A DNA stretch of 38,788 nt. It comes from Nitrospirota bacterium. Its GTDB lineage: Bacteria; Nitrospirota; Thermodesulfovibrionia; Thermodesulfovibrionales; JdFR-85. The notes beneath the pieces were generated by a model, which was not told the origin of the DNA, made no database searches, and saw nothing but the letters and a program-made list of their open reading frames with translations. The DNA lies in contig JAADGG010000001.1 of NCBI GenBank assembly GCA_013152485.1, positions 1 through 38,788 of the forward strand. The letters are read 5' to 3'. The position numbers and the translations under genes were made by a program. Positions 1 to 38,788 of the stretch are shown piece after piece (position 1 is the stretch's first letter; each line of letters starts with the position of its first letter).

Positions 1-4
1 GCGG

Positions 5-2641
5 CTAACTGTGCGCCTCGGCCCAGTTCCTTCCGCAGCCGATCTCGACCCTCATGGGCACGGAGAGATCAGCGGCATTCTCCATCTCGTGCCTGACCAG
101 ATCGGTTGCAGGCTCGAGTTCTTCCTCCTTCACCTCGAGCACGAGCTCGTCATGGACCTGCAGAAGCATCCTGCTCCTAAGCCCCCCGGTCTTCAGCCGG
201 CTGCTTATATTGACCATCGCCTTCTTTATGATGTCGGCAGCCGTACCCTGTATAGGTGTATTCATGGCGAGCCTCTCTCCGAGGGCGCGCTTCTGGGCAT
301 TACGGCTCCTAAGCTCCGGAATCTCCCGCTTCCTTCCAAATAGGGTCCTCACATGGCCGACCCTGGCGGCATCTTCCACCACCTGCTTCACGTATCGCCT
401 GACCCCGGGATGCTTCTCGAAGTACTGCTCGATGTATACCCTGGCATCCTCCCTCGTCGAGCCTATTGCGCCGGAGAGCCCGAAGGCGGAAATACCGTAG
501 ACCACACCGAAGTTCACCGTCTTTGCGACCCTGCGCATCTCGTGCGTCACCTCATCCCCGGAGACGCCGAACAGTTCCGCAGCAGTCCTCGTGTGAATAT
601 CGACGCCGCTTCTGAAGGCATCGATGAGCCCTTCATCCCCGCTCAGATGGGCAAGTATCCTCAGCTCTATCTGTGAGTAGTCGGCGGAGAGGAGAACAAA
701 GCCTTCCTCGGCAACAAAAGCCTTTCTTATCCTCGTGCCCCACTCCCCCCTGACGGGGATGTTCTGGAGATTGGGATCACTGCTGCTCAGCCTCCCGGTG
801 GCCGTTACCGTCTGGTTGAAAGATGTATGGATACGTCCTGTCTCCGGGTTGACCAGCCTGGGCAGTACGTCGACATACGTGCTCTTCAGCTTGCTCAGGG
901 TCCGCCAGTTCAGTATCTCGCCGGGCAGCTCATGCTCGAGGGCGAGCTCCTCGAGCACGCCCACCTCCGTGGAATATCCGGTCTTTGTCTTCCTCCGGGG
1001 TCTAAGCCCAAGGGAATCGAACAGAACCGAGCTCAACTGCTTTGGTGAATTGATATTGAACTCCTCACCGGCCAGAAAGTAGATCCTCGTCTGCAACGCA
1101 GCCAGCTCCCTCTCGAGCTCTTTCGAGAGCTCCTGCAGGAGGGACGTATCCACCTTTATGCCCGTCTCCTCCATGTCGGCAAGGACCTTTATGAGCGGCA
1201 TCTCTATCTCGGAATAAACCTTCTCGAGCCCGTCATCCTTCAGCTTCCTGAAGAGTACGTCCTCGAGTTCCAGGACAACGGCGGCGTTCGAGGCTGAAAA
1301 CCCGGCTGCCTCGTCTACCGGCACGTCTGCAAGTGAAGATCGCTTTCCGAGCACCTCCTTCAAGGTCCTTATGCGCAGTGAGAGGTGCTCGAGGACGACC
1401 TCCTGCAGGTCGTGTCCCTGCCTGTTCGGATTGAGAAGGTACGAGGCGACCATGGTATCGTACAGATCACCCCTTACATCGATGCCAGACTTCCTGAGTA
1501 CGAGGATCTGGCCCTTAAGGTCATGGCCGGCCTTACTTATCGATCCGTTCTCATATACGGCCCTGAACGCATCGAGCGCTGCCGACACCTCCGGCCCATC
1601 ACGGTGTGAAACGGGCACATAGTAGCCCTTTCCCTTCTCGGGCGAAAACGCTATCCCTACCAGCACGGCACGGCCGGAAGTCTTGCCGGAGAATGCCACA
1701 TCAAAGGCAAAAAGCCCCCTGATCTCATTCAACAGCCTCTCGAGGCGCCCTGACTCCAGGACTGTCTCGTATTCTCCCGAGACCGGCTGCGGAGGGATCA
1801 GCTTGAGAAACGTCCCGAACTCGAGTTCACTGAAGATGCGGAGCAGCTCCTGCCAGTCAGGCTCCCGCCGCATGCACCCGCGCACGTCGATCTCGACCGG
1901 GACCTCCCTGTCCACCCGCGCAAGCGTGAGGCTCACGATTATGGATTCCCTGTTTTCAGCGACGAGCCTTCTCAGCCTCTCCCGCTTTATGAGTTCGGGC
2001 CGGTCGAGGATCTCCTCAATGGTATGTTCCCTAAGGATCTCACACGCGGTCTTCTCACCTATACCCTTCACGCCGGGGATATTGTCGGCCGTGTCTCCTG
2101 TAAGGGCCATGATCTCGGGTATACGCTCGGGAGGAACGCCGAACCGTTCCAGGACGTCCGCCCTGCTTATGACGCGGTCCTTGACCGGGTCATATATCCA
2201 TATGTGTCCATCCAGGACCTGGAGCATGTCCTTGTCTCCGGAGACGATATAGGCATCGATCCCCTGAGAGGCGGCCTTGACTGCAAGGGTGGCGAGGACG
2301 TCATCGGCCTCATAGCCGGGAACCTCGCATATCACTATCCCGAAGGCCTCGATGATCTTCTTTATGTAGGGCATCTGCAGGACCAGGTCGTCGGGGGCCG
2401 GAGGTCTTTGGGCCTTGTATTCCTCATACACCCTGTGCCTGTCCGTAGGAAGGGGGGAATCAAAGGAGACGACGAGGGCATCCGGCTCCTTCTCCCTGAT
2501 TATCTTCAGAAGCGTATTTATGAATCCGTATATGGCGTTCGTGGGAAAGCCCCTCGAGTTGCTCAGCCCCCTGATCGCGTGGTATGCGCGATACACATAG
2601 GAGTTTCCGTCTATCAGATAGATGTTTGCAGGCCCTTCCAT
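5..2641 (-). CDS. polA: DNA polymerase I (ORF extends to 2716; likely start MEGPANIYLIDGNSYVYRAYHA at 2641)
   Basis: N-terminal 5' nuclease domain (YLIDGNSYVYRAYHAI, EADDVLATLA, GDTADNIPGVKGIGEKTA), polymerase motifs A DYSQIELRILAH, B RRVAKTVNFGVVYGIS, C QVHDELVLEV. Confidence 0.97.
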   Translation of the reverse strand: MEGPANIYLIDGNSYVYRAYHAIRGLSNSRGFPTNAIYGFINTLLKIIREKEPDALVVSFDSPLPTDRHRVYEEYKAQRPPAPDDLVLQMPYIKKIIEAFGIVICEVPGYEADDVLATLAVKAASQGIDAYIVSGDKDMLQVLDGHIWIYDPVKDRVISRADVLERFGVPPERIPEIMALTGDTADNIPGVKGIGEKTACEILREHTIEEILDRPELIKRERLRRLVAENRESIIVSLTLARVDREVPVEIDVRGCMRREPDWQELLRIFSELEFGTFLKLIPPQPVSGEYETVLESGRLERLLNEIRGLFAFDVAFSGKTSGRAVLVGIAFSPEKGKGYYVPVSHRDGPEVSAALDAFRAVYENGSISKAGHDLKGQILVLRKSGIDVRGDLYDTMVASYLLNPNRQGHDLQEVVLEHLSLRIRTLKEVLGKRSSLADVPVDEAAGFSASNAAVVLELEDVLFRKLKDDGLEKVYSEIEMPLIKVLADMEETGIKVDTSLLQELSKELERELAALQTRIYFLAGEEFNINSPKQLSSVLFDSLGLRPRRKTKTGYSTEVGVLEELALEHELPGEILNWRTLSKLKSTYVDVLPRLVNPETGRIHTSFNQTVTATGRLSSSDPNLQNIPVRGEWGTRIRKAFVAEEGFVLLSADYSQIELRILAHLSGDEGLIDAFRSGVDIHTRTAAELFGVSGDEVTHEMRRVAKTVNFGVVYGISAFGLSGAIGSTREDARVYIEQYFEKHPGVRRYVKQVVEDAARVGHVRTLFGRKREIPELRSRNAQKRALGERLAMNTPIQGTAADIIKKAMVNISSRLKTGGLRSRMLLQVHDELVLEVKEEELEPATDLVRHEMENAADLSVPMRVEIGCGRNWAEAHS

Positions 2642-2771
2642 GATATCCGTTATTCTTCCGCCTCTCGAACCGGACACTCCTTCTTCGTCTCTCATACCGA
2701 GAGATATAGAAGGCATCGCGAGACCGGGTTCTTCTCAAAGACCGCGATTACTTCACGATCTGCCAAACAGG

Positions 2772-3228
2772 TTATTTACGCCGGGATTTCAGTTGGGGGT
2801 TCAGTATATCCATGGTGTCACCATTCATCGCCATGGCATATACCTTGTTCTTTGAAAAGGAAATCGACTGCACTCTCTGAAAGGTACATGGGATGAAAAC
2901 ACGGGACGGCTATGACGTCAAACTCCCTTGAAATGTTTCTCTTCTTGTCTCTCTTCTCCACCCTCACCGCAAAGAAATCCATCTCCCTGCATCCAAAGAC
3001 CTCTGCGGCGGTCCGCGGAATGTTCGGCGCCACCATGTCCTCCACCAGCGTCCCCGTCTTGTTCGCCATCTCCCCCCGTCTCCTGTTCTGCTCACTCAGC
3101 ATCTTCTCCGTCCGGTCCTCGAACCCACGCATCTCCCTTTCAAGCCTCCTGAGGGCGGTATCGGTGTGGACGATGGACTGCCCCGGGAGACTCTCGAGCG
3201 TGTCAACCCTGTATTCCAATGCCGGCAT
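2772..3228 (-). pseudogene. Degraded PD-(D/E)XK nuclease-like protein (relic with internal deletion and frameshift)
   Basis: Frame 0 reads ...GTLVEDMVAPNIPRTAAEVFGCREMDFFAVRVEKRDKKRNISREFDVIAV, then MYLSESAVDFL, and stops at 2818. The adjacent frame continues SKNKVYAMAMNGDTMDILNPQLKSRRK to a TAA at 2772. Dropping one T from the tttt run restores a continuous ...AVDFLSKNKVYAMAM.... Confidence 0.7.
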
Positions 3229-3290
3229 TTACGGAACCGCCTCCCTTACCTACATTTTAACGAAAGTCCATGTGACAAAACAACCTGGCC

Positions 3291-5600
3291 CTATTTGGCA
3301 GCGGCGGCCTCTTCTGCTTCCGTGACCTTTTTGTATCCGCAATCCTTGTTCGGACAGGAGACGGTTGTCTTTCCCGCCCTGTCCCTCTTCTCCACCATGT
3401 ACTTGGACCCGCACTCCGGGCACTCTTCTGCCACGGGCTTGTTCCATGACGCAAACTTGCAGTCAGGCCAGTTGCTGCAGCTCCAGAAGACCCTGCCCTT
3501 CTTGCTCCTTCGCTCGATTATCTCTCCGCCGTCGAGGGGACAGCTGACTCCGGTACCGAGGGGCTTTGTGCCCTTGCACTCCGGGTAGCGCGTACAGGCA
3601 AGGAACCTGCCGTAACGGCTCTGTTTTATCACCATGGGGGAACTGCACTGCGGGCACTTCTCCGAGGTCTCCTCGACCGGCTTCAGCTTGCCGTTCTCCT
3701 CTTCAAGAGGCCTGGTGTTCTTGCACTCCGGATACCCTGTACATGCGAGAAAACGCCCGTGCCTGCCCCATCGCTTGACCATCGGCAGTCCGCAAGATTC
3801 GCAGGTTATATCCGTCGGTTCATCCTCGGGCCTGATCCTTTCCTGTGTATCCATTGCCTCGCTGAGGTCCTTACTGAAGGGCCCGTAGAACTCCCTGACC
3901 ACCTTGACCCACTTCAGCTTGCCCTCTTCGACCCTGTCGAGTTCGTCCTCCATCTTGACGGTAAACCCGATGTCTATGAGCTCGGGGAAGCGCTCCACGA
4001 GCAGGTCGTTGACGAGCATGCCCAGCTCGGTCGGCCTCAGCTTGCCCTCTTCCCTCTTTACGTACTTCCTCTCCTGGATGGTAGAAAGGATTGCGGCGTA
4101 TGTACTCGGCCTTCCGATCCCTTTCTCTTCAAGCGCCTTGACGAGCGATGCCTCGGTGTATCTCGGCGGCGGCTGCGTGAAGTGCTGGGCCGCGCTCATC
4201 TCCTTCAAAGAAAGCGGCTCTCCCTCTTTCAGCCTGGGCAGCAGGCCGCCCTCTCCGTTATCCTCGGCAGCCTCGCTGCTTTCGGTATACACGGCCATGA
4301 ACCCCTTGAACCTTATCACGTCTCCGGAGACCCTGAACTCTGCCCCGTCTCCATCCGGCACAATGATGAAAGTCGTCTGCTCGATCTCTGCAGGAGCCAT
4401 CTGGCTTGCAACGAACCTCTGCCATATCAGCCTGTACAGTGCATACTGGTCTCTCGTGAGGTATGACTTTATGGACTCCGGCGGCCTGTCCATGTATGTC
4501 GGCCTGATCGCCTCATGGGCGTCCTGGGACTGTCCCTTCTTCCTGTACGACGGGGGGGTCTTGGGCAGGTATTCCTTGCCGTACTTCTCCTTAATGAACA
4601 CCCTGGCGGCTTCCTGGGCCTCCTTGGCTATCCTGACGGAGTCGGTCCTCATATACGTTATCAGGCCTACCGAGCCTTCCTCACCGAGCTCGATCCCCTC
4701 GTAAAGCTGCTGTGCCACGACCATGGTCTTCTTGGGAGTAAACCTCAGCTTCCTGGAAGCCTCCTGCTGGAGGGTACTCGTTATGAAGGGAGGGGATGGT
4801 TTGCGCTTCCGCAGCTTCTTCTCTATCTTCTCCAGGACATAGCTCTTTTTCTTCAGCTCCTTCACGAGGGCCTCGGCAGAGGCCTTGTCCCTGAGCAGGA
4901 ACTCGTTTTTCTCCCGGTTTATGACGTGTTTCTGCCTGTACTTGAAGAGTCTCGCCTTGAACTCAGGCGGCACAGACCCCTCGAACAGGCCGGAGATGCT
5001 CCAGTACTCGGTGGGTTCGAACGCCTCTATCTCTCGTTCCCTCTCCACTATGAGTCTGACGGCCACTGACTGCACGCGGCCCGCACTCAGTCCCCTCCGC
5101 ACCTTCCTCCACAGCAGCGGGCTCAGCCCGTACCCCACGAGCCTGTCGAGTATCCTCCTTGCCTGCTGGGCATCGACCTTGTTCATGTCGACCTTGCCGG
5201 CGTTCTTCAATGCATCCCGTACGGCCTTCTCCGTAATCTCGTTGAAGGTGATCCTGTAGATCTTGTCACCGTCCGCCTTGCCTGACTTTCCCCTCGCCTT
5301 CTTGAGTTCCTCCACTATGTGCCAGGCTATCGCCTCTCCCTCTCTGTCAGGGTCGGGTGCGAGGTAGACGACGTCGGCCTCCTTGGCGGCCTTTCTCAGC
5401 TCCTTGATTATCTTCTCCTTGCCGGGGATGACGACATAGCTGGGGGCGAAGTCGTTCTCCACGTCGACACCGAGCTCTTTCGCAGGAAGGTCCCGCACGT
5501 GTCCTATGGAAGCCTTCACGGAAAAACCCTTGCCCAGGATCTTGTTTATCGTCTTGGCCTTTGCAGGTGACTCTACAATCACAAGTGATTTCATCTTCAA
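3291..5600 (-). CDS. topA: DNA topoisomerase I (type IA) with four C-terminal zinc-ribbon modules
   Basis: SLVIVESPAKAKTINKILG N-terminus, toprim DPDREGEAIAWHI, active-site region GLITYMRTDSVRIA, repeated C-x2-C...C-x4/5-C modules at the C-terminus. Confidence 0.97.
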   Translation of the reverse strand: MKMKSLVIVESPAKAKTINKILGKGFSVKASIGHVRDLPAKELGVDVENDFAPSYVVIPGKEKIIKELRKAAKEADVVYLAPDPDREGEAIAWHIVEELKKARGKSGKADGDKIYRITFNEITEKAVRDALKNAGKVDMNKVDAQQARRILDRLVGYGLSPLLWRKVRRGLSAGRVQSVAVRLIVEREREIEAFEPTEYWSISGLFEGSVPPEFKARLFKYRQKHVINREKNEFLLRDKASAEALVKELKKKSYVLEKIEKKLRKRKPSPPFITSTLQQEASRKLRFTPKKTMVVAQQLYEGIELGEEGSVGLITYMRTDSVRIAKEAQEAARVFIKEKYGKEYLPKTPPSYRKKGQSQDAHEAIRPTYMDRPPESIKSYLTRDQYALYRLIWQRFVASQMAPAEIEQTTFIIVPDGDGAEFRVSGDVIRFKGFMAVYTESSEAAEDNGEGGLLPRLKEGEPLSLKEMSAAQHFTQPPPRYTEASLVKALEEKGIGRPSTYAAILSTIQERKYVKREEGKLRPTELGMLVNDLLVERFPELIDIGFTVKMEDELDRVEEGKLKWVKVVREFYGPFSKDLSEAMDTQERIRPEDEPTDITCESCGLPMVKRWGRHGRFLACTGYPECKNTRPLEEENGKLKPVEETSEKCPQCSSPMVIKQSRYGRFLACTRYPECKGTKPLGTGVSCPLDGGEIIERRSKKGRVFWSCSNWPDCKFASWNKPVAEECPECGSKYMVEKRDRAGKTTVSCPNKDCGYKKVTEAEEAAAAK

Positions 5601-5706
5601 TACCTCATAATATAGTTAAAGTAGTCTCATAACGATACTGCCGACAACACCGTGCACGGCGGGCGAACTGTCTCCCGCCCCCATCCGGACGGGCTTGAAC
5701 AAGGGC

Positions 5707-5991
5707 TCAGTGCCACGTCACCCTCTTGCCGTCCCCGTATATGAGGGCGTATATCTCCTCTGTATCGAGCCCGCTGTTCTTCATGAACAGGTACACGAGC
5801 ACCGATTTTATCGTATCCAGGTCCTCGTCCCCTATCAACCTGGTCTTCTCGAGGACCCTCAACTCGTCATTCACCCTGAAGAGGTTGATGTCCGACATCT
5901 CGAGCTTCGTGATGATGTCGTCGAATCTCTTCTCCTTTTCGAGCTGATCACTGTTTATCACCTTGAGAATCTCCATAAACTTTCTGTACAC
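5707..5991 (-). CDS. Small hypothetical protein (94 aa), GTG start
   Basis: Intact ORF between topA and dprA on the same strand, with an AGGAGG-like RBS upstream of GTG at 5991; no recognised domain. Confidence 0.6.
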   Translation of the reverse strand: MYRKFMEILKVINSDQLEKEKRFDDIITKLEMSDINLFRVNDELRVLEKTRLIGDEDLDTIKSVLVYLFMKNSGLDTEEIYALIYGDGKRVTWH

Positions 5992-6045
5992 TCCTCAAAC
6001 CTCCTCTACGTTAGAAGTATCGATCCACAAACGGTCCCGCACAAC

Positions 6046-7146
6046 CTATATATCGATATAGAATCTCTTGCCTCCGGACTGTTTCACCAGACCCTTCAGC
6101 TCGAGGGTCGTGAGGATGCCGAGCACCCTTTGCGGCGGCAACCCCGTCTGCCTGGTCAAGTCGTCGATATGAAGCGGCTCCGGAGACAGTTTCTCCGCGA
6201 TCACCCTTTCTTCATCGGTCAGGGTCACGGCATGCCTCTTCCTCTCCTTTATGAATCCCTTCAGCTGCGGTGCCAATTCTTCTATTATATCAGAAGCCTT
6301 TTCAACAAGACGCGCACCCTGCTTGATCAGGGCGTTGGTTCCCGATGACCTCGCCGACGTTATCATACCCGGTACGGCAAAGACCTCACGGCCCTGCTCG
6401 AGCGCGTAACGGGCCGTTATGAGCGCACCGCTGTCGCTCGCGGCCTCGACGACGAGTACCCCGAGGGAGAGACCGCTTATGAGCCTGTTTCTCCTCGGAA
6501 AATTTTCCCGCTCCGGTTTGGTGCCCAGCGGGTATTCGCTTATGACACATCCGTCGGACTCTATCCTCTTCATCAGCCCAGCGTTCTCCGGCGGATACGG
6601 AACGTCGAGACCCGAGCCGAGAACCGCTATGCTCCTGCCTCCACACTTCAGAGCCGCCTTGTGCGCAACCGTATCGATACCCCGGGCCAGACCGCTTACC
6701 ACAGTGAGTCCAGAACTGCTGAGTTCACACGCGATCCTGTCCGTCACCCTTACGCCGTAATCCGTGGGCTTCCTGGGTCCGACGACGGCAACGGCGAACC
6801 GGTCCTCCTCCGCCATCTCGCCCTTCGCATAGAAGAGCGGAGGACCGTCGCTTATCTCTCTGAGGAACTCCGGATACGAGGGATCCGTATACCTGATGAT
6901 CCTTATCCCGAGTTCCTCGCACTTCCTGACCATCCTTTCTGCTCCGGCCCAGTCCCTGAACGACTTTATGGCCGAGGCAGTATGCCCGCCCACGCCCTCG
7001 ACCGCCGTGAGCCCGTTCAGCGTTGCATTGAAGACAGCCTCGGGTGAGCCGAACGCCTTCAGGAGGTTCCTCGCCCTCACGGGCCCAACGTCCTTTATCG
7101 ACGAGAGGGCGATCCAGTAGACAAGGTCGTCGGTCATTCTGCTCAT
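6046..7146 (-). CDS. dprA: DNA processing protein DprA/Smf (Rossmann fold plus C-terminal winged helix)
   Basis: VVSGLARGIDTVAHKAAL, GSGLDVPYPPENAGL, FPRRNRLISGLS, VVEAASDSGALITARYALEQGREVFAVPG. Confidence 0.95.
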   Translation of the reverse strand: MSRMTDDLVYWIALSSIKDVGPVRARNLLKAFGSPEAVFNATLNGLTAVEGVGGHTASAIKSFRDWAGAERMVRKCEELGIRIIRYTDPSYPEFLREISDGPPLFYAKGEMAEEDRFAVAVVGPRKPTDYGVRVTDRIACELSSSGLTVVSGLARGIDTVAHKAALKCGGRSIAVLGSGLDVPYPPENAGLMKRIESDGCVISEYPLGTKPERENFPRRNRLISGLSLGVLVVEAASDSGALITARYALEQGREVFAVPGMITSARSSGTNALIKQGARLVEKASDIIEELAPQLKGFIKERKRHAVTLTDEERVIAEKLSPEPLHIDDLTRQTGLPPQRVLGILTTLELKGLVKQSGGKRFYIDI

Positions 7147-7212
7147 AAAACCAGGAAACTATATCCAGGGTGATTTCCTGAAGGAGCTCGGGTCAATACA
7201 GGGAGATGAGGA

Positions 7213-8391
7213 TCAACGCCTTCTCTGCTTCAGCCTGAGTGAGTTGAGCCTTATGAACCCTTCGGCATCCTTCTGGTTGTACACCTTTTCGGCCTCGAAT
7301 GTTGCAAGGTCAGCGTTGTACAGGCTTACCGGCGAACTCCTTCCAACCACCGTACAGTTGCCCTTGTAGAGCTTGAGTCTCGCCTTCCCGGTCACGTCAC
7401 TCTGAACATCATCCATCATGCCCTGAAGCATCTCCCTTTCCGGGGAGAACCAGTATCCATAGTAGACACACTCTGCGTAACGCGGAATCAGGGAGTCCCT
7501 GAGATGAAGCACCTCCCTGTCAAGAGTGATGGACTCCACAGCCCTGTGGGCGACATGGAGGACCGTACCTCCGGGGGTCTCGTACACCCCCCTCGACTTG
7601 ATCCCGACGTACCTGTTCTCCACGACGTCCACCCTGCCTATTCCATGCTCCCCGGCGATTCTGTTCAGCCTCGAGAGGAGTTCGAACGGGCCGAGCCTCT
7701 CGCCGTCGATTGCCACGGCGTCTCCTCCTTCATACTCTATCTCGAGATACAGCGGGTCATCCGGTGCACGCTCGGGTGAAACCATCATCGTGTACATGTC
7801 CCCGGGGGGCTCCGCCCACGGGTCCTCAAGGACCCCTCCCTCATAGCTTATATGGAAGACGTTCATGTCCATACTGTACGGTTTCTCTTTTGTAACCGGC
7901 ACGTCTATCCCCTTCGAGACGGCATAATCGATAAGGGACTCCCTCGAGTCAAACGGCCACTCCCGCCAGGGGGCTATTACCTTTATGTCCGGCTTCATGG
8001 CATAATATGTGAGCTCAAACCTCACCTGGTCATTACCCTTACCCGTTGCACCGTGGGCAACCGCATCCGCACCCTCCTTCTCCGCAATCTCTATCTGCCT
8101 CTTTGCAATAAGGGGCCGGGCGATGGAGGTGCCGAGAAGATAGACCCCCTCGTAGACGGCATTCGCCCGCAGCATCGGAAACACGTAATCCCGGACAAAC
8201 TCCTCCCTGAGGTCTTCAACGTAGGCGCGGACCGCCCCTGTAGCGAGGGCCTTCTCCCTCACCGCCTCAAGGTCTTCTCCCTGTCCGAGGTCCGCACAGT
8301 ATGCGATGACCTCGGCATTGTAACTGTCTTTGAGCCATTTGATCGCGACCGAGGTATCGAGACCTCCTGAATAAGCAAGAACTATCTTCAT
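7213..8391 (-). CDS. argG: Argininosuccinate synthase
   Basis: [60 protein letters not shown] upstream of ATG at 8391 (the ORF track starts at 8427). Confidence 0.97.
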
Positions 8392-8485
8392 CAATCCTCC
8401 TGGAAAGAATTCAATCCGCCGGTACATTCTCTCGGGGCCTCGGCCCCGTCATCCTGCGGCTACGGATTTATACACTAAAAAATAG

Positions 8486-8501
8486 GACTGACGTCTGTCA
8501 A
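8486..8501 (-). promoter_or_regulatory. Candidate argG promoter -35 (TTGACA) overlapping a near-palindrome GACAGACGTCAGTC
   Basis: Minus strand reads TTGACAGACGTCAGTCC. The 14-nt near-palindrome is GAC-A-GACGTC-A-GTC. No good -10 is seen at ideal spacing; TATAAA lies further downstream. Confidence 0.3.
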
Positions 8502-8720
8502 GTAAAGCGTTGAGAAAGAAGAGCCGCTTCCCTTGCCAACAGAGACTCCGAGCGGTTAAATTATTACACCGGCAATAAAACACCCGAAACCATGGTTAAA
8601 AGGTTGCAGGAAGCGATCGAGCCTTTTTATCCCTGTATCCAGGCGGCAGTTTGTCGTACCGGACTTGATCCGGCGTTATGAAAGGGTTACAGTATTTAAT
8701 TGCCGAAGAAATAAACCTGT

Positions 8721-10361
8721 ATGATCAGCCGGAGACTGATGAGAAAGAGGGACGCCCTGCTCGGAAAGGAGAGGGGAACCGTATACAAGGATCCAGGCGG
8801 CAGGGTCAACATATGCCTTGCATACCCGAACACATACCATGTGGGCATGTCGAGCCTCGGCTTCCAGGGCATATACTCCATCCTCAACAGCAGGGACGAC
8901 ACCGTGTGCGAACGGGTGTTTCTGCCCGACGAGGAGGACCTCGAGGAGTTCGAGCGCACAGGCTCCGAGCTCTTCGCGCTCGAGTCGGCGAGACCGCTCA
9001 ACAGGTTCGACATGGTCGCCTTCTCCGTATCCTTTGAGAACGACTATCCGTCGGTCCCCCTGATGCTGCGGCTTGCACGGATCGGCGCCTTTGCGTCAGG
9101 ACGCACGGAGCAGGCCCCCGTGCTTCTTCTCGGCGGCGTGTGTGCCACGTTCAATCCCGAGCCCCTTGCAGAGTTTTTCGATCTCATATTCATAGGCGAG
9201 GCAGACGGCAGCCTCGACGAGCTGGTAGAGGCCTACAAGGGGGCAGGAAGCAAGGAGGAGTTTCTCGGGACGGTCTCGGAAAGAGACGGTTTCTATGTGC
9301 CGGCCCGCCATGAAGTCTCGTACGCCGACGACGGAAGGATCAGGGAACGAAGGGCCGTCGGAAACACCCCCCTGACCATAAGGAAGAGAACCGAGAGGGT
9401 ACTGAACGGCAGGCTCAGGCCGTGCATAATCACGCCGGAGACGGAGTTTTCAGACATGTATCTGCTCGAGGCGATGAGGGGGTGTGTATGGAACTGCAGG
9501 TTCTGTGTCGCCGGGCACATATACAATCCGCCGAGGCACAAGGACATCAGGGTCTTGAAACAGGAGGCGGTACACGCAATGGAGACGACCCGCAGGGTCG
9601 GTCTGATCGGGCCTTCGCTCACCGACTACCGCCATGCAACAGAGGCCCTTCAGACAGAGGGGATCGACTTTTCCATAACCTCCCTGAGGGCCACACCGAA
9701 GGCCGAGCGACTCCTCGACCTCATGAAAGGACACCGGAGCATATCCATAGCGCCTGAGGCAGGCACCGTCAGGATGAGAACGATTATCAACAAGAGGATC
9801 TCTGAAGAGGATATCCTCGAAACGGCGGAGCGGGTGTTTCAGCACGACATCCATACCCTCAGACTTTACTTCATGATCGGTCTGCCCTTCGAGACGGACG
9901 ACGACATAGCCGGCATAGTCGACCTTGCAAAAAGGATCCGTTCACTCAGCAGGCGGGGCATCATCGTCCTGAGCGTGAGCACTTTTGTCCCAAAGCCTTT
10001 CACCCCCTTCCAGTGGCATCCCATGACGGCGGAGAAGACGATAAAGGCGAGGCTGAAGATGATAAAGTCCGGCCTCGACATGAACGGTGTCCGGGTGTTT
10101 CACGACGTGATAAAGTACGCATTCATGCAGGGAGTGTTTTCGAGGGGAGACCGGAGGCTCGCCGGCGTACTGCACGACATGAAAGAACCCCGCAGGTGGA
10201 AGGAGTCTCTCGGAAAGGCCGGGCTGGACCCGGGATTCTATCTCTTCAGGGAGAGGTCCTTCGAAGAGATACTCCCGTGGGACTTTATCGATGCAGGCGT
10301 TTCGAAGGAGGCCCTGTGGCAGGAGTATCTGGCGGCACGGGAGTCAGCCGGCCTCCACTGA
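8721..10361 (+). CDS. Radical SAM protein, B12-binding-like N-terminus (COG1032-type uncharacterised family)
   Basis: N-terminal AYPNTYHVGMSSLGFQ..., LLLGGVCATFNPEPLAEFFDLIFIGEAD; radical SAM CxxxCxxC in MRGCVWNCRFCVAGHIYNPPR. Confidence 0.85.
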   Translation: MISRRLMRKRDALLGKERGTVYKDPGGRVNICLAYPNTYHVGMSSLGFQGIYSILNSRDDTVCERVFLPDEEDLEEFERTGSELFALESARPLNRFDMVAFSVSFENDYPSVPLMLRLARIGAFASGRTEQAPVLLLGGVCATFNPEPLAEFFDLIFIGEADGSLDELVEAYKGAGSKEEFLGTVSERDGFYVPARHEVSYADDGRIRERRAVGNTPLTIRKRTERVLNGRLRPCIITPETEFSDMYLLEAMRGCVWNCRFCVAGHIYNPPRHKDIRVLKQEAVHAMETTRRVGLIGPSLTDYRHATEALQTEGIDFSITSLRATPKAERLLDLMKGHRSISIAPEAGTVRMRTIINKRISEEDILETAERVFQHDIHTLRLYFMIGLPFETDDDIAGIVDLAKRIRSLSRRGIIVLSVSTFVPKPFTPFQWHPMTAEKTIKARLKMIKSGLDMNGVRVFHDVIKYAFMQGVFSRGDRRLAGVLHDMKEPRRWKESLGKAGLDPGFYLFRERSFEEILPWDFIDAGVSKEALWQEYLAARESAGLH

Positions 10362-11564
10362 AGAGAGGATGGCGAGCCCGAGGACAAACAGTACGAGCAC
10401 TGAAAGCACCGCAGGCCTCTGGCTCCCTGCAGCAGAGGATATCAGGCCGAAGAGAGCAGGGCCGATTACAGCCGAAGTCTTTCCCGCAAACGCATAGACA
10501 CCGAAGTATTCCCCCTCCCTGCCGTGGGGGATGAATCCCGCAAACAGCGCCCTCGATGCAGCCTGCACGCTGCCGAGTCCCAGTCCCGCCATCGTGGCTA
10601 TGCCCCAGAAGAAGCGCTTGTCATCGACTAAATATGCACAGACCGTAACAGCGATCCATAGCAAAAGCGAGAGGACGACCACATTCTTCGCCCCCCACCT
10701 GTCGGTTGGAACGGACAGCGCCACCGAACCGGCCATTGCGCTGACCTGCACGAGCAGGTACAGGAAGACGAGCTCGGCCCCTGTGAAGCCGAGCGTAACC
10801 GACGCATAGATACCCGAAAATATTATTATGGTATTCACCCCGTCCTTGTACAGCCAGTAGGCAAGGAGGAATCTCCTCACCCTCTTTATCCGCAAGGCCT
10901 CCAACAGCACCTCCATGGTCTTCTTGACACCCTCGAGCGCTGCCCTGCCCGGGGAGCCCGAGGGCCTGTCCGGAGGCAGAAAAAAGAAGGCGGGCAGGGA
11001 GAAGACGAGAAAGAAGACCGAGACCATCGGCCAAGAGAGACGGACCACTCCGTTCTTCATGAAAAAGAGGGCCATGAGGAGGGCGAGCACCGAGCCTGCA
11101 TAGCCGAGGCCGAAGCCCCAGCCGGAGACCCTCCCCCGATGATCCCGGGGTGCAATGTCGGGCAGGTAGGCGTTATAGAATACGAGCGCACCCTCCATGG
11201 CCGCGTTTGCAACGACTACAAGAAAAAAGGCCTCGATGACCATGCCGGAGTCGACAAAGGCGAGAAGCCCGACCGAGACCACGCACACGACGGAGTAGGC
11301 CACGAGCAGGCGCTTCCTCATGCCTGCATAATCCGATATGCCGCCGAGGACCGGCGAAGTAAGGGCCACCATCAGCATGCTGAGAGAGATCGCCCTGCCC
11401 CACCAGAGGTCACCCGCAGCAGGATCTTCCGCGATCACCTTCACGAAGTAGACGGGAAAGACCACTGCGGCGATCACCGCAGAGTACGAGGAGTTGGCGA
11501 AGTCATAGAGGCACCAGCTCAGTATCTGACGTCTGTTATTCATTCGGTTCGTGAGTTCGGTCAA
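10344..11564 (-). CDS. MFS transporter, UMF1/Atg22-like family
   Basis: SWCLYDFANSSYSAVI N-terminus, about 12 hydrophobic segments, FYNAYLPDIAPRDHRGRVSGWGFGLGYAGS. Confidence 0.85.
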   Translation of the reverse strand: MTELTNRMNNRRQILSWCLYDFANSSYSAVIAAVVFPVYFVKVIAEDPAAGDLWWGRAISLSMLMVALTSPVLGGISDYAGMRKRLLVAYSVVCVVSVGLLAFVDSGMVIEAFFLVVVANAAMEGALVFYNAYLPDIAPRDHRGRVSGWGFGLGYAGSVLALLMALFFMKNGVVRLSWPMVSVFFLVFSLPAFFFLPPDRPSGSPGRAALEGVKKTMEVLLEALRIKRVRRFLLAYWLYKDGVNTIIIFSGIYASVTLGFTGAELVFLYLLVQVSAMAGSVALSVPTDRWGAKNVVVLSLLLWIAVTVCAYLVDDKRFFWGIATMAGLGLGSVQAASRALFAGFIPHGREGEYFGVYAFAGKTSAVIGPALFGLISSAAGSQRPAVLSVLVLFVLGLAILSSVEAG

Positions 11565-11606
11565 CGGAGAAACCCGGAGTGAAGCGGTTCCGGCACCATT
11601 GGCCGT

Positions 11607-12635
11607 TCAGTTCCTGCTCAGTTCATGAACGATATCCACGAGGGCCCTTGCCATGTCAGGCCGGGTCTGTGGGAGTATGCCGTGTCCGAGGTTGAATACG
11701 TGCCCCCTCGCCGTCCGGCCCTTCTTCAGTATGTCTTCAACCTTCAAGCGCAACACGTCCACTGAGGAAAAGAGTGCACACGGGTCGAGATTGCCCTGGA
11801 CGGAGACCTTGCCGCCGAGGCGTTTCACCGCCTCGCCGATGTCAACCCTCCAGTCTATGCCGATGACATCGGCACCCGATGCACGCGCCTGCTCCAGCAG
11901 TCCGCCGCAGTTGTTTACAAAGTATATGACCGGCACTCCAAACGGCCTGAGCGCCTTTACCGTCTCTTTCACGTAAGGCAGTGAATTCACCGCATAGTCA
12001 TCAGGCGCAAGGGCCCCCGCCCATGAGTCGAAGACCTGAACCGCATGCGCCCCGGCCTCGATCTGTGACGATAGATAGGCTATCGTCGTATCCGTAATCT
12101 TTCTCATCAGGGAGTGAAAGACCTCGGGCTCCCTGTACATCAGGGCCTTGGTGTTTATGAAGTTCTTGGAGCCGCCGCCCTCGATCATGTATGTGGCGAG
12201 CGTGAACGGCGCCCCTGCAAAGCCTATGAGCGGAACCTTCCCGCTCAGCGCCTTCCTGAGTATCCTGATCGTCTCAAGGACGAACGGGACACTCTCCAGG
12301 GGCTCGGGAACCCTCAGCCTCTCGACATCCCCCGCCCCTCTCACGGGATTGCCGAGCACCGGCCCCTTGTTTTCATGGAACCGGAGCTTCATGCCCATCG
12401 CCTCGAGGGGTATCAGGATATCTGAAAAGAGTATGGCGGCATCAACACCGAGGATGTCAACCGGCTGAAGAGTCACCTCGGCAGCCAGCTCCGGGGTCTT
12501 GCAGAGCGTGAGGAAGTCCACCCCCGCCCTCACCTTCTGGTACTCGGGGAGGTACCTGCCGGCCTGACGCATTATCCACACAGGCGTGTATTCCACGTCT
12601 TCACCCCGGCAGGCCCTGAGAAAGGTATCGTTCAT
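11607..12635 (-). CDS. hemE: Uroporphyrinogen decarboxylase
   Basis: PVWIMRQAGRYLPEYQKVR, ILFSDILIPLEAMGM, GFAGAPFTLATYMIEGGGSK, QGNLDPCAL, FNLGHGILPQTRPD. Confidence 0.97.
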   Translation of the reverse strand: MNDTFLRACRGEDVEYTPVWIMRQAGRYLPEYQKVRAGVDFLTLCKTPELAAEVTLQPVDILGVDAAILFSDILIPLEAMGMKLRFHENKGPVLGNPVRGAGDVERLRVPEPLESVPFVLETIRILRKALSGKVPLIGFAGAPFTLATYMIEGGGSKNFINTKALMYREPEVFHSLMRKITDTTIAYLSSQIEAGAHAVQVFDSWAGALAPDDYAVNSLPYVKETVKALRPFGVPVIYFVNNCGGLLEQARASGADVIGIDWRVDIGEAVKRLGGKVSVQGNLDPCALFSSVDVLRLKVEDILKKGRTARGHVFNLGHGILPQTRPDMARALVDIVHELSRN

Positions 12636-12805
12636 AAAACCTCCGTTCCGTTGTTTTAATGAGCCGCGGATTTACGCGGCACGCCGGTCTCGACAGTCCG
12701 GGAAAAAAACTCTTCTTGCCGGCCCTGACTTTCCGTCCGTGGAGTCCGCGTGACCCTGCGGCCTGAAAGTCAGTGCGAATCCTTGGCCGGATCACGCATA
12801 TTCCG

Positions 12806-13873
12806 TCACGCCCTCATCTTCACGGGCACATAACTGCAGAAGGGCTCTTCGGCGAGGTAGTCGCCGGAAACCGCGTACGCCCTTGCGCGGCAGCCGCCGC
12901 AGACGTTCACATACTCACAGGAGCCGCAGCGGCCCTTGTAGGACTTGAAGTCCCTGAGCTCCCTGAAGAGAGCGGAGTCCTCCCATATCTCCCTGAAGGA
13001 TTGCCTGAAGACATTGCCCGCCGGAATGGGGAAGTAACTGCAGGGCAGCACGTTGCCGTCGACGTCTATGAGGCATATGACCTGGCCTGCAATGCATCCC
13101 TTTGCACCGCCTGTTGAGAACTTGAGGGACCGGCGTTTGAAACCTTCTCCGTCCTCGCGCGCCCTCTGCCTGACGATCCTGTAGTAATGCGGCGCACAGG
13201 TAGGGCGTACGAGCATCTGCCGTTCGTCCTTCTCCATCCGGTAATGCCAATGGAGTATCTCCTCATAGTCCTCCTTCGAGATGAGCTCCCTCATCATCTC
13301 TTCACCCCTGCCGGTGGGTACGATCATGAACATGTACCATGCAGTGGCCCCGAGTTCCTTTGCAAGCCTGTAGACTCGGGGGATCTCAGCCTGGTTGCGC
13401 TTCGTGAAAGACGAGTTTACGATGAACTCGATTCCATGCTTCCTGAACAGCTCGGCCGCCCTGAGCGTGCCATCGAAGGCCCCCTCCTGACTCCGGAACT
13501 CGTCATGCACCTCTGCAGTCGAGCCGTCAAGGCTGAGTGATACGATCCTTATCCCGGACGCCTTCATCTCCCTGCACGTACCGTCATCCACCAGCACACC
13601 GTTCGTTGCAAGGCACATCCTCAGCCCCAGCCCCGTACCGTGGCTTGCGATCTCAAACACATCACCGCGCACCAGAGGCTCTCCGCCGGAGAGCACGACC
13701 ACGGGCCTCGCATAGCCTGCAATGTCGTCCAGGATCCTGAAGGCGGCCTCTGTCGGGAAGTCTGGATGCTCGTGCACGACCCTCTCGGAAGAGGAACGGC
13801 AATGCACGCACCTCAGGTTGCACCTCCGCGTGATTTCCCATGCAAGCCATTTCGGTTCGAATTCAATCCCCAT
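12806..13873 (-). CDS. ahbD: Radical SAM/SPASM protein, AhbD-like heme b synthase (alternative heme pathway)
   Basis: [16 protein letters not shown] (CxxxCxxC), [17 protein letters not shown]-terminal [37 protein letters not shown], matching AhbD as remembered. Confidence 0.8.
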
Positions 13874-13880
13874 ATGATCT

Positions 13881-15518
13881 CTATCCCGCGGCCTTCACCA
13901 GTTTTTCACTCCACAGGTACTCCTCAACAGCCTCAAGCAGCGGCGCAAACGTGCTGCTGTCCCTGGCCGAGACGGCGACCGCCCTGTAGCGCTTGCAGAG
14001 GTTGTCGGCCTCTTCCGCGGAAATCCTGTCGATCTTGTTGAATACGAGCAACCTCTGCTTGCCTGCGAGTCCCAGCTCGTCGAGTATCCGCTCCACCGAC
14101 TCCATGTGCTGCTCGAACCTCCTGCTCGAGGCATCCACGAGGTGCAGGAGGAGGTCTGCGTCTTCCAGCTCCTCGAGCGTCGACCTGAAGGCGGCCATCA
14201 GGTCCCTCGGCAGGTCCCTGATGAATCCGACCGTGTCAGTGATGATAACCTCCCGCTCCCTGGGGAACCTCAGTCTGCGGCTTGCCGTGTCGAGCGTGGC
14301 GAACATCCTCTCCTCGGTAAAGGTCCTGCTGCTGGTGAGGTTGTTCAGCAGCGTGGACTTGCCCGCGTTTGTGTACCCCACAATGGAGACTATGGGTATG
14401 CCCCGCTCGATCCTGCGGTGCTTCCGCTGCTTTCTCGCCTCGGACAGCTTTTTGAGCTCCTTCTCGAGCAGGTGTATCCTGTCGCGCACCCTCCGCCTGT
14501 CTATCTCGAGTTTCATCTCACCCGGCCCCCTGCCGCCGATACCGCCTGTAAGGCGGCTCATGGCCGTACCCTTGCCGGAGAGCCTCGGCAGCCTGTATTT
14601 CAGCTGCGCAAGCTCGACCTGCACCTTGCCGTCACGGCTGTGGGCACGCCTGGCGAATATGTCGAGGATGAGCTGGGAACGGTCTATGACCTTCAGCTCG
14701 GTAAGCTCGGTAATCGCCTTCATCTGGGAAGGGGAAAGATCCTGGTCGAATATCAGCAGGGTCGCACCTTTCGTCAGGGCGTCGATTATCAGGTCTTTCA
14801 GCTTTCCCGCACCCATGAGGTAACGCGGGTTCATCTCCTTCAGCCTCTGGATGATCGAGCCCAGGACGATGACATCGGCGGAACCCGCCAGTTCGCGCAG
14901 TTCCTCGATCGACTCTTCCTGCTCATACCTCGGCCTCGCCGAGGCACTTATCAGGATCGCCCTCTCCCTTACGTCATCCTGTGCGATGAAGTTCCGCCGC
15001 TCCATCTCCTCCTCTATGGCACGTACAGAGGAGAGGAGATCAAACCTCAGTGAATGAAAATTCTGCGGCGGCAGGATCTCGTAGGGCTTACCGTCACCGC
15101 CGGGGACCAGGTAGGCGACGTAGACCTTGTCTGGAAGCGCATCCCTTGTGCCTATCGCCATGATCATGTCGAGCCTCAGCAGGGCGAGGTCGGTGAGGTC
15201 GTCCTGGTTCAGCGGCTCGTTCCCGAGGTGGGTGTGTACCAGCCTGATCCCTCTCAGGGGCTTCCTGCCGAGTGGATAGTCGCTCAGCTCGGGAATATAC
15301 AGTCCCCTTGCATCACCGACTATCACGTGTGTCACCGCTCCGGACCTCGCGATGAGTATCCCGATCTGTCGACCGATCCTGTCTGAAAGGCCGGTCATGT
15401 ATCTTGCGACCTCGGAAGTGATGATCTTCTCGGGGGGGATACGCCTTCTGTATATCCGCTCAAGATTGTTGATGTCCTGCTTTTTTAATCCCGACAGATT
15501 ACCGTAAACCGTTGCTAT
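13881..15518 (-). CDS. hflX: GTPase HflX; true start probably a non-canonical ATA at 15518 (ORF track starts at ATG 15398)
   Basis: GTPase motifs [27 protein letters not shown]; glycine-rich [23 protein letters not shown]. Extending upstream gives (M)[40 protein letters not shown], the conserved HflX N-terminus. Confidence 0.93.
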
Positions 15519-15646
15519 ATGCTTTTCCTCCCTGTTGTTTCATACTGAACGGAGTCGCCGCAGGAGACGATGAACCACCTGCAGCCGATACTACTATTCT
15601 AACACAAATCAGCACCACATCACCCCCGGGCGGGGTGTCTCGGCGG

Positions 15647-18295
15647 TCAGGAGAGCACCTGTTTCAAGACGGTTGCAATGGTCTTCCTGGTGAAGGGCTT
15701 CTGAACAAACCCCTTAACACCGCTGTCGAGCAGCTCCCTGATTCCGGCAAGGCCCTCATGACTGTAACCGGAGCAGAGTACGACTTTCACGTCGGGGTCC
15801 ATTGACTGGAGCCTCTGAAAGACCTCGGAACCGCTCATGCGCGGCATGATCATATCGAGTATGACCGCCCTGATCTCCCCTCTGTGCTCCCGGAACAGGG
15901 CTATCCCTTCCATTCCGTTGGCCGCCGTAAGCACGGTATAGCCGAGTGACTCGAGGAGATCGGTTCCAAGCTCCCTGATATGCTGATCATCATCGATCAC
16001 GAGTATGAGGCCGCTGCCGGTCAGCTCGTCTTCTTCGAATGTCTCGGTATCTCCTGCATCCCCCTTGTATTCCGGGAAATATATGTTGAACCTCGTCCCC
16101 TTGCCGGGCTCTGAGTAGAGATTTATGTAACCGCCGTGGTTCGTGACTATGGAGTGTATTATGTAGAGGCCGAGGCCCGTCCCCTTGCCGGTCTCTTTCG
16201 TCGTGAAAAACGGGTCGAACACCCTGCTCTGCAAATCATTGTCTATCCCCTCTCCAGTGTCGGATACCGTAAGCCTTACAAAGCCTCCTTCTGAAGTGAT
16301 CCCGTTTGCAGCCCCGTTCTCCCTTCCAACCCTGTCCGTCTCGATCCTCAGGATTCCTCCTTCGGGCATGGCGTCCTTGGCGTTTATCGCAAGGTTCATC
16401 ACCACCTGCTGAATCTGTACAGGATCGGCCTTTATGGGCGGGATGCCTTCGTTGAGATTCAGTTCGATGTTGATCTCTTTGGGGATGCTCCTGTTCAGTA
16501 TGTCGAAGGTCTCCCTTATGATGGAGTTGATATCCACAGGCTTCAGCTCGAGCTTCTCCTTCCTCGTTATGCCGAGGATCCTGCCTGCAAGGGCGGCGCC
16601 CTGCTGTGCCGATCTCTCGATTATGTCGATCCCCTTGTAGATTGGGTCATCCTTCCGGATCTTGTGCTTGATGACCTCTGCATAACCCAGCACTGCCGTG
16701 AGAATGTTGTTGAAGTCATGTGCGATGCCTCCGGCAAGCGTACCGATGGCCTCCATCTTCTGGGCCCTGAGCAGCTGCTCGTACAGTTTCTTCTCCTCGG
16801 TTATGTCCCGCTGTATCGAGACGAATATGATGTTTTCACCGCTGTCGGAGTGGATGGGAAAGATGACCGACGAGACGATGAACTCTTCGCCGTTCTTCTT
16901 CCTGTTGATCAGCTCGCCCCTCCAGGGGTTACCCGACCTTACGCCGTCCAGTATGTTCGAACGGAACTCCTCACCGTATATACCTTCATTGAGGACAAAC
17001 AATCCCCTTCCCAGGACCTCCGCCTTGGAATAGCCCGTCAGTTCCTCGAACGCCTTGTTCACGTAAACGATCTGACCGTCCTGATCAGTGAAGGTGATAA
17101 TGTCAAAGGCGGAGTCGATGATCCTCTTGAACCTGCTCAGCTCCTCTGTAGCGGAGACCCGCTGTATCGCCACGGCTGCGTCAGATGCGATGGCCATGAG
17201 GAGTCTTTCGTCCTCTTCAGTGAACGGGCCGGTGATCTTGTTTGCGAAGTATATGGAACCGAGGGGCAGTCCCTTGCTTGAAAAGATCGGATATCCGAGG
17301 AAGTTCGTTATGACCGGGTGTCCTTCCGGCATATGTCCCGAAAACGCCTCGTGCTTGGTTACGTCGTCTATTCTGACAGGCATGAGGCTCAGCTGCATCA
17401 TCCTCAAAATCCCCTTTCCCTTCGGGAACGAACCGACCCTCTGCCGTATCTCTTCAGTGTCGATGCCGTTGGATATGAGCTTGGAGAACTCTCCCTTCTC
17501 GTTGAAGAGGGCGATCGCGGCATAGTCGGCATAAATCAGGCCCCTTGCAGCGTCGAGAATGGTCTTCAGCGTATCGTCAAGCGACATGGACTCATTGAGA
17601 GCCACGGCAGCCCGGTGAAGGATCTCCGTCTTCATTCGCTGGTCCTTCCAGGACTCAAAGGCGCCGTTCATTGCATCAACAAGAATATCGAACTCCATCA
17701 CGCCCGTGTGGGTCAGGGGTTTTCCTTCCTTGAGGTTCTTTATAAGCCGGTCGAGCGGGGCCTTGAGGTTCCTGTTCACCACGGCCATTATGCCTATGAT
17801 GAAGAGAACGGCGGCAAAGCTTATCCCCGATACCATTATATTGTTGGCAGCCTCGACGGAATCCGGCATGGCAGGCGAACTGACGAGGAGCACATCCCAC
17901 CTCCACGGGAGGTATGCAAACCTGTATCCATAAGCTCCCTCCTCTCCTCCGGTCTTGACGAGCCTGTCCGTCTCCCTTATCGCCTCTTCTGCTCCGCGTA
18001 TGTCGCCATTGCTCAGAAGAGGGACACCGTCCTGGAAGATCGCGTATGTGATGGATTCGTCTTCCTGGTGTTCTCTTATCAGCCTCAAGGCTTCATCCCT
18101 GCCCCCTGCAGACCGTATGATGGACTCTATGTGCGATCTGTGGAGCTCGAACAGCGTTGTGAAGTACTCCCTGGAGACACGGTTGACGGTCGATATGGAT
18201 ACCGAGATGATGAAGACGATTACGAGTAAAAGGAAAAAAAGGATGGGGATGCGTATCTTGGAACTTATACTCCCATTTCTCATGACCTGCACCAA
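15647..18295 (-). CDS. Hybrid sensor histidine kinase (TM-periplasmic-TM, GAF, PAS, HisKA, HATPase_c, receiver)
   Basis: GGIAHDFNNILTAVLGYAEVI H-box, N/G boxes (NLAINAKDAMPEGG, DTGEGI, GKGTGLGLYI), C-terminal receiver VIDDDQHIRE...LDMIMPRMSG...QKPF. Confidence 0.93.
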   Translation of the reverse strand: MVQVMRNGSISSKIRIPILFFLLLVIVFIISVSISTVNRVSREYFTTLFELHRSHIESIIRSAGGRDEALRLIREHQEDESITYAIFQDGVPLLSNGDIRGAEEAIRETDRLVKTGGEEGAYGYRFAYLPWRWDVLLVSSPAMPDSVEAANNIMVSGISFAAVLFIIGIMAVVNRNLKAPLDRLIKNLKEGKPLTHTGVMEFDILVDAMNGAFESWKDQRMKTEILHRAAVALNESMSLDDTLKTILDAARGLIYADYAAIALFNEKGEFSKLISNGIDTEEIRQRVGSFPKGKGILRMMQLSLMPVRIDDVTKHEAFSGHMPEGHPVITNFLGYPIFSSKGLPLGSIYFANKITGPFTEEDERLLMAIASDAAVAIQRVSATEELSRFKRIIDSAFDIITFTDQDGQIVYVNKAFEELTGYSKAEVLGRGLFVLNEGIYGEEFRSNILDGVRSGNPWRGELINRKKNGEEFIVSSVIFPIHSDSGENIIFVSIQRDITEEKKLYEQLLRAQKMEAIGTLAGGIAHDFNNILTAVLGYAEVIKHKIRKDDPIYKGIDIIERSAQQGAALAGRILGITRKEKLELKPVDINSIIRETFDILNRSIPKEINIELNLNEGIPPIKADPVQIQQVVMNLAINAKDAMPEGGILRIETDRVGRENGAANGITSEGGFVRLTVSDTGEGIDNDLQSRVFDPFFTTKETGKGTGLGLYIIHSIVTNHGGYINLYSEPGKGTRFNIYFPEYKGDAGDTETFEEDELTGSGLILVIDDDQHIRELGTDLLESLGYTVLTAANGMEGIALFREHRGEIRAVILDMIMPRMSGSEVFQRLQSMDPDVKVVLCSGYSHEGLAGIRELLDSGVKGFVQKPFTRKTIATVLKQVLS

Positions 18296-18619
18296 GTCTG
18301 CTGAAATTTCGCCCGGGTCCAGAGACGAGAAAAACGGAGCTCCTCCGGAAACAGTCCGTCAGGATCTTCACACCTACGAGTTCCTGCACCAGGCCTGGAC
18401 CGCATGGATACCGGGATACCGGGGAAAGATATCCGGCCGTCCCCCCGGCCGGAACCGAACTCCCCTACATTACGGCTCTCCCTCGGCTGAGCCCCTTTGT
18501 TGCTGGCTTCAGAATCCATAAAACCCACCTCTTTTTTCTCTTGTAAACGCCCCGGCCGCAGCGGTTCTGAAACGTCACCTGTCCACATTTTAACATAACC
18601 AGGCTCGTCGAAGGACCAC

Positions 18620-19337
18620 CTAATCGGCAAAGAACGAGGCCGCCTCCTCGGTGTACGAACCGCTCTTCTCGTAAATATAGAGAGGCCTTTCCACCTTCAA
18701 CTCCACGCCACCGCCCTTGACGGCCTCTATGAGCACCATGGTCGCCCCGGAGGAGGACGAACCTCATCCTCTTCGGCTCGAGCAGAAACTCCTTCATCGT
18801 ATGTACCACTTCACTGAGCCGGAACGGGTGGTAAACCATGAAGAGCCTCCCCCTCGTCTTCAGGAGCGCAGAAGACGCCCTCATGAGGTCCGCCAGGGTG
18901 AGCTTGATCTCGTGTCTCGCAACGGCCCTTTCATCAAAGGGACTGACCTTCCCGGTACCGGGCCTTCTGAAGGGCGGGTTGGATACAACGGCGTCGAACC
19001 CCTCCATAAGGTCGGGGTGTCCATTGGAGGTTACGGCAGAGACGTCGGCCTCAAGCACCTGAACCCTCTCCTCGAGCCGGTTGAGCACTATGTTCCGCCC
19101 CGAGAGTGCGGACAGTTCCCTCTGGATCTCGATCAGCAGAACCCTTATCCATGAATACCTCGCTGCAAGTACAAGCCCGACAACACCCGAACCGGCGCCG
19201 ATGTCGGCGACCTTCCTGACTCTCCTGGAGAGCTTCGCATACCCTGCAAGCAGCACTGAGTCGATGGAAAACCTGTAGCCGTTCATCCGCTGATACAGCC
19301 TTACGCCGCAGATGCTGTCGAGCGTGAGGTCATCCAT
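18620..19337 (-). CDS. tRNA1(Val) adenine N6-methyltransferase-like protein (TrmN6/YfiC family), apparent frameshift near 18744-18760
   Basis: N-terminus LTLDSICGVRLYQRMNGYRFSIDSVLLAGYAKL, SAM site DIGAGSGVVGL, NPPF (VVSNPPFRRPGTG). The natural C-terminus TMVLIEAVKGGGVELKVERPLYIYEKSGSYTEEAASFFAD* is in the neighbouring frame. Confidence 0.75.
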
Positions 19338-20649
19338 GAATGAACCCCCTCCCGCCGAGATACAGGTGTATGTAGCTGCCGATCGTGTTCAAATGCCTGT
19401 AGCCGCAGCTCGTGCCGGTTCCTTGAACGGGGGAGGCGCTGTAGATCCTCTCGACGTGTCCGGGCATGGGGTCTATGTCGGAATAGTGGAATTCGTGGCC
19501 CCTCACACGGTCGCCCTTTCTTCCCACAAGGCAGTCACTCGAGAGAGAGACCTCCCTGTAGCCGAGCCTCAACCCCTTTCTCCTCATGCTCGCCCTCGTT
19601 GGAAAGACCCCGGCCATGGGATAAAACACGCCGTCAAAGTCGTGGATACCCTCGGTAAGATACATGAATCCTCCGCATTCCGCATACGTGTAACCGCCCG
19701 ACAGGCACCACCGCCTTACGGACTCCCTCATCTGGACGTTTTCCGACAGACTCCCGGCATGAAGCTCCGGATATCCCCCGCCAAGGCAGAGAACGCCCAC
19801 GCCTTCAGGAAGTGCCTCGTCACTCAACGGGCTGAAGAAGACGAGTTCTGCACCCTGAGCCTTCAGGGTCTCCAGGAAGTCGACATAATAAAAAGAGAAC
19901 GCCCTGTCCCTGGCAACGGCAATCCTTACGCCATCCAGCCTCTCCGTCGCCCCCCGTACAGGACCACCTGCTTCGGGAACCTCATAGTCGATCGCTCCCA
20001 CCAGTCTCTCGATGTCTACGTTCTTCTCGATGAAGCCGGCGAGCCTTTCCACGTCTGCCTCTCTCAGCGGGGCCTCGTCGGCAGTGTGAAGACCGAGATG
20101 CCTGTGAGGAATAGCGACCGATTCATCCGCGGGAAGAAAGCCGAGGATTTCGACCCCCTCGACCCTCTTCATCCCCTCGGATATCATATCCCTGTGCCTC
20201 CGGCTGGAGACCCGGTTGAAGATGACGCCTGAAACCCTGACGCCTCCGTAGTCCCGGAACCCCTTGACCACGGCTGCTGCAGATTCGGCCATGGAACGCG
20301 CATCCACGATCAGGACAACAGGCAGCCCGAGGAGTTCGGAGACCGACGCGGAAGAACCGACGCCGCCGTCATAAAGCCCCATCACTCCCTCGACAACGGC
20401 TACATCCGCGTCAGTGCATTTCTCGACAAAGAGGCGTCTAACATAGTCGCCGCCGGTCATCCATATGTCGAGATTGTAGGATTCGGCTCCGCAGACAAGA
20501 CCATGCAGCCCCGGGTCTATGAAGTCGGGACCGACCTTGAAGGGCTGCACACTGAGCCCCCGCCTTCTCAGTGCAGCCATCACGCCCATGGAGACCGTCG
20601 TCTTGCCTGCCCCGCTGTGTGCCGCACCGATCATGAAGGCCTTTGTCAC
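19330..20649 (-). CDS. cbiA: Cobyrinate a,c-diamide synthase (CbiA/CobB)
   Basis: GAAHSGAGKTTVSMGVMAAL, KVGPDFIDPGLH, EGVMGLYDG, GGGYPELHA, YAECGGFMYL glutaminase Cys motif. Confidence 0.93.
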   Translation of the reverse strand: MTKAFMIGAAHSGAGKTTVSMGVMAALRRRGLSVQPFKVGPDFIDPGLHGLVCGAESYNLDIWMTGGDYVRRLFVEKCTDADVAVVEGVMGLYDGGVGSSASVSELLGLPVVLIVDARSMAESAAAVVKGFRDYGGVRVSGVIFNRVSSRRHRDMISEGMKRVEGVEILGFLPADESVAIPHRHLGLHTADEAPLREADVERLAGFIEKNVDIERLVGAIDYEVPEAGGPVRGATERLDGVRIAVARDRAFSFYYVDFLETLKAQGAELVFFSPLSDEALPEGVGVLCLGGGYPELHAGSLSENVQMRESVRRWCLSGGYTYAECGGFMYLTEGIHDFDGVFYPMAGVFPTRASMRRKGLRLGYREVSLSSDCLVGRKGDRVRGHEFHYSDIDPMPGHVERIYSASPVQGTGTSCGYRHLNTIGSYIHLYLGGRGFIHG

Positions 20650-20801
20650 GACCCGCTCCCTTCTGCAGACGAAATATTTCCCTCTGTAACCAATGCATCC
20701 CGAACCATAAACCGTCAGGCAAGGACCTGCTCTGCTTGCCGGACGGTCCCGATCTCGAACAGATAAATTATAGCAAAAATCCCGCCTCGGGCTCTCGTCA
20801 T

Positions 20802-20840
20802 CCTAAAGTTACCACCCTGAAAAAAACCTAAAATTACCAC
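20802..20840 (+). repeat. Two 14-bp direct repeats (CCTAAAGTTACCAC / CCTAAAATTACCAC), 25 bp start to start
   Basis: Repeats at 20802-20815 and 20827-20840 differ at one position; the second directly abuts a TTGACA hexamer. Confidence 0.65.
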
Positions 20841-20870
20841 TTGACATATTCTGTTTTTTTTGTGTATATT
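20841..20870 (+). promoter_or_regulatory. Sigma70-type promoter candidate: TTGACA - 18 nt - TATATT
   Basis: TTGACA at 20841-20846 and TATATT at 20865-20870 in an AT-rich intergenic region upstream of the cytochrome gene. Confidence 0.6.
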
Positions 20871-21099
20871 TCAATTGTCAAATACAAAGAAAAGGCGTTT
20901 GTTTCAAGGGGGTTAATCTTATCCATGCATCATGATGAGGAAGCGGTCTGTTCCGCTGGCGGTTTGCAGTTCCGCGGGTTCACCTCAACCATTGCTGAAA
21001 TGTCGTATTTACTCCTTACTTAAGCTTAATGGCATAAGTTTTGTATAAATTTATGTCGAGCAGCAAACAATATCCTACTATGAAAGGAGGTGAAATTAG

Positions 21100-21414
21100 G
21101 TGAAGAAACTGCTTATTTTAGCGATCATCCTGACTTTTGCACTTGCCTTTATCGGAACTTCCCTCGCTGTCCCCCCTGGAAAAACCGTTGAGTTTACCAA
21201 ATCTCCTATGGGCAAGGTCGTATTCTCCGGCAAGATACACGCAGATGCCGGCAAGAAATGCACTGACTGTCATCCGAAGATCTTCACGATGAAAAAGGGA
21301 GCAGACAAGATAACCATGAAAGACATCTATGCCGGCAAGTTCTGCGGAACCTGCCACAACGGCAAGGTCGCATTTGATGCAAAAAGCGGCTGTATGAAAT
21401 GCCACAAGAAGTAG
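21100..21414 (+). CDS. Small periplasmic triheme c-type cytochrome (c7/c3-like), GTG start
   Basis: Signal peptide MKKLLILAIILTFALAFIGTSLA; three CxxCH motifs (CTDCH, CGTCH, CMKCH); AAAGGAGG RBS at about 21083-21090. Confidence 0.92.
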   Translation: MKKLLILAIILTFALAFIGTSLAVPPGKTVEFTKSPMGKVVFSGKIHADAGKKCTDCHPKIFTMKKGADKITMKDIYAGKFCGTCHNGKVAFDAKSGCMKCHKK

Positions 21415-21442
21415 CAATAAAGACACAGTGCATTCAACAGAA

Positions 21443-21487
21443 AGAAAGAGAAGAGGGCTCCGGAATCCGGAGCCCTCTTCTCTTTCT
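21443..21487. terminator. Probable bidirectional intrinsic terminator
   Basis: Perfect 21-bp inverted repeat agaaagagaagagggctccgg-aat-ccggagccctcttctctttct between convergent genes; A-rich left flank and U-rich right arm. Confidence 0.85.
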
Positions 21488-21516
21488 GCCACCGAGACGC
21501 TCGGTGCGCTGTATAG

Positions 21517-22431
21517 CTATATAAGGGTCAACCATTCCCTGTATCTCTCGTTCTCTCCCCGTACGATGCTGAAAAATATGTCCTGAAGCCTCCTGGTGAT
21601 CTCGCCCGGGGTACCGTCACCGATAGGCCTTCCATCGAGTTCCCTTATCGGGGTCACCTCCGCCGCCGTTCCCGTGAAGAAGGCCTCGTCTGAAACATAA
21701 ACCTCGTCCCTGGTAAAGCGTTCCTCGATGGTCTCGATCCCTTCGTTTTCGGCAATGGCTATCATGCTGTTTCTCGTTATCCCCTCGAGAATGGAGGTGA
21801 GAGGAGTGGTCTTCAACCGGCCGCCTCTTGCAATGAAGATGTTTTCACCGCTTCCCTCGGAGACGAAACCCTCGGTATCGAGCATGAGGGCCTCGTCGTA
21901 ACCGCATGCTATGGCCTCTTTCTTGGCCAGCTGGGAGTTGACATAGTAACCGCACACCTTTCCGTGTGACATGCTCGAGTTCACATGATTCCTCACGAAA
22001 GAAGAGGTCTTCACCTTTATTCCCTTTCTGAGTCCCTCGTCCCCGAGATACGTGCCCCAGGGCCATACAGCGATAGAGACCCTTACGGGATTGCCCTTGG
22101 GATAGAGCCCCATGGCACCATACCCTATATAGACAAGGGGCCTTATGTAACACTCCTTCATGCCGTTGACCTTGACGGTCGTTACGATGGCCTCCTCAAT
22201 CTGCTCTTCGGTATACGGGATGTCTATGAGGAAGATCTTCGCCGACTTGAAGAGCCTCTCGACGTGCTCCCTAAGCCTGAATATGGCAGGTCCGTCCACG
22301 GTCTCGTAACATCTTATTCCCTCGAATATGCCGAGCCCGTAGTGCATGGTGTGCGTGAGGACGTGGACCCTTGCATCGTCCCAGTCGACCAGCTCTCCGT
22401 CCATCCATATCTTCTCGGTCTTTTCAAGCAT
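21517..22431 (-). CDS. ilvE: Branched-chain amino acid aminotransferase (class IV PLP)
   Basis: [72 protein letters not shown]. Confidence 0.95.
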
Positions 22432-22597
22432 GTTGTATATTTAAACAGTAACGAGCACGCAGTGTCAACCTTCGGCGGGTTATTTCCCTGCACCGGCGCA
22501 CCCTGCAGCACTGCACCCCGCAACCGCAACACGGATAGCAGATAAGTATGCAGAGATTGCCGTATAATGAAACTATGGCACGACTCCAAGAGCGGCG

Positions 22598-23764
22598 ATG
22601 AGCTTTGAAAGAAAAAGAATAGAAACCATACTGAAGGAGCGCTTTGTCGAGGGCAACAGGGTGCTGCTTCTGCACCGAGGGCCCGAAACATTCGAGACCA
22701 TCTTCAAGTACCTGGAGAAGGCCTCGGATATCATATGTCTCGAGTTCTACATCTACCGGAACGACGAGACAGGAGAAAGGCTGGCCGAAATACTGAGGAG
22801 AAAGGCATCCGAAGGTGTGCGGGTTTATGTACTCTATGACCACTTCGGCTCGTTCGGAACCCCGCGCGCATTCTGGAAGAGACTGACGAGGGCCGGTATC
22901 GAGGTCAGGGCCTCTCACCCCTTCACGTGGCGGGCTCCCGGAAACTACATAAAGCGGGATCACAAAAAGCTCATCATCATCGACGGGGAGGTCGCCTTCA
23001 CTGGGGGGCTGAACATAGCAAACGAGTACAGCGGTTTCCACCTGCTTCACCATCCCGTCAAGCTGAAAGGCCGGAAACTCTATTCCTGGAGGGACACCGG
23101 CGTCCTGTTGAAAGGTCCTGCCGCGATGGCGCTGTTCGAGTATTTCAGGAAGGCGTGGCGGCTGTGGGCGGGAGACGAGATTTCTTTCGTGAAGACCCCG
23201 CCTTTCTACTCCGACGGATTCCCGGTGATACCCATATTTGCATCTTCGGCCCGCGGCCGCCGGCGCATGAGAAGGCTCCTCTACTGGAGCATAGAGAACG
23301 CGCGGACGGACATTCACCTCACGACGGCCTATTTCACGCCGAGCCTGAGGATGTTGAGTGCACTCAAGAGGGCCGTCAGGAGGGGGGTGCGGGTGAGGCT
23401 CCTGTTGCCAGGAAGAAGCGATGTAGTGGCGGCTCATTACGCCGCCAGGGCCTCGTTCACCAGGCTCCTCCGGTACGGAATAGAGATATACACATACTCC
23501 GGAACAATCCTTCACTCAAAGTCCTACCTCTTCGACACCACTTGGTCCGTAATCGGCTCCGCCAACCTTGACTTCCAGTCCCTGCGGAAAAACGACGAGG
23601 GGAACGTGGGGATACTCGATGAGCGGTTCGGCCGGGAAATGCGCCGCATATTCGAGGACGACGTGCTGATGTCCGAAAAGATAGAGCTCGGAGAGTGGCT
23701 CAAGCGCCCGCTCTGCGAAAAGGCGAAGGAGAGGTTCTTCGCCGCATTCAGGAAACGACTGTGA
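22598..23764 (+). CDS. Phospholipase D / cardiolipin synthase family protein (ClsB-like, no N-terminal TM)
   Basis: Two HKD motifs: DHKKLIIIDGEVAFTGGLNIANEYSG and LHSKSYLFDTTWSVIGSANLDFQS. Confidence 0.92.
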   Translation: MSFERKRIETILKERFVEGNRVLLLHRGPETFETIFKYLEKASDIICLEFYIYRNDETGERLAEILRRKASEGVRVYVLYDHFGSFGTPRAFWKRLTRAGIEVRASHPFTWRAPGNYIKRDHKKLIIIDGEVAFTGGLNIANEYSGFHLLHHPVKLKGRKLYSWRDTGVLLKGPAAMALFEYFRKAWRLWAGDEISFVKTPPFYSDGFPVIPIFASSARGRRRMRRLLYWSIENARTDIHLTTAYFTPSLRMLSALKRAVRRGVRVRLLLPGRSDVVAAHYAARASFTRLLRYGIEIYTYSGTILHSKSYLFDTTWSVIGSANLDFQSLRKNDEGNVGILDERFGREMRRIFEDDVLMSEKIELGEWLKRPLCEKAKERFFAAFRKRL

Positions 23765-23810
23765 CCCTGTTGCATCGCCGCGGACTGTGCATTTTAGGGC
23801 CGAGGGAGTT

Positions 23811-23816
23811 TATAAT
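23811..23816 (+). promoter_or_regulatory. Possible -10 element TATAAT upstream of the amidase operon
   Basis: Consensus TATAAT in an intergenic region; no good -35 at standard spacing. Confidence 0.3.
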
Positions 23817-23969
23817 ATAAGTTGTCCTGCAATCGAGTCGGCAGGAACACGGATACCCAAAGTATATGCACAGGTGTGAGACGGGACGTTGTTCGACGTC
23901 CTCGAAATCACCGGTATCCGTGCACTCGGAGTTACTGTGTCAGGAGGTCGAGAAATAACCGGTTCTGTG

Positions 23970-24983
23970 ATGACGACGCTGAGGATCTCTGCCATCGCAC
24001 TGATTCTCTTGCTGCTTCCTTATCGTTCTGCGGCTGAGCAGGGAGACGTTACCCTGCGTTACAGCCTGCAGGACGAGATGGTCAGGATAGTCCTGCAGGC
24101 CGAGTCAGCCGGCATGGTCCAGAAGGCCAAGGTACACTCTTCCTATACTCTTGTGAGGGTTGAGTTCCCCCGGGAGTTCAAGCTCTCGGCCCCGCAGGCG
24201 CCCGGATATTTCGAGTACACGCGAAGGGGAACGAACCTGTTTCTCAACATAAAGGGGTTGAAGTGGATAAAGCTTCTCCGGCTCAAGTCTCCGCCGAGGC
24301 TCGTAATAGACGCATATCTCAAAAGCGGCACGGGCAAGGAACTGACCGAACAGAAGCCGGACACAGGAGCAAGAGTGCCGCCGCCGACCCCGAAGGAAGA
24401 AGCGTCCCCGGCGGCAACGGAGAACAGGGTCTCTACAGTGGTGCTCGATCCGGGACACGGCGGTTACGACCTCGGTATTTACGCCGGGGGATACAGTGAG
24501 AAATCGCTTGTCCTCAAGATATCGAGGTCCCTGCGGTACAAGTTACGCAAAGAAGGCAAGAAGGTCTATCTCACGAGGAACGACGACAGGTACAGGTCGC
24601 TGATGAAACGTATACTCTATGTGAGAAAGAGGTCTCCGGACCTCGTCCTCTCGCTCCACATGACGTCGTCGAATCACGTGGCGATATACACCTCCGCCCT
24701 GAAGCAGGTACACGGGGAGGACAGCTATCTCCTGAGAAATGCACAGGCCCCGCATGTAGACGACAGCAGGCTTGTTGCACGGAGGATCGGCTCTTCCATC
24801 ATGCAGGAGCTGAACATAGGCGTCTTCTTCAGGGAACTGGACATCCCGGTGCTCTCATACTCGGATTCAGCGGCCGTATTGATCGAGCTGCCGGGAGCCG
24901 AGTTCTTCGATTACAGCAGAAAGAACATCGAGTTGCTCGTCAACTCGATAGTGGAAGGAATCCTTGCGTATGAGAAAGGGTAG
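23970..24983 (+). CDS. N-acetylmuramoyl-L-alanine amidase (Amidase_3) with N-terminal AMIN-like region
   Basis: Signal-like MTTLRISAIALILLLLPYRSAA; catalytic VVLDPGHGGYDLGIYAGGYSEKSLVLKIS, LTRNDD, LVLSLHMTSSN, VLIELPGAEFFDY. ORF track starts at 23889; ATG at 23970 fits a signal peptide better. Confidence 0.87.
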   Translation: MTTLRISAIALILLLLPYRSAAEQGDVTLRYSLQDEMVRIVLQAESAGMVQKAKVHSSYTLVRVEFPREFKLSAPQAPGYFEYTRRGTNLFLNIKGLKWIKLLRLKSPPRLVIDAYLKSGTGKELTEQKPDTGARVPPPTPKEEASPAATENRVSTVVLDPGHGGYDLGIYAGGYSEKSLVLKISRSLRYKLRKEGKKVYLTRNDDRYRSLMKRILYVRKRSPDLVLSLHMTSSNHVAIYTSALKQVHGEDSYLLRNAQAPHVDDSRLVARRIGSSIMQELNIGVFFRELDIPVLSYSDSAAVLIELPGAEFFDYSRKNIELLVNSIVEGILAYEKG

Positions 24984-25542
24984 CAAGCTGCTGATCATAC
25001 TGCTCGTCCTCGTCTCGCTGGCCGGTGTCGGTTTCGGCGTCTTCTACTTTTACTTCTACGAACCAGCAACAGAACCGGTCCCGGTCAGAGAGGACATCAG
25101 CGACAGCATACTCAAAGAATATACGACACTCAAGATCTTCTATCCGGCGGGCAGCCGGCTCGAACTCGTGGAAAAGAAGGTACCCGGAATACTGTCGTCG
25201 ATAAAGATGGCGGAGATCCTGATACAGGAGTACCTCAGCCTCTCCGGTGAAGCCGGGACAGGCCTGCTGCCCGAGGGCACGAGGGTGAACGGCATATTCA
25301 TAAGCAGCGACGGTATCGTCTACCTGGACTTCAACCGCGAGTTTTCGAGGAATTTCCAGGGGGATGTCTTCGACGAGTACATGCTGCTGAAAAGCATATT
25401 CAATACCATGCTAGGCAATCTCGACGTCAGAGACGTCATGATACTTATAAACGGCAAGGAGACCGAGACCATGGGCGGACACCTGATGATAAACCGGCCG
25501 CTGAAGGAGATCGTAACCCGGGAGATAAGAGTTGAGGAATAA
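24970..25542 (+). CDS. GerMN-domain lipoprotein-like/membrane-anchored protein
   Basis: N-terminal TM; GerMN signature LLPEGTRVNGIFISSDGIVYLDFNREF...LLKSIFNTMLGNLDVRDVMILINGKETETMGGHLMINRPL; overlaps the amidase stop. Confidence 0.82.
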   Translation: MRKGSKLLIILLVLVSLAGVGFGVFYFYFYEPATEPVPVREDISDSILKEYTTLKIFYPAGSRLELVEKKVPGILSSIKMAEILIQEYLSLSGEAGTGLLPEGTRVNGIFISSDGIVYLDFNREFSRNFQGDVFDEYMLLKSIFNTMLGNLDVRDVMILINGKETETMGGHLMINRPLKEIVTREIRVEE

Positions 25543-26401
25543 CGCAGGCAACGGCGGACGGATACGCGACATGGGTTCCGCAGACGGCCCCATAGGGATA
25601 TTCGATTCGGGAATAGGCGGACTTACGGTGCTCAGGGAGATAGTGAAACTCATGCCCCGGGAGGATACGATCTACCTGGGTGATACCGCAAGGGTCCCCT
25701 ACGGCATACGATCTTCCGAGACGGTCATAAAGTATTCACTGGAGAACACGGAGTTTCTCCTCGAAAACGAGATAAAGCTGCTCGTGGTGGCATGCAACAC
25801 GGCATCCGCCATAAGTCTCGACACCCTGAAGAAGACAACCGGGGTTCCGGTCATAGGGGTGCTGATTCCGGGTGCCGAGGCAGCCGTAAGAAGCACCGCC
25901 AACAAAAAGATCGGCGTCATAGGGACGGAGGCGACCATCCGCAGCAGCGCATATCAGAGGGCGATCGTTTCGATCGACCCAGGGGCGGAAGTCATAGGGG
26001 TGGCATGTCCGCTGTTCGTGCCCCTTGTCGAGGAAGGATGGACGGACGGAGAGATAGCCCGCAGTGTGGCCGTCGAGTACCTCAGCCGGCTCAAGGAAAG
26101 CGGCATAGACACCCTTGTGCTGGGATGCACGCACTATCCCATGCTCAAAGGGACGATAAAAGAGGTGGTCGGAGACGGAATAACGCTCATAGACTCGGCA
26201 GTGGAGACGGCCATAGCCGTCAGGGAAGTCCTCGAGACGGGCGGGCTGCAAAAGAGACGGAACGATTCACCGGCAAGGAAGTTTTTTGTGACCGACGACC
26301 CGGAGCGGTTCCGGAAGGTGGGAGAGAGGTTTCTGGGACACGGAATAGCATGTATTGAGAAGGTCGAGATACCGAGAGCAAGGCAGGCCTTGAAACGCTG
26401 A
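25532..26401 (+). CDS. murI: Glutamate racemase (TTG at 25532 or ATG at 25571)
   Basis: PIGIFDSGIGGLTVLREI, YLGDTARVPYG, VVACNTASA, LVLGCTHYPML. Confidence 0.96.
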   Translation: MRNNAGNGGRIRDMGSADGPIGIFDSGIGGLTVLREIVKLMPREDTIYLGDTARVPYGIRSSETVIKYSLENTEFLLENEIKLLVVACNTASAISLDTLKKTTGVPVIGVLIPGAEAAVRSTANKKIGVIGTEATIRSSAYQRAIVSIDPGAEVIGVACPLFVPLVEEGWTDGEIARSVAVEYLSRLKESGIDTLVLGCTHYPMLKGTIKEVVGDGITLIDSAVETAIAVREVLETGGLQKRRNDSPARKFFVTDDPERFRKVGERFLGHGIACIEKVEIPRARQALKR

Positions 26402-26495
26402 AGGCAGCCCCCGCACGCGGCGATCGGGAAATTCCCTACACTCTCGGACTTATTCGCAATCCCGTTGTGAACGCAGACCATACTAAGGAGGAAGG

Positions 26496-27227
26496 ATGAG
26501 GAAGGACGGACGCAGAAACGACGAATTGAGACCGGTAAAGGTTACGCGGCATTTCATCAAACACGCGGAAGGTTCGGTGCTGATAGAAGTCGGACAAACA
26601 AGGGTTATATGTACTGCATCCATAGAGGACAGGGTCCCGCCCTTCCTTAGGGATCAGGGCAGGGGATGGCTGACAGCGGAATACGCGATGCTGCCGAGAT
26701 CCACTTCGACCAGGACCACGAGGGAATCGGCAGCCGGAAAGATCGGGGGAAGGACCCATGAGATCCAGAGACTGATAGGCAGAAGCTTGAGGGCGGTCAT
26801 GGATCTCGAGGCCCTCGGTGAGAGGACCGTATGGATCGACTGCGATGTCATACAGGCCGACGGAGGCACGAGAACGGCATCGATCACCGGTGCCTACATA
26901 GCGCTCGTGAATGCAATGCGGTATGCAGTGAGAAACGGTATCATAGAGAGGAACCCTGTCAAGGATTATCTCGCAGCCGTGAGTGTGGGTGTGGTGGATG
27001 GGGAACCGATGCTGGACCTCTGCTATGAAGAGGATTTCAGGGCGGAAGTGGACATGAACATCGTCATGACCGGCAGCGGCAAGTATGTGGAAGTTCAGGG
27101 TACGGCCGAAGGTGAACCATTCGACAGGGAGACGCTCGAGACACTTCTGACACTCGCTGAACAAGGAATCAGAGAGCTTGTCGGCATACAGAAAGGTGCT
27201 CTGGATGAAGATTCTTTTAGCTACTAA
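26496..27227 (+). CDS. rph: Ribonuclease PH
   Basis: [72 protein letters not shown]. Confidence 0.97.
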
Positions 27228-27801
27228 GAATGCCGGCAAGATCCGGGAAATGAACCGCATGTTCGGCGGCAGCGGCATCGAGTTCATCGGTCTCGACACG
27301 CTGGAAGACGTCCCCGAGGTCGTGGAGGACGGCCGCACATATCACGAAAACGCCATGAAGAAGGCGATGACCTACTACAACGTCGCCTCCATGCCTACAC
27401 TTGCAGAGGATTCCGGGCTCGAGGTGGATGCACTCGATGGAGCCCCGGGCATATACTCGGCAAGGTTCGCCGGTGAGAACGCCACAGACGGCATGAACAA
27501 CGAGAAGCTCCTCAGCCTCCTGAAGGGGATTCCAGAGGAGAAGAGGACCGGCAGGTTCGTCTCCGTCCTCTGCCTCGTGGTCGACGGAACACCTTTCTTC
27601 TTCGAGGGAGAGGTGCGCGGACGCATACTCGATCATCCAAGGGGCGAATCAGGATTCGGCTATGATCCGCTCTTCGTGCCGGAGGGCTACAGCCTGACGT
27701 TTGCAGAGCTCGGTGAAGAGGTCAAGAACAGGATAAGTCACAGGGCGGAGGCCATGAGAAAGTTGAAAGACTTCTTGAAGGAACAGTTCGGCAAGCAGTG
27801 A
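27205..27801 (+). CDS. rdgB: RdgB/HAM1 family non-canonical purine NTP pyrophosphatase
   Basis: [65 protein letters not shown] at 27205 overlaps the rph 3' end. Confidence 0.96.
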
Positions 27802-29558
27802 AAAGACTCCTGAAACTATCGTCATCGGTGCTTTCATACCTGAGGCCGGGAAAGCACTCATCCCTCATAGCCATGGCCATACTGGTAGGGGTCCTGAGCG
27901 GAGGGGCGAACATGCTCTTCCGCTCGACCCTCGAGTGGACCAAGACCCTGATATTCCATGGCGGGGCTGAACTGCTCGGCATCCACAAGGGAGGAATATA
28001 CAGGATCCTGATGCCGCTGCTGCCTGTAGCGGGGGCGCTGCTGCTCATCCCCCTGTCTTACAAGTTTCCCGGCATGGTCAACGGCTACGGATTCCCGTCC
28101 TTTCTCGAGAAAGTGAACATCAAGGACGGGGTCATAAAGCTCAAGACGATCCTGCTTAAGATCATCGCACCCGCACTCACGATAGGGTCCGGAGGTTCGG
28201 CCGGGGTGGAAGGTCCCATAGCACAGATAGGCGGCGGACTGGGTTCCCTGACGGGTCAGTTCTTCAAGGTCTCGGGCAACCGCATGAAACTCCTGATAGC
28301 AGCAGGAGCAGCCGGTGGAATAGCCGCAACATTCAACGCCCCCATTGCAGGAGTCATGTTCGCCACTGAGATCGTTCTGCTCGGCAACTTCGAGCTCACG
28401 TCTTTCGGCGTGATCGTCATCTCGTCAGGAATAGCAACGGTCATATCCAGGATATACTACGGCTCGAATCCCGCCTTCATCGTTCCCCAGTATGAACTTG
28501 AAGGCTTGCTGGAGACCCCGCTCTATCTCGTCATGGGGCTGTTCATAGGACCAGTGGCCGTGCTGTATACAAGGTTCTTCTACAAGGTTAAGGACAAGTT
28601 CGAGGGGATGAACACGAGTCCGTACCTGAAGCCCGTGATAGGCGCTTTCATGGTGGGGACGATAGGCATAGTGCTTCCGCAGATAATGGGTGACGGATAC
28701 GAATACATAGAGGAGGCGATCAAGGGAAACCTGACCTTCTCGATCATGTTCCTGCTCATCTTCCTGAAAATACTGGCCACATCCATCACACTCGGCTCCG
28801 GCGGCGCAGGAGGAGTGTTCGCGCCAGCCCTCTTCATCGGGGCCATGATCGGCGGTGCTTTCGGTACGGCGGTCAACCACTTCTTTCCCGCTTACACGTC
28901 GTCGCCGGGCGCCTACGCCATGGTAGGCATCGGTTCGTTTCTCGCCGCCGTCACTCACGCCCCCCTGACCGGGATGTTCCTTCTGTTCGAGATGACCGGA
29001 AACTACAAGATCATCATCCCCACCATGTTCGCCACAACCATCGGGACATTCGTCGCTCACCGTCTGTTCAGGGAGTCGATCGACACATACGAGCTCGCAA
29101 AACGGGGCATCAACATTCATGCAGGCAGGGAGGCCACGCTTCTGAGCTCCATAAAGGTCAAGGACGTGATGAGACGTGATTTCACACCGGTCAGAGACAA
29201 GGTGAACCTGAAAGAATTCCTCAAGCTCGTAATAAACGGAGGCGGCGGGTTCTACTATCCCGTCGTGGACGCGAAGGGTGACATGCTGGGCATAATCTCC
29301 CTTCAGGACATGAGAAAGGTCTTGTTCGAGGACTACATCAAAGAGATCGTCACCGTCGGGGAACTCGCAACCGAAGAGGTGCTCGTCCTCACACCCGACG
29401 ACAACCTCACCACCGCCATGAAGCATTTCGCCCTAATGGACATAGAGGAGATACCGGTGGTCGATCCCGACAACCGGAAAAAGGTCGTCGGCATGCTCAG
29501 GAGAGGAGACGTCATCGCCATCTACAACAGGGAGATCCTGAGAAAACATTCCGCGTGA
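27798..29558 (+). CDS. ClC-type anion channel/transporter with C-terminal CBS domains (GTG start overlapping the rdgB stop)
   Basis: GSGGSAGVEGPIAQIGGGLGS, GGIAATFNAPIAGVMFATEIVL, GSGGAGGVFAPALFIGAMIGG; two CBS-like repeats in the last ~130 aa. Confidence 0.93.
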   Translation: MKRLLKLSSSVLSYLRPGKHSSLIAMAILVGVLSGGANMLFRSTLEWTKTLIFHGGAELLGIHKGGIYRILMPLLPVAGALLLIPLSYKFPGMVNGYGFPSFLEKVNIKDGVIKLKTILLKIIAPALTIGSGGSAGVEGPIAQIGGGLGSLTGQFFKVSGNRMKLLIAAGAAGGIAATFNAPIAGVMFATEIVLLGNFELTSFGVIVISSGIATVISRIYYGSNPAFIVPQYELEGLLETPLYLVMGLFIGPVAVLYTRFFYKVKDKFEGMNTSPYLKPVIGAFMVGTIGIVLPQIMGDGYEYIEEAIKGNLTFSIMFLLIFLKILATSITLGSGGAGGVFAPALFIGAMIGGAFGTAVNHFFPAYTSSPGAYAMVGIGSFLAAVTHAPLTGMFLLFEMTGNYKIIIPTMFATTIGTFVAHRLFRESIDTYELAKRGINIHAGREATLLSSIKVKDVMRRDFTPVRDKVNLKEFLKLVINGGGGFYYPVVDAKGDMLGIISLQDMRKVLFEDYIKEIVTVGELATEEVLVLTPDDNLTTAMKHFALMDIEEIPVVDPDNRKKVVGMLRRGDVIAIYNREILRKHSA

Positions 29559-29719
29559 AACACCCCCGGACGGACTGATGTCCAGGCCACAGCCCTGCAG
29601 AGGGAACACGGCCGTCTGCCGGATTACGGCTGTACCGGTCCCAGAACCGCACCGGACCGAGCCCCGTCCCGCACCCTTTTTTCGGGCAATGCGGCCTGCT
29701 GTAAAAACCCCTGGATATA

Positions 29720-29728
29720 TGCTAAAAT
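29720..29728 (+). promoter_or_regulatory. Extended -10 promoter candidate TGCTAAAAT upstream of ftsH
   Basis: TGnTAAAAT about 115 bp upstream of the ftsH start, in an intergenic region. Confidence 0.4.
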
Positions 29729-29841
29729 TGTAGTGACACTTTACGACCCCGAGGTCAGCTGCTCTTGAACTCTCCGGCCTTGGGCCTTGTCACCGAATCA
29801 CGGACGGGTCTTGCCTGTCTTAAAAACAACGGAGGTTTGGT

Positions 29842-31650
29842 TTGAATATTTATAGAAGCATCTTCATATGGCTGCTTATAGGTGCGCTCATGATCCTGCT
29901 GTTCGACCTTGTCAGCACACCGAGAAAGGCTTACAAGGAGATAACCTTCTCAGAGTTCATATCCAGTGTGGACTCGGGACAGGTCGACGAGATATCCATA
30001 AAAGAGAACGAGGTGACCGGGACTCTGAAAGACGGCTCGAAGTTCAAGACCTATGTCGAGAAATACCCTGATTTCATAAATGAACTCAGAGAGAAGAACG
30101 TAAACATCGTCGTCAAGCCGCCGGCCCAGAATCCCTGGTACGTTACCTTCTTCTTCTCATGGGGACCCATAATATTCCTTGCCCTCATCTGGATATTCTT
30201 CATGCGGCAGATGCAGATGGGCGGCAACAAGGCCCTGTCGTTCGGGAAGGCCAAGGTCAAGCTCGTCTCCGACAAATCGGGCAAGGTGACGTTCCAGGAC
30301 ATTGCCGGGGTTGAAGAGGCAAAGACGGAAGTACAGGAGATCATCGAGTATCTCAGAGATCCACAGAAAGTCACGCGCCTCGGCGGCAAGATTCCAAAAG
30401 GCGTGCTCCTCGTGGGTCCGCCTGGTACGGGCAAGACGCTCCTGGCAAAGGCCATAGCAGGAGAGGCGGATGTGCCCTTCTTCTCGATCTCGGGCTCCGA
30501 GTTCGTCGAGATGTTCGTGGGCGTCGGTGCCTCAAGGGTGAGGGATCTCTTTGAGCAGGCAAAGAAGAATGCACCCTGCATCATTTTCATAGACGAGATA
30601 GACGCCGTCGGACGCCACAGGGGCGCAGGACTGGGCGGCGGCCACGACGAGCGCGAGCAGACGCTCAACCAGCTGCTCGTGGAGATGGACGGGTTCGAGG
30701 GTAAGGAAGGGATCATCGTCGTAGCCGCAACGAACAGGCCCGATGTGCTCGACCCCGCACTGATGCGGCCCGGCAGGTTCGACCGCCAGGTCGTGGTATC
30801 CACACCGGATGTGAAGGGCAGGCTCGACATACTCAAGGTACACGTAAAGAAGATACCGCTGGCAGACAATGTCGACCTCGAAGTGATCGCGAGGTCGACA
30901 CCGGGGTTTTCGGGAGCTGATCTTGCAAACCTCGTGAACGAGGCCGCCTTGCTGGCCGCCAGGAGGTCCAAGGATACGGTCGAGATGGATGACTTCGACG
31001 AGGCAAAGGACAAGGTCCTGATGGGGGTCGAACGCAGGAGCATGATCATAAGCGACGAAGAGAAGAAAAACACCGCCTATCACGAAGCAGGACACACGCT
31101 CGTCGCAAAACTGATACCGGGAACAGACCCCATCCACAAGGTGAGCATAATCCCGCGGGGCAGGGCCCTCGGGATAACTCAGCAGTTACCCCTCGACGAC
31201 AGGTATACATACTCGAGGGAGTATCTGTTGAAGACCCTCAGGGTCCTGCTCGGGGGCAGGGCCGCGGAGGAGGTGGCGCTCAACCATCTGACCACCGGGG
31301 CGGGCAACGACCTCGAGAGGGCGACCGAGCTCGTCCGGAAGATGGTGTGCGAGTGGGGAATGAGCGAAAAGCTCGGGCCCCTCACCTTCGGTAAAAAGGA
31401 AGAGCATGTCTTCCTCGGGAGGGAGATATCCAAGAGCAAGGACTACAGCGAGAAGACCGCAGAAGAGATCGACGAAGAGATAAAGAGCATCGTAAGGGAT
31501 GCATACACGAGTGCCAAGGATCTCCTCACCGAAAACTCCGATATCCTCGAGGCCCTTGCAAAACTGCTCCTCGAGAAAGAGACCCTCGACTCCAAGGAGA
31601 TAGACGCGCTCATCGAAGACGTAAGAAGCAAGAGGACCGTAGAGACTTGA
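29842..31650 (+). CDS. ftsH: ATP-dependent zinc metalloprotease FtsH (TTG start, GGAGG RBS)
   Basis: Walker A GPPGTGKT, Walker [39 protein letters not shown], zinc site HEAGH. Confidence 0.98.
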
Positions 31651-32489
31651 GGCTGACCTTCCGCAACTTCTCCCTCGATTTCTCCAGGAAGACTCACGTG
31701 ATGGGGATACTGAACGTCACCCCTGATTCCTTCTCGGACGGAGGCCTCTTCCTCAGCAGGGACAGCGCCATAGAGAGGGCCCTCCGCATGGAGGACGAGG
31801 GGGCCGATATAATCGATGTAGGTGGTGAGTCCACAAGACCGGGATCCGAACCCGTCCCCCTCGAGGATGAACTGAAGAGGACCATCCCCGTGATCGAGGC
31901 CCTGGCGGGAAGGCTGAGCATACCCATATCCATAGATACTTACAAGTCTGAAGTGGCGACAAGGGCGGTGGAGGCCGGGGCATCCATGGTGAACGACATC
32001 AGCGGCCTGAGATTCGACCCTGAAATGGCCCCTCTGCTGTCACGATACGACGTCGCGCTCATACTCATGCACATAAGAGGTACACCGCGGAACATGCAGG
32101 ACAATCCAGTGTATTCAGACCTCATGACGGAGATTTCGGACTACCTGAGAGAGGGGATCAGGCTGGCGGCGGAAAGCGGCATCGCAGAAGAGAGGATCGT
32201 GATAGACCCGGGAATAGGCTTCGGCAAGACCGCAGAGCACAACCTCAGGATAATAAACAACCTCGACGCTCTCTCCGCACTGGGCCGTCCGGTTCTCGTC
32301 GGGGTATCGAGAAAATCGTTCATCGGCAGGGTCCTGAACAACGCCCCTGTCTCGGAGCGTCTCGAAGGAACCGCGGCCGCGGTGGCGGTATCCGTCATGA
32401 AGGGGGCGAACATCGTCAGGGTTCACGATGTCAAGGAGATGGTGCGCGTGGTGAAAATCGTCGACGCCGTAAGAAGAGAGCGGATTTGA
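31647..32489 (+). CDS. folP: Dihydropteroate synthase (TTG start overlapping the ftsH stop)
   Basis: [65 protein letters not shown]. Confidence 0.97.
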
Positions 32490-32615
32490 CAATCAGGCAT
32501 CTCTTGAATTAAATTTAATCACCGTGATTTTTCGTACAACCCGGATCCCGGGACGACACCGTTGTTGCAGACGTCGGTCGAGTCTCTACAGTCGGTCCGG
32601 ACACAAGGAGACCTC

Positions 32616-34691
32616 ATGCTGCTGGCCGTTGAATGGTTGAAGGAGTTCATCGACATCAGGGAAGAGATCCGAGAGATCTCGGACATGCTCACGATGATAG
32701 GGCTTGAAGTCGAGGGAGAAGAGACCTCGCAAGGTGACGCCGTTTTTGAAGTCAACATAACGCCCAACAGGCCCGACTGTCTCAGCGTCATCGGCATTGC
32801 CAGGGAGATAAGGGCTGCAACGGGAAGGACGTTGAAGTTTCCGGAGCATCATGTGGAGGATGAGTTCGAAGGGGATCTCGGTGTCGAGATCCGTTCCCCG
32901 CTCTGCAGCCGTTACACGGGACGGATGATCAGGGGGGTCAGGGTCGGCGAGTCCCCGGAGTGGATGAAGAAGAGGCTGGAGCTTTCAGGCATACGCCCCG
33001 TCAACAACATCGTAGATGTCACAAACTATGTCCTGCTGGAGCTGGGACATCCCCTGCACGCCTTTGATCTCGACAAGCTCGCAGGTAAGGTCATCAGGGT
33101 CGATACCGCCGGGCGACCGCTCACCTTCAGGACGCTTGACGGCACCGAGAGGACCGTTCCCGCAGAGGGCCTCCTGATATGGGACTCTGAAAGGCCGGTT
33201 GCAGTGGCAGGCATCATGGGCGGGCTCGACACGGAGGTCACCGAGGAGACGGTGAACGTATTCCTCGAAAGCGCATACTTCAGGCCCGAATCCATCAGGC
33301 GGACCTCGAGAGCACTCGGACTGCGCACGGAGTCTTCCTACAGGTTTGAGCGAGGCACTGACGTGGAAGGACTATCCGTGGCCCTCGACAGGGCCGCATA
33401 CCTCATAAAGAAACTCTCTGAAGGCTCATCCGTGTCGAAGAAGATAGACGTTTATCCATCGAGGCTGCAGAGGACGGATATACGGCTCAGATACAACAGG
33501 ATAACCCGCGTCCTGGGAACGGAGATTCCCGAAGAGAAAGCCGTGGAGATCCTGGAGCTGCTCGGTTTCTCCGTAACCTCAAGAGACGCCGGCAGCGTCT
33601 CTCTCACCGTTCCGTCGTACAGGGTCGACATCCAGAACGAAACAGACCTCATAGAAGAAGTCGGGAGGCATTACGGCTATGAAAGGATACCGGAAAGGGT
33701 GCCGGCAGCACCGGTCGCCCCGGTTTCTGCGGAGCAGGTATCGGCACGGTCGAAACGGAAAGGCGGGTTTGACGACGTAAAGAAGATCCTGAGGGCGTGC
33801 GGCTTCAACGAGGCGGTAAACTTCAGCTTCATGAACCCCCGCCTTCTCGACACCCTGAACATAGCTGCAGGAGATGAAAGACGAAAGACCGTTCACCTCT
33901 TAAATCCCCTGAGGAAAGAGACGTCCGCTCTGAGAACGCTTCTCCTCCCTTCACTCATTGAAAACCTCGTTCACAATCTGAACCAGGGCATCCGGGACAT
34001 AAAGCTCTTCGAGGTCTCGAGGGTCTTCACGGACAGGGGAGAGAAGCAGCCGAACGAGAAGCCCCTGGTGGGCGGGATCCACCTGTACCAGCACGGACAG
34101 AGACTCTGGGAGGACAGGGTGGAGATATACTACATCCTCAAGGGCGTAATAGAGAAGATACTGCTGTCAAGCATGGCAAGCCCTTATTCGTTCAAACCCA
34201 CGAAGGAGCCGTTCCTGCATCCAGGCAAGTCAGCCGACGTTCATGCAGGAGAGATGCGAATCGGATATGTGGGCTGTCTCTCGCCTGACGTGAGAAAAGC
34301 ACTCGATCTCGAGCACGTAAGGGCGGAAATAGGAGTCTTCGAGCTCGACCTCCAGGGTCTCACCGTATCCGGAGGCGTCAGACCGGCGTACAGCCCCCTG
34401 CCCCGCTTTCCGTACGTGCAGCGTGATGTATCGCTCCTTGTCGACGTCGACATGCCCGCGGAAGAGATACTCTCGCTTATCAGGTCATTTCCTTCAGGGC
34501 TGATCGAGGACACGTGGATTTTCGACCTCTACGAGGGCAAGGGGATCCCCGAAGGCAAAAGGTCGCTGGGATTCACCATAAGGTACAGGGCGGCGGACAG
34601 AACCCTGACCGACGAAGAAGTGGACAGGCTGCATCAGGACATGATCGCTTATCTGGTGAAGAAGACCGGCGGACAGCCGAGAAGCCTGTAG
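32616..34691 (+). CDS. pheT: Phenylalanyl-tRNA synthetase beta subunit, lacking the N-terminal tRNA-binding (EMAP II-like) insertion
   Basis: LAVEWLKEFIDI..LTMIGLEVEGEE runs directly into VFEVNITPNRPDCLSVIGIAREI; B3/4, B5, core and C-terminal FDX-ACB region (YSPLPRFPYVQRDVSLLVD) present. AAGGAG RBS upstream of ATG at 32616. Confidence 0.94.
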   Translation: MLLAVEWLKEFIDIREEIREISDMLTMIGLEVEGEETSQGDAVFEVNITPNRPDCLSVIGIAREIRAATGRTLKFPEHHVEDEFEGDLGVEIRSPLCSRYTGRMIRGVRVGESPEWMKKRLELSGIRPVNNIVDVTNYVLLELGHPLHAFDLDKLAGKVIRVDTAGRPLTFRTLDGTERTVPAEGLLIWDSERPVAVAGIMGGLDTEVTEETVNVFLESAYFRPESIRRTSRALGLRTESSYRFERGTDVEGLSVALDRAAYLIKKLSEGSSVSKKIDVYPSRLQRTDIRLRYNRITRVLGTEIPEEKAVEILELLGFSVTSRDAGSVSLTVPSYRVDIQNETDLIEEVGRHYGYERIPERVPAAPVAPVSAEQVSARSKRKGGFDDVKKILRACGFNEAVNFSFMNPRLLDTLNIAAGDERRKTVHLLNPLRKETSALRTLLLPSLIENLVHNLNQGIRDIKLFEVSRVFTDRGEKQPNEKPLVGGIHLYQHGQRLWEDRVEIYYILKGVIEKILLSSMASPYSFKPTKEPFLHPGKSADVHAGEMRIGYVGCLSPDVRKALDLEHVRAEIGVFELDLQGLTVSGGVRPAYSPLPRFPYVQRDVSLLVDVDMPAEEILSLIRSFPSGLIEDTWIFDLYEGKGIPEGKRSLGFTIRYRAADRTLTDEEVDRLHQDMIAYLVKKTGGQPRSL

Positions 34692-34753
34692 CGTGGTCCC
34701 GGAGAGAGACACCTTCTCCCGGCGCATCAGTCTCCGGAACCGGTCTCGTGTTC

Positions 34754-34963
34754 CTAACGCACACCCTTTACCTTGTAGCCTGCATCCTGTACCGCCTTCT
34801 CTATAGTGTTGCCATCGGTCTTTGAGTCATCGAAAACAACCCTCGCAGAACCCGTTGTCACGTCTGAAGAACTTACACCGTCAATCCCGTCTATCGCCTT
34901 CTTCACCCTCATTACACAGTGTTGACAAGTCATGCCTTCAATCTCAAGCGTTATCTCGGCCAT
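34754..34963 (-). CDS. Heavy-metal-associated (HMA) domain protein, CopZ-like copper chaperone
   Basis: 69 aa with GMTCQHCVMRVKKAIDGIDGV, the CxxC metal-binding loop of HMA proteins. Confidence 0.92.
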   Translation of the reverse strand: MAEITLEIEGMTCQHCVMRVKKAIDGIDGVSSSDVTTGSARVVFDDSKTDGNTIEKAVQDAGYKVKGVR

Positions 34964-35046
34964 GCCTAAACCTCCTTATGGTTATGTCGTTGTCCGGGAA
35001 CCTGACCACGAGACGGAAAATGTGGATACTATTATATAAAAAGCCG

Positions 35047-36504
35047 TCATTTTTTTTCTTTCCTCTCGATCTCGTCGAGAAATTCCCTCAAAAGCCTCGC
35101 CCGGGACCTGTCCATGTTCACAAACTTGAAACCGTACAAATAGCCGTCATCCTCCCTCGAAAGCCATGCAACCGCGGCGGTTGCGGAAAAGTCCACCGTC
35201 TTCTGCCCGACCTGCAGCGAGATCACCACATCGGCCTTCTCCTTCAGCAGCAGGAACTCCTTCAGCCTGGCTGCGAAGCCGCAGGTGCCTATATTGATCA
35301 CCTCGCCCGAAAAGGTCTGCTCGCCGTCGATCCTCGAGCAGGTGAACGGCAGGTTCACACTGTAACGGTTCGTCCTCTTCAGGGACTTCAGGGCCTCCTT
35401 GAGCCTGATCATCACTATCACGATCTTCCACATCTTTCCGCCCACCCTCCTCCTCTTCCGTATGAACCTCAACCGTAAAATCAGGAGCCTTCTGATGAAG
35501 AACGAGAGAGTGAAGTACAGTATGAAATACGCAGTGAATATAAGGAACAGGCGGTAATCGGGTATCTCCAGGGTTACCCCTATGATCCCGATGGCGGCGA
35601 ACATGGAAGACACCATCAGAATGATCCTGACGGTCGTCCTCTTTCTGTACCCGTACTTCATGGTGATATGATGCAGGTGGTACTTGTCGGCCTTGAACGG
35701 GCTCCTGCCCCTCAACATCCTCTTGATCATGACGGTTATGGTATCAACTATTGGAACGGAGAGGACCAGGAGCGGAACCACCGGCGGAACCACGCCGTTA
35801 TCCTTCTGACTTATCGAGATGGAGAGGAAGACGAGCGAGAATCCGAGGGAGAGGCTGCCTGCATCTCCCATGAACAGTTTGGACGGAGGCCAGTTGTACT
35901 TGAGAAAACCGAGCACGACCCCTGCAAGTGCAACGCTCAACAGAACGAGCTCGGTCTGCCTGTTGATGTATGCAAGCACTGCGAATGCAACGAACGCAAT
36001 CAGCGAGATTCCGCCTGCAAGACCATCGAGACCGTCGATCATATTGATTGCATTGATGACTCCCACCGTAAAGAAGACCGTCAACGGAACGGCCAGGCTG
36101 CGACTGAGCTCTATCGGGCCGAACGCAAAGATGTCCCCGAAAGTCGTGACTATGGTGTCGCTGAAATATATCATGAAGATCGATGCGACAATCTGAGCAA
36201 CGAACTTCCACCGGTGATTCAGCTCCCTGAAATCATCGAGGAAACCGATAATGGCGAGCATGGCGATCCCTGCATAGAACCCCCTGAGGTTTGAAAAGGG
36301 CACGAACAGAAGACATGTTACGGAAAGGGCCATCATCATTCCCAAGCCGCCTACCAGAGGCCGCGGGTTGCTGTGCATCTTCCTCTGTCCGGGAAAGTCG
36401 AGCAACCCTATCTTCAGGGCGATGTTGGAAAGCCGGGGCAGAATGAGAACGGTTATTAGCAGCGAGGTGGAAAAAACAAGGAGTAACTTCAGTGTATATG
36501 CCAT
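35047..36504 (-). CDS. WecA/TagO/MraY-family polyprenyl-phosphate HexNAc-1-P transferase fused to a C-terminal PilZ-like domain (ORF extends to 36576)
   Basis: FLDDFRELNHRWKF, NAINMIDGLDGLAGGISL, GDAGSLSLGF, KADKYHLHH and multiple TM segments; C-terminal ~115 aa RYSVNLPFTC...GEVINIGTCGFAARL...DGYLYGFKFVNMDRSRARLLREFLDEIE resembles PilZ. Confidence 0.87.
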   Translation of the reverse strand: MAYTLKLLLVFSTSLLITVLILPRLSNIALKIGLLDFPGQRKMHSNPRPLVGGLGMMMALSVTCLLFVPFSNLRGFYAGIAMLAIIGFLDDFRELNHRWKFVAQIVASIFMIYFSDTIVTTFGDIFAFGPIELSRSLAVPLTVFFTVGVINAINMIDGLDGLAGGISLIAFVAFAVLAYINRQTELVLLSVALAGVVLGFLKYNWPPSKLFMGDAGSLSLGFSLVFLSISISQKDNGVVPPVVPLLVLSVPIVDTITVMIKRMLRGRSPFKADKYHLHHITMKYGYRKRTTVRIILMVSSMFAAIGIIGVTLEIPDYRLFLIFTAYFILYFTLSFFIRRLLILRLRFIRKRRRVGGKMWKIVIVMIRLKEALKSLKRTNRYSVNLPFTCSRIDGEQTFSGEVINIGTCGFAARLKEFLLLKEKADVVISLQVGQKTVDFSATAAVAWLSREDDGYLYGFKFVNMDRSRARLLREFLDEIERKEKK

Positions 36505-36807
36505 TACAGGGTTAATGGTCGTTCTTCTCCTAACGGGTTTACTCTCTGTCGACAAGAGCCTGCATACCGCAGGCAAGCAGGACCGCCGTGCTGCGAAACA
36601 TCAAGGCCCGGCTGTGTCGACATGAAGAATCACCAAGGTCTTTCTGCTGGTGCAACGAAAACGAATTCCCTCTTGATGCGCGATGTCAGCCTGCCTTACG
36701 GTTTCGAGATCATCAACGTATCAATATCTCTTATAATAACAGAACTTCACCTTATAATGGTAGGTTGCTTACAGGAAGGCGGGAAGCGGGCATCTCATCA
36801 CGGTGGT

Positions 36808-38559
36808 CTAAGCCCTGCTGATGAAAAAGTTCCCCATCACCAGCACGTCCATCTTTGTTTTCAGAAAGCAATGCAATGCCTCTTCAGGGTGACGGACGAT
36901 CGGTTCATCTTCATCAAACGACGTGTTGAGGACGAGCGGTACTCCGGTGATCTTTCTGAACTCCTCGATCAGCTGCCAATACAGGGGGTTGTCTTCGCGC
37001 TTAACGGTCTGCAGTCTCCCGGAGCCGTCCGCGTGAGTGAGCGCAGGAACTATATCCCGCATTTCGGGCTTGATTTTATACATCTTGAGCATGAACGGAT
37101 CCGGATAGTCCGTCTCGAAGTACTCGCCGGTGGTCTCGAGATGAATCGAGTGTGCAAATGCCTTGAAAGACTCCTGCCTGCTGACCTTTGCGCTCAGGAC
37201 GTCTTTCATGTCAGGCCTTCTCGGGTCACAGACGATGCTTCTGTTACCGAGGGCCTGAGGCCCCCATTCCATCCTGCCCTGAAACCAGCCCACGACGTTA
37301 CCGTCTGCAATCGACCTGGCCGTATCACGGCAGAGGTGGATCTCGTCTTCTACCTTTCTTATCCGGCAGTTCTCCTTCTCCAGAGCGGACGAATGGTTCT
37401 CAATGACCTGCTTTATCTTGTAATCACTGTACCCGGGTCCGAGGTACGGCTTCTCAAGCACGTAGGAGCGCGGCATGCCGAGCAGCTGATTCCACACGTA
37501 AAAAGCCGCACCGACGGCCCCTCCTGCGTCTCCTGCAGCAGGCTGTATATAGACCTCCCTGAAGGGAGTATTCTCGAATATCTTGCCGTTTGCTAGGCTG
37601 TTCATTGCACAACCGCCTGAGAGGACGAGGTTGGGACATCTCGTCTCCTTGTAGACCCTGTTGAGGATATGAAAGAAGACCTCCTCGTATCTCTTCTGGA
37701 GGGAAGCCGCTATATTCTTGTGCCTGTCGCTTATCTCCTCTCCGGGCTTACGCGCAGGTCCCAGCATGTCTTCGAGCTTCTTCGAGTAGAAAGCCCCCAT
37801 ACACGGTTCACCGTCGTGCCACCTCATGGGGATCCCCTGGGAGTGATGCGTAAAGAAGTCGAGATCGAGATTGAATTCCCCGTTCCTGTCCACCTTGAGG
37901 ATCTCCCTCATCTCCTTCATAAACTCTGGCTCACCATGTGCAGCCAGCTCCATAACCTTGTGTTCGTCGCCGTACCTGAGAAAGCCCAGGTACTGGGAAA
38001 CAGAGAGGTAGAACAGGCCCAAAGAGTGCGGGAAGAAGATCCTGTCGCCGACCTCGAGCATATTGTCCAGCCCTTTCCCCCACATGGTACCAACAAAGTC
38101 ACCGAAGAAATCAACCGACACCAGGGCGGCCTCCCTGAAGGGGGAGACGAAGAAAGAACTCGACAGGTGGGCCACGTGGTGTTCCACGTTGTGAACCTCG
38201 GCCCTTATCTTGTGACACAGAAAGCCGAGCTCTCTGTTCAGGACCTCTCCGAAATCCATGATCATGTTGGCACTCTTGAGGCGATGAGCGACCGACCGCA
38301 GGGATGGGCGCTTGGAAAAGGCGAAGAGTGCTTTCTTCACAAGGTTGGCGTTGGGTTTCCTGTTTACGGCGATATGATCGATATGCTTGAACTCTATGCC
38401 GGCCTCGTTAAGACAGTAGATTATCGCTTCAGATGGGAACCCCGCCCAGTGCTTTACCCTGGTAAACCGTTCCTCCTCTGCAGCAGCGACCAGCTCACCG
38501 TCAGCCACGATACAGGCTGAGGAATCGCCGTAATACGCGTTCAGACCGAGTATAAACAT
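36808..38559 (-). CDS. Carbamoyltransferase, NodU/CmcH/TobZ family
   Basis: ILGLNAYYGDSSACIVADGELVAAAEEERFTRVKH, HHVAHLSSSFFVSPF, LSGGCAMNSLANGKI, GRMEWGPQALGNRSIVCDPRRPDMKD. Confidence 0.94.
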   Translation of the reverse strand: MFILGLNAYYGDSSACIVADGELVAAAEEERFTRVKHWAGFPSEAIIYCLNEAGIEFKHIDHIAVNRKPNANLVKKALFAFSKRPSLRSVAHRLKSANMIMDFGEVLNRELGFLCHKIRAEVHNVEHHVAHLSSSFFVSPFREAALVSVDFFGDFVGTMWGKGLDNMLEVGDRIFFPHSLGLFYLSVSQYLGFLRYGDEHKVMELAAHGEPEFMKEMREILKVDRNGEFNLDLDFFTHHSQGIPMRWHDGEPCMGAFYSKKLEDMLGPARKPGEEISDRHKNIAASLQKRYEEVFFHILNRVYKETRCPNLVLSGGCAMNSLANGKIFENTPFREVYIQPAAGDAGGAVGAAFYVWNQLLGMPRSYVLEKPYLGPGYSDYKIKQVIENHSSALEKENCRIRKVEDEIHLCRDTARSIADGNVVGWFQGRMEWGPQALGNRSIVCDPRRPDMKDVLSAKVSRQESFKAFAHSIHLETTGEYFETDYPDPFMLKMYKIKPEMRDIVPALTHADGSGRLQTVKREDNPLYWQLIEEFRKITGVPLVLNTSFDEDEPIVRHPEEALHCFLKTKMDVLVMGNFFISRA

Positions 38560-38625
38560 TTCGCCCCCGAGAGTCAAGCTTGCGGACCGGGTTACAACAC
38601 AACATCAATGTCTCGGCAGTCTCTG

Positions 38626-38788
38626 TTACAACCTGAATGCGGCATATCGCTCACCCACGCCCCAGAGCTTGAACCTGACGATCCTCCTGTAGAGATAGAG
38701 GTAGCTGAGGGAGAAGAGCAGGAATATGCAGATCAGCGCTGGCGTGTTCGAGTGAAACGGAAAGGCCGCCGCGTTGAACACCGCCACA
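38626..38788 (-). CDS. C-terminal fragment of a membrane protein, probable O-antigen ligase/polymerase family (truncated by the window edge)
   Basis: Minus-strand translation VAVFNAAAFPFHSNTPALICIFLLFSLSYLYLYRRIVRFKLWGVGERYAAFRL*; the FPFHSNTPALI block resembles the C-terminus of O-antigen ligases. Confidence 0.55.
   Translation of the reverse strand, partial: VAVFNAAAFPFHSNTPALICIFLLFSLSYLYLYRRIVRFKLWGVGERYAAFRL

Follow-up and report, generated by a model that had tools for sequence, protein, structure and literature searches.

We analysed a window of 38,788 nucleotides, corresponding to positions 1 to 38,788 of contig JAADGG010000001.1 (assembly GCA_013152485.1) of a Nitrospirota bacterium. 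On its minus strand the window encodes a protein of 485 aa at 35047..36504, where the first-pass annotation had placed a WecA/TagO-type transferase fused to a PilZ-like domain; the open frame continues 5' to a TTG at 36576. Both parts of this fusion were recovered by Pfam profiles above their curated cut-offs. The polytopic phosphoglycosyltransferase profile Glycos_transf_4 (PF00953) matched residues 75-230 (35815..36282; E 3e-45, 154.5 bits, cut-off 27), and PilZ (PF07238) matched residues 378-477 at the C-terminus (35074..35373; E 9.2e-9, 36 bits, cut-off 22.5). The catalytic motifs of the transferase were intact, with DD at residues 90-91, DGLDG at 157-161, GDAGS at 213-217 and HLHH at 276-279. 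The latter (35668..35679) is located in the basic cytoplasmic loop that joins TM9 to TM10, and its histidines H276, H278 and H279 were invariant in the fusions. The best NCBIfam match of the protein was TIGR02380 (ECA_wecA), which scored below its cut-off (238.9 versus 326.05 bits), and the substrate sugar should therefore not be assumed to be GlcNAc.

Hydropathy of the ORF predicted 11 transmembrane segments with basic loops on alternate sides of the membrane, the last segment spanning residues 319-337, and one additional, spurious segment inside the PilZ domain. A basic linker (residues 338-375; 35380..35493) connects the membrane domain to the PilZ domain. Because the sequence following TM11 is strongly basic, with 18 K/R among the 64 residues 338-401, the positive-inside rule predicts a cytoplasmic PilZ tail. 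About 11 TM helices and a cytoplasmic C-terminus, both predictions here, are what the polytopic class requires, and the active site of the transferase is on the cytoplasmic face.

The assignment of the tail to the PilZ family was supported by several searches. The isolated tail matched PF07238 with E 4.4e-10 (40.2 bits), a genome-wide PF07238 search recovered the domain independently (C56:35074-35376, 39.8 bits), and the same profile matched all eight aligned fusion tails. Searching solved proteins with a profile of the tails gave YpfA/MotI (5vx6) as best match (E 3.6e-5) and also retrieved the C-terminus of BcsA (E 0.002). The PilZ fold is a six-stranded beta-barrel. An AF2 model of the tail built from three close sequences showed mainly strands and a C-terminal helix, at low confidence (pLDDT 54, pTM 0.51). 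The top three Foldseek matches of this low-confidence model were BcsA/CesA PilZ domains (prob 0.84-0.99, E 0.02-0.05), and the Alg44 PilZ domain (4rt1) was also among the matches. The model favours the PilZ assignment in a supportive manner only, and the match of the tail profile is firmer. A model of the full-length protein, resting on only two sequences (pLDDT 39), was left unused.

Directly 3' of the fused gene lies a gene for a heavy-metal-associated (HMA) protein of 69 aa with the motif MTCQHC (34754..34963, minus strand), and its 5' neighbour is a carbamoyltransferase of the NodU type (Carbam_trans_N/C; 36808..38577, minus strand), which is syntenic in the related genomes G004 and G006. 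The annotation had described the carbamoyltransferase and a probable O-antigen ligase as downstream neighbours; the former is upstream on the same strand, and the supposed ligase at the window end had to be discarded, as only the last 53 codons of a second transferase, again of the Glycos_transf_4 family, fall inside the window here (38626..38787, minus strand). Identity of this fragment with the neighbouring genes of G006 and G004 was 72-83%, and the intact G006 homologue (L080) matched PF00953. The second transferase is unfused and stands just 5' of the carbamoyltransferase in the window's genus (g1). The minus-strand order in g1 is second transferase, carbamoyltransferase, PilZ-fused transferase and HMA protein, followed by a convergent gene which we take, from its sequence, to be pheT. 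The HMA gene was syntenic in the three g1 genomes of the window, G004 and G006, and none was seen beside the fused gene in G001, G012 or G007. Two copies of the second transferase with 87% identity were found in G006 about 16 kb apart in a polysaccharide region (L080 16722-17759 and L081 12690-13700). Further 5', G006 encoded a DegT-type aminotransferase, a monotopic transferase of the Bac_transf type and, by eye, further glycosyltransferase-like genes, which fits a surface polysaccharide locus.

We screened related genomes for the same domain architecture and found it in four genera of f1, the family to which the window belongs, and in one genome of f5, a different family of the same order, with identities reaching down to 38-46%. 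Uninterrupted fusions were encoded by G004 (90% identity), G006 (83%), G001 (53%), G012 (48%) and G007 (46%). G003 contained a fragment comprising the C-terminal half of the fused protein (78% identity), and in the f5 genome G032 the N-terminal part of the fusion was missing near a contig end. A contig scan additionally retrieved two near relatives from Nitrospirae metagenome assemblies, DRKX01000069.1 (HyVt-450) and QIJG01000230.1 (SZUA-77). No further fusions came to light when 231 genomes of the class were searched with a profile and 396 genomes sampled from the phylum were searched by sequence. Among 137 plasmid records obtained by tblastn none reached at least 80% query coverage, and the best 10 of the 137 ended by residue 334. 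The nearest unfused homologues (overall range 53-62% identity) stop near residue 360, among them those of G045 (61%), G149 (56%), G017 (55%) and G166 (53%). As these close transferases end before the tail, the tail is probably dispensable for catalysis. We also considered that a separate PilZ gene had been joined to the transferase by a sequencing, assembly or gene-calling error, since the genomes are draft metagenome assemblies and the nearest homologues without the tail are about 360 aa long. This explanation was rejected and is, in our view, extremely improbable: at least seven assemblies from five genera carry the frame uninterrupted, the two domains are not separated by a stop, and the linker was conserved. 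The C-terminus is therefore neither an unrelated nor a frameshift-fused ORF.

Regarding the origin of the tail, we scored each held-out tail against a profile of the remaining tails. Tails of g1 reached 103-109 bits, and those of the genera g2, g5 and g3 reached 104, 120 and 71 bits, respectively. The highest-scoring non-fused PilZ domains reached 41-49 bits, in a competing set of about 30 PilZ domains of this order that were partly picked for similarity to the tails. These scores indicate that the tails of the four f1 genera share an origin. The held-out tail of G032 scored only marginally better than an unrelated PilZ domain (44.7 versus 39.7 bits), and its origin may be a separate one. In the enzyme tree the backbone was poorly resolved and fused and unfused rows were mixed, with four changes needed; a single fused clade was marginally disfavoured (p-AU 0.048). 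This mixing suggests tail losses or gene exchange, and since the tails themselves group together, a single gain of the tail with either of these is possible.

The ligand motifs of the tail differed between the window's genus and the other fusions. Canonical c-di-GMP-binding PilZ domains carry RxxxR and (D/N)xSxxG, and the window copy has neither. At the first site it has KRTNR (residues 376-380; 35365..35379), with R-to-K at the first position, and at the second NIGTCG (residues 404-409; 35278..35295), with S-to-G. The annotation had called the signature degenerate, which is true of g1 and not of the family as a whole. KRT(N/K/S)R and (N/D)IGTCG occurred only in g1, in four out of four sequences (DIGTCG in G003), whereas canonical or near-canonical motifs were found elsewhere: fusions of the other three family genera retained NxSxxG together with RxxxR or KxxxR (NISRNG and RKTRR in G001, NISKGG and RRQER in G012, NISRGG and KRQKR in G007). 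The outlier G032 from the other family retained RxxxR (RRDRR) together with ExSxxG (ELSMTG). These canonical or near-canonical motifs outside g1 suggest that the ancestral tail was probably a c-di-GMP receptor. On the most parsimonious reading of the motifs it would have carried RxxxR (or KxxxR) and NxSxxG, and the Ser-to-Gly exchange would be derived in g1. Glycine at the serine position was rare but present among the other PilZ domains examined, and a PilZ domain of the same genome (L006) showed NLGLNG beside an intact RFDVR. Two cysteines of the PilZ domain, C389 (35338-35340) and C408 (35281-35283), were invariant in g1; the latter lies inside the altered motif NIGTCG and was absent from the other fusions. 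Together with the metal-binding HMA neighbour, these cysteines could hint at a metal or redox input to the PilZ domain.

In structures of PilZ complexes, the ligand is contacted by the serine that the window copy lacks (PMC7288161). The PilZ protein of P. aeruginosa, which lacks the DxSxxG residues, does not bind (PMC12564702), and a YcgR homologue lost binding when alanine was put in place of both arginines of RxxxR (PMC11800159). Comparison of the window with G004 yielded dN/dS values of 0.11 in the PilZ domain and 0.03 in the enzyme; the values rest on this pair, as most other comparisons were saturated at synonymous sites and were set aside. By this measure the g1 PilZ domain is not decaying and is held under purifying selection.

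The genome of the window encoded eight GGDEF domains, all eight with GG[DE]EF, 14 HD_5 (HD-GYP type) matches and nine PilZ places (PF07238 search). No match to the EAL domain was found in this genome; HD-GYP-type domains alone appear to be responsible for c-di-GMP turnover. All seven tested genomes with the fusion had 8-12 GGDEF matches. This complement of GGDEF and HD_5 domains makes it very probable that the cell both synthesises and breaks down c-di-GMP. The idea of PilZ control over glycan initiation, as proposed in the annotation, gains support from this network as well as from the predicted cytoplasmic PilZ domain, the conserved fusion and the canonical motifs in relatives.

Fusion of PilZ to a polysaccharide enzyme is already known in kind, the closest example being BcsA. 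This is also a membrane glycan-forming enzyme with a cytoplasmic PilZ domain C-terminal to its last TM helix; the PilZ domain follows TM8, and the linker carries an RxxxR motif and makes contact with the gating loop (PMC12564702). The tail profile matched BcsA, and BcsA/CesA PilZ came first in the low-confidence fold search. BcsA is, however, a processive GT2 synthase, whereas the enzyme described here is a polytopic PF00953 transferase that acts on a lipid carrier in the first assembly step, and its motifs are degenerate in the window copy. The protein resembles WecA/TagO in its PF00953 domain, the four catalytic motifs, the 11 predicted TM helices and its best NCBIfam model, but differs by its score (239 versus 326 bits) and by the extra PilZ domain. 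YcgR and MotI (YpfA), the latter being the best solved match, share the PilZ family with the tail, but are soluble flagellar regulators without an enzyme domain. Alg44 also exerts PilZ control over polysaccharide synthesis (alginate), but as a separate co-polymerase protein in a synthase-dependent pathway. EpsZ of Myxococcus xanthus, a transferase that initiates a polysaccharide pathway, is controlled post-translationally; it is monotopic and belongs to another superfamily, and the signal is a phosphorylated response regulator (EpsW~P) rather than a fused PilZ domain (PMC12802240). The nearest regulatory precedent thus acts in trans on another transferase superfamily, and post-translational control of Wzx/Wzy-type pathways is described as incompletely understood (PMC12802240). 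A PilZ domain fused to a polytopic WecA-type initiating transferase was not found in the literature searched, which covered subscription journals little; this is weak evidence of novelty, and the combination may already stand in a domain-architecture database.

Taking these observations together, we somewhat favour the interpretation that the fused PilZ domain exerts a BcsA-like ligand control over the initiating transferase, with altered affinity or partner-dependence in g1. The gene product is an initiating polyprenyl-phosphate sugar-1-phosphate transferase followed by a basic linker and an authentic PilZ domain predicted to be cytoplasmic. We envisage that a ligand, which would be c-di-GMP in ancestral and canonical members, binds at the interface between linker and PilZ domain and shifts the seating of the tail on the cytoplasmic loops of the transferase, thereby altering access to the active site. 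The position of the tail might in this way set the share of undecaprenyl phosphate that is committed to this glycan pathway, much as the C-terminal PilZ domain of BcsA gates cellulose synthase. In g1, the fixed Ser-to-Gly and Arg-to-Lys exchanges within the ligand motifs make a weaker binding of c-di-GMP or a shift to a partner protein probable. More tentatively, and short of what we would call probable, c-di-GMP in this Nitrospirota lineage may allosterically control the carrier-consuming first step of polysaccharide synthesis through the fused domain, g1 having subsequently re-tuned the receptor by the Ser-to-Gly exchange and the invariant Cys408, perhaps to another signal.

The motif changes might also mean that the g1 PilZ domain no longer binds c-di-GMP and serves as a docking module for a hypothetical partner, for example a c-di-GMP-binding protein, a flippase or another pathway enzyme. 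The altered serine motif and the K at the start of RxxxR are shared by all four g1 sequences, yet the domain is under purifying selection, and a role in protein-protein interaction has already been proposed for PilZ proteins without intact motifs. Two proteins with incomplete motifs offer parallels, XCC6012, for which no reliable binding was obtained by ITC, and XAC1133, which works through FimX (PMC3131395). We nevertheless consider such a docking role unlikely, as R380, N404 (D in G003) and G409 are retained in g1, lysine is a conservative replacement that G007 combines with a canonical NISRGG, and the Ser-to-Gly exchange by itself may merely lower affinity. Even less probable appears a purely structural or localising appendage, anchored at the membrane surface or oligomerising via the basic linker without any ligand or partner signal. 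The strongly basic linker could indeed lie on the membrane and the tail evolves faster than the enzyme, but the ligand motifs are kept in several lineages at 21-37% tail identity, which would not be expected if the role were purely structural.

It is well known that c-di-GMP switches polysaccharide machines of the synthase type such as BcsA, Alg44 and PgaCD. The conserved sensor with its intact motifs in relatives suggests that the initiation of sugar chains itself might be switchable by c-di-GMP. Cell-wall synthesis draws on the same scarce undecaprenyl phosphate, and a sensor fused to an initiating transferase would therefore show how a cell decides on the share of this carrier that it commits. 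Canonical and degenerate tails on one and the same enzyme moreover form a natural series, which opens the question to tests with isolated domains.

Among the other transferases encountered were L056-L059 and many frames of about 550 aa, which belong to a large Nitrospirota Glycos_transf_4 group with a hydrophobic C-terminal extension of about 200 aa; in L058, the one that was scanned, the extension matched no other Pfam family. We also screened transferase frames of 480-600 aa elsewhere in the phylum for PilZ domains, and in 20 sampled loci no transferase frame matched our own PilZ profile. In G046 a transferase frame (L050 1420-3087) runs stop-free into a signal-peptide-like segment (MKRLTLMVLAVLAVV...), which may reflect either a sequencing artefact or a fusion of an unusual kind. 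In G156, from another family of the same order, a stand-alone tandem-PilZ gene (L094 2684-3361) lies on the same strand directly 3' of an extended Glycos_transf_4-type transferase (1129-2655), a second case in which PilZ accompanies this enzyme class, here without fusion.
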